Assembly: GCF_009769165.1 (NCBI RefSeq)
Contig: NZ_CP043476.1
Location: forward strand, 4,657,001 to 4,721,000
Length of the DNA: 64,000 nucleotides
DNA from: Xanthomonas hyacinthi
Lineage (GTDB): Bacteria > Pseudomonadota > Gammaproteobacteria > Xanthomonadales > Xanthomonadaceae
Reading direction: 5' to 3'
Part shown: positions 1 through 64,000 of the stretch, in pieces
Layout of the letters: every line of letters begins with the position of its first letter
Numbering within the stretch: the first letter of the stretch is position 1
The notes under the pieces: model-generated
The model's database searches: none
Seen by the model: the letters and a program-made list of their open reading frames with translations, nothing else
Told to the model about the DNA's origin: nothing
Program-made: the position numbers and the translations under genes

Positions 1-779
1 CCGCCATCACCGCCTTGTGCATCAATCTTGCCGGTGATGCGCAGCGTACCCGAAGCAGCGATAAGGATCGCCCCGCCGCCGGCGCCGCCACCACTGCCCG
101 GATAGTTCGTACCGCCGCGGCCACCACCACCCCCAGAGCCGCCAACCAGCGGCTGCAACAAAGCCGAGCCGTAGCCGGTGGTAAACGGAACGCCTGGATT
201 GTAGCAATTGCGTCCGTAGGTCTTTACAGCATTGCTGGCATAAGCGCCGCCCATGCCAACATACTTCCAATAGCCAGTGGCCGCAGTGCAGCCATCGGCA
301 CCCTCCACACCGCCCGGCCCGCCACCCGGCCCCAAGCCAGACCCACCTCGAATGATCGCCGCACGTTGCTGCGCATCGTCGCGGCCCCCGCGGCCCCCTG
401 CCCAACCACCAGGGCCGGCTTCACCCGGAATGCCGTCGTCGCCTTGCGCGCCGTCACCATAGGTGCCGGTCGCCTTGGCGTCCTGGCCGGTCACGTCGAT
501 GGTGCCCGCAATCGTTACGTCGCTGCTCGCCAGCAGGTAGACGGGCGTGTTGGTCGTATTGCGCTTGAACTTCACCGTAACGCCGGCCGGGATGTTGACC
601 GTCGTGTAGTTGAGGATGCCCGATGCCGGCAACTCGACCTCGGTGTTCACGGTGGGGTTGAGCACACCGTCGGCGCCGGTGCTGCCGCTGTTGAATGCCT
701 GCGCGCTCGCAACGGGCAACAGGGCCAGCAGCGCGGCGACCAGGACCGGGCGCGGGACATGGCGGAAATGATGGTTCAT
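1..779 (-). CDS. Glycine-rich secreted protein (3' end beyond window)
   Basis: No stop codon is reached, so the protein runs off the left edge after 259 codons. The ATG at 779 opens a clear Sec signal peptide: a basic start, the hydrophobic core VLVAALLALLPVASA, and likely cleavage after AQA near residue 28. Residues 30-110 are rich in Val/Thr/Ile and contain the pattern VTIAGTIDVTG, which looks like a beta-solenoid rung. From about residue 110 glycine dominates, with runs such as GGSGGGGGRGG, followed by another rung-like stretch (ILIAASGTLRITGKIDAQGG). A surface or secreted structural role is inferred. The gene is 184 bp downstream of the TIG-repeat protein on the same strand, so the two may be co-expressed. 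I do not recognise a named family. Confidence 0.7.
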   Translation of the reverse strand, partial: MNHHFRHVPRPVLVAALLALLPVASAQAFNSGSTGADGVLNPTVNTEVELPASGILNYTTVNIPAGVTVKFKRNTTNTPVYLLASSDVTIAGTIDVTGQDAKATGTYGDGAQGDDGIPGEAGPGGWAGGRGGRDDAQQRAAIIRGGSGLGPGGGPGGVEGADGCTAATGYWKYVGMGGAYASNAVKTYGRNCYNPGVPFTTGYGSALLQPLVGGSGGGGGRGGTNYPGSGGGAGGGAILIAASGTLRITGKIDAQGGDG

Positions 780-963
780 ATGGGATTCCCTGAGCGGATG
801 TGCACGTTCACTGTGCTGTTGTCGTTCGGTCGCAGTGCGGATCGTTCCGCATAGCCGAGAGTGGCGCCGTATCGGGCTTGCCACGGTGGTCCCGTGGTGC
901 GCGCGGCGGTAGATCGATCGCCGCGCGCCTCGCCTTTTCCGTGTGAGGACCCATTGGCCTGTC

Positions 964-3900
964 TCATTGCGCTGGCACCACGTTGAAGGTGTTGACTGGC
1001 GAAGGCGTTGCCGAGCTGCTGCCGCCCGGCACGACCAACTGCAGAACCCGGCTACCGGTTGCCGCATCGGAGTCGAGCATCAAGCTGAACTTGAGAATTT
1101 CGCTCGACGCGTCCTGCGACCAGGCAGGAGCGCCCAGCAGCCGGATACCTGCCGCCGGTGTCAACTTGACGCCAGTGACGGACAAAAGATCCTTGCCGCG
1201 CACCGTCATCTCGACCGTGTCGCCTGCGTTGAGCACGATCGGGGTGATCGAATCGATGCTGGGTAGATGACCGATGCCGAAGGCCGCAGCCAGCGGTGGC
1301 ATCCATACCACCTGTCCGTCGGCGGTCACCAGGCGCAGCCGTCGCGCGCCCAGCGTCGCGTCCTGGGCGACGGTGATGCCCACGCTTAACTCGCTGCCAT
1401 CGGCATTGATGCTTGGTGTATCGAACAGCAATCCATTCGCCGGCGTGGCTTGCACAGACTGCACGCCCTGCAGATTGACGCCGGACACCTGCAAGGTCCC
1501 GCTGGCGCCCTGCAACCAACCATCCACGGATTGTCCCGACGCCATTGCGCCTACCAGCACGCCCACCGCCTCACCGCCTGCCTGCGTCTCCACGGTTTCC
1601 ACCGGCGGCGGCGGCTCCTCCACGCTCACGCCGACCAGTGGTGCAACCAGTGCCCCCTCGTAAGCGACGCTTTCTGCTTCGCCCACCAAGACGCCAACCA
1701 ACGGCGCTGGCAGATCCGGGACGTTGCCACCGAGCTCGGCGACCACGCGGACGGTATTGTGCGCGCTGGCCGCGCCGACGGAGTCGCCCGCTGGCGTGGT
1801 CACCAGCAGCGTGCGCAGGCCGGTGGCGGCGCTGGCAGTCGCCTGCAACGACAGGGTCAATTCGGTGCCATCGGCATTCGCAGTCAACGGACGGATCACC
1901 GTTACGCCGTCGGCTGGCGACACGCGCACGTCCGATGCATTGTCCAGGTAGCGACCGCGCACGATGACCGTCTGCGCCGCACCGCCGCGTAGCAGCAGGT
2001 AAGGGCTGACCGAGTCGACTTCAGGGACCGGCTTGCTCACACGGAATGCCCCGTCGTTGACATCGGCGAACGTCATCGGACCGGTGGCGGTGCCCAGCAC
2101 CAAGCGACGCAGGTTGGCCGCTGCATCCGCCGCGACCTCCACGTCGAAGACGAGTTCGGTACCCTCGGTGTTGACGGAAAGCGCCCCGAGCGTCAGACCG
2201 TCGGCCGGCACCATCGCCACCGACGTCACCGCCTGCAGGCCCTGGCCACGCACCGTCACACTCACAGCGTGTCCGACAATGGCCGCGCGCGGGCTGACCG
2301 CGGTGATGCTGGCACCGACGACCACGCCTACCGATTGCGTCGGCACCGGCGTGATCTCCTGAATCACAGGTTCGGGCTCGCCCACCGTCACACCGACCAA
2401 CGGCGCCTCCCAACGATAGGTCGCCTCGAAGCCCGATACGATTCTGAGCGTGTTCGCGCTGCTGGCGGCCGGCGAACTCGTGCCCACTGCATTGCTCGCA
2501 CGCAGGACTCGATCACCGAGCGCGGCATTGGCAGCCACGTGTACGCCAGCAGTCAACTCGGTGCCGTCGGCGCTGATCACCGGCATCGCATCGAGCACAA
2601 GCCCGTCGGCCGGCGACAGTTCCAGCCGCACGTTCTGTAGATTGCGGCCGCGCACGGTGGCGGACGTCGTCGAGTCGCGCAGCACCACCATGGGCGTGAT
2701 CGAGTCGATCTGCGGCAGCCCTGCACCGACGTAGACTGCGGCCTGCGCCGCGTCGGCGAAGGTCAGCAGCGAACCGCTGGCATCGCGCACGACCAAACGC
2801 CGTGGTCCGGCCGCCACATCAGTCGCGATCTGCACGTCTACCTCGGCGAGGCGACCATCGGCGGCGACCTGGGCGGCAGAGACCGAGATGCCGGTTTCCG
2901 GCACGACGGTGATCTGCACGCCCGCCGCAATTGCCACCCCCGACACGCCGACCCGCTGCGTTGCGCCGGCGGCCCAGCCGGACGGAGACAGGCCGGTCAG
3001 CACACTGCCGACACCGACGCCGACTACACCGTGGACGACGCCCTCGTAGCGTTCGCCCGCCACAGGATCGCCCTCGACGAACACGCCTACCGGCAGCGCA
3101 TGGCTGGTATTGATGCCGCTGAAATCCTGGGTGATGAACATCGGCACCGAGGCGTCGCCCAGCGTGGACGATTGCGTGCGCAGCGCCACCGAGCCCTGCG
3201 CCAGCGGCGTGACCGTCAAGCGCGCAACGGTCTGGCCGGCGGCAATGGTGAGCGAGGACGGGCTGACGGTCGCCTTGAGCGGATCGGAAATGCTCAGGTT
3301 GAGGGTGTGGTCGCGATTGTCGGCACGCGACAGGCGCAAAGTAACCTGGTGGGGCTTGTTGTCCGGCGGTACTGCGATAGGCGTCGGTTCGAAGCTGATT
3401 GACGGTGGCACAGGCTGCTCGACCGTCAGGTTCACGGCATTGGACGTCAGGTATTGGCCGTGCACAACACCGTCGGGAATGCGGACCTGCAGCTTGAGCG
3501 TACCCGCTTGATCCTGCTGCGGCAGCTCGGCCTTCAGCTCCGTCGCACTGACCTGACGGGTCGGAATGCTGGCGGCGTTGACCAATACTTCCGACTCCGC
3601 GACGAAATTCCGGCCGGTCACGGTGAGTTCGCTGACACCGCTGCCGGCAAACACCTTGTCCGGAGCAACGGCCGTGACCACAGGCGTCGGCTGCGCCACG
3701 TCGAAGGCCGCAGGAAGCGTCAGCTCGCCGGCATCCACCGTCATGCGCAACGTTGCGGCGCCAAGCCGAGCATCCGCTGCGACCTTGGCCTGCAGGCTCG
3801 CGCGGGTAGAGCTGGAGGTGCCGATCGGGGTCAACACGACACCGCTGTTGTCGGTGCCGACCATGCTCAGGCCTTCCAGGCGCGTACCGTCGACCGACAG

Positions 3901-4692
3901 CGAAACGGTCTGCCCGCGCTCCACGGTCCTGGGCGTCACCGTTGCGATCGCAGGTGAGCGCCCAACAGACACAGTGCCGGACTGCACCAAGTATGGAATC
4001 CCGCGCAGCCCCCAGCTGACGTTGTCGACGATGTCGCCCGCCGGCACCGCGATTGCGTTCAACGTATTGCCTTCGGCATGGTTGCCGACGCCACTCGGAG
4101 AGGCCGCCAGGTCGATGCTGATCGCTGCACCCTGTGCAGAACGAACCTCCACGTAGTTGAAAACCGGCGCAGCACCCAGCACGGCCAGACCTTGGCCATG
4201 CTCGAAACGCACATGGTCCAGCCTGGTGTCGGCACTGGTGCCGGCGGTGAAGGTCCAGGGACCGTAGTCGCCGGGCGCGGCGGCGGCGCCATTCCGGCTC
4301 TTGGCCGAGCGCACCCGGATCGGCGCGTCCAGCGTGCCATTGGCGTGAATGCCGCCGCGCTCGATGCTTACGCGCGCCCCCGCCTGCATGAAGACCTCGG
4401 TACCGGCGTCGATGGTCAGCAAGGCGCCTTCCTGCAGCAGCAGATGGCCGGACACCACATACGGACCCGCATCGCGTGTCCAATGCGCATCGGACTTTAG
4501 GGCACCGGTTACGGCTGTGTCAGCGAACGCTTGTGCATGGATGCCGGACAGGCAGGCAAACAGCAAAAGGGATAGGCAGGCCCTGCCCCAATGCCGCGCA
4601 CGCGAAGCGAGATTCGCGGCAATGCTCGCGAAGGCGTTGGTTTTCGCTTCGGATGCGCAGGCACACCCTGCCGGCTCGTGAGAGAGCAACAT
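964..4692 (-). CDS. Large secreted TIG/IPT-repeat protein (adhesin-like)
   Basis: 1242 residues from the ATG at 4692; an in-frame start at 4743 would only add 17 residues ahead of an already long leader. A hydrophobic core (ACLSLLLFACLSG) followed by AQAFA marks an extended signal peptide. Residues about 60-240 resemble a right-handed parallel beta-helix (LLTIDAGTEVFMQAGARVSI). The rest is a chain of immunoglobulin-like TIG/IPT domains, each opening like ITPIVLNAGDTVEMTVRG and closing like ATLGARRLRLVTADG. Between domains there are repeated short hydrophobic motifs of the form VGVxVGE. No membrane anchor, autotransporter barrel or LPXTG-like signal is visible at the C-terminus (FNVVPAQ). An extracellular adhesion or matrix role is inferred; the substrate is unknown. 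Confidence 0.75.
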   Translation of the reverse strand: MLLSHEPAGCACASEAKTNAFASIAANLASRARHWGRACLSLLLFACLSGIHAQAFADTAVTGALKSDAHWTRDAGPYVVSGHLLLQEGALLTIDAGTEVFMQAGARVSIERGGIHANGTLDAPIRVRSAKSRNGAAAAPGDYGPWTFTAGTSADTRLDHVRFEHGQGLAVLGAAPVFNYVEVRSAQGAAISIDLAASPSGVGNHAEGNTLNAIAVPAGDIVDNVSWGLRGIPYLVQSGTVSVGRSPAIATVTPRTVERGQTVSLSVDGTRLEGLSMVGTDNSGVVLTPIGTSSSTRASLQAKVAADARLGAATLRMTVDAGELTLPAAFDVAQPTPVVTAVAPDKVFAGSGVSELTVTGRNFVAESEVLVNAASIPTRQVSATELKAELPQQDQAGTLKLQVRIPDGVVHGQYLTSNAVNLTVEQPVPPSISFEPTPIAVPPDNKPHQVTLRLSRADNRDHTLNLSISDPLKATVSPSSLTIAAGQTVARLTVTPLAQGSVALRTQSSTLGDASVPMFITQDFSGINTSHALPVGVFVEGDPVAGERYEGVVHGVVGVGVGSVLTGLSPSGWAAGATQRVGVSGVAIAAGVQITVVPETGISVSAAQVAADGRLAEVDVQIATDVAAGPRRLVVRDASGSLLTFADAAQAAVYVGAGLPQIDSITPMVVLRDSTTSATVRGRNLQNVRLELSPADGLVLDAMPVISADGTELTAGVHVAANAALGDRVLRASNAVGTSSPAASSANTLRIVSGFEATYRWEAPLVGVTVGEPEPVIQEITPVPTQSVGVVVGASITAVSPRAAIVGHAVSVTVRGQGLQAVTSVAMVPADGLTLGALSVNTEGTELVFDVEVAADAAANLRRLVLGTATGPMTFADVNDGAFRVSKPVPEVDSVSPYLLLRGGAAQTVIVRGRYLDNASDVRVSPADGVTVIRPLTANADGTELTLSLQATASAATGLRTLLVTTPAGDSVGAASAHNTVRVVAELGGNVPDLPAPLVGVLVGEAESVAYEGALVAPLVGVSVEEPPPPVETVETQAGGEAVGVLVGAMASGQSVDGWLQGASGTLQVSGVNLQGVQSVQATPANGLLFDTPSINADGSELSVGITVAQDATLGARRLRLVTADGQVVWMPPLAAAFGIGHLPSIDSITPIVLNAGDTVEMTVRGKDLLSVTGVKLTPAAGIRLLGAPAWSQDASSEILKFSLMLDSDAATGSRVLQLVVPGGSSSATPSPVNTFNVVPAQ

Positions 4693-4980
4693 GTCAGGCT
4701 TGGAGAGCTTGCGCTTAGCGGCTGGATATGGCGATGCGCGCAACTACGCGCCCGCACAACCCGGCCTGGTACAGGTGCGGCAGATACTGCTGATCCGATT
4801 CAATCCGCTGCGTCAGGCAAACGCCATGACCAGCCAAGACGCGTTGCGCGCCCTTCCCCTGAAAATCCATCCCATTGCCCCCTGGCAAATTCCGTTTTAC
4901 TTCCGTATCGCCACGTCGCCGCGGCGAATCCTGCCTACAGGATAAACAAAAAAATTGCTGCAGTGCAACTGCCGACGACC
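4693..4980. other. Intergenic stretch upstream of the TIG protein
   Basis: About 290 bp with no convincing gene on either strand. It should carry the promoter of the TIG-repeat gene. An AT-rich patch (ggataaacaaaaaaattgc) near 4940-4960 marks the junction with the transposase scar to its right. No operator was recognised. Confidence 0.4.
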
Positions 4981-5115
4981 AACGCATGGTCGACCTCGCC
5001 GGTCGCTGCCGGCGGGTTGTTCCATTCCGACCGCGGCAGCCAATACGCCAGCGACAACTTCCCCGCCACGCCGATCCGCCAGGTGCGACACGATCGGCTG
5101 ATCCGCCCGCGCTGA
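4981..5115 (+). pseudogene. Remnant of an IS3-family transposase (OrfB)
   Basis: The plus strand encodes GGLFHSDRGSQYASDNF around 5011-5070. HSDRGSQYAS is the signature surrounding the second catalytic Asp of IS3-family DDE transposases. Only this short island survives: there is no upstream DDE region and no glutamate-containing end, and the frame runs into unrelated residues. Terminal inverted repeats were not found. It is a scar of an old insertion between the TIG protein and the rhomboid gene. Confidence 0.75.
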
Positions 5116-5176
5116 GCGCGCGGCTCTCGCGATGGCGTGGGTGAAGCCGGCCGCGACCGTCCTCCCCCGCCAATCC

Positions 5177-5833
5177 TCAGCGCACGATCCGCGGCCGCGG
5201 CGGCTTGCGCTTGCCGAACGGCGGCTGTCCGCGCCAGTAGCGGATCAGCAGCCAGCCGAACAGCATGCCGCCCAGGTGCGCGAAATGCGCCACGCCCGGC
5301 TGCCAACCGGTGAAGCCCATGATCAGCTCCAGCGCGCCGAACACGATCACGAAGGTGCGCGCCTTCATCGGAATCGGCGGGAACAGCAGCATCACCCGCT
5401 GGTTCGGGAACAGCATGCCGAACGCCAGCAGCAGGCCGAAGATGCCGCCGGAGGCGCCCAGGGTCGGATACGGATCGCCGCCGTTGCTCACCATCCACCA
5501 GCCCACCAGCAGCTGGCACAGGCCGGCGCCGGCCACGCACACCAGGTAATAGGTCAGGAAGCGCTTGTTGCCCCAGGTCTGCTCCAGCGGCCCGCCGAAC
5601 ATGTACAGCGCCAGCATGTTGAACAACAGGTGCGAGAAGCCGCCATGCAGGAAGCCATAGGTCAGCAGCTGCCAGATCTGGAAGTTCTGCCCCGGCGAAA
5701 ACGCGTCGAAGTCGCTGATCGGCCACAGCATGAAGGGTGCGAACGTGTCGTCGCCCAGCAACAGCTGCAGCAGGAACACCACTACATTGCCGATCAGCAG
5801 GGCTTGGGTAACGGGCGGAAGTCTGGGGAACAT
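5177..5833 (-). CDS. Rhomboid family intramembrane serine protease
   Basis: 218 residues with about six hydrophobic segments. The family signatures are all present: HGGFSHLLFNM (residues 63-73), the catalytic serine in GASGGIFG (S128) and the catalytic histidine in AHLGG (H186). Rhomboids cleave transmembrane segments of substrate proteins within the inner membrane; the substrate here is unknown. A basic tail (FGKRKPPRPRIVR) ends the protein on the predicted cytoplasmic side. The gene follows the alkyltransferase-like gene by 40 bp on the same strand, so the two are probably co-transcribed. Length and motif order are normal for the compact bacterial form. Confidence 0.93.
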   Translation of the reverse strand: MFPRLPPVTQALLIGNVVVFLLQLLLGDDTFAPFMLWPISDFDAFSPGQNFQIWQLLTYGFLHGGFSHLLFNMLALYMFGGPLEQTWGNKRFLTYYLVCVAGAGLCQLLVGWWMVSNGGDPYPTLGASGGIFGLLLAFGMLFPNQRVMLLFPPIPMKARTFVIVFGALELIMGFTGWQPGVAHFAHLGGMLFGWLLIRYWRGQPPFGKRKPPRPRIVR

Positions 5834-5873
5834 GGTCGTGTCCGTGGCAACTGCCGACCATCATAGCCGCTCG

Positions 5874-6239
5874 CTATTGCGGCCCCCATAACGCCGCGTC
5901 GAGGTCGCGCGCCGGCGTTGGGGCGCGCTTCACCCGTCCGCCCTGCACCGCCACGCCTTCGCCGCGCAGCCGCTGGCACTGTTCGCGGAAGCCGTGCGAG
6001 CCGTCCGGGAAGGCGATGCGCCCGTCGCTGCGCAGCACCCGGTGCCAGGGCAGCGTCGGATCGGTGTTGCCGCCGAGCACGCGCGCGACCAGGCGCGCAC
6101 GGCCAGGCAGTCCGGCCAGCATCGCCACCTCGCCGTAGCCGCGCACCTGGCCGGACGGAATCGCGCGGATCGCCGCCAGGATGCGGGCCTGGGCCGCCGC
6201 CGATGCCTCGGCGGCGGGCACGGCGCGGCGCCCGCTCAT
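5874..6239 (-). CDS. Alkyltransferase-like (ATL/MGMT family) DNA-binding protein
   Basis: 121 residues from the ATG at 6239; an upstream in-frame ATG exists, but the extra residues are arginine-rich and look non-coding. The domain matches the C-terminal, DNA-binding half of O6-methylguanine methyltransferases (IPSGQVRGYGEVA, then LPWHRVLRSDG). In active methyltransferases the acceptor motif is PCHRV; here it is PWHRV, so the acceptor cysteine is replaced by tryptophan. Such ATL proteins bind alkylated guanine and hand it to nucleotide excision repair instead of repairing it themselves. Placed just upstream of the rhomboid gene. Confidence 0.9.
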   Translation of the reverse strand: MSGRRAVPAAEASAAAQARILAAIRAIPSGQVRGYGEVAMLAGLPGRARLVARVLGGNTDPTLPWHRVLRSDGRIAFPDGSHGFREQCQRLRGEGVAVQGGRVKRAPTPARDLDAALWGPQ

Positions 6240-6343
6240 GCCCGGCCGACCTGCAGGCCGTGGCCGAAGGCGAGCAGCACGCCGCCCAGGTCGGCAGGCG
6301 CGGTCGCCAGCGCAACGGGAGTCGAGCGCCCCGGCGCGTTCAT
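6236..6343 (-). CDS. Possible 35-residue leader ORF overlapping the ATL gene
   Basis: An ATG at 6343 opens a 35-codon frame (MNAPGRSTPVALATAPADLG...) whose TGA overlaps the ATL start codon as ATGA. The overlap is typical of translational coupling, and the codon choice is GC-rich at third positions. There is no recognisable family and it could easily be chance in such GC-rich DNA. Listed as a weak candidate only. Confidence 0.2.
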   Translation of the reverse strand: MNAPGRSTPVALATAPADLGGVLLAFGHGLQVGRA

Positions 6344-6851
6344 CGCGGACCGGCGCCGCGGCGGGAACGGACATCGTGCATGCCGCTCATTCTACGGCCG
6401 CACTGCCCTGCCCAGTGCTGCGGGCGCTGCGCGGGGACCGCGTCGGCGGTCGCACGCATCGCAATCGCACAGGGATTGGCACAACTGCGACAACCGCACG
6501 AACCCGGATCGGCCGCGGATCCAGTACGGCGCCATCGGCTCGCGTAACACGTGCGGCCGCGCATACCGGCAGCTGCGTCCCTGCCCACTTCCTGTAACGC
6601 ACCATGATTTCGCTCCGACGGGCCTTGACACCGGAATCGTCTTTTAGATTTGCCCAATGGCGTGCCGTCCATCGCCCAGCAGACACACGCCATCGTTGCT
6701 CATGCACGGTGCAGGCAAGGGACGGCGGACATCGCGTCATGCCGAGCGCCGGCATCGCCGCGGACACAGCGCCGCTTCACGCGAGATGAAGGACTCGCCT
6801 GTGGCTTCACAGCCCCGCCCCGCCAGGTTCACTGCAGAGGACCCGATTCAC
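6344..6851. other. Intergenic region upstream of the effector gene
   Basis: About 500 bp without a convincing gene. An open frame runs into the effector from 6657, but its first 65 codons are arginine/histidine-rich and unlike the rest. I looked for a plant-inducible promoter (TTCGB-N15-TTCGB) and found only a lone TTCGC at 6609-6613 with no second half at the right spacing. A TTGACA at 6625-6630 is followed by TAGATT after only 14 bp, which is short for a sigma-70 promoter. Confidence 0.4.
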
Positions 6852-8942
6852 ATGCAAGCAAAATCCGCTACCGCATCGAAAAGCGTCGCGCTACACGCGG
6901 CTTCCGCCGAAGCAGCACCCGCATCGACGCATGAAACGACTGCGCCGCCGTCAGCCGATTCGTCCCCGCCCAGCCCCTTGCTGGAGCGGGCGCCACGCCG
7001 TAGCAGCGATGCCGACACACCGGCAATCGTGCCGGCGCAGCATGCGCAAACGCCTGCGCACGCAGAACCTGCAGCGACCGGCGACAGCGCCACCGCCTCG
7101 CCCCTGCCGCATGTGCGCAGGGCGCTGTCGCATACGCTCAACCAGGTCGCCTCGGCATTGCACAGCGGCTCCTCCAACATCGCATGGGCGGCCAAAGAGT
7201 TATGGACGCTGAGCGACCTGCGCACCATGCTGCAGCTGCAGGCGCATGATCCGGCATTCCTGGCGATTCTGCGCGGAACCGATCCAGAGCAGCCATCCAC
7301 CCACACCTTGGCCTCGTGCCGCGAGCAATTGCTTCAGCTGCGCAATCTATGCGCAACGGCGCAGGATCTGCAGCCGCATTTCCGTCACGCGATTCTGAGC
7401 GACATCGAAGCGGTGGAACAGGCGATCGCCCCGCTCGCGCATGGCACCCCGGCAACGGGACGGGCGCTGAAGGCATTGGCCAACCTGGTCAACGCCTGGC
7501 CGCTGTTGGTCCCCAGTCCGCTGCTCGCCAATCAGGCCAAGACCTTTGCCTATTCGATCGCCGGCGCCACCAAGGGCGTGCTCAGTCTCTCGATGTCGGC
7601 ATTGCGTTCGACCGCGGACGGCCTGCCCTTCCCGCTGACCGGAGGCGAACTGGGCAGGGAGGCCAATGAAATGCATTTTTATGCGGCGCTGCTCAACGGG
7701 ATCTTTCTTGCCACCGAGTTGCCGAAGAAATACGGCTCCGAATCGGTGAAACACCAGGCCGAGAAGATCGAAAACAGCACGTACTTCCGTTCGACAGCCG
7801 CCGTCGCGGCCGCTGCCGTGCTGCTGACCCCATTCGTGTGGAGCAATGTCAAACAGATCGCAGGCCGCATCCGCGACCATGCGCTGCGCGCAGGTGCCGC
7901 CGGCGCGGAGCTGGTCGGTCTGAACAGCAGAGCAGAGCAGTTGCGCTACCGACTCAGCCCCGCCGAGGTCAGTGACGAACTGCGTACGCGATTGAACGAT
8001 ATCTGGCTCCAACTGGAGAACGGACGAGTGGCGTTCGAACAGAGCCGCCGGGAGTTCACCGAACCCGGCGGCGGGCGCGAACTCACCCGGACACTCAACT
8101 CCCAGTGCACCCACTTGCTGGAAACCTTGCACGCGTGCACCACGCGCTTCAGCAGCGCGCTGGGGCTGGATCACGCAGAGGCCGGCATAACCCAACGCGT
8201 CAACAAAAATTCCGATTTCTCTTCCAAACTGGCGTTGACCATCCTGGGGGCGGCCGTCACCGGATCCACCGTCTTTTTAATCCAGCCCGACAAGATCGGC
8301 ACCGCCGACCTGGTTGCCGATTCGTTGGTGGTGACGTCGGTGATGGCGCAATCGGCCTGGAACAAACAGGCAACCCGGCAAGATGCGATGGAACGCTTCA
8401 AGGCCATGAGCGCCGTCAGCATGGTGATGGCGCTGGCGCTGGGCGCGGACAAGCTCTCCAAGGCGTTCACGCCCAAGGGCCTGATCGAATCGTCCCCGAC
8501 AGCGCCCTACTACGCAGGTCTCATCATGACCATCATGTCGATGACGATGCCCGGCCCGATGGCGCGCGGCGCCGAGTTGGCGATGAACTGGGGCGGCGCA
8601 AAGATCATAGGCCTGTTCAAAGGACCAGACGGTGCCACGCTGGCCACACGCGTACCGGCCTCTCCAGAAGAGCTGCATGAAAACGCCGCCGGACTGCAGG
8701 ACTACATTGCGCGCCTGAGTCCCGAGCAGCAACGCGAGTACGAGCTCATGGCAGGGAGCAGCATTCAGCAGGCCATAGAGAATGCCGGCGCGCTGCAGCT
8801 GGCCCCGATGGCCACGGCTCAAGCGTCAGGCGTGACGATCACCGAGATCACCGAAGAAGAAGCGACTCCGCCCGCGCAGGACGCAAGTGCCGAACAGCTG
8901 ACCACGCACAGCCCGACGCATGACGCATCCCTGCACAGCTGA
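6852..8942 (+). CDS. xopX: Probable type III effector, XopX-like
   Basis: 696 residues from the ATG at 6852, which has AGAGG about 10 bp upstream and begins MQAKSATASKS. This gives a Ser/Thr/Ala/Pro-rich, poorly hydrophobic first 100 residues, as expected for a type III secretion signal. ATGs at 6657 and 6786 are in frame but add basic, non-coding-looking sequence. The rest is mostly helical with hydrophobic stretches near residues 312-330, 459-475, 517-532 and 552-570. A charged tail (ITEITEEEATPP) ends the protein. Length and overall character fit my recollection of XopX, a core Xanthomonas effector that suppresses or modulates plant immunity; no catalytic motif is visible. No clear PIP box lies upstream. 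The family call is from memory and needs a search. Confidence 0.55.
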   Translation: MQAKSATASKSVALHAASAEAAPASTHETTAPPSADSSPPSPLLERAPRRSSDADTPAIVPAQHAQTPAHAEPAATGDSATASPLPHVRRALSHTLNQVASALHSGSSNIAWAAKELWTLSDLRTMLQLQAHDPAFLAILRGTDPEQPSTHTLASCREQLLQLRNLCATAQDLQPHFRHAILSDIEAVEQAIAPLAHGTPATGRALKALANLVNAWPLLVPSPLLANQAKTFAYSIAGATKGVLSLSMSALRSTADGLPFPLTGGELGREANEMHFYAALLNGIFLATELPKKYGSESVKHQAEKIENSTYFRSTAAVAAAAVLLTPFVWSNVKQIAGRIRDHALRAGAAGAELVGLNSRAEQLRYRLSPAEVSDELRTRLNDIWLQLENGRVAFEQSRREFTEPGGGRELTRTLNSQCTHLLETLHACTTRFSSALGLDHAEAGITQRVNKNSDFSSKLALTILGAAVTGSTVFLIQPDKIGTADLVADSLVVTSVMAQSAWNKQATRQDAMERFKAMSAVSMVMALALGADKLSKAFTPKGLIESSPTAPYYAGLIMTIMSMTMPGPMARGAELAMNWGGAKIIGLFKGPDGATLATRVPASPEELHENAAGLQDYIARLSPEQQREYELMAGSSIQQAIENAGALQLAPMATAQASGVTITEITEEEATPPAQDASAEQLTTHSPTHDASLHS

Positions 8943-8993
8943 AGCCGACGCAACGACCGGCATGCGCTCGTTCGGTCCCGCGGCAGGCGGCGC

Positions 8994-10352
8994 TCAGCGC
9001 ATCAGTACCACTTCCTCGGCCGAGGTCGGGTGGATCGCCACCGTGTCCTCCAGCTGGCGCTTGGTCGCGCCCAGCTTCAGCGCTACCGCGAAGCCCTGCA
9101 GGATCTCGTCGGCGCCATCGCCGAGCAGGTGGAAGCCGACCACCCGTTCGTCTTCGCCGACGCAGACCAGCTTGAACAGGCTGCGCTGCGGCGAGGCGGC
9201 CAGCGCATGCAGCATCGGCCGGAAATTGCTGCGGTACACCGTCACCGCCTCGCCGTAGCGCGCCCGCGCCTGCTCCTCGCCCAGGCCGACCTGGCCCAGC
9301 GGCGGATGCGAGAACACCACGCTGGGCACGTTGTCGTAGTCCAGCCGCGCCTGCGGCTGGTCGCCGAACAGGCGATCCATCAGCTTGCGCCCGGCGGCGA
9401 TCGCCACCGGGGTCAGGCCGATCTTGCCGGCCACGTCGCCGATCGCGTACAGCCCGGGCACGTCGGTGTTCTGGTAGTCGTCGACCAGCACTTCGCGCTT
9501 CTCGCCCAGCCGCACACCCAGGGCTTCCAGGCCGATGTCGCGGCTGTTGGGGCGGCGCCCGATCGCGAAGAACGCCTGCTCGAACGCTTCGCTCGGCGCC
9601 GCGTCCGCGTCGTACAGCCGCAGGCCGTCGTCGCCGCGGCGCAAGGCGCTGGTGCGATAGCCGAAATGCAGGCGCACGCCCTGGTGGCGCAGGTTCTCGC
9701 CGAGCTGCCGGGCCAGTTCCGCATCGAAGCGCTGCAGCAGGCGCGCGCCCTGCACGAACACGTCGACGCGGCTGCCCAGCGCCTGCAGCAGGCCGGCCAG
9801 CTCCACCGCGATATAACCGCCGCCGACGATCGCCACCCGCGCCGGCGCCTCGCGCAGGGTGAAGAAATCGTCCGACACCAGGCCCAGCTCGGCGCCCTCG
9901 ATCGGCGGCCGCAGCGCATGCGCGCCGGTGGCGATCACCACGTGCGCGGCGCTGACGCGGACGCCGTCGCCGCATTCGACCGTATGCGCATCCAGCAGGC
10001 GGCCGCGCTGCGGAATCAGCACCACGCCGTTGGCGTCCAGGCGCCGCCGATAGCTGCCATGGATGTTGCCGATATAGCCCTGGCGATGGACCACCAGTTC
10101 CGGCCACGACAGCGTGGCGCTGGGAATCGAGAAGCCGATGGCCCGCGCCAGGTCGATGCGCCCGACCAGATCGGCGGCCAGCCACATCGCCTTCTTCGGC
10201 ACGCAGCCGACGTTGACGCAGGTACCGCCGAGCTCGTTCGGCTCCAGGATCGCCACGCGCGCGCCGAGGCCGGCGGCGCGGAACGCGGTGGCCAGGCCGC
10301 CGGAACCGCCGCCGAGCACCAGCAGGTCGTAGTCGTAGACGGCATCGCTCAC
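8994..10352 (-). CDS. gor: Glutathione-disulfide reductase
   Basis: 452 residues from a GTG at 10352. The GTG overlaps the stop of the upstream oxidoreductase gene (GTGA), which decides this start over the longer frame to 10406. The FAD-binding motif GGGSGGLA is near residue 14, the redox disulfide GGTCVNVGC gives C45 and C50, a second dinucleotide motif GGGYIAVE lies mid-protein, and the C-terminal HPTSAEE carries the active-site base H441. The enzyme reduces oxidised glutathione with NADPH in the cytoplasm, a main defence against plant-derived oxidants. It is the last gene of a DUF418-dadA-like-gor transcription unit, and converges with the effector gene 51 bp away. Confidence 0.95.
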   Translation of the reverse strand: MSDAVYDYDLLVLGGGSGGLATAFRAAGLGARVAILEPNELGGTCVNVGCVPKKAMWLAADLVGRIDLARAIGFSIPSATLSWPELVVHRQGYIGNIHGSYRRRLDANGVVLIPQRGRLLDAHTVECGDGVRVSAAHVVIATGAHALRPPIEGAELGLVSDDFFTLREAPARVAIVGGGYIAVELAGLLQALGSRVDVFVQGARLLQRFDAELARQLGENLRHQGVRLHFGYRTSALRRGDDGLRLYDADAAPSEAFEQAFFAIGRRPNSRDIGLEALGVRLGEKREVLVDDYQNTDVPGLYAIGDVAGKIGLTPVAIAAGRKLMDRLFGDQPQARLDYDNVPSVVFSHPPLGQVGLGEEQARARYGEAVTVYRSNFRPMLHALAASPQRSLFKLVCVGEDERVVGFHLLGDGADEILQGFAVALKLGATKRQLEDTVAIHPTSAEEVVLMR

Positions 10353-11602
10353 TGGAAACGCTCCACGCGGTAGGGCGTGGGGTCGATCGCGGGCGACTGC
10401 CCGCATATCAGGTCAGCCATCAATTGTCCTGTCGCGCTGCTCATGCTGATGCCGAGCATGCCATGGCCGGCCGCCAGCCAGACGTGAGGATGCCGCGGCG
10501 AACGCCCGAGCACCGGCAGGTCGTCCCAGGTCATCGGCCGCCAGCCGTACCAGCGCTCGCGCAGCTGCGGGCCTTCCGGCTCGTGCAGGTACCGCCGCGC
10601 CGCGCGCTGCAAGGCGGCCAGGCGCACTTCGTTCAAGCGTGTGTCGTGGCCGGAGAATTCCATCGTGCTGCCGAGGCGGAAGCCGCTGCCCCAGGTGGTG
10701 ACGCAGACCTGCGGATCCTTCAGCACCACCGGTCGCGTCGGCGCCAGCGTCGGCCGCGTGTAGGTGATCGAATAGCCCTTGCCGGCCTGGATCGGCAGGC
10801 GCAGTCCCAGCGTCGCGGCCAGTGCCGGCGACCATGGCCCGGCCGCCAGCACCAGTTCGCGTGCGCGCCGCGGGCCGTGCGCGGTGTCCACGCGCACGCC
10901 ATCGGCGTCCGGTTGCAGCGCCTGCACCCGGCAGTGTTCCTCGATCGTGCCTCCGCGCTCGCGCAGCGCGCGCGCCAGTTCGGCGGTGTAGCGGTCCGGG
11001 CGCAGGTGCGCATCGCCGGGAAAATGCACCGCGCCGACCACCACGTCGCGGAATGCCGGCTGCTGGCGCAGGTAGTCGGCGCCGTCGATCACCCGGGTGC
11101 GGATGCCGAGCCGTTCCAGCGCCACGCATTCCTCTGCGTAGTGCTCGAAGTTGCGCCGGTCGCCGAACACGTAGTCCAGCCCGTCCGCGCCGAATTCGCA
11201 GTCCAGCCCATAGCGTTCGATCCAGCCGACCAGGCGCGTGCGCGCATCGTCGAGCAGCGCCGCGCGCGCCTGTGCGCTGGCCAGCCAGTCGTGCGCATTG
11301 CAGCGCGCGCGAAAGTTCAACAGCCACTGCCATAGCGCCGGATCCAGGCGCGGGCGGATGTACAGCGGCGCATCCGGGCGCAGCATCCAGCGCAATGCGC
11401 GCCACGGCACGCCGGGCGCGGCCAGCGGCGGTGCGTGGCTGGGGGTGATGGTGCCGCAGTTGCCGTGCGAGGTGGCGCCGCCGACCGCGCCTGCGTCCAG
11501 TATCCGCACCTGGCGGCCGGCCTCCAGCAGCGCCAGGCCGGTGGCCAGCCCGATCGCGCCGGCGCCGACGATCAGCACATCGTCTTGCGGGGGAGTGTGC
11601 AC
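10349..11602 (-). CDS. FAD-dependent D-amino-acid dehydrogenase-like oxidoreductase
   Basis: 417 residues from a GTG at 11602 (MHTPPQDDVLIVGAGAIGLA). The N-terminal dinucleotide motif VGAGAIGLATGLALLEAG binds FAD. Later motifs (VLAAGPWSPALA; GWRPMTWDDLPVLG; HGMLGISMSSATGQL) are those of the DadA small-subunit/DAO family. DadA enzymes oxidise D-amino acids to keto acids and pass electrons to the respiratory chain. Whether D-alanine is the substrate cannot be told from sequence, and no alanine racemase gene (dadX) is next to it. It starts 9 bp after the DUF418 gene and overlaps gor by 4 bp, so these three genes are very likely translated from one mRNA. Confidence 0.85.
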   Translation of the reverse strand: MHTPPQDDVLIVGAGAIGLATGLALLEAGRQVRILDAGAVGGATSHGNCGTITPSHAPPLAAPGVPWRALRWMLRPDAPLYIRPRLDPALWQWLLNFRARCNAHDWLASAQARAALLDDARTRLVGWIERYGLDCEFGADGLDYVFGDRRNFEHYAEECVALERLGIRTRVIDGADYLRQQPAFRDVVVGAVHFPGDAHLRPDRYTAELARALRERGGTIEEHCRVQALQPDADGVRVDTAHGPRRARELVLAAGPWSPALAATLGLRLPIQAGKGYSITYTRPTLAPTRPVVLKDPQVCVTTWGSGFRLGSTMEFSGHDTRLNEVRLAALQRAARRYLHEPEGPQLRERWYGWRPMTWDDLPVLGRSPRHPHVWLAAGHGMLGISMSSATGQLMADLICGQSPAIDPTPYRVERFQ

Positions 11603-11611
11603 CGCGCCGGT

Positions 11612-12892
11612 TCAGCAGGATGCGTCGCGACGGCGCAGCGGCTGCCAGCGCAGGTAGCTCGCGCAGCGCCACAGCCATTCCGCCGGACCGAAGCGGAAAT
11701 GCCGCAGCCACAGCTGCGACAGCGCCACCTGCAGCGCGAACAGCGCGAACGCGAACGGGATCTGCCAGGCCCGCGGCAGGCGTTCGAAATAGCCCAGGCC
11801 ATAGCCGTAGAACAGCGTGGTACACAGCAGCGACTGCAGCAGGTAGTTGCTCAGCGCCATGCGCCCGGCCGGCGCCAGCCAGCGCAGCGCGTGCACCCAG
11901 CGCAACAGCCAGGCCGCGTAGCCCAGCGCCATCATGCCGTTGGCCAGTGTGGACAAGGCGAACGCGCTGGCCAGGCGCAGGTCCAGGCGCGCCGGATCCA
12001 TCCACGGCTCCAGCCGGAAGCTCAGCAGCATCAGCGCCAGGCCCAGCGGCAGCACGCCCCAGCGCAGCGCCGCCAGCAGCCGCGGTCGCCGCTGCGGCTG
12101 CAGCGCCAGGCCGCTGCGCACGCACCACGCGCCGAGCAGGAACATGCCGAAGATGGTCGGCGCATTGAACACCAGCAGGCCCAGCGTATCGACCAGCTCG
12201 CGCAGGCGCTGCGCGGTGGCCTCGAGGTAGCTGCCATGGCCGAACACCCGGCGCTGCTGCGCCAGCGCCGCCGCCGCGCGTTGCGCCTGCTCCGCCATGT
12301 CCTGCCGCCACTGCACGGCCGCGTGCGGATCGGCCTGCGCCGCCGAGCCGATCGCGCCGGTCAGCAGCGACAGCAGCGGCGAGCACAGGTAGACCGCCAG
12401 CGCCATCCACGGCAGCCAGCGCGTCGGCGCCTCGCGGAAGGCCGGCAGCAGGAACGCCAGCAGCGCATAGCTGACCAGGATGTCGCCGGACCACAGCAAC
12501 AGCGCATGCAGCGCGCCGATCAGCAGCAGCACCGCGCTGCGGCGCACGAAGAAACCGCCGAACGCGCGCCGCGCCGCCTCGGCGCGCTGCGCCATCACCG
12601 CAAAGCCCATGCCGAACAGCAACGCGAACAAGGTATAGAACTTGCCCTGCACCAGCAGGTAGACCGCCGCATCGGCAATGCGGTCGGCACCGCGCAACAG
12701 CGGATCCAGCCCGGTCGTCGCCGTATCCAGCGGACCGACGAAAGCCTCGATATTCATCAGCAGGATGCCGAGCAGCGCGAAACCGCGCAGCACGTCCAGG
12801 GCGACGATGCGTTCTGCGGGCGCGACGGGCTGCAGCACGGGAGCGGAGGAAGCCAAGGCGTGGCACCGGGCGAAAGACCGGCGATTATCCAT
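11612..12892 (-). CDS. DUF418 domain-containing inner-membrane protein
   Basis: 426 residues from the ATG at 12892; the frame is open further upstream, but the residues there are arginine-rich and non-coding in character. The N-terminal block ERIVALDVLRGFALLGILLMNIE is the hallmark of the DUF418/YeiB family (only part quoted). About ten hydrophobic segments follow, with a soluble loop near residues 170-215. The C-terminal part (MALSNYLLQSLL...FYGYGLG) is the DUF418 domain proper. Function is unproven in the family; a transporter or acyltransferase-like role has been suggested. It is the first gene of the unit leading to gor. Confidence 0.85.
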   Translation of the reverse strand: MDNRRSFARCHALASSAPVLQPVAPAERIVALDVLRGFALLGILLMNIEAFVGPLDTATTGLDPLLRGADRIADAAVYLLVQGKFYTLFALLFGMGFAVMAQRAEAARRAFGGFFVRRSAVLLLIGALHALLLWSGDILVSYALLAFLLPAFREAPTRWLPWMALAVYLCSPLLSLLTGAIGSAAQADPHAAVQWRQDMAEQAQRAAAALAQQRRVFGHGSYLEATAQRLRELVDTLGLLVFNAPTIFGMFLLGAWCVRSGLALQPQRRPRLLAALRWGVLPLGLALMLLSFRLEPWMDPARLDLRLASAFALSTLANGMMALGYAAWLLRWVHALRWLAPAGRMALSNYLLQSLLCTTLFYGYGLGYFERLPRAWQIPFAFALFALQVALSQLWLRHFRFGPAEWLWRCASYLRWQPLRRRDASC

Positions 12893-13055
12893 CGCCGCGG
12901 CGCGCATGCGCCAAGGCGCATCGCGAAGGACACATAGGGACGAACGGCGAGCGCCGCAGCGCCGCTCGGCGAAGCCGATCAGGCAGCGGCGGCGGCGCAG
13001 CGCGCACCCGCACGGCGGAGACGGATCCCGCGAGCCGGACCCGCGCCGCGCTCGA

Positions 13056-13535
13056 TCAATGCTGGTGACCACCTTCGCCGTGCACGTGGCCGTGCTCGAT
13101 TTCTTCCGGCCTGGCTTCGCGCACCTCGAGGATCTCCACGTCGAAATGCAGGTCCTTGCCCGCCATCGGGTGGTTCAGATCGACATCGACCACGCTCATG
13201 CCGACCTTCTGCACGGTCACCGCGCGTGGGCCGAAATTGGTCTGCAGCACCACCTGGCTGCCCGGCTGCAGCTTGGTCGCGCCGAAATGCTTCTTCGGCA
13301 CGCGCTGGGTCAGGCCTTCGCGGTAGTCGCCGTAGGCGTCCTTGGCAACCACGTCCACGCCGAAGCTGGCGCCGGCTTGCTGGTCCAGCATCGCGGTCTC
13401 CAGGCCCGGGATGATGTTGCCGTGGCCGATCAGGATCACCAGCGGATCGCGGTCCTTGGACGTCTCGATCGGCGCCTGGCCGGCTTCGGAAACGGTGTAG
13501 TGGAAACGGACGACGCGGTCTTTTTCGATCTTCAT
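13056..13535 (-). CDS. slyD: FKBP-type peptidyl-prolyl isomerase SlyD
   Basis: 159 residues from the ATG at 13535 (MKIEKDRVVRFHYTV); the open frame continues upstream without a plausible start. The FKBP half-motif LIGHGNIIPGLE and the inserted-flap domain (DVVAKDAYGDYREGLTQRVPK) are typical of SlyD. The tail EHGHVHGEGGHQH is a short histidine-rich metal-binding end. It catalyses proline cis-trans isomerisation and acts as a cytoplasmic chaperone; in enterobacteria the histidine tail supplies nickel to hydrogenase, which is unlikely to be the job here. It stands alone, 163 bp upstream of the DUF418 gene. Confidence 0.93.
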   Translation of the reverse strand: MKIEKDRVVRFHYTVSEAGQAPIETSKDRDPLVILIGHGNIIPGLETAMLDQQAGASFGVDVVAKDAYGDYREGLTQRVPKKHFGATKLQPGSQVVLQTNFGPRAVTVQKVGMSVVDVDLNHPMAGKDLHFDVEILEVREARPEEIEHGHVHGEGGHQH

Positions 13536-13645
13536 GTGCAACTCTGCGCTATGGCTGCCGATGGCAGACGGTGTGGACGGCTTGTCGGCCGCCGGGTGCG
13601 CCGCCATGATGGCGGCCATCTGAGGTCGCGCATTATCCAGGCTCC

Positions 13646-14185
13646 ATGCACAACACGCCAGTTTCAGCGTCCACGCGGCGCCGTCTTGCATGCGCGGCGG
13701 CGCTGCTCTGCATGACCGTGCTGGCCGCCTGCGGGCGCCAGGAAGTGCGCCCGTCGCGTCCACCGGTGGCGGTGCGCAGCTGGCCGCAGGTGGCGCCGGC
13801 CGATCCGGCCGCGGCCAACGCCGTGCTGATGCGCGCGCTGGGCCTGGTCGGCACGCCCTACCGCTATGGCGGCAACACCCCCGAATCCGGCTTCGACTGC
13901 AGCGGCCTGGTCGCCTACGTCTACCGCGACATGCTCGATCTGCAGCTGCCGCGCACCTCGCGCGAACTGGCCGCGGTGCAGGGCCCGCGGATCGATCCGC
14001 AGCGTCTGAGCACCGGCGATCTGGTGTTCTTCGGCAGCGGCGGCGCGGTCAGCCATGTCGGCATCTATGTCGGCGAAGGCCGCTTCGTGCACGCCCCCAG
14101 CACCGGCGGAACGGTCCGCCTGGACTATCTGGACGGGACTTATTGGCGCGACCACTACACCGGCGCCAAGCGGGTTTTGCACTGA
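13646..14185 (+). CDS. NlpC/P60 family cell-wall hydrolase, lipoprotein
   Basis: 179 residues. The start is MHNTPVSASTRRRL, followed by a hydrophobic stretch and a lipobox LAAC (C29), so the protein is probably anchored to a membrane facing the periplasm. The NlpC/P60 domain spans about residues 60-179, with the catalytic cysteine in FDCSGLV (C85), the histidine in SHVGIYVG (H137) and a third polar residue in FVHAP (H149). Such enzymes cut the D-gamma-glutamyl-diaminopimelate bond in peptidoglycan peptides (Spr/MepS-like). It is followed by a second, related gene on the same strand. Confidence 0.92.
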   Translation: MHNTPVSASTRRRLACAAALLCMTVLAACGRQEVRPSRPPVAVRSWPQVAPADPAAANAVLMRALGLVGTPYRYGGNTPESGFDCSGLVAYVYRDMLDLQLPRTSRELAAVQGPRIDPQRLSTGDLVFFGSGGAVSHVGIYVGEGRFVHAPSTGGTVRLDYLDGTYWRDHYTGAKRVLH

Positions 14186-14292
14186 AGTGTGGTTTTGCTC
14201 ACATTCATAATTACGAAATATTAACGTTATTTGAACTTCCTTTTGCTGTCTACAGGGCATGATCCCCCATCGTTTGATTTTGTGATCGAAGC
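14186..14292 (+). promoter_or_regulatory. AT-rich promoter region between the two NlpC/P60 genes
   Basis: The segment from about 14190 to 14250 is far more AT-rich than its surroundings (ttcataattacgaaatatta, then acgttatttgaac) and contains the 8-bp palindrome TAACGTTA. This probably holds an independent promoter for the second hydrolase gene, so the two genes need not be one operon. No named operator was recognised. Confidence 0.45.
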
Positions 14293-15105
14293 GTGACGAC
14301 CGAAGCCAAGACCTCTCCAGGCAAGACCACCGTCCCCCGCCGGGCCGCCTTCCGCCTCATTTGCACCGCCTCGCTCTGCCTCTCGGCCGTTCCGGCCCTG
14401 GCCCAGTCGGCTCCGGCCGACAGCGTGATTCCCGAGGCGATCGCCACCGTCGCACCGGCCCAGGTGACCGCCGCCGGCACCACTCCCAGCACTACGCAGC
14501 CCGCGACCGCCAAGCCGGCCGCCGCACAGACGCCGGCCACGGCCCGCAGCAAGGCCGACGCCGCCGCCACCGCCACCCTGGCCGCGCTGCTGCCGCATCT
14601 GGCGGCCAACGACACCATCCCGCTGATGGACCGCTCGGCGATGTTCGCCGGCGACATCAGCCGCCTGCTGGCCAACTACGACGTGTCTCAGGCTCCGCTG
14701 CGCGAAGGCGTGGTCCCGGGCGGCGACAAGGTGCAATCGGTGCTCAAGCGCGCCATGGCGCTGCTCGGCACGCCCTACCGCTGGGGCGGCGAGGACACCG
14801 AAGGCTTCGATTGCAGCGGCCTGGTCGGCTACGTGTTCCGTACCGCGCTGGGCATCGAGCTGCCGCGCGTGTCGCGCGAGATGGCGCACGAGGCCAATGC
14901 CGAGCTGATCAAGGACCGCGACGCGCTGGCGCCGGGCGACCTGGTGTTCTTCGGCCGCAAGGGCCGCGTCGACCATGTCGGCCTGTACGTCGGCGAAGGC
15001 CGCTTCCTGCACGCGCCGAGCCGCGGCAAGGACGTGCGCGTGGATACGCTGACCAGCGGCTACTGGGGCGAGAAGTTCGTGCAGGCGCGGCGCGTGGCGA
15101 TGTAA
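14293..15105 (+). CDS. NlpC/P60 family cell-wall hydrolase, secreted
   Basis: 270 residues from a GTG at 14293. A signal peptide (FRLICTASLCLSAVPALAQS) is cleaved near residue 38. An Ala/Pro/Thr-rich linker follows to about residue 95, then a 40-residue helical stretch, then the NlpC/P60 domain from about 145 with catalytic C174 (GFDCSGLVGY), H228 (DHVGLYVG) and H240 (FLHAP). It is a periplasmic DL-endopeptidase candidate. The catalytic half is clearly related to the neighbouring lipoprotein, so the pair probably arose by tandem duplication, one copy membrane-anchored and one free. A strong hairpin follows the gene. Confidence 0.92.
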   Translation: MTTEAKTSPGKTTVPRRAAFRLICTASLCLSAVPALAQSAPADSVIPEAIATVAPAQVTAAGTTPSTTQPATAKPAAAQTPATARSKADAAATATLAALLPHLAANDTIPLMDRSAMFAGDISRLLANYDVSQAPLREGVVPGGDKVQSVLKRAMALLGTPYRWGGEDTEGFDCSGLVGYVFRTALGIELPRVSREMAHEANAELIKDRDALAPGDLVFFGRKGRVDHVGLYVGEGRFLHAPSRGKDVRVDTLTSGYWGEKFVQARRVAM

Positions 15106-15125
15106 GCCACGCGCAATGCCGGCAA

Positions 15126-15157
15126 ACGCAAGGCCGCTGGGGACAGCGGCCTTGCGT
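15126..15157 (+). terminator. Hairpin after the second NlpC/P60 gene
   Basis: A perfect 14-bp stem, ACGCAAGGCCGCTG paired with CAGCGGCCTTGCGT across a 4-base loop. There is no downstream T-run, so it may act as a weak or bidirectional terminator between the hydrolase gene and the convergent thioesterase gene. Confidence 0.65.
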
Positions 15158-15223
15158 TGCCGCAGGCCGCCGGCGCGCTGCGGACGGTCGCAGGCCGGCC
15201 CGGGACCCGCGGCCGCGCCAGGC

Positions 15224-15703
15224 TCAGGCCTGGTAGTGGGAGATGGTGTGCTCGATGCCCTTGCTCAGCTCCATCACCTTCAGTGCGTACTCGGACAGGC
15301 GCTGGTCCTCCGGGGTGTCCGGCTGCCACGACGGCACCGGCGTCGGCTTGCCTTCCTCCTTGTCCAGGGCCACGAATACGATGATGCAATGGGTGCACAG
15401 CCGCGAGTCGCCGCCCATCGGGTCGCGCGCGCGCACGTCGATCGCGAAATGCATGCTGGTGCTGCCGGTATAGACCAGTTTGGCAGTGACCGTGACCATG
15501 TCGCTGATCCGGATCGGCGAGACGAAGCGGATCCCGCCGACCGCCACGGTCACGCTGTAGCGCCCGCTCCAGCCCACCGCCGCGGCATAGCCGACCTGAT
15601 CGATCCACTTCATCACCACCCCGCCGTGGACCTTGCCGCCGTAGTTGACGTCGATCGGCTCGGCCAGGAAGCGGAAGGTCAGTTCACGTTGCGTGCCGCT
15701 CAT
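15224..15703 (-). CDS. Acyl-CoA thioesterase, hotdog fold (YciA/BFIT type)
   Basis: 159 residues from the ATG at 15703 (MSGTQRELTFRFLAEP). The longer upstream frame is arginine-rich and lacks family similarity. The motif NYGGKVHGGVVMKWIDQVGY contains the hotdog helix with the usual acidic residue, and FVSPIRISDMVTV is the matching strand. These enzymes hydrolyse acyl-CoA to free acid and CoA in the cytoplasm; chain-length preference is not readable from sequence. The C-terminal helix (LSKGIEHTISHYQA) is a normal extension. It appears to be a single-gene unit. Confidence 0.88.
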   Translation of the reverse strand: MSGTQRELTFRFLAEPIDVNYGGKVHGGVVMKWIDQVGYAAAVGWSGRYSVTVAVGGIRFVSPIRISDMVTVTAKLVYTGSTSMHFAIDVRARDPMGGDSRLCTHCIIVFVALDKEEGKPTPVPSWQPDTPEDQRLSEYALKVMELSKGIEHTISHYQA

Positions 15704-15959
15704 CGGGACTCCAGGGAAGGGGGGAAGACGCTCAAGTCTGCCACGTACCGATGCCACGGATGCCCGAGGCGATGCAACGCTGCAACGCGCGAATGTGCGG
15801 TTCAGGGCCGGCGACGCCGCCGCGCGGGAACGGCGAACACCAGGCGCCCTCGCCTCGCCGGGCGGCGCCCGCATTCCGATCCCGCTTGCGGATGCACAGT
15901 CACGGCACAGCCACGGGAAGAACGGCTGCGGCCGGCGCAGCGCGCGCAGCTGCGCGTCG

Positions 15960-16112
15960 CTAGCAGACGCGGCCTGCCTGCTGCCTGACCGCAAGGTACT
16001 GGCGCTCGAACGGAACGGCGGCGGGCGCCCGCTGCACCAGCACGCCGTCGATCGGTGCCAGCCCGGGAAGCAGTTGCAGCTGTTCGCGCAAGCGCGTCGC
16101 GGGCGTGCTCAC
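15960..16112 (-). CDS. Possible 50-residue ORF after the symporter gene
   Basis: A GTG at 16112, seven bases after the symporter stop, opens a frame encoding STPATRLREQLQLLPGLAPI and ending VRQQAGRVC. The amino-acid balance is protein-like rather than arginine-rich, and third positions are GC-rich, so it may be a genuine small gene in the symporter unit. No Shine-Dalgarno sequence is evident and no family is recognised. The 250 bp further downstream, to the thioesterase start, hold nothing I can support. Confidence 0.3.
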   Translation of the reverse strand: MSTPATRLREQLQLLPGLAPIDGVLVQRAPAAVPFERQYLAVRQQAGRVC

Positions 16113-16119
16113 CGGGGAA

Positions 16120-17460
16120 TCAACGCGCCTGGCCGGCACCATCGGCCGGCAGATCTTCCAGACCGAGGTTGCTCGACGCCGCCGCGTACACGCTGCGGTC
16201 GAGCAGGCCGGTCTCCTGGGCCACGAGCACCGGCACCAGCATCTGCCCGGTGACGTTGGTCATCGTGCGCATCATGTCCAGGATGCGGTCGATCGCGTAC
16301 AGGTAACCGATCACTTCCAGCGGCAGGTTGGCCGCGCTCAGCACCACCGTGGCCATCACCACCGCGGTGCCGGGCACGCCGGCGGTGCCGAAGCTGCCCA
16401 GCACCGAGGCGATCAGCACCACGAAATACTGGTTGCCGGTCAGCGGCACGCCGGTGTACTGGGCGATGAACACCGCGCACAGCGCCGGGAAGATCGCACC
16501 GCACCCGTCCATCTTGATGCTGGCGCCCAGCGGCACCGCGAACGCGGCGTAGTCCTTGTTGACGCCGAGGTTGTGGGTGATCGAGCGCATCGCCGCCGGC
16601 ATCGCAGCGAAGCTGGAGGAACTGACGAACGCCACCTGCATGCCCGGCGCGGCGCCGCGGAAGAACTTCCACGGGTTCAGCCCGTGCGCCAGCAGCAGGC
16701 CGCTGTACACCACCAGGATGTGGATCGCGCAGGCCAGGTACAGCGCCAGCACGAAGTTGCCGAACGGCAGCAGCTTCTCGAAGCCGTAGCTGCCGACCAG
16801 CGAGGCGATCAGGCCGAAGGTGCCGAGCGGGGTCATCTCCAGCACGAAGCGGGTGACCTGGATCATGATGTCGCTCATCTGCGCGGTGAGCTGGCGCGCC
16901 TGCGCCACGCGCTCGCCGAGCCTGACCATCGCAAAGCCGAGCAGGCCTGCGAAGAAGATCACCGGCAGGATCGAACCACGCCCGGCCGCCAGCACCGTCT
17001 CGCCGGCCGTGTTGGTGCGGGTGCCGATGCCGGTCAGCGCGTAGAACGGATTGGATGGCACCACGTCCAGCAGCACCTGGATCGGGCTGGGCACGTCGCG
17101 CGGCTTCCAGGCGCTGTCCACGCTCAGCCCGAAGTGGCCGGCGCCCGGCTGCAGCAGCGTGCCCACGCCCAGGCCGACGCCGACCGCCAGCGCGGCGGTG
17201 AGCACGAACCACAGGAAGGTGCGCCCGCCCAGCCTGGCCACCGATTGCTGGCCGTGCAGCGAGGAGATCGCGTTGATCACCGCGAAGAACACCAGCGGCA
17301 CCGCGATCATCTTGATCAGGGTCACGTACAGGTCGCCCAGCGGCCCGAACCAGGTGTCCGCCGCCGGCCCGAGCGCCCAGCCGGCCAGCGCACCGAGCAC
17401 GAAGCCGGCCACCACCCGCTGCCAGAACGGAATGCGCAACCAGGCGCTCACCAATGTCAT
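16120..17460 (-). CDS. Dicarboxylate/amino acid:cation symporter (DAACS family)
   Basis: 446 residues from the ATG at 17460; an in-frame start at 17526 would add a poorly conserved 22 residues. The protein has eight transmembrane segments plus the re-entrant loops of the glutamate/C4-dicarboxylate transporter fold. The serine-rich loop FVSSSSFAAMPA (reentrant hairpin 1), the motif GASIKMDGCGAIFPAL and the second hairpin GSFGTAGVPGTA are diagnostic. It imports glutamate, aspartate or C4-dicarboxylates with Na+ or H+ across the inner membrane; the exact substrate (GltP versus DctA) is uncertain. It sits alone apart from a possible small downstream ORF. Confidence 0.9.
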   Translation of the reverse strand: MTLVSAWLRIPFWQRVVAGFVLGALAGWALGPAADTWFGPLGDLYVTLIKMIAVPLVFFAVINAISSLHGQQSVARLGGRTFLWFVLTAALAVGVGLGVGTLLQPGAGHFGLSVDSAWKPRDVPSPIQVLLDVVPSNPFYALTGIGTRTNTAGETVLAAGRGSILPVIFFAGLLGFAMVRLGERVAQARQLTAQMSDIMIQVTRFVLEMTPLGTFGLIASLVGSYGFEKLLPFGNFVLALYLACAIHILVVYSGLLLAHGLNPWKFFRGAAPGMQVAFVSSSSFAAMPAAMRSITHNLGVNKDYAAFAVPLGASIKMDGCGAIFPALCAVFIAQYTGVPLTGNQYFVVLIASVLGSFGTAGVPGTAVVMATVVLSAANLPLEVIGYLYAIDRILDMMRTMTNVTGQMLVPVLVAQETGLLDRSVYAAASSNLGLEDLPADGAGQAR

Positions 17461-17610
17461 CGCTGCTATCCAGAAAATCTCGGGGTCCTGCACCATAGCG
17501 CAAGCCGGCGCGGGCGACGACGCCATGGCTGGAAAGGCGCGATGTCATCGGCGTGCCTTGTCGCAGCCGGCATAATGCGCGGGACATCGTGCCCAGGGGC
17601 CGTTCCTCGC

Positions 17611-19314
17611 ATGCGCTACCTCGTTCCCGCCTTCGCTGCCGCCTCCACCCTGCTGCTGGCGGCCTGCGCCAGCGCCCCGCGCGCGCCTTCCAGCGCCGCC
17701 ATTGCGCCCATCGCCGTGCCCGCCGTGGCCCATCCCGGCGGCGAGACGCCCGACTGGTGGTACCGCAGCGGCGCGGCCAAGGCGGCCAACAACGGCGCGA
17801 TGCGCGGCAAGGCCAAGAACGTGATCCTGTTCCTCGGCGACGGCATGAGCCTGACCACGGTCGCCGCCGCGCGCATCCTCGACGGCCAGCGCAAGGGCGC
17901 CTCCGGCGAGGAGAACCAGCTGTCGTGGGAAGCGTTCCCGGCCACCGCGCTGAGCAAGACCTACAACACCGACTCGCAGACGCCGGACTCGGCCGGCACC
18001 ATGACCGCGATCACCACCGGCGTGAAGACCCACATGGGCGCGATCGGCGTGGCCGCCGGCAAGCGCGAGGCCTGCGCCGACAGCCTCGGCAAGCAGTTGC
18101 TGACCTGGCTGGAACTGGCCGACAGCGCCGGCCTCAACACCGGCATCGTCACCACCACCCGGCTGACCCACGCCACTCCCGCCGCGACCTACGCGCACAC
18201 CCCCGAACGCAACTGGGAAAGCGACACCGACCTGCCCGCGAAGGCGCTGGCCGAAGGCTGCCGCGACATCGCCCAGCAGATGGTCAGCGCGCGCTTCGGC
18301 CGCGGCCCGCAGGTGATGCTGGCCGGCGGCCGCAGCCAGTTCACCACGGTCGAGCAGCGCGACCCGGAATACGACGACAAGGTCGGCCTGCGCCTGGACG
18401 GCCGCGACCTGGTCGGCGAATGGCGCCAGCGCCATCCGCAGGGCGCCTATGTCTGGAACCGCGGGCAGCTGGAAGCGGCGCAGAACGCCCCGGCGCTGCT
18501 CGGCCTGTTCGAGCCGGACCACATGCAGTTCGACCACGACCGCGACCAGGGCGCGGCCGGCGACCCGAGCCTGGCCGAGATGACCCGCGCCGCGATCCGC
18601 ACCCTGTCGCGTGGCAAGGACGGCTACGTGCTGATGGTCGAGGGCGGCCGCATCGACCACGCCCACCACGCCGGCAACGCCTACCGCGCGCTGGACGAGA
18701 CCATCGCCCTGTCGCAGGCGGTGCAGGCCGCGGCGGAGGCGACCTCGGCCGAGGACACGCTGATCATCGTCACCGCTGACCATTCGCACACGCTGAACTT
18801 CGTCGGCTACCCGCAGCGCGGCAACCCGATCCTGGGCAAGGTGCGCGGCACCAGCGGCGAAGACGCCAACACCGGCGAGCTGGCGCTGGACGGCAACGGC
18901 CAGCCGTACGCCACGCTCAGCTATGCCAACGGCCCCGGCTACACCGGCGCCAGCAACCAGCAGCCGGCCGGGATCAAGCAGTTCCCGCACGCGCCGAGCA
19001 GCGTCGAGCCGGTCAAGGGCCGCCCCGACCTGACCCATGTCGACACCGAGCAGCCGGACTTCATGCAGGAAGCGCTGGTGCCGACCAAGGCCGAGACCCA
19101 TGGCGGCGACGACGTCGGCATCTGGGCACGCGGCCCCGGCAGCGATGCGTTGCGCGGCAGCCTGGAAGAGAACGTGATCTACCACGTGATCGTGCAGGCC
19201 ACGCCGAAGCTGCGCGGGCGCCTGTGCCAGGCCGGCACCTGCAATGGCGACGGCGTGCCGGTGCAGTTGCCGAAGCCGGACGCGTTCGTGGCCAACGCCG
19301 CCAGCGCCAAGTGA
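17611..19314 (+). CDS. Alkaline phosphatase, lipoprotein
   Basis: 567 residues from the ATG at 17611; a much longer frame is open upstream, but it is antisense to the symporter gene. A lipobox LAAC (C19) follows the signal peptide. Metal ligands and nucleophile of the PhoA family are clear: LFLGDGMS (D77), TPDSAGT with nucleophile S128, VEGGRIDHAHHAGN and VTADHSHT. It hydrolyses phosphate monoesters outside the cytoplasm to supply phosphate. No obvious Pho box was located in the short upstream gap. The C-terminal part includes two cysteines (CQAGTC) that may form a disulfide. Confidence 0.92.
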   Translation: MRYLVPAFAAASTLLLAACASAPRAPSSAAIAPIAVPAVAHPGGETPDWWYRSGAAKAANNGAMRGKAKNVILFLGDGMSLTTVAAARILDGQRKGASGEENQLSWEAFPATALSKTYNTDSQTPDSAGTMTAITTGVKTHMGAIGVAAGKREACADSLGKQLLTWLELADSAGLNTGIVTTTRLTHATPAATYAHTPERNWESDTDLPAKALAEGCRDIAQQMVSARFGRGPQVMLAGGRSQFTTVEQRDPEYDDKVGLRLDGRDLVGEWRQRHPQGAYVWNRGQLEAAQNAPALLGLFEPDHMQFDHDRDQGAAGDPSLAEMTRAAIRTLSRGKDGYVLMVEGGRIDHAHHAGNAYRALDETIALSQAVQAAAEATSAEDTLIIVTADHSHTLNFVGYPQRGNPILGKVRGTSGEDANTGELALDGNGQPYATLSYANGPGYTGASNQQPAGIKQFPHAPSSVEPVKGRPDLTHVDTEQPDFMQEALVPTKAETHGGDDVGIWARGPGSDALRGSLEENVIYHVIVQATPKLRGRLCQAGTCNGDGVPVQLPKPDAFVANAASAK

Positions 19315-19356
19315 CTGCGGCGCGGCGCAGCTCTTTGGCGCCATGGCCGCGTCGGT

Positions 19357-19506
19357 TTCCACGATCTGCAGCTACGCGAAGTGATCGCGCCGGTGCACGA
19401 CTTCGCCTGGCCGTTCGAGCGCGGCGTGGCCCGGGTCTGCGACGGCGGCCGGCGCGGCACGCCCGATGGCGACGGGCACACGCCGATGCAAGGCGGACGC
19501 TGGTAG
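19357..19506 (+). pseudogene. Fragment resembling a WG-repeat protein C-terminus
   Basis: An isolated plus-strand frame without a start codon encodes REVIAPVHDFAWPFERGVAR and ends in GGRW then TAG. The W-P-F-x-x-G-x-A-x-V pattern is that of WG repeats. Nothing upstream continues it, so this is probably the tail of a lost gene. The remaining 250 bp up to tilS contain only pyrimidine-rich, repeat-like intergenic sequence (cccctctcccccgggg near 19612). Confidence 0.4.
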
Positions 19507-19756
19507 GCCATCGAGCGCAACAACCGCGAAGTTCCAGAACCGCAGCGCTGAGCGCGGGCACCGCGGAGTGCGGCAGCGTCGGCCTGCCAACAAAACAGTA
19601 GGCAGACCGAGCCCCTCTCCCCCGGGGCGACAAGGCACGGCTTGCGCGCCGCGGGCGCGTGTGCCCTGGAGCGCCCTCTCCCGCAATCCGCTGCGCCGCG
19701 CGCCGCACGGGCCGCAACCACTTCGCTGCCGCGTCGCCAGCCTCTAAAGTGACGCG

Positions 19757-21109
19757 ATGAGCAGCCGTTCCGATACCGCCCCGCCCTGCCCCGTGCGCGC
19801 CGCGCTGCCCGACCCGGCGCCGGCCGCGGTGCTGGTCGGCCTCAGCGGCGGGCTGGATTCCAGCGTGCTGCTGCATGCACTCGCGCAACAGCCGCAGTAC
19901 CGTCGCGCCGGGCTGCGCGCGCTGCACGTGCACCACGGCCTGCATGCCGACGCCGATGCCTGGGCCGACCATTGCGCCGCATTCTGCGCGGCGCTGGCGA
20001 TCCCGCTGCAGGTGCGGCGCGTGCAGGTGCCGCGCGACGGCGGCCACGGCCTGGAGGCGGCGGCGCGGCAGGCACGGCGCACGGCCTTCGCCCAGGCGCT
20101 GGCCGCCGGCGAGTGGCTGGCGCTGGCACAGCACCGCGACGACCAGGCCGAGACCTTCCTGCTGCGTGCGCTGCGCGCCTCCGGCGCAGACGGACTGGCG
20201 GCGATGCAGCCGTTGCGCGACTTCGCCCACGGCATGCTGTGGCGGCCGCTGCTGGCGCTGCCGCGCAGCGACCTGCATGCCTATGCGCAGCGGCACGCGC
20301 TGCGCTGGATCGAAGACCCGAGCAATGCCGACCCCGGCTTCGACCGCAATTTCCTGCGCCTGCAGCTGCTGCCGCTGCTGCGCCAGCGCTGGCCGCATGC
20401 CGATGCCGCGCTGGCGCGCAGCGCGCAGCTGTGCGGCGAGGCCGGCGCGCTGCTGGACGACGGCGACCAGGCCGCGCTCGATGCGCTGCGCGGCGGCGAC
20501 GCTGCCACGGCGACGCTGTCGCTGCCGCGCCTGCGCGCGCTGCCGGCGCCGCGCCGCGCGCGCGTGCTGCGGCGCTGGGTCGCGCAAGCGGGGCTGCCGC
20601 CGCTGCCGGCGGCCGGCCTGGTGGCGATCGAGCGCTCCCTGCTGCACGCACGTGGCGACGCGTCCGCGCAGTTCGCCTGGCATGGCGCGACGCTGCGCTG
20701 CTGGCGCGACGCGCTGTACGCCGAGCGCGACCCGCCGCCGCTGCCCGCCGACTGGCAGGCGCCCTGGGACGGCCGCGCGCCGCTGGCGCTGCCCGACGGC
20801 CGCCGCCTGCGGCTGCGCGCCGACGCGCCACTGGGTTTCGACGCGCCGCTGCTGGTGCGGCTGCGCCAGGGCGGCGAACGCATCCTGCTGCCCGGACGCC
20901 AGCATTCGCAGGCACTCAAGCAGGTGCTGCAGGAGCGCGCCGTGCCACCCTGGCAGCGCGCGCGCCTGCCGCTGCTGTTCGACGCCGAGCGCTTGCTCGC
21001 CGCCGGCGACCAGATCGTCGCCGCGCCGCTGCACGCCTGGCTGCAGGCACGGCGCGCGCGGCTGGCGCTGGACACCGCCGCCACGCCATCGTCACCTGCC
21101 TCGCATTGA
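19757..21109 (+). CDS. tilS: tRNA(Ile)-lysidine synthetase
   Basis: 450 residues. The N-terminal PP-loop motif GLSGGLDSS (near residue 29) binds ATP, and the [11 protein letters not shown] and [12 protein letters not shown] motifs are characteristic of TilS. The C-terminal third ([23 protein letters not shown]) is the TilS substrate-binding domain. The enzyme attaches lysine to C34 of the minor isoleucine tRNA so that AUA is read as Ile rather than Met; it is essential. It is followed 31 bp later by xseB on the same strand, a unit with ispA. In enterobacteria tilS is usually elsewhere, so this arrangement is a lineage feature. Confidence 0.95.
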
Positions 21110-21140
21110 CCCTGCCGCCGACGCCGCGCACACTGCCACG

Positions 21141-21404
21141 ATGCCCAAGAAGTCGCTAGAAGAAGCCTCCCCGGTCGCCCGCTTCGAGCAATCGCTCGAG
21201 GAGCTGGAAGTGCTGGTGGAGAAGATGGAAACCGGCGACCTGAGCCTGGAGCAGTCGTTGAGCGCCTACGAACGCGGCGTCGGCCTGTACCGGCAGTGCC
21301 AGCAGGCGCTGGAACAGGCCGAACTGCGCGTGCGCCTGCTCAGCGATCCGGAGCAGCCCGACGCCGCCGAGCCGTTCGATCCCGCCCCGCTCCATGGCGG
21401 CTGA
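21141..21404 (+). CDS. xseB: Exodeoxyribonuclease VII small subunit
   Basis: 87 residues from the ATG at 21141; the frame is also open across tilS, which is a shadow. The motif [20 protein letters not shown] followed by [20 protein letters not shown] is the conserved two-helix body of XseB. It forms exonuclease VII with XseA, degrading single-stranded DNA to oligonucleotides. The last 11 bp overlap the start of ispA, which suggests translational coupling. The xseB-ispA pairing is common in proteobacteria. Confidence 0.96.
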
Positions 21405-22275
21405 CGCCGCGTTCGCGCGCTGGCGCCAGCGCGTGGAAGCCGGCCTGGACGCGCACCTGCCCAGCGCCGCGACCGCGCCGCGCCGCCTGCACGCGGCGAT
21501 GCGCCATGCCACCCTCGGCGGCGGCAAGCGCATGCGTCCGCTGCTGGTCTACGCCAGCGGCGCGCTGTTCGAGTCCGACGAAGCGCAGCTGGATGCGCCG
21601 GCGCTGGCGGTGGAGCTGATCCACGCCTATTCGCTGGTCCACGACGACCTGCCGGCAATGGACGACGACGCCCTGCGCCGCGGCCGCCCCACCGTGCACA
21701 TCGCCTTCGACGAGGCCACCGCGATCCTGGCCGGCGATGCGCTGCAAAGCCTGGCCTTCGCCCTGCTGGCCGGCGCCGACACTGCCGATGCGGCCTTGCG
21801 CGTGCGCTGGCTGCAGACCCTGGCCGACGCCGCGGGCGCGGCCGGCATGTGCGGCGGCCAGGCGCTGGACATCGACGCCACCGGCGCGGTGCAGCCGCTG
21901 GCCGACCTGCAGCGCATGCATGCATTGAAGACCGGCGCGCTGATCCGCGCCAGCGTGCGCCTGGGCGCGCTGGCCGGCGGCGCCGACACTGCCGCACTCG
22001 CGCAGCTGGACGCCTTCGCCACCGCACTGGGCCTGGCGTTCCAGGTCCGCGACGACATCCTCGACATCGAGGCCAGTTCCGAACAGCTCGGCAAGACCGC
22101 CGGCAAGGACGCGGCGCAGGCCAAGTCCACTTATCCGGCGCTGCTCGGCATGGACGGCGCCAAGGCCAAACTGGCCGAACTGGCGGCGGCGATGCGCGAC
22201 AGCCTGCACGGCCACGGCGTCCGCGCCGACGCGCTGGCGGCGCTGGCGCGGCTGGCGGTGGATCGCGCGCACTGA
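21394..22275 (+). CDS. ispA: Farnesyl diphosphate synthase
   Basis: 293 residues. The first aspartate-rich motif is in [11 protein letters not shown] (about residues 84-93), with the lysine/arginine motif GGGKRMRP upstream; the second is [20 protein letters not shown]. This pattern fits short-chain trans-prenyl transferases that condense IPP with DMAPP/GPP to give farnesyl diphosphate, the precursor of ubiquinone side chains and undecaprenyl phosphate. The gene overlaps xseB by 11 bp. A dxs gene, often next in such clusters, is absent here; 200 bp of non-coding sequence and a convergent MFS gene follow. Confidence 0.95.
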
Positions 22276-22473
22276 CGCGATTTTGGTGTCGCTCTCGCCC
22301 TTCTCGTCCAGGAGGAAGCCGCCGTCCACGCCATAGGTGTGGGCGGCGATGAATCCAGCGGCGTGCCGGCGGCATGCGCATGCGCGATGACGGCACCCAG
22401 GCCGCGCCCGCGGTCGACGGGCCCGCCGACCTTGAGCTGCTGGGGCTGTATTCGCGCGAACGCCGAATGCCGG

Positions 22474-23844
22474 TCATGCCGACGCGCGATCCGACCGGAT
22501 GCCGAACCGGCATAGCGCGCTTGCGCACAGCAGCAGCGCCACGGAAATCCCAATCGCCGCATGCATGCCGCGCATGAAGGCCGCCGCTGCGGTATCGCGG
22601 ATCAGGTAGCCGAAGATGGCCACGCCCAGCATGCCGCCGACCTGACGTGCGGAATTGAGCACGCCCGAGGCGATCCCCGCGCGCGACGCGTCCACCGACG
22701 ACAACGTCGCATTGGTCATGGTCGGCACCATCAGCGCGATGCCGCTGGCCGCCAGCAGCATCGGCAACACCAGCAGCCAGTAGGCGCCATCGATGCTGAC
22801 CGGCAGCAGCAGCGCATAGCCCAGTGCCGCCAGCAGTAAGCCCATGACCATCAGCCGCCGGCTGCCCATGCGCGTGATCAGCCGCCCCGCCAGCACGTTG
22901 ACCGCCATCAGCACCAGCGTCATCGGCAGGAAGGCCAGGCCCGCCCGTTGCGGCGAGAGTTGCTGCTGGATCTGAAAGAACAGGCTGAAGACGAAGATCA
23001 AGCCGTAGTAGGCGAAGTTCACCGCCACGCCGGCGAGCGAGGCCGCGGCGAAGGTCGGAATCCGGAACAGCGCCAACGGCAGCATCGGCGAACGGCTGCG
23101 CGCTTCGATGCAGAGGAAACCCAGTCCCGCAACGATGGCCAGCAGCAGGCTGCCGCGGACCAGGCCATGCGCCCAGCCCAGCGGACCGGCTTCGGTCAAG
23201 GCCACGGTCATCGCGGCCAGCGCCACGATGGCCGTGGCCTGCCCGGCCCAGTCGAGACTGCGCCGATGGCTGCCGCCATCCCCGGCCACGTACCGCAGCG
23301 TCAGCCAAATCCCGATCAGGCCGATCGGCAGGTTGAGCAGGAAAATGCTGCGCCAGCCCAGCTGCGTCACCAGCACGCCGCCCAGCACCGGCCCGGCGGC
23401 CAGCGCGATGCCGCCGCAGGCGCCCCACCAGCCCAGCGCACGGCTACGCTGCTCGCGATCCGGGAACGCCTGCTGCAGCATGGACAGCGAGTTGGGCACC
23501 AGCAGCGCTGCGCCCAGGCCCTGCACCAGGCGCGCGGCGATCAGCAGCGGCAGGCTGCCGGCCAGGCCGCAGGCGGCCGATGCCAGGGTGAACACCACGA
23601 AGCCGAACAGGAAGATCCGCCGTGCGCCGTAGCGGTCGCCGAGCGCGCCGCTGCTCAGCAGCAAGGCGGCGAACACCAGCGTGTAGGCGTTGACCACCCA
23701 TTGCAGGCCGGCCACATCGGTGGCGAAGCGCTGGCGCAAGGTGTCCAAAGCCACATTGACCACGCTGACGTCGAGCAACACGACCACGAAGCCGAGCGCG
23801 GCGGCCAGCAGCGTGCCGCGCGCGGAGGGAGAAGGCGAAGGCAT
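22474..23844 (-). CDS. MFS drug/H+ antiporter (DHA2, EmrB/QacA-like)
   Basis: 456 residues with 12-14 hydrophobic segments. The N-terminal motif LDVSVVNVALDTLRQRF and motif A (GALGDRYGARRIF) are typical of the DHA2 family of multidrug exporters; ARLVQGLGAALLVPNSLSML is motif B and GPVLGGVLV resembles motif C. It probably exports a toxic or plant-derived small molecule by proton antiport; the substrate is unknown. It is divergent from a LysR regulator gene with a palindrome between them, so that regulator very likely controls it. Confidence 0.9.
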   Translation of the reverse strand: MPSPSPSARGTLLAAALGFVVVLLDVSVVNVALDTLRQRFATDVAGLQWVVNAYTLVFAALLLSSGALGDRYGARRIFLFGFVVFTLASAACGLAGSLPLLIAARLVQGLGAALLVPNSLSMLQQAFPDREQRSRALGWWGACGGIALAAGPVLGGVLVTQLGWRSIFLLNLPIGLIGIWLTLRYVAGDGGSHRRSLDWAGQATAIVALAAMTVALTEAGPLGWAHGLVRGSLLLAIVAGLGFLCIEARSRSPMLPLALFRIPTFAAASLAGVAVNFAYYGLIFVFSLFFQIQQQLSPQRAGLAFLPMTLVLMAVNVLAGRLITRMGSRRLMVMGLLLAALGYALLLPVSIDGAYWLLVLPMLLAASGIALMVPTMTNATLSSVDASRAGIASGVLNSARQVGGMLGVAIFGYLIRDTAAAAFMRGMHAAIGISVALLLCASALCRFGIRSDRASA

Positions 23845-23903
23845 GCAAGGCGTCCGAAAAAACCGATGAGGCCCATGCTAGGCAGCGCCCCTATCGGCGT
23901 AAA

Positions 23904-23933
23904 TTCTCTGGAATCGCCATCCAGACTGGAGAA
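23904..23933. promoter_or_regulatory. Candidate LysR operator in the MFS/LysR intergenic region
   Basis: A perfect interrupted palindrome TCTGGA-N7-TCCAGA (23907-23925) is nested within TTCTC...GAGAA (23904-23933), ten bases before the LysR start codon. LysR regulators typically bind interrupted dyads of this size near their own promoter. Position between divergent genes supports autoregulation and control of the exporter; this is inference from geometry. Confidence 0.5.
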
Positions 23934-23942
23934 AATGCACAG

Positions 23943-24842
23943 ATGTTCGATTGGGAGAACTTCCGTCATTTCCTCGCGGTCGCGCGCGCCGGCACCTTGT
24001 CCGGCGCCGCCCGCAGCCTGCACGTGGACCATGCCACGGTCAGCCGGCGCCTGAGCGCGCTCGAAGCCGAACTGCAGGCGGCGCTGGTCGAGCGCCTGCC
24101 ACGCTGCTGCCGCCTGACCCCGATGGGGGTGCACGTCTACGAACAGGCCAAGACAATGGAAGCCGCCGCGTTCGCGGTGGAGCGCCTGACCCGTGCCGGG
24201 CAGACGCCGTTGAATGGGACGGTGACGCTCAGCGCGCCGCCGGTGCTGGCGACCCACCTGCTGGCACAACGGCTGCCCGAGTTCCGCAACGACTACCCTG
24301 GCATCCGCCTTTCCGTTGTGGCGCAGGCGCAGCAGGTCTCGCTCAGCCGGCGCGAGGCCGACGTCGCATTGCGCTTGGTGCGCCCCACCGAAGCCAGCAG
24401 CGTCGTGCGCAAGCTCGCGCAGATGCCGTTTGCGCTGTACGCAAGCCGCAACTACGCGGCGGCGCACCGCCCCGAAGATTGGACCTTCATCGCCTACGAC
24501 GCGCGATTCGCCGACATGCCGCAGCAACAGTGGCTACTGGACATCGCCGGCAGCCGGGCGGTGGGCTGCGAGCTCAGCGATATCGGCGGTCACCTGGCCG
24601 CGGCGCGGGCCGGGGCCGGGGTCGCCGGCCTGCCGTGCTTTCTGGGCGATGCAGAACCGGCAATACTGCGGCTGGAGCACGCGGGTGCCATGTTCTCGCG
24701 CGATATCTGGCTGGTCGTGCACCGCGATCTGCGGCGCTCGGCAGCGGTGCGTGCGGTGATGGACTTCGTGGCCGCGGCCGTCGCCGCGACGCCGGGACTT
24801 GGCCTTGAACCGCCGGTTGCCAAGCAGCCGCAATCGCAATAA
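23943..24842 (+). CDS. LysR-family transcriptional regulator
   Basis: 299 residues. The N-terminal winged helix-turn-helix reads FRHFLAVARAGTLSGAARSL then HATVSRRLSALEAEL, standard for LysR. Residues about 90-290 form the periplasmic-binding-protein-like effector domain (LNGTVTLSAPPVLATHLLAQ). It probably senses a small molecule and activates the divergent MFS exporter gene. The AV-SRR variant of the recognition helix resembles the subgroup that often regulates exporters or dehydrogenases. A strong hairpin terminator follows directly. Confidence 0.92.
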   Translation: MFDWENFRHFLAVARAGTLSGAARSLHVDHATVSRRLSALEAELQAALVERLPRCCRLTPMGVHVYEQAKTMEAAAFAVERLTRAGQTPLNGTVTLSAPPVLATHLLAQRLPEFRNDYPGIRLSVVAQAQQVSLSRREADVALRLVRPTEASSVVRKLAQMPFALYASRNYAAAHRPEDWTFIAYDARFADMPQQQWLLDIAGSRAVGCELSDIGGHLAAARAGAGVAGLPCFLGDAEPAILRLEHAGAMFSRDIWLVVHRDLRRSAAVRAVMDFVAAAVAATPGLGLEPPVAKQPQSQ

Positions 24843-24843
24843 G

Positions 24844-24872
24844 GAAGGCCCGGCAAATGCCGGGCCTTCTTT
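24844..24872 (+). terminator. Rho-independent terminator after the LysR gene
   Basis: An 11-bp perfect stem GAAGGCCCGGC / GCCGGGCCTTC with a 4-base loop (aaat), followed by TTT. It may also work for the convergent DUF4870 gene because the stem is flanked by an A-rich side on the other strand. Confidence 0.85.
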
Positions 24873-24893
24873 GCGAACCAGACCGCGCGCTTT

Positions 24894-25271
24894 TTACTTG
24901 ATCAGGCGCAGCGCGAACGGGTAGCGGTAGGCCACGCCTTCGTTGGCCTTGAGCCCGGCCAGGATGCAGAACACCAGGTTCACCACCCACACCACCGGCA
25001 TCAGCAGCCCGCCGATCACGATGATGCTGAGCACCATGCAGATCACATAAGCGATGGCGACCGTGATCTGGAAGTTCAGCGCTTCCTTGGCCTGGTCGTT
25101 GAGGAACGACTTGGCCGGGTTGTCCTTGTTGATCAGCCAGATGATCAGCGGCACGATGAAGCCGGCGATGATGCCCGACAGATGGGTGATCAAGGCGACC
25201 GTGCGGTCTTCCTGCGGGCCGGCGCCAGCCGGCGGCGGCGGCGGGGCGGTCACGTTGTCGAATTCGCTCAT
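24894..25271 (-). CDS. DUF4870 domain-containing small membrane protein
   Basis: 125 residues. A proline-rich soluble start (TAPPPPPAGAG) precedes three to four hydrophobic segments: THLSGIIAGFIVPLIIWLIN, then an amphipathic stretch DQAKEALNFQ, and two further helices. The motif NDQAKEALNFQI is the DUF4870 signature. Function is unknown in the family, which has Tic20-like topology. A monocistronic gene; the 256 bp upstream to the pmbA end contain no further gene that I can support. Confidence 0.9.
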   Translation of the reverse strand: MSEFDNVTAPPPPPAGAGPQEDRTVALITHLSGIIAGFIVPLIIWLINKDNPAKSFLNDQAKEALNFQITVAIAYVICMVLSIIVIGGLLMPVVWVVNLVFCILAGLKANEGVAYRYPFALRLIK

Positions 25272-25527
25272 CGGTATTCCCTTCCTTATGGTGGTGAGTG
25301 GGCAAAGGCGCTTGGCGCGCCACTCTCGGCGGCCGGCGCAAGCCTGTCAAGCCGTCGCAGTGCCGATCCGGGTCCGCGCTGCCGTGCCGCTCGCCGCCGG
25401 GGACCGCATACGCCGCCGAAATCGACCGTTCTGGACATGCCGGGGCCTGCGCCCCGGCATGCTGCCTGCGGCCGCCAATCTCCACGCCGCAGTGGCCATC
25501 GATGGCGATAACACCGCCCGCGCGGCG

Positions 25528-26892
25528 TCAGGAGTTGCCGGCCACCGTCATCTTGCCGACCAGCACCGCGCCGATGTGCACGTGCGAGCGCACGTCGATG
25601 TCGCGGCCGACCGCCTCGATGCGCTGGAACATTTCGCGCAGATTGCCGGCGATGGTGACCTCGTCCACCGGGTAGGCGATGGCGCCGTTCTCGATCCAGA
25701 AACCGCCGGCGCCGCGCGAATAGTCGCCGGTGACCGGGTTGACGCCGCTGCCCATCAGTTCGGTGACCAGCAGGCCGCGCGGGATGCCGGCGGCGATCGA
25801 CGCCAGGTCGTCCGCGTTGGCCGCCACCTGCAGGTTGTGCACGCCGCCGGCGTTGGCGGTGGTCTGCAGGCCGAGCTTGCGTGCCGAGTAGCTGCCCAGC
25901 ACGTAGCGCTGCAGCACCCCGCCGGCGACCAACGGCGCGGCGCGGGTGGCCACGCCCTCGCCGTCGAAGGCGGCCGAACGCAGCCCGCGGCGCAGGTGCG
26001 GCAATTCGTCGATCGCGAACCAGTCCGGGAACAGGCGGCTGCCGACGCTGTCGAGCAGGAAGCTGGCGCGGCGGTACAGCGCGCCGCCGGAGACCGCGCC
26101 GAGCAGGTGCCCGACCAGCGAGCGCGCCATCTCCGGGGCGAACAGCACCGGCAGCTCGCCGGTCGGCAGCGAGCGCGGCTGCAACCGGGCCACGGTGCGC
26201 TCGGCGGCGCGGCGGCCGATCGCCGCCGGCTGTTCGAGGTCTTCGCGCGCCAGCGCGCTGCTGTACCAGCCGTCGCGCTGCATGCCGTCGCCGTGGCCGG
26301 CGATCAGCGCGCAGCCGATCGAATGGTGGGTGCTGCGCTCGCGGCCGACGAAGCCGTGCGAGTTGGCGTACACCGACAGGCTTTCGCTGCTGCCGGCCGA
26401 GGCGCCGTCGGAATTGGCCACGCGCGGGTCGGCCCCGCGCCCGGCGGCCTCGCAGGCCAGGGCCAGTTCAATCGCCTCCTCCGCCTCCAGCGCCCACGGA
26501 TGCCAGCGGTCCAGCTCGGGCAGCTCGCGCGCCATCAGCGCCGCGTCGGCCAGCCCGGCGGCGACGTCGTCCTCGGTATAGCGGGCGATCGCGCAGGCCT
26601 GGGCGACGGTCGCCTCGAGGCTGGATTCGTGCAGGTCGGCGGTGCTGGCGCTGCCCTTGCGCTGGCCGAAGTAGACGGTGACGCCGATCCCGCGGTCGCG
26701 GGTGGCCTCGACCGTTTCCACCGCGCCCAGGCGCACGTTGACGTCCAGCCCGCGGTCTTCGCTGCAGCTGACCTCGGCCTGGCTGGCGCCGAGTTCGCGC
26801 GCGCGCGCCAGCAGCCGCTCGGCGATGGCGGACAGGCGCTCCAGCCGTTCCAGGCTGTCGTCGCGGCGCAGTTCGGAGGTGATCGCGTTCAA
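25528..26892 (-). CDS. pmbA: Metalloprotease PmbA (TldE)
   Basis: 454 residues, starting at a TTG (26892, [11 protein letters not shown]). PmbA/TldE is the subunit of the TldD-TldE heterodimer that lacks the zinc motif itself; consistent with this, no HExxxH is seen. Family motifs include [19 protein letters not shown] and [19 protein letters not shown]. With TldD it degrades unfolded or small peptides and processes microcin B17 and the CcdA antitoxin in E. coli. The partner tldD lies 850 bp to the right, separated by the oppositely oriented darP gene. Confidence 0.93.
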
Positions 26893-26965
26893 TGCTTTAT
26901 CCTGTAGAGGTCACGGCTCCGCGCAACGCGGAGCGGAAAATTCGAATTGGAAAGACCAAAAGACC

Positions 26966-27565
26966 ATGCGCGGACGCGACGAAGACACCGGTGAATTCCG
27001 CGGCGACAGCCGCAGCCAGCAGCGCCGCGCGGCGCTGGAAGTGCTGACCCTGGGCGAGAAGCTGGTGGCGCTGACCCCGGCGCAGCTGGCCAGGCTGCCG
27101 GTGCCCGACGCGCTGATCCCGCATATCGCCGAAACCAAGCGCATCACCTCGCATATCGCGCACAAGCGGCAGCTGGCGTTCCTGGCCAAGCAGATGCGCC
27201 GCGAGGACGATGCGACCCTGGACGCGATCCGCGAAGCCATGGACGTCAACAGCGACGGCGCGCGCCGCGAAGTGGCGGCGATCCACCGGGTCGAGGACTG
27301 GCGCGCGCGCCTGCTCGCCGACGGCGACAGCGCGCTGTCCGAGCTGCTGGGCGAATACCCCGAGGCCGACCGCCAACGCTTGCGCCAGCTGATCCGCAAC
27401 GCCAAGGAAGAGCGGCTGAAGAACAAGCCGCCGCACGCCTATCGGGAGTTGTTCCGGGAGTTGCGCGAGCTGGTGCTCGGGGACTCGGGACTCGGGACTG
27501 GGGACTCGGGACTCGAAGCAGCGGACCTGGACGCGCTCGAAACCGATCCCGACGAACGCGACTGA
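26966..27565 (+). CDS. darP: Ribosome biogenesis factor DarP (YjgA)
   Basis: 199 residues from the ATG at 26966. The body ([53 protein letters not shown]) matches YjgA/DarP, which binds the late 50S precursor and aids peptidyl-transferase-centre maturation. The family normally ends soon after ...[11 protein letters not shown]. Here the reading frame continues into five exact 7-bp repeats (27480-27514), adding [17 protein letters not shown] and an acidic tail. That C-terminal extension is therefore repeat-derived. Divergent from pmbA with a 73-bp shared upstream region. Confidence 0.9.
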
Positions 27566-27738
27566 GCCGCGACGCCAGCCGCGGCAGCCGCGCGCGGCGC
27601 CGCATTCGATGCCATCGGACCCGATACCGCCTCGAATCAACCGGCGACGCCGCCGGAGAGCGCAGCCAACCGCACCGGCATCGCCATGGCCGCCAAGCGC
27701 GGCTCTACCGATTCCCGTTTCCCGATTCCCCATTCCCG
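27480..27738. repeat. GGGANTN heptad arms, inverted, between darP and tldD
   Basis: Left arm: five heptads GGGACTC/GGGACTG at 27480-27514, inside darP. Right arm: ATTCCCG, TTTCCCG, ATTCCCC, ATTCCCG at 27711-27738, ending five bases before the tldD stop codon. The arms face each other about 200 bp apart. They belong to the same family as the elements at 33147, 42462, 55032 and 57275, but with ACT in place of AAT on the left. Confidence 0.8.
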
Positions 27739-27742
27739 GCAC

Positions 27743-29185
27743 TCAAGCCGTCCCGCCCACGGTCAGCCCGTCGATCAGCAGCGACGGCTGGCCGACGCCG
27801 ACCGGCACGCTCTGCCCGTCCTTGCCGCACACGCCCACGCCTGCGTCCAGCGCCAGGTCGTGGCCGATCATGCGCACCTTCTGCATCGTCTCCGGGCCGT
27901 TGCCGATCAGGGTGGCGCCCTTGACCGGCGCGGTGACCTTGCCATCCTCGATCAGATAGGCCTCGGTCGCCGAGAATACGTACTTGCCGCTGGTGATGTC
28001 GACCTGGCCGCCGCCGAAATTGACCGCGTACAGGCCCTTCTTCACCGAGCGGATCATCTCCTGCGGATCGTGCTGGCCGGCCAGCATGTAGGTGTTGGTC
28101 ATGCGCGGCATCGGCAGGTGCGCGAACGATTCGCGGCGGCCGTTGCCGGTCGGCGCCACGCCCATCAGCCGCGCGTTCAGCGAATCCTGCATGTAGCCCA
28201 CCAGCACGCCGTCCTCGATCAGCGTGGTGCAGTTGGTCGGGGTGCCTTCGTCGTCCACGTTCAGCGAACCGCGGCGGCCGTCAAGGGTGCCGTCGTCGAC
28301 GATGGTCACGCCCGGCGAGGCCACGCGCTGGCCGATGCGCCCGGCATAGACGCTGGTGCCCTTGCGCGCGAAGTCGCCTTCCAGGCCATGCCCGACCGCC
28401 TCGTGCAGCAGCACCCCGGGCCAGCCGGGGCCCAGCACCACCGGCATCACCCCGGCCGGCGCCGGCACCGCCTCCAGGTTGACCAGCGCCTGGCGCAGCG
28501 CTTCCTTGGCGAAGGCCTCGGGGCGGCCATCGGCGAACAGCACCGCGTAGCCGTAGCGGCCGCCGCCGCCGGCATGGCCGGACTCGCGGCGTCCGTTCTG
28601 CTCGACGATCACCTGCACGTTCAGCCGCACCAGCGGGCGCACGTCGGCGGCGAGCACGCCGTCGCTGCGCGCCACCAGCACCGTGTCCACGCCGCCGGAC
28701 AGGCCGACCATCACCTGCTGCACGCGCGGGTCGGCGGCGCGCAGGAACTGGTCCAGGCGCCGCAGCATCTCGACCTTGAGGTCGTTGCCCATGCCGTCCA
28801 CCGGGTCCAGCGCCGGGTACAGCGCGCGCGCGCCGCCGCGCAGCAGCGCCTGCGCCGGCTGCGCGCTGCCGTCGCGGGAAATGGCCCGCGCCGACTGCGC
28901 CGCGGCCAGCAGCGCGTCGCGGTGGATGTCGTCGGAATAGGCGAAACCGGTCTTCTCGCCGGAGATTGCGCGCACGCCCACGCCCTGTTCGATGGAGTGG
29001 GCGCCGTCCTTGACGATGCCGTCCTCCACACTCCAGCTCTCGCGCCGCGAATGCTGGAAATACAGGTCGCCGAAGTCGATGCCGGGGCCAAGCAGCGTGC
29101 CGAAGGCGCGCTCCAGGCTGCTGGCATCGAGGCCGGTGGGACGCAACAGGCGGGTTTCGGCGAGGCTGAGGGCGGTTTCGGTCAT
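27743..29185 (-). CDS. tldD: Metalloprotease TldD
   Basis: 480 residues from the ATG at 29185; twelve extra in-frame codons upstream are not conserved in character. The zinc-binding motif [11 protein letters not shown] (about residue 258) is the HExxxH of Tld[18 protein letters not shown] and [16 protein letters not shown] blocks are also family-typical. It forms a heterodimer with PmbA/TldE and carries the catalytic metal. It follows yhdP by 64 bp in the conserved order maf-rng-yhdP-tldD, the same as yhdE-rng-yhdP-tldD in E. coli. Confidence 0.95.
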
Positions 29186-29249
29186 GGGACTCAACATGGG
29201 GGACGGGGGCGCCCAGCGCAAGCGCCGGCGGCACGGCGCAGGCGCCGAT

Positions 29250-32200
29250 TCAGGGAGGGCTGGAAGGCGTCGGCGGCGCGGGCGTGCGCGAGGACTCGCG
29301 CTCGATCACCTCCACCTTGGGATCCTTCCACGGGCCGGTGACGCGGTAGGTGCGCGCGCCGATCGCGCCCAGCGGCTTGCCCAGCACCGCGTTGGCGGCC
29401 GCGCCGACCGCCGCGCCGACCGGGCCGCCGGCGACCGCGCCGACCACGGTCAGCAGGTTGCCGGATTTGGGATTGACGTCGATGGTCTGGTCGAACTGCT
29501 GTGCGCGCAGGTCGGCCTGCCCGCGCACCTTGATCTCCGCGGCCGGGCCGTCGATCAGCATCGCTTCGCTGCGCGCGACGCCGTCGCCGAACCGCACCTG
29601 GCCGTCGATGCGGTTGAAGGCGAAGCCCTTGGAGAAGAAGTCGCGGAAATCGAACATCAGCCGGCGCGGCAGCTGCGCCACGCTGAACAGGCCGAGCACG
29701 CGCCCGGCGCCGGGGTTCAGTTCCAGCAGCTGGCCGTTGCGCGCGGCCACGTCGAGCTGGCCCTGCAAGGTGGCCAGCTGGAACCCGGCCGGGTCGCCGG
29801 GCCAGGCGGCGCGCAGGGTGAGCGTGCCTTCGCCACCGCGCAACTGGCCGCCGAAGTCCAGGTTCTGCATCAGTTCGCCCAGGTCCTGGCTGTCCACGCT
29901 GGCGCTGAGCTGGGTGCGCGCGGCGGCGCCCTTGCCGCGCCAGTCGCCGCTGATGTCGATCTTCTGCTTGTCCGAGCGCAGGTGCAGCTGGTCCACCTGC
30001 ATGCCGTCGGCCAGCTTGCGGGTGCGCAGCGAGGCCGCGCCGAGGTTCATCGTGCCGAAACGCAGGTCGTCCACGTCCAGCGCCAGCGCCGGGATCGAGG
30101 CCGGGTCGAGCGCCTCGGCCAGCGGCCGCACCGCCGCGGCCGCCGCCGCGAGCGTGGGATCGGCTGCCGCGTTGGCGGCGCTGGCGGCCCCGGCCGCGGC
30201 CGGGGCCGGGGCGGCGCGCCAGTGCACTCGCGCCAGGCGCCCGCCGAGCACCCCGCCGTCCTTGCTCGGCACGCTGAGTTCGCCGGCCAGCGCCGGCCCG
30301 TCCAGGTGCACCGCCACCGTGTCGGCCTGCGGCTGCAAACGCAGGCGGGTGTTGTCGAACACGCCGCCGAGCAGCAGCAGGTGGTCGGCAAGCACGTCGA
30401 TCTGGCGCAGCGGCATCGGGTCTTCGGCGCCCGGGGTGGCCGACGTGTTCGGATCCGGGCGGCTGACCAGGCCGATCCAGTCGATCGCGTTCAGCGCGGC
30501 GGTGCGTCCGCTCACGACCAGGCCGCTGCCGGGCGGGTCCTCGGCCACGTGATCGCTGCCCATCACCACCTTGACCCCGGTCTTGCCGTTCTGGCTGCGC
30601 GCGACCAGCGCCATCAGCTTGCCGAAGGCGACTTCGATGCGGCCGGTGCCCACCGGCAGCGGCACTGTGACCGAGGTCGCCAGCGGCGCGGCCACGCCCT
30701 TGTCCATCGGCGCCGGCAGCAGCAGTTCGGTGCCGACCAGGTCCGAATGCAGTTGCAGCCGGGTCGGCGGCTGCGCGCCGCCGTCGGCGGTCTTGGGCAG
30801 GGCCACGCCGATGTTCCAGCGCGAGCGGCCCTGCACGTAGGGCTTGAGCCAGGCCATTTCCGGCGCCCGCTCGAGCAGTTCGTCGGCGTCCACCGATGCG
30901 CTCAACGCCGCCTCGAACGCCTGCTGCGGATCGCTCACGCCGTCGCCGGCACGCAGCGCCAGCTCACCGGGATGGCCGTCCCGCAGCACCGCCAGCTGCG
31001 GCGCCTCGAAGCCGGTGTCGCGGTAGTCGGCGCTGCCGCGCATGTCGTCGAAGGCCACCTCCCAGCGGCGGTCGGCGATGCGCGCGCCGCGCAGTTCGAC
31101 CTTGCCGCGCAGGTGGTGGCCGCCCACGTCGCGGCGCAACGGCTGCAGCAGGTCGAAGCTGACGTCGGCCGGGCCGGAGGCGCTGAGCGCGTCCAGGGTG
31201 TCGCCGTAGCGCTTGTGCAGCGGGCTCTGCCGCAGCATCGCCAGCAGCTGACCGGTCTCGGCGCGGCTGCTGGCCAGCACGCTGAGCTGGCCCTGCTTGT
31301 AGTCCGGCAGCGTCGCCGACAGCCGCTCCACCGGCACCCCGCCCATCTCGCCGCGGCCATGCACCTCGAAGCCGTTGCCGATGAAGGCGACATCGGCATC
31401 CACCTTCTCCACCGCCGGCCATTCGCGCTGGAAGCGCACCTTGACGTCGTCCAGCCGCGCGCTGGCCTCGAAGCGGCCGTTGCGGTCGACGAACGGCCAC
31501 TGGTCCAGGTCGCCGGAGACCAGCGCATGGCCGTCGCGCAGGCGCCCGCCCTGCAGCGCGGCGTCCAGCCAGTCGGTGGCGGCCTTGCTCATCTTCGAAT
31601 GCACCCAGAACTTCTTCGCCACCACCACCGGCGCGTCCTGCAGCTGCGCGGCCAGGTCGATCCACGGCCGCGAGCCGTCGGCCTGGAAGCGCAGCCCGCC
31701 GCGCACGTCGGCGCCGTAGTCGCTGCCCTGCACGCGCAGCGCCGGGGTCGCCACGCGCAGGTCGTCGCCATCGCGGAACACCACGATGCGCCCGGCCAGC
31801 TGCACGTCGTGAGGCACGCCGAACCCGCTGGGCCAGTCGAAACGCACCGGGCTGGCGGCGTCCAGCACCAGTTCCCCGCCCTGCGCGTCGCCATCGAAGC
31901 GGCCACGCAGGCCGCTGACCCCCGGCGACTGCCCGACCGGCGCGAACGCCAGTTCGGTCAGCCGGCCCTGGCCGTACAGCGGCCCGCCGGCGCGGCCGGT
32001 CAGCGCCAACTGGGTCAGCTGCAGCCGCGGCCTGGCCGCGTGCAGCCAGGCGCGCAGGCCGGGCGGCAGGCCGTCGCTGAGCGCGGCCAGCGCCAGCAGC
32101 GGGGCCGCGTCCAGGCGCTCGCCGAGCAGCGCGACGCGGCGCCCGCCGGCCACGGTCAGCCCGTCCAGGCGCTGCGTCGGCTGGCCGGCCTGGCCGATCT

Positions 32201-33137
32201 GCAGGCGCGGCGCATCCAGCCGCCAGCCGCCGTCGATCTGCCGCCAGCGCGCGGTGGCGCGCAGCGTGGTGAACGCGGTCTGCGGTCGCGCGCCGCCGGC
32301 GGCCAGCGCCGCGCCGCTCAGGCGCAGCTCGCGCAGGGTGGCCTCGACGCTAACCGCGACGATCCGATGCCGCTGCAGCTGCGCCCAGCCCTGCACCTGG
32401 CCGGCGCCGCCGTCGACGCGGATCCCGCCGGCCTGCAACAGCCCCGCCCAGCCGGCCAGCTCGGCCGGGCGCGCGGCCACATACGCCTGGCCGCTGCCGC
32501 GCCGGCGGTCCATGTCCAGCACCGCGGTCAGCGGTGCCTGTTGCGGGTCGATCCAGCCCTGCGCGCCGACGCGCAGGCGGTCGCCGTCCACGCGCAGGCG
32601 CAGATCGATCTTCGGCAAGCGTGCATCCACGCCCAGCTCGGGCGCATGCACCGCCAGCCGGCCGTCGATGACCTGCAGCTCGCCCAGGCCCTGCAGCGCG
32701 TCCAGCGGATCGCCGCCCTGCGCCGCCGTCGGCAGGCCCTGCACCGACCAGCTGCCGTCGGCGCCGCGCAGCAGGGTCAGCGCCAGCCCGCGCAGACGCA
32801 ATTGGGTAAACGAACGGCCCGGCAGCACGCCGGCATACATCGACAGCAGCACCTCGGCCTGGCCGATGCGCACCCCGTCGCCGGCGCCGACGCGCAGGCC
32901 GTCCAGGCGCAGCAGCGGACCGCGCCGGGTCCAGGCGGTCTCGACCCGGTCGAACCGGATCGGGCGCCCGGCACGCTCGCTGAGCCAGGCCTGGATCCGC
33001 TGCGGATGCCGCTCCACGAACGGCAGCGCCTGGCTCAACGCCCCGACCGCCAACGCCACGCACACCAGACCGATCGCCGCCGCATAGAACGCGAAACGGC
33101 GGGCCAGGCGCAGGCGACGGCGCAGGGGGGTAGGCAT
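29250..33137 (-). CDS. yhdP: YhdP family AsmA-like envelope protein
   Basis: 1295 residues. A single N-terminal membrane helix ([20 protein letters not shown], residues about 15-34) anchors a very large periplasmic beta-rich body. The N-terminal DUF3971-type region and the C-terminal AsmA-like region ([40 protein letters not shown]) are characteristic. YhdP with TamB and YdbH carries phospholipid from inner to outer membrane across the periplasm in E. coli. The length fits the family. The gene begins next to a heptad inverted-repeat element and precedes tldD by 64 bp. Confidence 0.93.
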
Positions 33138-33146
33138 TTAGAGGCG

Positions 33147-33303
33147 GGGAATGGGGAATCGGGAGTGGGGAATGGGAAAGGCAGGACGCGGGCAGCTCAC
33201 TGCCGTGCGCAATCCCGCAAACGACTTCGTGGATGGAAACCAGGATGCATCGGGGCCGACATCACGCTCTTGCCCCATTCCCCATTCCCGATTCCCCACT
33301 CCC
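33147..33303. repeat. Heptad inverted-repeat element between rng and yhdP
   Basis: Left arm GGGAATG, GGGAATC, GGGAGTG, GGGAATG (33147-33174); right arm CATTCCC, CATTCCC, GATTCCC, CACTCCC (33276-33303). The core (101 bp) begins GGAAAGGCAGGAC and ends CGCTCTTGCC, giving weak extra pairing inside the arms. The element sits 9 bp from the yhdP start and 4 bp from the rng stop, filling the whole gap, so it may contribute to mRNA processing or attenuation between rng and yhdP. Confidence 0.85.
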
Positions 33304-33307
33304 AGCC

Positions 33308-34798
33308 TCACAACAACACCACGTCGAACTGCTCCTGCAGGTATTGCTCGTCGGCCTGGAAGCGGATGCTCTTGCCGAGGAATTCCTCCAGCTCGGCCAC
33401 CGCCGAGGATTCCTCGTCGGTGATCCGCGCCACCACCTTGCTCGAGGCGATCACCAGCAGCCGCGCCGCGTCGAACTGGCGCACGGCGCGGGTGATCTCG
33501 CGGAAGATCTCGTAGGTGACGGTTTCGGCGGTCTTGATCGAGCCGCGCCCGCTGCATTCCGGGCACGGCTCGGACAGCTGCCGCTCCAGGCTCTCCACGG
33601 TGCGCTTGCGGGTCATTTCCACCAGGCCCAGCGGCGAGAACTCGTACACCGTGGTCTTGGCGTGGTCGCGCGACAAGGCCTTTTCCAGCGTGCGCAGCAC
33701 CTGGCGGCGGTGCTCGGCGTCGTCCATGTCGATGAAGTCGATGATGATGATGCCGCCCAGGTTGCGCAGCCGCAGCTGCCGCGCCACCGCCTGCGCCGCC
33801 TCCAGGTTGGTGCGGAACACCGTTTCCTCGAGGTTGCGCTGGCCCAGGAACGAGCCGGTGTTGACGTCGATGGTGGTCATCGCCTCGGTCTGGTCGATGA
33901 CCAGGTAGCCGCCGGACTTCAGCGGCACCTGCTTGTCCAGCGCGCGCGCGATCTCGTCCTCCACGCCGTACAGGTCGAAGATCGGGCGGTCGCCGGTGTA
34001 CAGCTCCAGGCGCTCGGCCAGGATCGGCATGTACTTGGCGACGAAGGCCTGCAGCCGTTCGAAGGTCTCGTGCGAATCGACCTTGACCTTCTCCACGTCC
34101 TTGCGGATCAGGTCGCGCACCGCGCGCAGCGGCAGGCTCAGGTCCTCGTAGATGATGCTGGCCGGGGCGCCGTCGCGGCCGCGCCGCTCGACCACGTTCC
34201 AGACCCGCGACAGGTAGGCGATGTCTTCGGCCAGCGCTTCGGCCGGCTGGCCCTCGGCATTGGTGCGGATGATGTAGCCGAAGCCGCCATGGCTGGCGGC
34301 CAGGTCGGCGACCAGGGTCTTCAGGCGCAGCCGCTCGGCCTCGTCCTCGATCCGCGCCGACACCCCGATCACCCGCGACTGCGGCAGCAGCACCAGGTAG
34401 CGCGAGGGAATGCTGATCTGCGTGGTCAGCCGCGCGCCCTTGCTGCCGATCGGGTCCTTGACCACCTGCACCACGATGTCCTGGCCGTCGCGCAGCAGCT
34501 CCACGATCGGCACCCCCGACGCCACCGGCAGCGGCGGCGCCTCGTCGGTGTCGCCGTTGGCCACCGGCGCCGGCCGCACCACGTCGTTGGCATGCAGGAA
34601 CGCCGCGCGCTCCAGCCCGACCTCGACGAACGCCGCCTGCATGCCCGGCATGACCCGCTGCACCCGGCCCTTGTAGATGTTGCCCACCACCCCGCGGCGC
34701 CAGCCGCGCTCGATGTGCAGTTCCTGCAGCATGCCGTTCTCGATGACGGCCACCCGGGTCTCGCGCGGTGTGACGTTGACCAGGATCTCTTGCGACAT
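33308..34798 (-). CDS. rng: Ribonuclease G
   Basis: 496 residues from the ATG at 34798. This ATG shares one base with the maf stop (TGATG); the upstream TTG is less likely. The N-terminal S1-like domain (ENGMLQELHIERGWRRGVVG) and the catalytic RNase E/G core with TTIDVNTGSFLG, IIIIDFIDMDD and the zinc-link-like CPECSGRG are all seen. It matures the 5' end of 16S rRNA and degrades mRNAs. Length is normal for RNase G and there is no RNase E-type scaffold tail. Translationally coupled to maf. Confidence 0.96.
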   Translation of the reverse strand: MSQEILVNVTPRETRVAVIENGMLQELHIERGWRRGVVGNIYKGRVQRVMPGMQAAFVEVGLERAAFLHANDVVRPAPVANGDTDEAPPLPVASGVPIVELLRDGQDIVVQVVKDPIGSKGARLTTQISIPSRYLVLLPQSRVIGVSARIEDEAERLRLKTLVADLAASHGGFGYIIRTNAEGQPAEALAEDIAYLSRVWNVVERRGRDGAPASIIYEDLSLPLRAVRDLIRKDVEKVKVDSHETFERLQAFVAKYMPILAERLELYTGDRPIFDLYGVEDEIARALDKQVPLKSGGYLVIDQTEAMTTIDVNTGSFLGQRNLEETVFRTNLEAAQAVARQLRLRNLGGIIIIDFIDMDDAEHRRQVLRTLEKALSRDHAKTTVYEFSPLGLVEMTRKRTVESLERQLSEPCPECSGRGSIKTAETVTYEIFREITRAVRQFDAARLLVIASSKVVARITDEESSAVAELEEFLGKSIRFQADEQYLQEQFDVVLL

Positions 34799-35373
34799 CA
34801 AAGCACTCCGAAGGCGCGCAGCAGGTGGAAAGTTTGATGCAGAGGCAGGCCCATCACCCCGGAATAGCTGCCGTCCAGACGGCTGACGAAACGTTCGGCG
34901 CCGCCCTGGATCGCGTACGCGCCGGCGCGCCCCATCGGTTCGCCGCTGGCCACGTAGTCGGCGATGTCCTGCGCCGACAGCGCCGCGAAGCTGACCTGGG
35001 TCGGCACCAGCAGCACCTCCTCGCGCGCCGCGGCGACCAGCGCCAGCGCGGTGATCGCCTGGTGCGTGCGCGCGGACAGCGCGGACAGCATCGCCGCCGC
35101 CACATCCGCGTCGGCCGGCTTGCCGAACACGCGATCGTCCAGCACCACCTCGGTGTCGGCACCGAGTACGACAGCATCTGCCGCATCCGCCGTGCCGGCC
35201 AGCTGCGCCATGCCGGCGCGGGCCTTGTCCAGCGCCACCCGGCGCACATAGGCGTGCGCCGATTCGTCGGCCGCGCGCACCTCCGGCACCTCCAGATCGA
35301 GGATCCGGAACGGCACGCCCAGGCGCGTCAGCAGTTCGTTTCTGCGGGGGGAACGGGAAGCGAGATACAGCAT
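34798..35373 (-). CDS. maf: Maf family nucleotide pyrophosphatase (YhdE type)
   Basis: 191 residues from the ATG at 35373 ([15 protein letters not shown]); upstream in-frame residues are non-coding in character. The SRSPRR motif binds the triphosphate, [15 protein letters not shown] is the catalytic Asp region, and [13 protein letters not shown] completes the pocket. Maf/YhdE proteins hydrolyse dTTP, UTP and modified pyrimidine triphosphates to monophosphates, limiting misincorporation. First gene of the maf-rng-yhdP-tldD cluster; it overlaps rng by one base. Confidence 0.95.
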
Positions 35374-35507
35374 GGCTGAAGGATAACCCGGCGGGCCTGA
35401 CTGAACGATCGCTAATTCCGGCGGCGCGCGCTCGACCCCGGTCCGAATCACGACGCGTTCATCGTCGCGGCAACACCCTCGCCACATCTTTCCAAGGAGA
35501 ACATCCG

Positions 35508-36245
35508 ATGCGTGCACCCTCCATCCGTCCGCTGCTGCTGGCCCTGACCCTCGCCCTAGGAGGCGCGATGACCGCCCATGCCCAACCCGCCGCGCCGGCC
35601 TACGCCGTGCCGGTCGACGGCACCTTGCTCAACATCGCCGCGCAGGCCGAGGCCAAGCACGCGCCGGACGTGGCCACGCTGTCGGCCGGCGTGGTCACCC
35701 AGGCCGGCGACAGCGCCGCGGCGATGCGCCAGAACGCCGCGCAGATGACCAAGGTGCTGGCCGCGATCCGCGCCGCCGGCATCGCCGACAAGGACGTGCA
35801 GACCAGCGGCGTCAACCTCAGCCCGCAGTACAAGTACGCCGAGAACCAGGCGCCGCGGATCCTCGGCTACCAGGCCAGCAACTCGGTCAACCTGAAAGTG
35901 CGCGACATCGCCAAGCTCGGCAAGGTGCTGGACGCGCTGGCCGCGCAGGGCGCCAACCAGATCAACGGCCCCAGCTTCGAGATCGACGATCCGGAACCGC
36001 TGTACGACCAGGCCCGGGTCGATGCGCTGAAGAAGGCGCAGGCCCGTGCGCAGACCTACGCCAAGTCGCTGGGCCTGCGCGTGCGCCGCATCGTCAGCAT
36101 CTCCGAAGGCAGCGGCGGCGGCATGCACCGGATGCCGATGATACGCACGATGGCGATGAAGGCGGAGATGGACAGCACCCCGGTGGCGGCCGGCGAGAGC
36201 AGCGTGTCGGTCAACCTGGACGTGGTGTTCGAACTGGGCAAGTAA
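35508..36245 (+). CDS. SIMPL (DUF541) domain periplasmic protein
   Basis: 245 residues. A signal peptide ([18 protein letters not shown]) is cleaved near residue 26. The SIMPL domain follows ([51 protein letters not shown]), typical of the family including E. coli YggE, which is linked to oxidative-stress tolerance. The gene has a good Shine-Dalgarno (AAGGAG at about 35492-35497). Divergent from maf, monocistronic, with a hairpin after the stop. Confidence 0.9.
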
Positions 36246-36267
36246 ACCCCGTCCTGGCGAGGAGTCC

Positions 36268-36295
36268 GACGACGGCGCCTGCGGGCGCCGTCGTC
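36268..36295 (+). terminator. Hairpin after the SIMPL gene
   Basis: A perfect 12-bp stem GACGACGGCGCC / GGCGCCGTCGTC with a 4-base loop, 22 bp after the stop codon. The T-run is short (GTT), but the stem is very stable. Confidence 0.75.
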
Positions 36296-36301
36296 GTTCC
36301 T

Positions 36302-36577
36302 GCGCACTGCGCCCTGCGATCGCGCGCCGCGGCGCTGGCGCGCGGGTCCGCCGCGTTGCGCGACGGCCTGCAGGGCAGCGTGTTGCTGCGCGTGCTGGTC
36401 GGTGTCGACGGCCAGCCGCTGGAAGTCGGCATCGCCAAGCGCGGCGGCCACCGGATCCTCGACCAGGCCGCGCGCGAGCAGGTGCTGAAGCGCTGGAAGT
36501 TCCATGCCGCGCTGCAACAAGGAACCCCGGTTCAGGCCTACGGGCTGGTGCCGGTGGATTTTTCGCTGGGCCGTTGA
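36302..36577 (+). pseudogene. Orphan C-terminal domain of a TonB-like protein
   Basis: An open frame with no convincing ATG encodes LQGSVLLRVLVGVDGQPLEV, HRILDQAAREQVLKRWKFH and VPVDFSLGR. This is the beta-alpha-beta core of the TonB C-terminal domain. The N-terminal membrane anchor and proline-rich spacer are missing; only about 90 codons precede the stop, starting just after the SIMPL terminator. A TTG at 36356 could initiate a 73-residue soluble fragment, but without the anchor it could not couple to ExbBD. Most likely a truncated tonB gene beside a TonB-dependent receptor. Confidence 0.6.
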
Positions 36578-36599
36578 GCGGTGGGAACGGACTCGGCGC

Positions 36600-36748
36600 A
36601 GTGGGGCGCCCGCCGGGGCCGTTTAATTCAAAATTCACTATTTGTTCACGATAAATACACCTAGATGGCACGCGCCCGGCCACCACAAGCCGGCGCCAAT
36701 TGCTGTTCTTAGAAATCGAAACTTGCGCTTCCAGTTAGGAGAGAGACT
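36600..36748 (+). promoter_or_regulatory. Upstream region of the TonB-dependent receptor
   Basis: A conspicuous AT-rich block (tttaattcaaaattcacta, 36621-36639, then tttgttcacgataaataca) lies about 100 bp before the start and probably contains the promoter. The ribosome-binding site is GGAGAG at 36738-36743, shortly before the GTG start. Such AT-rich leaders are common before large Xanthomonas receptor genes; no specific operator was recognised. Confidence 0.45.
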
Positions 36749-39514
36749 GTGAACACCCAGAACCAACGGCGTGCAACCCGCCGCCATATCCTTTGCGCGT
36801 CCGTCGCCGGCATCCTTGCCACCGCGGCCACAGCACCGGCCGCATTCGCACAGGAAGCGGCAACCAACCTCGACCGCATCACCGTCACCGGCTCCAACAT
36901 CCCCCGCACCAACACCGAGACCCCGTCCCCGGTCCAGGTGATCTCTCGCCAGGAAATCGACCGCACCGGCAAGAGCACGGTGGCCGAATACCTGCAGACC
37001 CTGACCTCCGACGGCGCCGGCTCGATTCCCAAGACCTTCGGCAACGGCTTCGCCGGCGGCGGCGCCGGCATCTCGCTGCGCGGCCTGGGCGCCGGCTCCA
37101 CCCTGGTGCTGTTGAACGGCCGGCGCATGGCCACCTACGGCCTGGCCGACGACGGCCAGAAGGTGTTCACCGACCTGAGCACCATTCCGCTGGACGCGGT
37201 CGAGCGGATCGACATCCTGAAGGACGGCGCCTCGGCGATCTACGGCTCCGACGCCATCGCCGGCGTGGTCAACATCATCCTGCGCAGCGACTTCGAAGGC
37301 GCGATCCTGCGCGGCTCCTACGGCATGTCCGGCGACAGCGACGGCAACGCACGCAAGGCGACCCTGACCGCCGGCACCGGCAATCTCGCCAACGACGGCT
37401 GGAATGCGTTCTTCAGCCTGGACGTGGGCAAGACCGACGCGATCAAGATCGGCGACCGCAAGGACCGCAAGTGGATCGGTACCGGCGACATCCGCCGCTA
37501 CGGCTACGCCGCCGCCGATGCGCAGTTCCTGGGCGGCGCCTATCTCAGCGGCGGCACCGCCGGCGGCACCGGTCCGAACGGCTCGGTGTTCGACACCACC
37601 GGGCAACTCGTCGCGCTGCCCGGTTGCGCCGGCCTGACCACCATTCCCGGCCAGACCGATGCCACCGCCCAGGCCCAGGGCTGCCTGTGGGATCCGGCCC
37701 AACAGTACCGCGACCTGAGCCCGGAAGAGAAGTACGTCAACGTGTTCGGCCGCGCCAGCTTCGCCTTCGGCGAGGGCGGCGAGATCTACACCGAGATCGG
37801 CTACTCGAAGAAGGAAACCGTGTTCTCCAACACCCCGTCGGGCGTGTCCGGCGGCTGGGGCTATCCCGGCGGCCCGGTCAACGCCAACAGCGGCGCCGGC
37901 GCCACCGTGCTCTACGCCGGCCATCCCGACAATCCCCTGCCCTATGCCGCGCGCCTGCGCTACAGCGCCTGGGACGTGGGTCCGCGGGTGACCGACAACA
38001 CCAACGAGTTCAACCGCTTCCTGGCCGGGGTCAAGGGCAACTGGGGCGAGTGGAGCTACGACACCGCCTACCTGCATTCGGGCACCGACCTGGTCAACAA
38101 GCGCACCGGCTATCTGCGCTACAGCGCGGTGCAATGCGTGCTCGGCAACCCGGCCTGCGCGGCCGGCACCTGGCGCATCGGCGACGACGCCGGGCTGAAC
38201 TCGCAGGCGCTGTACGACTACATCTCGCCGACCATCAGCGCGCGCGCCAAGTCCAGTCTGGACATGTTCAACTTCACCGTCTCGCGCAGCCTGGCCGACC
38301 TGCAGGGCGGCCCGCTGGGCCTGGCGCTGGGCACCGAATGGCGCCGCACCAGCAACAGCCTGACCCCGCAGACCTACACCGACGTCGGCGACATCATCGG
38401 CCTGGGCTACTCGTCCTACGACGGCACCCAGAACGTCTACGCCGCCTATGCCGAGTTGTCGGCGCCGGTGCTGGAGCAGTTGGAACTGTCCGCGGCGGTG
38501 CGCTACGACAAGTACGAGAGCGGCGACAGCAAGGCCACGCCGAAGCTGGGCGTGAAGTGGACCCCGGCCGACTGGATCGCCCTGCGCGCCAGCTACGCCG
38601 AGGGCTTCCGCGCGCCGAACCCGGCCGAGAACGGCGACGGCGGCCTGGCCGCGTTCTCCAACGCGCGCGATCCGGTGCGCTGCGCGATCGATCCGGCCAA
38701 CGAGTGCACCGCGCGCTCGGTGGCGATCATCACCCGCCCGAACCCGGCGCTGAAGCCGGAAGAGTCGAAGAGCTACTCGGTGGGCTTCGTGCTGCAGCCG
38801 ACCGCCAGCACCTCGCTGACCGTGGATGCGTGGCAGATCAAGCGCACCAACGAGATCGCCCAGGGCAGCACCGCCGACGCGATCGCCGCCGGCAACGTCC
38901 TGCGCGACAGCAACGACATCGGCGGCGTGGCCAACAGCGGCACCATCCTGGCGGTCAACACCGCCTACGTGAATGCCAACTCCTCGCGCGTGCGCGGCGT
39001 CGATACCGACATCCGCCAGACCTTCGACATCGGTCCGGGCCAGCTGGAAATGGACCTGCAGTGGAGCCATCTGCTCAAGTTCGAGCGGACCGAAGGCGAC
39101 ACCACGGTCGACTACGTCGGCACCCACGGCAACTGCGACGTGACCAACTGCATCGGCACCCCGCAGGACCGGGTCAACGTCGGCAGCACCTGGAAGCAGG
39201 GCAGCTGGAGCGTCAGCGGCGTGGTCAACTACATCGCCAGCATCGAGAACAAGGACAGCCGTGGCGGCGACTACCTGGCGTTCTATGCCGACGGCAGCCC
39301 GGTCGAGAAGATCGCCTCGTTCACCACCTTCGACCTGTCCGGCCGCTGGAACGTCACCGCCGCGTTCGAACTCAATGCCTCGGTGCAGAACGTGTTCGAT
39401 CGCATCGCACCGCTGGATCCGTCCACCTACGGTGCGGTCAACTACAACCCGCTGCACTACAGCGGCGCGATCGGCCGCTACTTCACCGTGGGCGCGAAGT
39501 ACACGTTCAACTGA
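36749..39514 (+). CDS. TonB-dependent outer-membrane receptor
   Basis: 921 residues from a GTG at 36749, preceded by GGAGAG. The signal peptide ends AAFAQE near residue 31. The plug domain begins with [20 protein letters not shown], and contains [20 protein letters not shown] and [22 protein letters not shown] long beta-barrel follows and ends KYTFN, with the expected terminal aromatic residue one position from the end. The substrate is unknown; this subgroup in Xanthomonas often imports plant sugars or peptides rather than iron. No neighbouring degradative enzymes were seen. An efficient terminator follows. Confidence 0.93.
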
Positions 39515-39534
39515 TCGAACGCGTTGCGATACAC

Positions 39535-39566
39535 AAAAAAGCCCGGGCGCACGCCCGGGCTTTTTT
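39535..39566 (+). terminator. Rho-independent terminator after the receptor gene
   Basis: A9-bp stem GCCCGGGCG / CGCCCGGGC flanked by AAAAAA and TTTTTT, a textbook bidirectional terminator. It would also serve transcripts entering from the rlmH side. Confidence 0.93.
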
Positions 39567-39642
39567 GTGCGCGCCGATGCTGCCGGCGATGCGCAGCCGG
39601 CGCGTCGTGCACGGCGCCGGGCGAATCAGCCGAATCGAACGA

Positions 39643-40113
39643 TCACGCGCGATGGTAGGGATGGTTGGCCAGCATCGCCGCGGCGCGGTACAGCTGTTCG
39701 GCCACGACCAGGCGCACCAGCATGTGCGGCAGGGTCAGCGGACCCAGCGACCAGGATTCACCGGCCACCGCCAGCACCTCGGGCGAATGGCCTTCGGGAC
39801 CGCCGATCAGCAGCGCCAGGTCGCGGCCCTGGCCGCGCCAATGCTCCATGCGCTGCGCCAGCTGTTCGGAACTGTACGCCTTGCCCGGCACGTCCAGCGC
39901 CACCGCCAGCGCGTTCTTCGGCAGCGCGGCGAGCACGCGGCGGCCTTCGTCCTCGATCGCGCGCTGCGCATCGCGGCCCTTGCCGCGCAGCCCGGGTTCG
40001 ATCTCGACCAGTTCCAGCGGCAGCCAGTGCGACAGGCGCTTGCGGTATTCGGCGAAGCCCTGCGCCACCCACGCGGGGGCGCGTTCGCCGGTGGCGATGA
40101 GCCGCGCCCTCAT
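39643..40113 (-). CDS. rlmH: 23S rRNA pseudouridine-1915 N3-methyltransferase RlmH
   Basis: 156 residues. The SPOUT-fold knot motifs are present: LLIGGPEGHSPEV and WSLGPLTLPHMLVRLVVAEQ LYRA. The C-terminus NHPYHRA contributes to the active site. The enzyme methylates pseudouridine 1915 in helix 69 of 23S rRNA on assembled 70S ribosomes, using S-adenosylmethionine. In many bacteria rlmH directly follows rsfS; here a J-domain gene lies between them (56 bp upstream), all on the same strand. Confidence 0.97.
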   Translation of the reverse strand: MRARLIATGERAPAWVAQGFAEYRKRLSHWLPLELVEIEPGLRGKGRDAQRAIEDEGRRVLAALPKNALAVALDVPGKAYSSEQLAQRMEHWRGQGRDLALLIGGPEGHSPEVLAVAGESWSLGPLTLPHMLVRLVVAEQLYRAAAMLANHPYHRA

Positions 40114-40168
40114 CGCTGCGGTGCGCCCGGCCCGCGCTGCCCGCCATGTGCCATGCGCATCACCAGCG

Positions 40169-41326
40169 CTACCAGCGCTCGGCGGAAAAGGCGAACTCCA
40201 TCAGCGCCGCATGGCGCTCTTGCTCGGCGCTGCGCGCGCGCTGCAGCTTGAGCCATTGCTTGAGCGTGGACGCCTGCTGCAGATAGCGCAGTTCTTCGGC
40301 GAATCCTTCGATCTCGTCCTGCAGTTGGCGTTTGATCTGCGCCATCAGCGGGTCGAGGCGCTGCGGCTTCGGCCGGCGCGCGGCATACACGTCGTACCTG
40401 TCCATGAAGACCGCGGCGACCTGCGCCAGTTCCTGCTCCACCTCTTTCAGCTGCGTGGCCAGCATCCGGTTGTAGTGCTGGATGCGCTCCTCGCTCAGCG
40501 CCGCGATCCCGGCCCGATCCAGCTGGCCGATCTCCAGTTGCAGTTCCAGCAGCGCCAGCAGATCGTCGCCGCGATAAGCGCTGTTGAGGCGCTGCATCAG
40601 TTCGGTCTTGCGCTCGCGCTGCTGCGGATCGCTCTCGCGGTCCGGATGCAGCGCGGCGACCAGCTTGCGGTACAGCTCGCGCCGCGACTGCTGCGGATCA
40701 AACGCGGTCTCCTGCGCCTTGCGCACGCCGGCACGGCGGCTTTTTGCGGCCTTCTGCACGCGCTCGGCCGCATGCGCCTGCTGCTCGTGCAGGCGCCGTT
40801 GCACCTGCGCGTACAGCTCCTCCGGCGATTGGATATGTTCCAGTTCTTCGGGCGCAAGACCGAATTCGGCACCGATCGCCGACTTCAGCAATGTGTTGGA
40901 CTCGGCGATTTCCTGGTCGAACCCGACCTCGCTGTGACGGTCGTAGATCGCTTTGAGCTGCTCGAAGCCGCCGTCTTCGAGCAGCGGACCGGCCAACTCG
41001 CAGATCGTGTCCGACAAGACGGCGCGATCGGTCTTGCTCAGTTTGTGCGCGGCATACGCCGCATCCAGCGCGCACACCATCTGCGCCTGCGCCGCATCGC
41101 GCGCCAGCAGCAGCGGTTCGACCTGTTCGTGAAAGCGCTGCTCCCAGCGCGGCAGCGCCTCGCGCCACGCCACCAGCTCCAGGCGGCAGCGTTCCAGGCG
41201 CTGGACCAGCGCGTCGAAGCGCTTGCGCCCCGGCGTGGTGCGATTCTGCGCGGCATCCTGCGCACGCAACTGCACGGACTGCGCAGCGTCGGCGCCGGCG
41301 CGCGGCACAGCGTGTCGCTTAGGCAT
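40169..41326 (-). CDS. Uncharacterised protein with a J-domain-like segment
   Basis: 385 residues from the ATG at 41326, whose first 8 bp overlap the 3' end of rsfS. The protein is highly charged and mostly helical. Residues about 235-285 contain [20 protein letters not shown] followed by [20 protein letters not shown], which is a J-domain helix II/HPD/helix III pattern (HPD in ALHPDRE). It therefore probably recruits DnaK. There is no Gly/Phe-rich or zinc-finger region, so it is a class C J-protein. Two long helical regions flank the J domain, and the C-terminus is coiled-coil-like ([20 protein letters not shown]). The genomic place between rsfS and rlmH hints at a ribosome-linked role, but function is unknown. 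Confidence 0.75.
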
Positions 41327-41732
41327 CGCGCACGCCGTCGTCCGCCTCGCTCGGCGGCTGGTCGCCGACCGTCCACAGCCGCTCCAGCGCATAGAACTCG
41401 CGCACCCGCGGCAGCATCACGTGCACCACCACGTCGCCGAGATCGACCAGCACCCACTCGGCCTCGCGCTCGCCTTCCACGCCCAGCGGCATCACGTCCA
41501 GCTTCTTGGCGTGCTTGATCACCTCCTCGGCGATCGACTTGACGTGGCGGGTGGAGGTGCCGGAGACGACGATCATGTAGTCAGTGACGCTGGACTTGCC
41601 GCGCACGTCGATTTCCACCGCGTCCTTGGCCTTGAGTTCCTCCAGCGCGTTGCGGACGTGGGCGAGCAGCACCGGCAACGGCGGCGGCGGATTGGGCAGT
41701 TGGGTCTTGATGACGTGGGCTTGGCTGGACAA
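41319..41732 (-). CDS. rsfS: Ribosomal silencing factor RsfS
   Basis: 137 residues. The conserved core reads [20 protein letters not shown], then [19 protein letters not shown] and [21 protein letters not shown]. RsfS binds L14 on the 50S subunit and blocks joining to 30S when nutrients are scarce. The usual neighbours are nadD upstream and rlmH downstream. The last eight bases overlap the J-domain gene. Confidence 0.96.
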
Positions 41733-41787
41733 AGGTGCGGACTCGATGGAATGGGCGAATTATAGGGAACTACGCGAAGGCGCGTAT

Positions 41788-42585
41788 TCAGCTGGCGGAC
41801 GCGGCGGCCGGCGCATACAGTCCGGCGGCGCGGATGTAGTCCGCCACCGGGGCCGGCAGCAGCGCCGCCCAGTCCTCGCCGGCGGCGATGCGCTCACGCA
41901 CCTGGCTGGCCGATTCGGTGCGCAGCGGCTGCCGCAGGCACCACAGCAGGCCGCCCGGCGCGCCGGCCAGCGCCTGCGGCGACGCCGCCCAGCGCCCGGC
42001 CAGCGCCTGCGCCAGTTCGGCCGGCAAGGCGCGCTCCCAGCCGCTGCCGGCGCGGTCGGCGACGACCAGATGCGCCGCGTCGAGCAGGCTGCGCCAGTCG
42101 CGCCAGCCGGTGAAGCCGACGAAGCTGTCGGCGCCGATCAGCAGCGCCAGTGGCGCGGCGGCGCCGAGCTCGGCACGCAGTTCGCGCACCGTGTCGATGC
42201 TGTACGAGGCCACGCCCGGCTGCGCCAGCGCGCGCTGCAGCTCGTGCCGGTCCAGCAGCAGCCCCGGTTCGCCAGCGATGGCCAGCGCCAGCATCTCGCA
42301 GCGCTGCCGCGCATTGGCACCGGGCGCCTCGCGATGCGGCGGATCGGCGGCCGGCATCAGCCGCACCGGCACCCCGAACGCATCGCGCCCCGCCCGCGCG
42401 ATCGCCAGGTGGCCGTTGTGGATGGGGTCGAAGGTGCCGCCGTAGATCAGCTGCAGTGGCCGGGAATCGGGAATCGGGAATCGGGAATCGGCAACAGCCA
42501 CAGCCGCCACCTGGCGCGCGGCCGGCACGGTCGCAGCACCGCTGTTCCCATTCCCGATTCCCGATTCCCCACTCCCGGCCTTCAT
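41788..42585 (-). CDS. nadD: Nicotinate-nucleotide adenylyltransferase with repeat-derived leader
   Basis: 265 residues from the ATG at 42585, which overlaps the holA stop (ATGA). The catalytic domain begins only at about residue 45 with LQLIYGGTFDPIHNGHLAIA, holding the nucleotidyl-transferase signature (HNGH). The C-terminal SxTxxR-like motif is TESASQVRERIAAG. The enzyme adenylates nicotinate mononucleotide to deamido-NAD and is essential. The first 40 or so residues (GSGESGIGNGNSG ... DSRFPIPDSRP) are the translation of the heptad inverted-repeat element at 42462-42576. Normal family members are about 215-220 residues, so either this leader is translated or initiation uses an internal GTG/CTG. 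Confidence 0.9.
   Translation of the reverse strand: MKAGSGESGIGNGNSGAATVPAARQVAAVAVADSRFPIPDSRPLQLIYGGTFDPIHNGHLAIARAGRDAFGVPVRLMPAADPPHREAPGANARQRCEMLALAIAGEPGLLLDRHELQRALAQPGVASYSIDTVRELRAELGAAAPLALLIGADSFVGFTGWRDWRSLLDAAHLVVADRAGSGWERALPAELAQALAGRWAASPQALAGAPGGLLWCLRQPLRTESASQVRERIAAGEDWAALLPAPVADYIRAAGLYAPAAASAS
42462..42576. repeat. Heptad inverted-repeat element inside the nadD 5' end
   Basis: Left arm: four perfect GGGAATC heptads (42462-42489). Right arm: CATTCCC, GATTCCC, GATTCCC, CACTCCC (42549-42576). The 59-bp core is open in the nadD frame. The right arm ends six bases from the holA stop. All of it is transcribed between holA and the nadD catalytic domain. Confidence 0.85.
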
Positions 42586-43616
42586 ACCACCAACAACCGC
42601 ACCGCCCGCGCCTCGGCGATGGCCAGCAGCAGGCGCTCCAGTGCGATCCAGGCGTCGCCGTCGGCGCGGCCCTTGGCGATGCGGTCGATGCGTCCGGCCT
42701 CGGCGGCGAAGCGCTCCCAGCGGCGCGGTTCGGCATGCCGCTGCAGGGCGCGCTTGAACGGCGCCTGGCGCGATTCCCAGATGCCCTGCCCCTTCATTTC
42801 CGCGGCCAGGTTGCCGCCGGCCGCCTGCACCTTGGCCAGCGCCGCGGTGCGCAGCAGTTCCTTGATCAGGATCGGCAGCAGCGCGGCCACCGCCTCGCCT
42901 TCGGCGCGCAGCCCGGCGAGCATGCGCCCGACCGCCGGCGCCTGCCCGGCCAGGGTGGCTTCGGCCAGACGGAACACGTCGTAGCGCGCGGCATCGGCGA
43001 CCAGCGTTTCCATCATAGCCACGTCCAGGCTCTGCCCGTCGGCCAGCAGCGCCAGCTTGTCGATCTCCTGCGCGGCGGCCAGCAGATTGCCTTCGACCCG
43101 CTCGGCCAGGCGCTGCACCGCGCCGGCATCGGCACGCAGGCCCTTGCTGCGCAGGCGGCGCTCGATCCAGTCGCCCAGTTCGTGCGGCTTGATCGCCCAG
43201 GCCACCGCGATCACCCCGAGCCGGCCGACCGCATCGGCCCACTTGCCCTGGTGCGCCTTGCTCCATTCGTTGCAGGTGATCAGTAGCACCACGTCCGGCG
43301 GCGGATCGGCGCAGAACGCACTGATCACCTCGCCGCCTTCCTTGCCGGGCTTGCCGCTGGGCAGGCGCAGTTCGATCAGCCGGCGCGGGCTGAACAGGCT
43401 GGGCGCATTGAAGCTGGAATACAGCTGGCTCCAGTCGAACTCGCGGCCGTCGGCGTCGAACACCTCGCGCTCGCCGATGCCTTCGGCGCGCGCGCGGGCG
43501 CGCACCGCGTCGGCGGCCTCGAGCACGCGCAGGGTTTCCGGGCCGGCGATCAGATAGACCGGATGCAGCGGCTGCGCGGCCGGCTGGGTGACGAGTTGTT
43601 CGGGACGCAATTCCAT
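42582..43616 (-). CDS. holA: DNA polymerase III subunit delta
   Basis: 344 residues (MELRPEQLVTQPAAQPLHPV). Typical delta motifs include VYLIAGPETLRVLEAADAVR, FNAPSLFSPRRLIELRLPSG and LAERVEGNLLAAAQEIDKLAL. Delta opens the beta sliding clamp within the clamp-loader complex. The C-terminal collar domain is complete. Its stop overlaps the nadD start as ATGA. Order lptE-holA-nadD is as in E. coli. Confidence 0.96.
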   Translation of the reverse strand: MELRPEQLVTQPAAQPLHPVYLIAGPETLRVLEAADAVRARARAEGIGEREVFDADGREFDWSQLYSSFNAPSLFSPRRLIELRLPSGKPGKEGGEVISAFCADPPPDVVLLITCNEWSKAHQGKWADAVGRLGVIAVAWAIKPHELGDWIERRLRSKGLRADAGAVQRLAERVEGNLLAAAQEIDKLALLADGQSLDVAMMETLVADAARYDVFRLAEATLAGQAPAVGRMLAGLRAEGEAVAALLPILIKELLRTAALAKVQAAGGNLAAEMKGQGIWESRQAPFKRALQRHAEPRRWERFAAEAGRIDRIAKGRADGDAWIALERLLLAIAEARAVRLLVV

Positions 43617-43699
43617 GGCGACAGCCTAGGGCCTGTTGCGCGCCGCCAGCGGATCACCCCATACGGGCGAGCGGCGGGCGGCGGGCGGTGGCCGACGGA

Positions 43700-44302
43700 T
43701 CAAGGCTGCGGCGAGGTCGCCGGCGGCGTGCCGGGATCCGGCTTGCCTTCGACCGGCGTGCCGGTGGCGGCAGGCGGCGCCTCGTTGACGTTCTTGCCGC
43801 TGCGCACTTCGGCGCGCACCACGCTGTCAATCCGGCGCAGCATCGAGGCCGACATCTCGCGGCGCAGTTCGTCGGCGAGGATCTCGCGCTCGGTGGTGGT
43901 GCCGGTGGCGTCGGTCGGCGGCGACACGTAGTCGCGCGACAGCTCGATCACCTGCTGCGGCACCAGCACGCTGCCGTCGGCGCGGCGGAACACGAAGATC
44001 GCCGCGTAGCGCAGGCTGTATTCCTGCGCGCGGCCCTCGGCGTCGAGCGCGATCGGCAGGTCGCCCCAGCGTTCGGACAGCACTTCCAGGCGCGCCACGC
44101 CGGTGTTGACCTCTTTCGGCGCGATCTCCGCGCCGGCGGCGCGCAGGCCGCGCTCGAGCAGCTTCACCAGCTCGCTGTACGGCGCCGAGGAGACCACCTT
44201 CACCGAGGGCGTGCCGGCCGGCAGGGTCAGCTTGTCGCGCAGGTGGAAGCCGCAGGCGGTCAGGGTCGTCGCGAGGACGAGGGCGAGCAGGAGTCGGGTC
44301 AT
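43700..44302 (-). CDS. lptE: LPS-assembly lipoprotein LptE
   Basis: 200 residues from the ATG at 44302; a GTG two codons upstream is also possible. The signal peptide MTRLLLALVLATTLTAC ends in a lipobox (C17) followed by GFHLRD, the conserved start of mature LptE. It plugs the LptD barrel and inserts lipopolysaccharide into the outer leaflet. The C-terminal 35 residues (GKNVNEAPPAATGTPVEGKP...) are a Pro/Thr-rich extension typical of xanthomonads. It lies 142 bp downstream of leuS and 83 bp upstream of holA. Confidence 0.94.
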   Translation of the reverse strand: MTRLLLALVLATTLTACGFHLRDKLTLPAGTPSVKVVSSAPYSELVKLLERGLRAAGAEIAPKEVNTGVARLEVLSERWGDLPIALDAEGRAQEYSLRYAAIFVFRRADGSVLVPQQVIELSRDYVSPPTDATGTTTEREILADELRREMSASMLRRIDSVVRAEVRSGKNVNEAPPAATGTPVEGKPDPGTPPATSPQP

Positions 44303-44444
44303 GGACACAGTCTGGGGGAGCCGGCTGGGCGCGGCAACAGGCAGCTAGCCTGCCGGATGCCGCGTGAACGAGGGTTGAGACGTGCCGAAGCGCGCGCCGG
44401 CGGATGTAGCGCCGCCGCGTCGCTTGCGCCTGCAGCGCCGCGGT

Positions 44445-47354
<2,910 letters not shown>

Positions 47355-47978
47355 TCAGCCGGCAGGCAGCAGCGCGTGCGGGCCGGGCCGGCAGGCCAGC
47401 AACGCCAGCCAGGCCCACCACAGCGCGAACACCAGGCGCTGCGCCACCGCCGCGGACAGCAGCGCGTCCAGCGCGAACGCGCCGAGCGCGGCCAGCAGCG
47501 CCACCGCCAGCGCGGCCCGCGCCCAGCCGCGCGCGCCGGGCGGGTGCCAGGCACCGACGCCCAGCAGGCTGGCCGCCGCCACCAGCGCCACCACCCATAG
47601 CAGCCAGGCGCTGGCATGCAACTGGGTGGCGCGCGATTCCAGGTTGGCCGGGTCCAGCGGCAGCAGGCCCATGCCGGCGAAGGCCAGCCCGGCCAGCAGC
47701 AGCAACTGGCCGCCGACGCGCAGCGACCAGGGCGCGCCACGGCCGCTGCGCTGCAACAGGCGCAACGCCAGCGCCACCGCCAGCGCCCCGGGCAGCACGA
47801 AGGCCAGCAGGTCGAACGCCCAGGCATGGGCGATGCCGCTGGCGCCGAGCAGCGCCACCGGATGCGACCACGGCAGATAGCCCGGCAGCGCCAGTCCGAA
47901 GCCCACCACCGCGGCCACCGCGACCACCGCCAGCAACGGCCCTGCATAGCGCAGCGCCTGATCGTATCGGTTCGCCAT
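47355..47978 (-). CDS. DUF998-like multi-pass membrane protein
   Basis: 207 residues from the ATG at 47978; the frame is open much further upstream, but that portion is antisense to the thioredoxin gene. There are six hydrophobic segments (GPLLAVVAVAAVVGFGLALP; LLAFVLPGALAVALALRLLQ and so on) and almost no soluble part. The pattern and length fit the DUF998 family, whose function is unknown. It is divergent from the thioredoxin-TPR gene. Confidence 0.7.
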   Translation of the reverse strand: MANRYDQALRYAGPLLAVVAVAAVVGFGLALPGYLPWSHPVALLGASGIAHAWAFDLLAFVLPGALAVALALRLLQRSGRGAPWSLRVGGQLLLLAGLAFAGMGLLPLDPANLESRATQLHASAWLLWVVALVAAASLLGVGAWHPPGARGWARAALAVALLAALGAFALDALLSAAVAQRLVFALWWAWLALLACRPGPHALLPAG

Positions 47979-48180
47979 CGTGTCTCCCGGCACCCGCACC
48001 ACCACGCCACCGCGGCGCGCCAAGCGCCCATTATCGCCGCCGCCGCCGCGGCTGGCACACCCCACGGGCACGGCAGCGTTCGCCACAGCATCTCCGCGCG
48101 GTGCCGGCGCTCGCACCCTTGCGTCGCCGCCGGTCTGCCACCATAGAACTGAATCTTCTTCGCCAGCCACGATGCCCCCC

Positions 48181-49044
48181 ATGTCCGACATGCCCCACGT
48201 TTTCGACGCCAAGACCGAGACCTTCGAAGCCGAGGTGCTGCAGAAATCGTTGCAGATCCCCGTGCTGGTGGACTTCTGGGCGCCCTGGTGCGGCCCGTGC
48301 AAGACCCTGAGCCCGATCCTGGAGAAGCTGGCCGCCGAGTACCACGGCGCGTTCGAGCTGGCCAAGGTCGATGTGGACCAGGAGCAGCAGATCGCCGCCG
48401 CGTTCCAGATCCGCTCGGTGCCGACCGTGTTCCTGGTCAAGGACGGGCAACTGGTGGACGGCTTCCCCGGCGCCATGCCCGAGGGCCAGCTGCGCGAGTT
48501 CCTGACCCAGCACGGCATCGCGCCGCTGCCGGCGCCGGCCGAGGTGCAGGAAGACGCGCCCGCCGCGCCGCTGGACCCGCATGCCGAGGTGCTGCGGCTG
48601 CGCGAGGCGGTGGCCGCCGAGCCGGACAAGGACGAACTGAAGCTGGACCTGGCGCTGGCGCTGGTGAAGACCGGTGCGGCCGCCGAAGCGGAGACGCTGA
48701 TCGACGCGCTGCCGGCCAACCTGGCCACCGACGAGCGTGCGGTGCGCGCGCGGGCGCGGCTGGGCTTCGTCGGCGCGCTGCAGGCGGCGCCGCCGCTGGA
48801 GACGCTGCAGGCGGCGCTCGCGCAGGATCCGGCCGACCTGAAGGCGCGCTACCTGCTGGGCGTGCAGCGGCTGATCGCCGGCGACGACGAGGCGGCGCTG
48901 GAGCAATTCCTGGAGATGCTGCGGCAGGACCGCAGCTTCGAGGAGGGCCTGCCCAGGAAGTCGCTGATCGACGCGTTCCGGGTGATCGAGGACGAAGACC
49001 TGGTCGGCCGCTACCGGCGCAAGATGTCGGCGCTGCTGTTCTGA
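48181..49044 (+). CDS. cnoX: Thioredoxin-TPR co-chaperone (CnoX/YbbN-like)
   Basis: 287 residues from the ATG at 48181 (an in-frame ATG at 48172 adds three residues; neither has a strong ribosome-binding site). Residues about 5-105 are a thioredoxin fold with an intact WCGPC active site (VDFWAPWCGPCKTL). The remaining 170 residues are TPR-like helical repeats (LRLREAVAAEPDKDELKLDL; ARYLLGVQRLIAGDDEAALE), giving the CnoX/YbbN architecture. E. coli CnoX has lost one active-site cysteine and works as a holdase for GroEL; this version keeps both and may be redox-active. Confidence 0.9.
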   Translation: MSDMPHVFDAKTETFEAEVLQKSLQIPVLVDFWAPWCGPCKTLSPILEKLAAEYHGAFELAKVDVDQEQQIAAAFQIRSVPTVFLVKDGQLVDGFPGAMPEGQLREFLTQHGIAPLPAPAEVQEDAPAAPLDPHAEVLRLREAVAAEPDKDELKLDLALALVKTGAAAEAETLIDALPANLATDERAVRARARLGFVGALQAAPPLETLQAALAQDPADLKARYLLGVQRLIAGDDEAALEQFLEMLRQDRSFEEGLPRKSLIDAFRVIEDEDLVGRYRRKMSALLF

Positions 49045-49527
49045 GGGGCGCGAGCGGAACGCGGCAACCGGTCCATCCTATCGCGGCCGCGCGCCTGCTA
49101 CGTCCGGGACAAGGCCGGCAGCGAGGTGGTGGCGCGCACGCGCAAGCAGCGGTCAGGCGCAAGCCGGCGCGCTGGCCATCCGCGGCGGATGGCGACAGTG
49201 CCTTGCTTGCGCGAACGCCAGCGATGCTGCCTGAGCGGCTGCATGTTCCTTGTGGGAGGGGCTTCAGCCCCGACCCTGTTCGCAGCCGACGGCCCGCCGC
49301 TTCGTTCGTCGCGGTTGAAACCGCTTCTGCACAGGGGCAGTGGGCGACATGACCGGCATGCCGGTGCGCGAGCGAACTCCGGTCTCGCCCCGGCATGCAC
49401 CGCGCCATCGCTGCAGCCTGCTGCCTGGCAACTCCTCGCCACCCTGATGCCAAATCGCACCTGCATGGAATGCGCCATTTTAGCCGTCGGCGCAGCGGCA
49501 GGCGCGGCGCGCCGCTACACTAGGCGG
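49045..49527. other. Intergenic region containing a REP hairpin
   Basis: About 480 bp between the thioredoxin gene and the DUF502 gene. Apart from the REP-type hairpin at 49252-49334 no gene or motif is supported; several open frames are arginine/cysteine-rich shadows. Confidence 0.45.
49252..49334. repeat. REP-like hairpin element, copy 1
   Basis: Begins GTGGGAGGGGCTTCAGCCCC and ends with an imperfect inverted copy (GTCGCGGTTGAAACCGCTTC, then TGCAC). The same ends occur at 53183-53250. Copy 1 has a longer, diverged middle. Its position is strictly intergenic. Confidence 0.75.
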
Positions 49528-50205
49528 ATGTCGCCCGATACCCCCGCCCCGCACCCCCGCCCGTCCCTGCAACGGCTGTTCTTCACCGGCCTGCTGACCC
49601 TGCTGCCGATCTGGCTGACCTGGGTCGTGGTCAAGTTCGTGTTCGTGCTGCTGTCGGGCATCAGCAGCCCGTGGGTGCTGCCGCTGTCGGCGCGCATCGC
49701 CGCCTCGTTCCCGCACGAGATGGGCTGGGCCACCGCGCTGTGGGTGCAGAACACCATCGCGCTGATCGCCACTCTGGCGGTGATCCTGCTGGTCGGCATT
49801 CTCAGCCGGCGGGTGATCGGGCAGCGCCTGCTGCGCTGGTTCGAGGCGGTCATGCGCCGCATCCCGCTGGCCAGCGTGGTCTACGACAGCGCGCGCAAGC
49901 TGCTGGACATCCTGCAGACCCAGCCCGGCAGCACCCAGCGCGTGGTGCTGATCGACTTCCCGCACCGCGACATGAAGTCGGTGGGCCTGGTGACGCGGGT
50001 GATCAAGGAACAGGGCACCGGCCGCGAGCTGGCCGCGGTGTACGTGCCGACCACGCCGAACCCGACCTCCGGCTATCTGGAGATCGTGCCGGTGGAGCTG
50101 CTGACCCCCACCGACTGGAGCGTGGACCAGGCGATGAGCTTCATCATCTCCGGCGGCGCGGTGGCGCCGGACAGCGTGCCGTTCACCCGCACCGTGGATC
50201 GCTGA
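49528..50205 (+). CDS. DUF502 domain-containing inner-membrane protein
   Basis: 225 residues from the ATG at 49528. Two hydrophobic segments (LFFTGLLTLLPIWLTWVVVK; ALIATLAVILLVGILS) precede a soluble C-terminal domain with VVLIDFPHRDMKSVGLVTRV and YVPTTPNPTSGYLEIVP, the DUF502 signature. The family function is unknown; plant homologues (COV/LCV) act in vascular patterning. It is followed 5 bp later by the yhhQ gene, so the two are likely one unit. Confidence 0.9.
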   Translation: MSPDTPAPHPRPSLQRLFFTGLLTLLPIWLTWVVVKFVFVLLSGISSPWVLPLSARIAASFPHEMGWATALWVQNTIALIATLAVILLVGILSRRVIGQRLLRWFEAVMRRIPLASVVYDSARKLLDILQTQPGSTQRVVLIDFPHRDMKSVGLVTRVIKEQGTGRELAAVYVPTTPNPTSGYLEIVPVELLTPTDWSVDQAMSFIISGGAVAPDSVPFTRTVDR

Positions 50206-50210
50206 CGCGC

Positions 50211-50984
50211 ATGCGCAACGGCACGCTCGACGATCGCGCCGTACGCCTGTTCATCGGCCTGGCCGCGTTCTTCTGCGTCAATGCCGCGCTGGCCGAATTC
50301 ATCGGGGTCAAGATCTTCGCGCTGGAAGACACCCTCGGCATCGCGCCGCTGAACTGGAACCTGTTCGGCCAGACCGGCTCGATGAACTTCACCGCCGGCA
50401 CCTTGCTGTGGCCGCTGGTGTTCATCCTCACCGACACCATCAACGAGTTCTTCGGCCGCCGCGGGGTGCGCTTCATCTCCTGGCTGGCGGTGGCGCTGAT
50501 CGGCTACGGCTTCCTGTTCGCGTTCGCCGCGATCGCGCTGGCGCCGGCCGGGTTCTGGGTCGGCGCGGCGCAGACGCAGGGCGTGCCGGACTACCAGGCC
50601 GCGTTCGCAGCGGTGTTCGGCCAGGGCCTGTGGACCATCGCCGGCTCGCTGGTCGCGTTCCTGGCCGGGCAGCTGATCGACGTGGCGGTGTTCCACCGCA
50701 TCCGCAACGTCACCGGCGAAAAGCACGTGTGGCTGCGCGCCACCGGCTCCACCGCGGTGTCGCAGCTGATCGACAGCTTCGTGGTCATCTACATCGCCTT
50801 CGTGCTCGGCCCGCAGCACTGGTCGATCCCGCTGTTCCTGGCGGTGAGCACGCTCAACTACATCTGCAAGATGCTGCTGGCGGTGCTGCTGATCCCGCTG
50901 CTGTACCTGATGCGGCGGCTGATCACCGACTACCTCAGCCCCGAGCGCGCCGCGCAACTGCGCGAGGAAGCCGCGGCCGACTGA
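50211..50984 (+). CDS. yhhQ: Queuosine precursor transporter (VUT/YhhQ family)
   Basis: 257 residues from the ATG at 50211. About six membrane helices carry the family motifs NAALAEFIGVKIFAL, FILTDTINEFFGRRGVRFIS and STAVSQLIDSFVVIYIAF. YhhQ imports 7-cyano-7-deazaguanine or its aminomethyl form for queuosine tRNA modification. It starts 5 bp after the DUF502 gene. Predicted topology has both ends in the cytoplasm. Confidence 0.92.
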   Translation: MRNGTLDDRAVRLFIGLAAFFCVNAALAEFIGVKIFALEDTLGIAPLNWNLFGQTGSMNFTAGTLLWPLVFILTDTINEFFGRRGVRFISWLAVALIGYGFLFAFAAIALAPAGFWVGAAQTQGVPDYQAAFAAVFGQGLWTIAGSLVAFLAGQLIDVAVFHRIRNVTGEKHVWLRATGSTAVSQLIDSFVVIYIAFVLGPQHWSIPLFLAVSTLNYICKMLLAVLLIPLLYLMRRLITDYLSPERAAQLREEAAAD

Positions 50985-51275
50985 GTGCGCGGAGCGGCCG
51001 CGCCGGCGCAGCAGCGGCCGGATCTGCGCATTTCGGCATAGGCGCTGTCCGCACGCCAGCGACGTTGTCGATGCGGCCGTGCGGTCGCCCAGGGAGCGCC
51101 CGCGCACCTGCCGCAGACCACCGCCCGGCCTGGCCCGCGCCCCCGGCGCGCCGCTGCCGCGGCGGCGGCGGCCATCCGCCGTACCGTCCTTTTGCTGACC
51201 GCGCGCGCAGCGGTGGGTGGCCTCCGCGGTACGGATCGGGCAAGCTCCCGTGCTCGCTTGTCGTTGGAGCCCGCA
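50985..51275. other. Spacer upstream of the DUF885 gene
   Basis: About 290 bp, GC-rich, without a supported gene. A short inverted pair (CCGTACC at about 51178-51186 and GGTACGG at about 51230) could form a stem upstream of the peptidase gene. Shine-Dalgarno GGAG lies at 51266-51269. Confidence 0.35.
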
Positions 51276-53156
51276 ATGCCGCCCAGCTTTCCCCGCCTGC
51301 TGTCGCTCGCCGTCGCCGCCGTCCTGAGCCTGTCGCTGGCCGCACCGGCGGACGCGGCCAAGAAGAAGACCGCCAAGCAGCAGACCGCGCAGACCCGCAC
51401 CAAGGCCAGCAAGGCCAGGAAACCGCGACCGCCACCGGCGCCGGTGGTGCTCAGCAGGGCCGAGCAGCTCAATCGCCTGTACGACGACTACTGGGAAGCC
51501 TCGCTGAAGCTCAATCCGCTGCAGGCCACGTTCCAGGGCGACAGCCGCTACAACGACCAGTTGCCCAACTTTCTGTCCCCCGCGTTCCGCCAGCAGTCGC
51601 ACGCTTTCACCGTGCTGTGGCTGGGCAAGGCCGAGGCCATCGGCAAGGACGGGCTGAGCGGACAGGACCTGCTCAGCTACGAGATCTTCGTCAGCGATGC
51701 GCGCAACGCGCTGGAAGCGGAGACGTATCCGAGCTGGATGCAGCCGGTGAACCAGTTCTACAACGTCGGCAGCATCATGGTGATGCTCGGTTCGGGCACC
51801 GGCGCGCAGCCGTTCCGCACGGTCAAGGACTACGACAACTGGGCGCGGCGCGCGCTGGGCATTCCCGCGCTGTTCGACCAGGCCATCGCCAACATGCGCG
51901 AGGGCATGAAGGCCGGCGTGGTGCAGCCGCGCGCGCTGATGGAAAAAGTGCTGCCGCAGCTGGACGCGATCATCAAGCCCACCGCCGAGGAGAGCCTGTT
52001 CTGGGGTCCGGTGCGCAACCTGCCCGCGGACATGCCCGAGGCCGACAAGCAGCGCATCAGCGCCGACTACAAGCGCTTGATCGAATACCGGATCATGCCG
52101 GCCTACCGCGCGCTGCGTGGCTTCATCGCCACCGAATACCTGCCGGCCACGCGCAGCACCGCCGGGGTCGGCGCGCTGCCCGGCGGCGCAGACTGGTACG
52201 CGTACAACGTGCGCCAGAGCACCACCACCACCGACCTCGGCCCGGCGCAGATCCACCAGATCGGCCTGGACGAGGTGGCGCGCATCCAGGCGCAGATCCA
52301 GGTGGTGATGAAGCAGGTGAAGTTCCGCGGCTCGATGCCGAAGTTCTTCAAGTTCATGCAGACCGACAAGCGCTTCACCTTCAGGAGCGAAGACGAACTG
52401 CTGAACTACTACCGCGGCCTGGAGACGCGGGTGGACGCGGCGGTGCCGCGCCTGTTCGCGCTGAAGCCGAAGGCCGCGTTCGAGATCCGCCCGGTGGAAG
52501 CGTACCGCGCGCAATCGGCCGCCGCCGGCGCGTACATGCGGCCCAGCGAGGACGGCGCGCGCCCGGGCCTCTTCTACGTCAACACCTACGACCTGCCCAG
52601 CCGCAAGACCTGGGACGCGGAAGACCTGTACCTGCACGAGGCCATTCCCGGCCATCACTTCCAGCTCGGCCTGCAGCAGGAACTGCGCAACCTGCCCAAG
52701 TTCCGCCGCTTCGGCGGCGAGACCGCCTACATCGAAGGCTGGGGCCTGTACTCCGAATCGCTGGGCAAGGAACTGGGCCTGTACCAGGATCCGTACAACT
52801 ACTTCGGCTACCTGCAGAACGAGTTGTGGCGCGCGATCCGCCTGGTGGCGGACACCGGCCTGCACAGCAAGGGCTGGACCCGCGAGCAGGCGATCGACTA
52901 CATGCTCGAGAACTCGGCCACCAGCCGCACCGATGCCGAGGCCGAAGCCGAGCGCTACATGGCCATCCCCGGGCAGGCGCTGTCCTACAAGATCGGCGAG
53001 ATGAAGATCCTGCAACTGCGCGACTACGCCCGCACCCAGCTCGGCGCCAAGTTCGACATCCGCGAGTTCCATGCCGAGATCCTGAAGGACGGCTCGGTGC
53101 CGCTGGACGTGCTGCAGGAGAAGATCGAGCGCTGGGTGGCGAGCAAGAAGGGCTGA
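51276..53156 (+). CDS. DUF885 family secreted metallopeptidase-like protein
   Basis: 626 residues from the ATG at 51276, with TTGGAG upstream. The signal peptide (LLSLAVAAVLSLSLAAPADA) is followed by a very basic linker (KKKTAKQQTAQTRTKASKA). The DUF885 domain has the zinc-type motif HEAIPGHHFQLG and a downstream glutamate region AYIEGWGLYSESLG. These proteins resemble M32-like carboxypeptidases, and are predicted periplasmic peptidases; substrate unknown. It appears monocistronic, and a REP hairpin follows 26 bp after the stop. Confidence 0.9.
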   Translation: MPPSFPRLLSLAVAAVLSLSLAAPADAAKKKTAKQQTAQTRTKASKARKPRPPPAPVVLSRAEQLNRLYDDYWEASLKLNPLQATFQGDSRYNDQLPNFLSPAFRQQSHAFTVLWLGKAEAIGKDGLSGQDLLSYEIFVSDARNALEAETYPSWMQPVNQFYNVGSIMVMLGSGTGAQPFRTVKDYDNWARRALGIPALFDQAIANMREGMKAGVVQPRALMEKVLPQLDAIIKPTAEESLFWGPVRNLPADMPEADKQRISADYKRLIEYRIMPAYRALRGFIATEYLPATRSTAGVGALPGGADWYAYNVRQSTTTTDLGPAQIHQIGLDEVARIQAQIQVVMKQVKFRGSMPKFFKFMQTDKRFTFRSEDELLNYYRGLETRVDAAVPRLFALKPKAAFEIRPVEAYRAQSAAAGAYMRPSEDGARPGLFYVNTYDLPSRKTWDAEDLYLHEAIPGHHFQLGLQQELRNLPKFRRFGGETAYIEGWGLYSESLGKELGLYQDPYNYFGYLQNELWRAIRLVADTGLHSKGWTREQAIDYMLENSATSRTDAEAEAERYMAIPGQALSYKIGEMKILQLRDYARTQLGAKFDIREFHAEILKDGSVPLDVLQEKIERWVASKKG

Positions 53157-53182
53157 GCGCGGCGATCGCCCACGCTGTCTCC

Positions 53183-53250
53183 GTGGGAGGGGCTTCAGCC
53201 CCGACCGGGCGTTGCCGGTAACGCCCGGTCGGGGTTGAAACCCTCCTGAC
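53183..53250. repeat. REP-like hairpin element, copy 2
   Basis: Begins GTGGGAGGGGCTTCAGCCCC and ends GGTCGGGGTTGAAACCCTCC then TGAC. The two arms and the inner GACCGGGCGTT/AACGCCCGGTC pair make an almost continuous hairpin of about 30 bp per side. It lies between the DUF885 stop and the broken mmuM gene and may also terminate transcription. Confidence 0.85.
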
Positions 53251-53262
53251 AACGGCATTGTC

Positions 53263-53434
53263 GATCAGGCCAGCAGGTCCACGCCCGCCGCGACCAACGC
53301 GGCGATGCGCGCGCCGACCACAACGCATCGCCGAGGTCGCAGCCGCGCGCCTCCAGCTCGGTGGCCAGCGCGCCGTCGAGCACGATGCAGCGGCCAGCGG
53401 CCAGCAGCGCGGTCAAGGGGTTGCTGCGCGGCAT
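53263..53434 (-). pseudogene. mmuM: Broken homocysteine S-methyltransferase gene
   Basis: The ATG at 53434 opens a good MmuM N-terminus ([20 protein letters not shown], then [18 protein letters not shown]). The frame then shifts, and the following bases, read one base out, give [13 protein letters not shown] and a stop. Intact MmuM is about 310 residues; nearly all of the domain, including the zinc cysteines, is missing. The residual piece looks like an N-terminus fused to an internal fragment by deletion plus frameshift. A REP hairpin starts just beyond its 3' end. Confidence 0.75.
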
Positions 53435-53663
53435 GGTCGCGGCCTCGCCGGCGAAACCCGATGCCGCCATTGTGTCAGGCAGTGGCCGCCGCGCGGAATG
53501 TGGGCGGTCGCACGCACCGCCATACGACGATGCAGTAGTGCACACGGAGCGCATGGCGTCGCCGCAGCGAACGCCGATCCGCCAGGCATCGCTCAGACTC
53601 ACGCCGGACGCTGCGCTATGCTCCGCGCATGGCTCGCCCCCTTTCTTAGCCCCGGAGCAGCGC

Positions 53664-54029
53664 ATGAGCTTCACCGCGTTGACGCCGATGCTGCGCAGCG
53701 CCGACCTTGCCGCAGCGCTGGCGTTCTACACCGACACGCTGGATTTTCGCATCGATGGCGGCGGCGTGGACGCCGGCTGGGCGTCGCTGCGGCACGGCCC
53801 ACTGGCGCTGATGCTGGCCGCGCAGCAAGCACCTGCCGGGGCCGCGGTTTCCGGTTTCCCCGGCTCGCTGTACTTCCGCACCGACGACGTCGACGCCTGG
53901 TGGCAGCGGCTGCAGCCGCATGCGCGCATCGCCTATCCGATCGAGGACTTCGCCTACGGCATGCGCGAGTTCGCGATCCACGATGCGGACGGTCACCTGC
54001 TGCAGTTCGGCCAGGCGCTGTGCCGATGA
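53664..54029 (+). CDS. VOC superfamily protein (glyoxalase/bleomycin-resistance fold), copy 1
   Basis: 121 residues from the ATG at 53664. Two beta-alpha-beta-beta-beta modules are seen ([35 protein letters not shown]), ending [13 protein letters not shown], where the final Gln replaces the common metal-binding Glu. Such proteins can be antibiotic-binding, isomerase or lyase; the function is open. It overlaps the next VOC gene by 4 bp (ATGA), so they are coupled. Confidence 0.85.
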
Positions 54030-54421
54030 GCCTGACCCTGCGCGGCCTGCACCACGTGGCGATCATCGCCTCCGACTACGCGCGCGCGAAGGACTTCTAC
54101 TGCCGCATCCTCGGCCTGCGCGTGGTCGCCGAGGCCTACCGCGAGACGCGCGACTCCTGGAAGCTGGACCTGGCCCTGCCCGACGGCAGCCAGATCGAAC
54201 TGTTCTCCTTCCCCACACCGCCGCCGCGGCCCAGCCGCCCGGAAGCCTGCGGCCTGCGCCACCTGGCCTTGCGCGTGGACGACCTGGACGCCGCCGTCGC
54301 CCACCTGCAGGCGCACGGCGTGGTCACCGAGCCGATCCGCATCGACGACTACACCGGGCGCCGCTTCACCTTCTTCGCCGACCCGGACGCGCTGCCGCTG
54401 GAACTGTACGAAACCGGCTGA
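54026..54421 (+). CDS. VOC family protein, glyoxalase I-like (YaeR/GloA2 type)
   Basis: 131 residues starting in the ATGA overlap. The sequence GLHHVAIIASDYARAKDFYC, KLDLALPDGSQIELFSFP and CGLRHLALRVDDLDAAVAHL, ending LELYETG, matches the YaeR/GloA2 group. Probable metal ligands are His (HHVAII), Glu (QIELF), His (RHLAL) and Glu (LELYE). The group is thought to have lactoylglutathione-lyase-like activity, not proven. Tandem with copy 1; similarity between the two suggests a functional pair rather than a recent duplicate. Confidence 0.87.
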   Translation: MSLTLRGLHHVAIIASDYARAKDFYCRILGLRVVAEAYRETRDSWKLDLALPDGSQIELFSFPTPPPRPSRPEACGLRHLALRVDDLDAAVAHLQAHGVVTEPIRIDDYTGRRFTFFADPDALPLELYETG

Positions 54422-54573
54422 GCGGCGCGGGCACGCCCCGGTCGCTGCCGCTCGCCAGGGCCGTGCTGAACCGCGCAAGGGCTGCCGATTCCCAGCACCA
54501 TACGCCTGGGTATACAGTCGGCCCCAGGTCGGCATCGCGCCGACCGCTTCGCACCCACCCTGGGAGGGGACAC

Positions 54574-55026
54574 ATGCGCACCACCTTCAAGACCCTGCTG
54601 CTGGCCCTGCCGCTGAGCGTGGCTGCGCTCGTCGCGCAGGCCGCCGACACCTCGCCGGTCGGCCGCTGGCAGACCATCGACGACGACACCGGCAAGCCCA
54701 AGTCCATCGTGCAGATCGAGCAGGCCGGCAACGGCACGCTGAGCGGCAAGGTGATCGAGATCCTGCAATCGAACAAGGGGGCCAATCCGCTGTGCGCCAA
54801 GTGCGACGGCGCGCAGAAGGGCAAGCCGATCAAGGGCATGACCATCCTGTGGGGACTGAAGCCGGACGGCAGCGCGGTGTGGAGCGGCGGTTCGGTGCTG
54901 GACCCGGCCAAAGGCAAGACCTACAAGGCCAAGGTCACCCTCAGCGATGGCGGCAAGAAGCTGCAGCTGCGCGGCTACATCGGCATCGAGGCGCTGGGGC
55001 GGACGCAGACCTGGATCAGGGAGTAG
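54574..55026 (+). CDS. DUF2147 domain periplasmic protein
   Basis: 150 residues from the ATG at 54574, with GGGAGGGG just upstream. The signal peptide ends in AQAAD near residue 24. The domain begins SPVGRWQTIDDDTGKPKSIV and contains NPLCAKCDGAQKGKPIKGM and AKVTLSDGGKKLQLRGYIG, the DUF2147 signature with a paired cysteine motif (CAKC). Function is unknown. The gene is followed at once by a heptad element carrying a terminator. Confidence 0.9.
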   Translation: MRTTFKTLLLALPLSVAALVAQAADTSPVGRWQTIDDDTGKPKSIVQIEQAGNGTLSGKVIEILQSNKGANPLCAKCDGAQKGKPIKGMTILWGLKPDGSAVWSGGSVLDPAKGKTYKAKVTLSDGGKKLQLRGYIGIEALGRTQTWIRE

Positions 55027-55031
55027 GAGCC

Positions 55032-55157
55032 GGGAATCGAGAACCGGGAATCGGGAATCGACAAAGCAGGGCGCCCGCGAGGGCGCCTTTTTCGTGCGCG
55101 GCGGCCAGCGGCCTGCTCTTGCCTGGACCGATTCCCCATTCCCGATTCCCCATTCCC
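55032..55157. repeat. Heptad inverted-repeat element between the DUF2147 gene and metG
   Basis: Left arm: GGGAATC, GAGAACC, GGGAATC, GGGAATC (55032-55059). Right arm: GATTCCC, CATTCCC, GATTCCC, CATTCCC (55130-55157). The core starts GACAAAGCAGGGC and ends CTGCTCTTGCC, like the copy at 33147. The core contains a terminator hairpin. The right arm lies 42 bp before the metG start. Confidence 0.85.
55070..55092 (+). terminator. Terminator hairpin inside the heptad element
   Basis: A 7-bp GC stem GGCGCCC / GGGCGCC with a 4-base loop followed by TTTTT. It would end the DUF2147 transcript before metG. Confidence 0.75.
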
Positions 55158-55199
55158 GAGTAATGCGATAATCGCGATCCCCCCGGATCGCCGTTCGCC

Positions 55200-57269
55200 A
55201 TGACCCGCACCGCTCTCGTCACCACCGCCCTGCCCTACGCCAACGGCCCGCTGCACCTGGGCCATCTGGTCGGCTACATCCAGGCCGACATCTGGGTGCG
55301 CGCGCGGCGGCTGCGCGGCGACCGCACCTGGTTCGTCTGCGCCGACGACACCCACGGCACGCCGATCATGCTCGCCGCGGAGAAGGCCGGGGTCACCCCG
55401 GAGAACTTCATCGCCAACATCCAGGCCAGCCACGAGCGCGATTTCGCCGCGTTCGGCGTGGCCTTCGACCATTACGACTCGACCAACTCGGCCGCCAACC
55501 GCGCGCTGACCGAGGCGTTCTACGCCAGGCTCGACGCTGGCGGCCACATCGCGCGGCGCTCGGTGGCGCAGTTCTACGATACGGCCAAGCGCATGTTCCT
55601 GCCCGACCGCTACATCAAGGGCATCTGCCCCAACTGCGGCAGCGCCGACCAGTACGGCGACAACTGCGAGGTCTGCGGCGCCACCTATGCGCCGACCGAG
55701 CTGAAGGAGCCGAAGTCGGTGATCTCCGGCGCCACCCCGGAACTGCGCGACTCCGAGCACTTCTTCTTCGAAGTCGGCCGCTTCGACGGCTTCCTGCGGC
55801 AGTGGCTGGCCGGCGACGTGGCCCTGCCCGGGGTCAAGGCCAAGCTGATGGAGTGGTTGGACAGCGAAGGCGGGCTGCGCGCCTGGGACATCTCGCGCGA
55901 TGCGCCGTACTTCGGCTTCGAGATCCCCGGCCAGCCGGGCAAGTATTTCTACGTGTGGCTGGACGCGCCGATCGGCTACCTGAGCAGCTTCCAGAACCTG
56001 TGCGCGAGCCTGGGCGAAGCGTTCGAGCCGCACCTGGCGGCCGGCAGCGCCACCGAACTGCACCATTTCATCGGCAAGGACATCGTCAACTTCCACGGCC
56101 TGTTCTGGCCGGCAGTGCTGCACGGCACCGGCCACCGCGCGCCGACCCGGCTGCACGTCAACGGCTACCTGATGGTGGACGGCGCCAAGATGTCCAAGTC
56201 GCGCGGCACCTTCGTGATGGCGCGCACTTACCTGGACGTGGGCCTGGAGCCGGAAGCGCTGCGCTACTACTTCGCCGCCAAGTCCTCCGGCGGCGTCGAC
56301 GATCTGGACTTGAACCTGGGCGACTTCGTGGCGCGGGTCAATGCCGACCTGGTCGGCAAGTTCGTCAACCTGGCCAGCCGCTGCGCCGGTTTCATCGACA
56401 AGCGCTTCGGCGGCCGGCTCGCCGAAGCGCTGCCGGACCCGGCGCAGTACGCGCGCTTCGTCGCCGCGCTGGCGCCGATCCGCGAGGCCTACGAACGCAA
56501 CGACGCGGCCAGCGCGATCCGCCAGACCATGGCCCTGGCCGACGAAGCCAACAAGTACATCGACGAACACAAGCCTTGGGTGATCGCCAAGCAGGACGGC
56601 GCCGACGCGCAGTTGCAGGCGGTCTGCACCCAGGGCCTGAACCTGTTCCGCGTGCTGGCCGGTGCGCTGAAGCCGGTGCTGCCGCGCACCAGCGCCGAAG
56701 CCGAAGCCTTCCTGTCCGCGCCGCTGGCGGCCTGGGACGACCTCGATGCGCCGCTGCTGGCGCACGTCATCCAGTCCTACACCCCGCTGTTCACCCGAAT
56801 CGACCCCAAACTCATCGACGCCATGACCGACGCCTCCAAGGACACCCTCGCACCCGCACCCGCCGCCGCCAAGCCGGCGCCGGCCAAGCCCGAAGCCAAG
56901 GCCGCTGCGACTCCCGAATCCCCACTCCCCACTCCCGGCCTCATCGGCATCGACGATTTCGCCAAGCTCGACCTGCGCATCGGCAAGGTGCTGGTGTGCG
57001 AATGCGTCGAGGGCTCGGACAAGCTGCTGCGCTTCGAGCTGGACGCTGGCGAACTGGGCAAGCGGCAGATCTTCTCCGGCATCCGCGGCAGCTACGCCGA
57101 GCCGGAAAAACTGGTCGGCCGCAGCGTGGTGTTCATCGCCAACCTGGCCCCGCGCAAGATGCGCTTCGGCCTCAGCGAAGGCATGATCCTGTCGGCCGGC
57201 TTCGACGGCGGTGCGCTGGCGCTGCTCGACGCCGACGGCGGCGCGCAGCCGGGTATGCCAGTGCGTTAA
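55200..57269 (+). CDS. metG: Methionyl-tRNA synthetase
   Basis: 689 residues. Class I signatures: GPLHLGHLVGY and AKMSKSRGT. A zinc knuckle CPNCGSADQYGDNCEVCG lies in the connective domain. The C-terminal tRNA-binding (EMAP-like) domain starts IDDFAKLDLRIGKVLVCE and dimerises. The linker between the anticodon domain and this domain is Ala/Pro/Lys-rich and contains PESPLPTPG, encoded by four repeat heptads (56909-56936). Otherwise normal length and order. It charges initiator and elongator tRNA-Met. Confidence 0.97.
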   Translation: MTRTALVTTALPYANGPLHLGHLVGYIQADIWVRARRLRGDRTWFVCADDTHGTPIMLAAEKAGVTPENFIANIQASHERDFAAFGVAFDHYDSTNSAANRALTEAFYARLDAGGHIARRSVAQFYDTAKRMFLPDRYIKGICPNCGSADQYGDNCEVCGATYAPTELKEPKSVISGATPELRDSEHFFFEVGRFDGFLRQWLAGDVALPGVKAKLMEWLDSEGGLRAWDISRDAPYFGFEIPGQPGKYFYVWLDAPIGYLSSFQNLCASLGEAFEPHLAAGSATELHHFIGKDIVNFHGLFWPAVLHGTGHRAPTRLHVNGYLMVDGAKMSKSRGTFVMARTYLDVGLEPEALRYYFAAKSSGGVDDLDLNLGDFVARVNADLVGKFVNLASRCAGFIDKRFGGRLAEALPDPAQYARFVAALAPIREAYERNDAASAIRQTMALADEANKYIDEHKPWVIAKQDGADAQLQAVCTQGLNLFRVLAGALKPVLPRTSAEAEAFLSAPLAAWDDLDAPLLAHVIQSYTPLFTRIDPKLIDAMTDASKDTLAPAPAAAKPAPAKPEAKAAATPESPLPTPGLIGIDDFAKLDLRIGKVLVCECVEGSDKLLRFELDAGELGKRQIFSGIRGSYAEPEKLVGRSVVFIANLAPRKMRFGLSEGMILSAGFDGGALALLDADGGAQPGMPVR
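56909..56936 (+). repeat. Solo heptad arm in the metG linker
   Basis: GACTCCC, GAATCCC, CACTCCC, CACTCCC in tandem, in the same family as the intergenic elements but with only one arm. Twenty-eight bases are not a multiple of three, so the frame must have been adjusted around it. It encodes TPESPLPTPG between two folded domains, where length change is tolerated. Confidence 0.65.
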
Positions 57270-57274
57270 AAGCT

Positions 57275-57373
57275 GGGAATGGAGAATCGGGAATCGAGAA
57301 TGGGAAAAGGCAAAGCCTCGTCCGCACCGATAGAGCGGCTTCCACCATTCCCGTTTCTCCATTCCCCATTCCC
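57275..57373. repeat. Heptad inverted-repeat element abutting the HAD phosphatase start
   Basis: Left arm: GGGAATG, GAGAATC, GGGAATC, GAGAATG (57275-57302). Right arm: CATTCCC, GTTTCTC, CATTCCC, CATTCCC (57346-57373). The right arm ends exactly at the base before the ATG of the HAD gene, replacing any usual ribosome-binding site. The left arm begins 5 bp after the metG stop. Confidence 0.85.
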
Positions 57374-57964
57374 ATGCACTTAGCCCTCTTCGACTTCGAC
57401 CACACGGTCACCACCACCGATACCTATTCGCGGTTCCTGCGCCGCGTGGCCACACCGCAGCAGCTGGCGCAGGCGAAGTGGTCGGTGGGGCCGTGGTTGG
57501 CCGGCTATCGGCTGGGCCTGGTGTCGGCGCAGGCGATCCGCAGGCGGGTCACGCGGATCGTGTTCGCCGGCCGGGCCGCAGGGGAGATCGCCGCGCACGC
57601 CCGGGCATATGCGCACGAGGTGCTGCCGACGCTGCTGCGGCCGGAGATGATGCAGCGCATCGCCTGGCACCGGGCGCAGGGCGACAGCGTGGTGCTGGTG
57701 TCCGCGTCGCTGGACCTGTATCTGCAACCGTGGTGCGCACAGCACGGGCTGGGGCTGATCTGCAACCGCCTGGAAGCGCGCGACGGCCGGCTGACCGGGC
57801 GCTATGCCGATGGCGATTGCGGGCCGCACAAAGCGCGGCTGATCCGCGCGCGCTACGATGTGGCCGCCTATCCGCGCGTCTACGCCTACGGCGACAGCCG
57901 CGAAGACCGGCCGATGCTGGCGCTGGCCCACGAGCGCTGGTACGGCGGCCGCCGCGTCGCCTGA
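57374..57964 (+). CDS. HAD-IB family phosphatase (SerB/YfhB-like)
   Basis: 196 residues from the ATG at 57374. Motif I is [11 protein letters not shown] (D7 nucleophile, D9); motif II is VVLVSAS; motif IV is [11 protein letters not shown]. The cap between motifs I and II is alpha-helical. HAD-IB members dephosphorylate phosphoserine or lysophosphatidic/phosphatidylglycerol phosphates; the substrate is unclear. The start is unusual: the sequence in front of the ATG is the right arm of a heptad element (CCATTCCC), with no Shine-Dalgarno. Confidence 0.88.
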
Positions 57965-58007
57965 CCCTGGTATTGCCACGCGCCGCAGCTGGCGCGCCGA
58001 ATCCGCC

Positions 58008-58424
58008 ATGAAGCCCACCCACGACAACCTGCTGGAACGCCTCGATCGCCTGCTGCCGCAGACCCAGTGCGGCCAGTGCGGCTTCGACGGCTGCCGTCCG
58101 TACGCCGCGGCGATGGCGCGCGGCGCGGCGCAGGTGGACCGCTGCCCGCCCGGTGGCGACGCCGGTGCGCGGGCACTGGCGCGCGTGCTCGGCAGCGTGC
58201 CGCGACCCTACGACCGCGGCCGCGGCACGCACAAACCGGCGCAGGTGGCGTTCGTGATCGAGGCCGACTGCATCGGCTGCACCAAGTGCATCCAGGCCTG
58301 CCCGGTGGACGCCATCGTCGGCGGCGCCAAGTACATGCACACGGTGCTGGCGCCGCTATGCACCGGCTGCGAGCTGTGCGTGCCGGCCTGCCCGGTGGAC
58401 TGCATCGAACTGCGCCCGGCCTAG
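58008..58424 (+). CDS. rnfB: RnfB-like ferredoxin protein (short form)
   Basis: 138 residues. It begins with the RnfB four-cysteine motif ([15 protein letters not shown], later DRCPPGG) and has two 4Fe-4S ferredoxin clusters: [15 protein letters not shown] and [15 protein letters not shown]. The N-terminal membrane helix of classical RnfB is absent, and no rnfA, C, D, G or E genes are next to it. It may be a soluble electron carrier or belong to a separate Rnf/Rsx locus. It follows the HAD gene by 43 bp. Confidence 0.88.
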
Positions 58425-58512
58425 GGCCACAGACCAGGCACGGCCGCAGGCGCATCCGGATCGGCGCCCGCCGCGTATCGCTAGCTGTCACCGTCCTGCG
58501 GAAGCGCTGCGC

Positions 58513-59057
58513 ATGCCCACGCCGATCACCCCTGCCCCGCTCGCCCGCGCGCGCCTGCCGCTGGTGGCGACCCTGTGCATCGCCGTGCTCGGCACGGCCG
58601 CCCCAACGCAGGCAATGCTGCACTACGACGGCCTGGCCTATGCGCCGGACGGCCAGAGGTACCGCGGGTGATCGATGCCGGGTTCGATGCCTATCTGCGC
58701 CTGCACGGGGACGCGCTGCGCCAGGGCACGCCGCAGCGCATCGCCTTCGTGTTGCCGAGTGCGTTGCGCACGCTGGAGTTCCAGATCAAGCCCGCGGCCG
58801 CCGACGCCGGCGTGCAGCGCTACACCCTGTCGATGGACGCCTGCTACGGCAGCGTGCTGCCGAATATCGCGGTCGCCTACACGCGCGACGATCGCCGCCT
58901 GCTCGAGTTCCGCGGCATCGGCAACGTCCGCGACGCGCGCGGCCGCTACGCGCAGGTGCGTATCGATTTTCCTGAGCGGCTGCGCGGCCAGGCCGACGAC
59001 ACCGCATGGAACCAGGCGCTGCAGCAACCCCTGGTCGCGCAATGCGGCGCGCGCTGA
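58513..59057 (+). pseudogene. Secreted protein gene with internal deletion and frameshift
   Basis: The ATG at 58513 gives a signal peptide (LPLVATLCIAVLGTAAPTQA) and MLHYDGLAYAPDGQR, then a TGA at 58671. From about 58665 the neighbouring frame encodes VIDAGFDAYLRLHGDALRQG and continues as a well-formed domain (LEFQIKPAAADAGVQRYTLS; LLEFRGIGNVRDARGRYAQV) to 59057. The two parts look like one protein whose middle has been deleted, leaving them out of frame. The family was not identified. It could still be produced only by frameshifting, which is unlikely. Confidence 0.7.
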
Positions 59058-59145
59058 AGCGCGCCGGCGCCGTCTTCACGCCCGCGTCCCTCGCGGCCGC
59101 TACACCCATGCAACCGCATCGCCCATCTCCCGACAAGGAACATCC

Positions 59146-59517
59146 ATGGCCAAGGCCTACCTGTGGTTCAACGCCGCGCTGTACGCGATCCTGGCGCTGT
59201 GGTGCACGCTGCTGCCGGCGCAGACCGCCGCCGCGGTCGGCTATATCGGCCTGGACCGCTCCGGGCAGTCCGAATACCTGGTCATCTACGGCGGCCTGCA
59301 ATTGGGCATGGCGTTCCTGTTCGGCTATTTCGCGCGCAGCGGGCAGATTCGTAGCGGCTTGCTGCTGGCACTCGCCTTCTATGTACCGATCGTGCTCTAC
59401 CGCAGCGCCAGCCTGCTGCGGCTATGGCCGGTGGGGCCGACCACGACCGGCCTGGCCGCGGTCGAAATCCTGCTGCTGCTCGCCGCGCTCGCGCTCTGCC
59501 GCGGCCAGCGCCGTTGA
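59146..59517 (+). CDS. Small four-helix membrane protein (DUF4345-like)
   Basis: 123 residues from the ATG at 59146. Four hydrophobic segments (AALYAILALWCTLLPAQTAA; EYLVIYGGLQLGMAFLFGYF; LLLALAFYVPIVLYRSASLL; VEILLLLAALALC). The arrangement and YGGLQLGMA loop resemble DUF4345. Function is unknown. It precedes the sigma factor gene by 58 bp on the same strand. Confidence 0.7.
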   Translation: MAKAYLWFNAALYAILALWCTLLPAQTAAAVGYIGLDRSGQSEYLVIYGGLQLGMAFLFGYFARSGQIRSGLLLALAFYVPIVLYRSASLLRLWPVGPTTTGLAAVEILLLLAALALCRGQRR

Positions 59518-59575
59518 GCGACGCGCGCGGCGAAAGCCTGTAGCATCGCCGCCACCTTCGCCACCGCTCCCCGGC

Positions 59576-60133
59576 ATGACCGAGACGCCCGATCACGACG
59601 AAGCAGGCCAATTGCTGGTCGCCACCGCGGCCGGCGACAGCGCCGCGTTCGAACGCCTGTACCGGACCACGTCGCCGCGCCTGTTCGGCGTGTGCCTGCG
59701 CATCGTGCCGCAGCGCGGCGAAGCCGAAGACGTGCTGCAGGAGGTGTTCACCTCGGTCTGGCGCAAGGCCGCGCAGTTCGATCCGCAGCGCGCGCGCGGC
59801 CTGACCTGGCTGACCATGATCGCGCGCAACAAGGCCATCGATCACCTGCGCGCGCGTGCGCCGGCGCGGCAATCGGTGGCGCTGGACGACGTCGGCGAAC
59901 TGCACGACGACGGCCGCGATCCCCTGGCCGAGACCGAATGGCGCGTCGCCGGGCGGCGCCTGGACGTGTGCATGGGCGAACTGGAACCGCCGCGCGGCGA
60001 GCTGATCCGCACGGCGTTCTTCGAAGGCATCACCTACGAGGAACTGGCCAAGCGCAGCGGAACCCCACTGGGCACGGTCAAGAGCTGGATCCGGCGCGGT
60101 CTGGCCAAGCTGAAGGCGTGCCTGGAACGATGA
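59576..60133 (+). CDS. ECF-type RNA polymerase sigma factor (SigK-like)
   Basis: 185 residues from the ATG at 59576. Region 2 contains GEAEDVLQEVFTSVWRKAAQ and GLTWLTMIARNKAIDHLRAR; region 4 contains ITYEELAKRSGTPLGTVKSW followed by IRRGLAKLKACLER. It directs RNA polymerase to a small regulon, often oxidative or envelope stress. The last four bases overlap the anti-sigma gene (ATGA), the standard coupled arrangement. No autoregulated promoter was identified. Confidence 0.94.
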   Translation: MTETPDHDEAGQLLVATAAGDSAAFERLYRTTSPRLFGVCLRIVPQRGEAEDVLQEVFTSVWRKAAQFDPQRARGLTWLTMIARNKAIDHLRARAPARQSVALDDVGELHDDGRDPLAETEWRVAGRRLDVCMGELEPPRGELIRTAFFEGITYEELAKRSGTPLGTVKSWIRRGLAKLKACLER

Positions 60134-60912
60134 ACGCCTCCGTGCCCGATCCGCAGGAAACCCCGCCGCCGCGCGACGTGCTGGCCGGCGAATACGTGCT
60201 CGGCGTGCTCGATGCGCCCGAGCGCCGCGCCGCCGAACAACGCATCGCCGCCGACGCCGAGTTCGCCGCGGCGGTGACGCAATGGCAGCAGCAGCTGATG
60301 CCGCTGGCCGACGAGATCGCGCCGGTCGCAGTCCCCGAGCGTGTGTGGGTGCGCATCCGCGCATCGCTCGGCCTGGACGCGCCGGCGCCACGTGCGCCGA
60401 CCGCGTCGCCTGGCTTCTGGGAAAGCGTGCGCACCTGGCGTTGGTTGAGCGCCGGCGGCTTCGCCACCGCAGCGGCCTGCATGCTCACGCTGATGGTGGC
60501 GCGTCAGCCGCTGCCGCCGCAGCCCCCCACGCCGCCGGTCGCGACAGCGCCCGCCGACAGCGGCATCGCGATGACCTCGACGCTGATGCGGAACGACGGC
60601 AAGCCTGGCTATGTGGTGCTGATGGACGCCGACAAGCAGCGCATCACCCTGACCCCGCTGGCCGGCAGCCGCGATGCCGCGCGTGTGCCGGAGCTGTGGC
60701 TGATTCCGGCCGACGGCAAGGCGCGCTCGATGGGCGTGTTCGACGCCGCGCAGGCGCGCGCGGCGCGCATACCCGATGCGCTGATGCCATTGCTCAGCGA
60801 TGCCGCGGTGCTGGCGGTGACGATGGAACCGCCGGGCGGCGCGCCCGGCGGCGTCGCCACCGGCCCGGTAGTCGCCAAGGGCGACATCACGACGCTGCGC
60901 CTGGCGCCGTAG
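60130..60912 (+). CDS. Anti-sigma factor, RskA-like
   Basis: 260 residues. The N-terminal cytoplasmic part (DVLAGEYVLGVLDAPERRAA EQRIAADAEFAAAV) is the anti-sigma helical domain; no zinc HxxxCxxC motif is present. One membrane helix (WLSAGGFATAAACMLTLMVA) follows near residue 110. The periplasmic part (YVVLMDADKQRITLTPLAGS; PELWLIPADGKARSMGVFD) is the RskA C-terminal domain. It would hold the ECF sigma factor inactive until stress or proteolysis frees it. Overlaps the sigma gene by 4 bp. Confidence 0.92.
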   Translation: MNASVPDPQETPPPRDVLAGEYVLGVLDAPERRAAEQRIAADAEFAAAVTQWQQQLMPLADEIAPVAVPERVWVRIRASLGLDAPAPRAPTASPGFWESVRTWRWLSAGGFATAAACMLTLMVARQPLPPQPPTPPVATAPADSGIAMTSTLMRNDGKPGYVVLMDADKQRITLTPLAGSRDAARVPELWLIPADGKARSMGVFDAAQARAARIPDALMPLLSDAAVLAVTMEPPGGAPGGVATGPVVAKGDITTLRLAP

Positions 60913-61129
60913 CCGCGATGGCGCCGCAGCGACGGCACCACGCCCGCCGGGCATTCCTTGCCTCCGCGGAAGAAGCTGCCCGCAGCGGCGGATGAGGATG
61001 AGAGCCGGCAGGGATTCATGCGAAAAACAGACATTTCTCCGCCAACCCATTGGAATGCAAACGCGATAGCAAGTTCTGCAAGGGGATTCCTATCCTTGCC
61101 TCGGCCCGCAGTCGGGTTTCGCGTAGCGG
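60913..61129. other. Intergenic region before the transposase remnant
   Basis: About 220 bp without a supported gene; it marks the passage from core chromosome to the lower-GC TAL effector region. No insertion-sequence end was recognised. Confidence 0.35.
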
Positions 61130-61424
61130 GTGTCTGACGCCGGGCACGCGCACACGACGCTGGACACCGGTGGAGGGCGTGCGGCGACCGAAGTGCCTGG
61201 CGCGCGCTGGGTCAACGTCGTGCCGGGCAACCCCAAACGCCATCAGCGGCGTGCATCACGCCATCGCACAAGGCAACTACGCAAGGCGCTACCTGGCCGA
61301 AGCCGCCTACCGCTTCAATCGCCGATTCCGCTTGCGCGAGATGCTGCCGCGACTGGCCCACTGCCATGATGCGCTGCAAGCCTTGTGCGGAACCGGTTCT
61401 GCGCACGGTGAGCAATTTTCATAG
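61130..61424 (+). pseudogene. Remnant of an IS1595-family transposase
   Basis: The first frame gives GHAHTTLDTGGGRAATEVPG then ARWVNVVPGNPK; the next frame continues with ARRYLAEAAYRFNRRFRLRE and MLPRLA. These are, in order, the conserved C-terminal blocks of IS1595 transposases (usually H-x-x-v-N-t-v-l-G-N-l-K ... YlaEf-yRFNRRf). A frameshift separates them at about 61230, and the N-terminal zinc and catalytic part is missing. The stop TAG is at 61422. It lies 80 bp beyond the 3' end of the TAL effector gene. Confidence 0.8.
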
Positions 61425-61505
61425 CTGAAGCTAAGGGCTAATCAGGTGCTCGCTTGGAACTGGATCAGATTCTTCCTGGCCATGGCTGCTCCACACTTTT
61501 ACGAA

Positions 61506-64000
61506 TCAGTGGCTTGCAGCTTCGTCGATCCATGTGTCAGAGGATGCGGCTACTGGGAAATCAGGAAAGAAATTCATCAACCGTGCTATTTCCTCCTCGC
61601 TGAACATCTGGAAATCTTCCCCTGCGCCAGGGGAGGGGAAGAAATCCGCGTCTTGTTCTAGGAAAGCAGCGCTGGAAACTGCCAGCTCGGCGTCCGTAGG
61701 CATTCCAGGATCCGGGAGGCCGTGGGCGATGGAACGCGGGCGTTTTGCACCCCAGCTGCTGAGGAGGGGGAGATGTGGAGCATCGCGGTGTTCGGGAATG
61801 GGGGCATCGGCAATCTGCTGTGCGAGGAAGCTGTGCACTGGATCATCGGATCGGGACCGTTTGCGGCTGCTTGACCCAGCCGGGAATGCATCCTGCATCG
61901 GGCTGGGCGCGTTCAATTCGCGCTCCAGGGAGTCGGCGAATACATGCAAGGACTCCTGGATCGGAGTTTGAACATAAGCAGAGCGCGGTTTCATCCCCAA
62001 TGCATGGACAATGCGTTGCCAACGCTGGGATGTTGTGGGGATAGTTCCACTGATGGCTTCGAGTTCCGTGACGCCAATACAGCGAAATAGCTGTAACAAC
62101 CCTTGCCTGCTCATCTCGAACTCGGCCATCGCTTCATGAAATGCATGCGTTGGATTGGAGTGGCACTGGAAGAAACTCAGCACTCGAAGTGTTTTCCCGA
62201 GTTCAGCTACGTCGCGGGCCGTGCGTTCGGGAACACGGTTGTTCATTTTCCTGATCAATGCCACCGCCTGTGGCAAGCCGTTCTTAACCGCCTCCAATGC
62301 AGGACGTCCGCCGAGGCAGGCCAAGGCGACGAGGCCGTCGCTGGTAAACGCGGCCAACGCCGGGTGAGGGGTGGATAACTGGACAACAACACCTTCCAGC
62401 GCCTGCTTGCCGCCGATGTTGCTGGCGATGGCCACGACCTGCTGCGGGGTCAGGGCATGGGGCGCCTGGCATAGCACGGGCAGCAGCCTCCGCACCGTCT
62501 CCAGCGCCTGCCTGCCGCCATCGTTGCTGGCGATGGCCACGACCTGCTGCGGGGTCAGGGCATGGGGCGCCTGGCATAGCACGGGCAGCAGCCTCTGCAC
62601 CGTCTCCAGCGCCTGCCTGCCGCCGATGTTGCTGGCGATGGCCACGACCTGCTGCGGGGTCAGGGCATGGGGCGCCTGGCATAGCACGGGCAGCAGCCTC
62701 TGCACCGTCTCCAGCGCCTGCCTGCCGCCATCGTTGCTGGCGATGGCCACGACCTGCTGCGGGGTCAGGGCATGGGGCGCCTGGCATAGCACGGGCAGCA
62801 GCCTCTGCACCGTCTCCAGCGCCTGCTTGCCGCCGATGTTGCCGGCGATGGCCACGACCTGCTGCGGGGTCAGGGCATGGGGCTCCTGGCATAGCACGGG
62901 CAGCAGCCTCTGCACCGTCTCCAGCGCCTGCCTGCCGCCATCGTTGCTGGCGATGGCCACGACCTGCTGCGGGGTCAGGGCATAGGGCGCCTGGCATAGC
63001 ACGGGCAGCAGCCTCTGCACCGTCTCCAGCGCCTGCTTGCCGCCGATGTTGCCGGCGATGGCCACGACCTGCTGCGGGGTCAGGGCATGGGGCGCCTGGC
63101 ATAGCACGGGCAGCAGCCTCTGCACCGTCTCCAGCGCCTGCTTGCCGCCACCGTTGCCGGCGATGGCCACGACCTGCTGCGGGGTCAGGGCATAGGGCGC
63201 CTGGCATAGCACGGGCAGCAGCCTCTGCACCGTCTCCAGCGCCTGCCTGCCGCCATCGTTGCCGGCGATGGCCACGACCTGCTGCGGGGTCAGGGCATAG
63301 GGCGCCTGGCATAGCACGGGCAGCAGCCTCTGCAGCGTCTCCAGCGCCTGCCTGCCGCCACCGTTGCTGGCGATGGCCACGACCTGCTGCGGGGTCAGGG
63401 CATGGGGCGCCTGGCATAGCACGGGCAGCAACCTCTGCACCGTCTCCAGCGCCTGCCTGCCGCCATCGTTGCTGGCGATGGCCACGACCTGCTGCGGGGT
63501 CAGGGCATGGGGCGCCTGGCATAGCACGGGCAGCAGCCTCTGCACCGTCTCCAGCGCCTGCTTGCCGCCACCGTTGCCGGCGATGGCCACGACCTGCTGC
63601 GGGGTCAGGGCATAGGGCGCCTGGCATAGCACGGGCAGCAGCCTCTGCAGCGTCTCCAGCGCCTGCTTGCCGCCGATGTTGCCGGCGATGGCCACGACCT
63701 GTTGCGGGGTCAGGGCATAGGGGGCCTGGCATAGCACGGGCAGCAACCTCTGCACCGTCTCCAGCGCCTGCTTGCCGCCATGGTTGCTGGCGATGGCCAC
63801 GACCTGCTGCGGGGTCAGGGCATGGGGCGCCTGGCATAGCACGGGCAGCAGCCTCTGCAGCGTCTCCAGCGCCTGCCTGCCGCCATCGTTGCTGGCGATG
63901 GCCACGACCTGCTGCGGGGTCAGGGCATGGGGCGCCTGGCATAGCACGGGCAGCAGCCTCTGCACCGTCTCCAGCGCCTGCTTGCCGCCACCGTTGCTGG
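61506..64000 (-). CDS. tal: TAL effector (5' part beyond window)
   Basis: The gene enters from the right edge and stops at 61506. It is a type III-secreted transcription activator that binds host promoters through tandem repeats. Visible from N to C: the end of one repeat, 14 complete 35-residue repeats, a 20-residue half repeat, and a C-terminal region of about 295 residues. That region has the cryptic helical part (TSDGLVALACLGGRPALEAV; FFQCHSNPTHAFHEA), nuclear localisation signals SRKRSRSD and AKRPRS, and an acidic activation domain (EEEIARLMNFFPDF) that differs from the canonical EEELAWLMELLPQ and carries an 18-residue extra tail. The C-terminal coding region is visibly lower in GC than the chromosome, a sign of transfer. 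The N-terminal secretion region is not in view. Confidence 0.97.
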   Translation of the reverse strand, partial: SNGGGKQALETVQRLLPVLCQAPHALTPQQVVAIASNDGGRQALETLQRLLPVLCQAPHALTPQQVVAIASNHGGKQALETVQRLLPVLCQAPYALTPQQVVAIAGNIGGKQALETLQRLLPVLCQAPYALTPQQVVAIAGNGGGKQALETVQRLLPVLCQAPHALTPQQVVAIASNDGGRQALETVQRLLPVLCQAPHALTPQQVVAIASNGGGRQALETLQRLLPVLCQAPYALTPQQVVAIAGNDGGRQALETVQRLLPVLCQAPYALTPQQVVAIAGNGGGKQALETVQRLLPVLCQAPHALTPQQVVAIAGNIGGKQALETVQRLLPVLCQAPYALTPQQVVAIASNDGGRQALETVQRLLPVLCQEPHALTPQQVVAIAGNIGGKQALETVQRLLPVLCQAPHALTPQQVVAIASNDGGRQALETVQRLLPVLCQAPHALTPQQVVAIASNIGGRQALETVQRLLPVLCQAPHALTPQQVVAIASNDGGRQALETVRRLLPVLCQAPHALTPQQVVAIASNIGGKQALEGVVVQLSTPHPALAAFTSDGLVALACLGGRPALEAVKNGLPQAVALIRKMNNRVPERTARDVAELGKTLRVLSFFQCHSNPTHAFHEAMAEFEMSRQGLLQLFRCIGVTELEAISGTIPTTSQRWQRIVHALGMKPRSAYVQTPIQESLHVFADSLERELNAPSPMQDAFPAGSSSRKRSRSDDPVHSFLAQQIADAPIPEHRDAPHLPLLSSWGAKRPRSIAHGLPDPGMPTDAELAVSSAAFLEQDADFFPSPGAGEDFQMFSEEEIARLMNFFPDFPVAASSDTWIDEAASH
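62394..64000 (-). repeat. TAL repeat array, 105-bp units
   Basis: Direct 105-bp repeats. Reading N to C, the visible repeat-variable diresidues are NG, ND, NH, NI, NG, ND, NG, ND, NG, NI, ND, NI, ND, NI, ND and the half repeat NI. Each unit follows LTPQQVVAIA-S/G-N-x-GG, then K/R and QALETVQRLLPVLCQAP-H/Y-A. Residue 11 is Gly rather than Ser in six units. All six ND units carry Arg at residue 16. By the known code (NG=T, ND=C, NH=G, NI=A) the visible part would read TCGATCTCTACACACA at the 3' end of the target. Confidence 0.95.

Follow-up and report, generated by a model that had tools for sequence, protein, structure and literature searches.

Comparison of Xanthomonas species indicates that a palindromic heptad repeat lying directly behind holA is read as a leader of NadD, and that the reading frame through this repeat is kept while the repeat itself changes. 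NadD, an NAD-making enzyme, is essential, and the leader is very probably translated as an extension of its N-terminus, as judged from conservation among related sequences. We consider it highly likely that nadD is initiated where its start codon overlaps the stop of holA, that the whole element is translated and that its frame is under selection. The leader is present at the holA-nadD junction in 37/37 Xanthomonas species examined (20/20 in the genus group of the genome analysed here, or group 1, and 17/17 in g17, or group 2, which we take to be the second of the two groups into which Xanthomonas divides), and since it recurs at the same junction in all of them it is real beyond chance. This offers a natural case of a repeat usually filed as non-coding and regulatory that, by comparative evidence, appears to encode the front end of a central enzyme across a genus, and it bears on the inconsistent annotation of nadD starts. 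The repeat family and palindromes carried in frame (the Rickettsia RPEs) are already known from published work (PMC4692102; PMC10969869). As far as the literature search reaches, the genus-wide NadD leader, its frame lock and its turnover in blocks are new; no earlier report of a coding leader in nadD was found in the literature searched, supplements being outside its scope.

The holA-nadD junction and its repeat

The window is a stretch of 64,000 nucleotides from X. hyacinthi (NZ_CP043476.1, positions 4,657,001 to 4,721,000), in which the junction has the following features:

42582..43616, minus strand: holA (DNA polymerase III delta), the upstream gene (NCBIfam TIGR01128, 234.9 bits against a cut-off of 80)
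42582..42585, minus strand: ATGA, in which the nadD start and the holA stop overlap (from the sequence)
42457..42585, minus strand: nadD codons 1-43, the putative element-encoded leader MKAGSGESGIGNGNSGAATVPAARQVAAVAVADSRFPIPDSRP (from translation, frame conservation and pLDDT)
42547..42580, minus strand: 5' arm of the inverted heptad array, made of GGGAATC units and rich in G on the mRNA
42492..42546, minus strand: spacer of the element (loop side)
42458..42491, minus strand: 3' arm, GATTCCC units
41788..42456, minus strand: NadD catalytic domain and stop (NCBIfam NF000839 and TIGR00482)

An earlier note on this DNA had claimed that the holA stop and the ATG at 42585 overlap as ATGA, which is confirmed on the minus strand (TGA at 42584-42582, ATG at 42585-42583). 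The frame from this ATG is open to a stop ending at 41788 and encodes 265 residues (P0001), which pass two NadD equivalog cut-offs (NF000839, 264.1 bits against 187, matched from residue 43; TIGR00482, 139.3 bits against 112.45, matched from residue 47). Residues 1-43 precede LQLIYGG and include GSGESGIGNGNSG and DSRFPIPDSRP, exactly the leader of about 43 residues that had been described, and the ATG, then called the only one nearby, is indeed the sole in-frame ATG of the leader; three in-frame GTG (codons 20, 26 and 29) are also present, followed by CTG at codons 44 and 46. The start lies 47 codons from a conserved Tyr of the catalytic domain. Tryptic digestion of the leader would yield AGSGESGIGNGNSGAATVPAAR, diagnostic of initiation ahead of codon 20, and QVAAVAVADSR, diagnostic of initiation ahead of codon 26.

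Inverted heptad arrays take up nearly all of codons 1-43, one array (42461-42491) counting 4.4 copies with a match of 100% and the other (42545-42577) 4.9 copies with a match of 85%. The two arms are 91% complementary and 55 nt apart, and the RNA of the element folds at -100.3 kcal/mol (z -9.37), a value equalled by 0/200 dinucleotide shuffles; pairing in the hairpin begins at nt 6 of the nadD ORF. MITE-like terminal inverted repeats were seen by eye: read along the nadD strand, the 5' end carries GGCCGGGA and the 3' end TCCCGGCC. In the genome, GGGANTCGGGANTC matches 127 times in forward and 81 times in reverse orientation, and the reversed control pattern 0 times and once. In the window, no Rfam family scored at or above its gathering score, and a plasmid search with the junction returned only two records, both weak or partial.

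The heptad palindrome at nadD belongs to the known Xanthomonas GGGNATC family. Repeats of this family were defined as at least 14 bp of (GGGANTN)n including at least one GGGAATC (Rehm et al. 2015, PMC4692102), and the nadD element carries such a sequence, in an inverted pair whose 5' arm is separated from the holA stop by a single base. The main text of that paper reports 186 and 183 repeats in two Xanthomonas genomes, with 70 inverted pairs in Xcc and 75 in Xac; 89% and 93% of the repeats are intergenic while 11% and 7% overlap ORFs at least partly, most are reported to be transcribed, and G-quadruplexes (G4) formed in vitro. The nadD element has in common with them its heptads, its inverted pairing and its placement close to ORF ends, and differs from their description there in lying wholly in the nadD frame, at one locus and in all 37 species examined; nadD is mentioned 0 times in that main text. 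A second parallel is provided by the RPEs, described in a review as palindromes of about 150 bp in frame within unrelated metabolic genes of Rickettsia (PMC10969869). At nadD, a 123-bp palindrome (42458-42580) is open in the nadD frame, and it is in frame in 37/37 species, so that in both cases a palindrome is, or would be, translated in frame. Unlike the RPEs as that review presents them, the nadD element consists of tandem heptads, is N-terminal behind an NTGA overlap and occupies one locus genus-wide. A search with residues 1-46 for recurrence of the leader peptide in other proteins returned a single protein among 42 candidates, itself a NadD (P0002).

Frame and start codons across species

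The comparison drew on the 20 genomes of group 1, the window's own included, in all of which NadD was found, and on a family sample of 297 genomes, 290 of them with a NadD match. Outside group 1, 112 junctions were read, mostly better-scoring and non-random ones, and 111 were parsed (17 from g17 and 94 from other genera), the family count omitting L129, which lacks a holA match. X. bonasiae (L005) is a named record in the window's group, and leaders of the same kind occur in proteins named X. theicola, X. sacchari and X. graminis. The overlap codon gives ATGA in 20/20 group-1 species, and in group 2 (n=17) GTGA in 15, ATGA in one and TTGA in one. The heptads vary by species (GGGAATC, GGGATTC or GGGATTG, GGGACTC, GGGACGC, GGGACCG, GGGACCC), and two group-1 leaders (L103 and L104) lack clear heptads. 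The earlier note had envisaged strains with and without the element; the compared junctions bear out the leader throughout and make it a feature of the genus rather than a novelty of a strain. With 20/20 and 17/17 species carrying it, a strain-specific insertion and a sequencing or frameshift artefact are both ruled out.

A first line of evidence for coding is length. Between the overlap start and the conserved Tyr, the number of nucleotides is divisible by three in 20/20 group-1 and 17/17 group-2 species, with 10 different lengths (38-63 codons) represented in group 1 and 14 (42-98 codons) in group 2. Taking each further length as an independent event, the chance of this would be ~3^-22, or ~3e-11, a figure that is only rough because the species are related and the lengths not fully independent. 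Two controls behave otherwise. The orthologous stretch after metG, measured in 19/20 species, has length residues 0/1/2 in 7/4/8 of them (17/19 with heptads, L264 and L265 being counted although they have none, and L251 being absent). Junctions of other genera have residues 0/1/2 in 2/11/5 cases (n=18; junctions of at least 60 nt with ATG/GTG at most 10 codons from the Tyr, drawn non-randomly from the higher-scoring matches). The frame lock is open to measurement, since the metG control includes a one-heptad step (111 nt in L247, 104 nt in L248), whereas nadD lengths are only multiples of three. The 37 leaders contain no stop in the leader frame, against 18 in the +1 frame (16 leaders) and 28 in the +2 frame (20 leaders); this is weaker evidence than frame length, because stops are rare in heptad arrays whichever the frame. 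GC at third positions shows no clear rise of the kind expected for coding sequence (0.67/0.63/0.68 at positions 1/2/3 in group 1 and 0.73/0.66/0.68 in group 2).

Start codons point in the same direction. ATG or GTG within 16 codons of the Tyr was found in 85/94 other family genomes vs 0/37 Xanthomonas; counting TTG too, 5/37 Xanthomonas have such a near-domain start. In 14/37 species (2/20 in group 1 and 12/17 in group 2) the overlap codon is the sole ATG/GTG/TTG ahead of the catalytic domain, and the remaining 23/37, the window's among them, have an internal one in the leader. Of the two outcomes put forward in the earlier note, a new protein leader is upheld by an overlap frame kept at varying lengths in 37/37 species and by those 14/37 in which no other start codon is available. 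The other, a displaced start forcing use of an internal codon, held in its first half, near-domain ATG/GTG being absent in 37/37; in its second half it is reduced to possible additional internal starts, alongside the overlap start, in 23/37 species including the window's.

Beyond Xanthomonas, 4/94 other genomes (L127, L138, L157 and L199) have an NTGA overlap start with 30 codons or more between it and the Tyr; L138, from another genus, has an in-frame heptad palindrome, and L127 retains a near-domain ATG. Four loci of other genera (L127, L132, L136 and L139) were seen to carry other repeats or palindromes at the holA-nadD junction, ahead of the near-domain start.

Translation of the element and alternative explanations

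In the proposed scenario, a heptad palindrome came to lie immediately after the holA stop, and nadD no longer has the near-domain start of most relatives. Ribosomes terminating on holA would then re-initiate at the NTGA overlap and translate the whole element as a leader of nadD, 38 codons to the conserved Tyr in the shortest case and 98 in the longest. Because the overlap codon would be the dependable start of an enzyme needed by the cell, the frame through the repeat would be under hard selection, and gains or losses of a single heptad (7 nt), probably lethal as frameshifts, would be purged, whereas heptad letters, spacer and length would turn over fast.

Termination-reinitiation from holA likely drives translation of the leader, by analogy with overlapping gene pairs, of which 13/14 tested were reported to be strictly coupled in this way (PMC6728339); some 20 nt between genes is reported almost to abolish coupling (PMC10666635). 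The holA-nadD pair has the same overlap geometry and serial arrangement as the ATGA systems described in these papers; unlike them, it has a strong hairpin from nt 6 of the downstream gene, and its coupling is presumed. A near-domain start downstream of the element would fall at least ~90 nt past the holA stop, beyond the reach of coupling, while the overlap codon would preserve coupling at the cost of translating the element; such a trade-off would account for the joint conservation of overlap start and frame. The terminating holA ribosome would sit on the foot of the stem and hold it open. Tolerance of a hairpin from nt 6 of an ORF, behind an ATGA overlap, could provide a handle on the response of re-initiating ribosomes to structure. 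Not every member of the family needs coupling to holA, since the 18 control junctions of other genera have near-domain starts 43-222 nt past the holA stop.

It might instead be the RNA that is conserved, the hairpin (for stability, processing or attenuation) or a G-quadruplex being selected and the leader a tolerated by-product. We regard this as possible, if doubtful. It would fit with the reported transcription of most repeats of the family and their G4 formation in vitro (PMC4692102), and in the arms of 18 group-1 species 12/30 consensus pairs are changed on both sides and 512/540 cells pair, a count that favours pairing by omitting L103 and L104. These arms may match through arm-to-arm copying of repeats, however, as well as through selection for pairing. 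Hairpin z is above -2.1 in 9/17 group-2 leaders and 1/20 in group 1 (L103; 60 shuffles each), so that the hairpin is not significant in 10/37 leaders while the frame is held in 37/37. The frame therefore outlives the hairpin.

The rapid change of the leader suggests a further idea, put forward tentatively, namely a hypervariable and exchangeable N-terminal cassette: palindromic heptad alleles would be exchanged or rewritten block by block between species, with holA, the catalytic domain and the frame unchanged, and nadD would lock the frame of a mutable repeat. Identities, gaps counted, between L098 and L099 are 98.8% for holA, 38.6% for the leader and 95.6% for the catalytic part; the corresponding values are 96.0, 62.3 and 97.6% for L097/L100, and 98.3, 70.2 and 95.3% for the window and its nearest relative, L086. 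L097 and L094 display the opposite pattern, with 92% of the leader in common and a domain identity of 85.8%. Turnover falls short of complete scrambling, since leader and domain identity still correlate across all pairs (Spearman 0.51). Leader alleles were seen to switch as blocks in close species and to recur in more distant ones with the flanks unaffected (L094, L097-L100). Copying of whole elements from other loci is unsupported: two leader spacers, the window's own being left out, had full matches in 20 genomes only at nadD (4/4 and 5/7 places), the remaining 2/7 being 24-nt partial matches elsewhere. Copying of heptads only is a possible source of the turnover.

Two proteoforms, one with the full leader from the overlap start and a shorter one from an internal GTG, ATG or TTG, would add to the preferred reading, and we think them unlikely. 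The Shine-Dalgarno match at the window's overlap start is weak (-2.0 kcal/mol), which counts against the preferred reading, and one of the window's three GTG, codon 29, 19 codons before the Tyr, has -5.2 kcal/mol; elsewhere GGGAATG and GGGATTG heptads place ATG or TTG after GGG, with values of -6.4 (L094) and -8.0 (L095 and L102). On average, overlap starts (-2.7) and internal starts (-2.9) are similar. Such a pair of products is impossible via these codons in the 14/37 species with a sole start, however, and would hence not be conserved.

That the leader has a protein function of its own (e.g. in regulation, partner binding or NadD stability) seems improbable. It is kept in 37/37 species, never with fewer than 38 residues before the Tyr, and its pooled pN/pS is 0.66 (0.33 for the catalytic domain), a value below 1 that derives from 19 pairs with equal-length leaders at least 78% identical, some counted twice because the leader of L005 is identical to that of L090 and enters several pairs. 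Against this, turnover is strong (39% leader identity between flanks at 96-99% in L098/L099, gaps counted), its sequence looks weakly constrained, and most other family genomes read have no leader. The leader also looks disordered in an AlphaFold2 model built on 28 sequences, in which residues 1-37 have pLDDT <50 and the four ten-residue blocks of residues 1-40 average 34-43, whereas most blocks of the domain reach 83-96 (two are at 66 and 78, and the C-terminal tail is low). Solved NadD structures of other bacteria (e.g. 1yul and 1k4k; 17 distinct sequences) are like Xanthomonas NadD in the catalytic domain, with matches beginning at residue 42-47 of P0001 and none of the 17 covering the leader.

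The least probable reading, to which we give very little credence, is that NadD initiates solely at an internal codon, either ATG, GTG or TTG within the repeat or, as certain annotations would suggest, a non-standard codon of its 3' arm, with the 5' portion as an untranslated spacer. Annotated nadD starts are inconsistent, with orthologues beginning at various points between the overlap and a position 11 residues ahead of the Tyr; those of P0151, P0184 and P0202 differ from the overlap and are each 11 residues ahead of the Tyr. L236, matched to P0151, has no ATG/GTG/TTG at the annotated position, and a start at ATT has been reported for infC of X. euvesicatoria (PMC5559785). Internal candidates are available in 23/37 leaders, some with better Shine-Dalgarno matches than the overlap, yet with such a start the overlap frame would drift freely when it is in fact fixed in 37/37, 14/37 species have no internal ATG/GTG/TTG, and Shine-Dalgarno energy averages only -0.6 kcal/mol across the last 15 codons ahead of the Tyr (555 positions).

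Heptads elsewhere in the window and genome

Other heptad runs of the window lie within genes or next to them:

27480..27526, plus strand: GGGACTC run that yjgA/darP (26969-27565) carries in frame within its acidic C-terminal tail
33146..33303, no strand assigned: intergenic heptad inverted repeat
55031..55159, no strand assigned: intergenic heptad inverted repeat upstream of metG
56910..56936, plus strand: in-frame heptad run in the linker between the catalytic part and the C-terminal domain of metG
57274..57372, plus strand: intergenic heptad element after metG, the length control with its orthologues

Within group 1, a heptad-like run in yjgA/darP was seen by eye in 18/20 species (L284 and L285 excepted); the tail is open in all 20 loci and its heptad letters vary by species. 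The metG linker displays heptads in 16/20 species, with variants such as ANPESPLPNPG, the other four falling outside the pattern. Both runs encode peptides similar, but not identical, to that of the nadD leader. In the gene after metG, an in-frame ATG eight codons before LFDFD lies inside heptads in 9/19 species, with GTG in L252; L264 and L265 have this ATG without heptads, and seven species have an ATG four codons before LFDFD. At 57270-57400 and its orthologues (L247-L263), heptad-internal candidate starts such as MPNPQS precede LALFDFD, the ATG of the window lying at the end of the element. Heptads of this family may therefore have supplied protein ends and linkers repeatedly (darP, metG and the gene after metG).

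Four elements of the window (33303, 42580, 55031 and 57274) begin at most 5 nt from the stop of the preceding gene, the stop at 55024 having been checked, and by eye their ends resemble G(G/C)C(C/T)GGGA. Elsewhere in the genome there is a perfect (GGGACTC)n array of 36 units (G000:C1:893093-893344). The end of the window (62395-64000) is occupied by a tandem array of about 15 copies of 105 bp, presumably TALE-like, to judge by its period.
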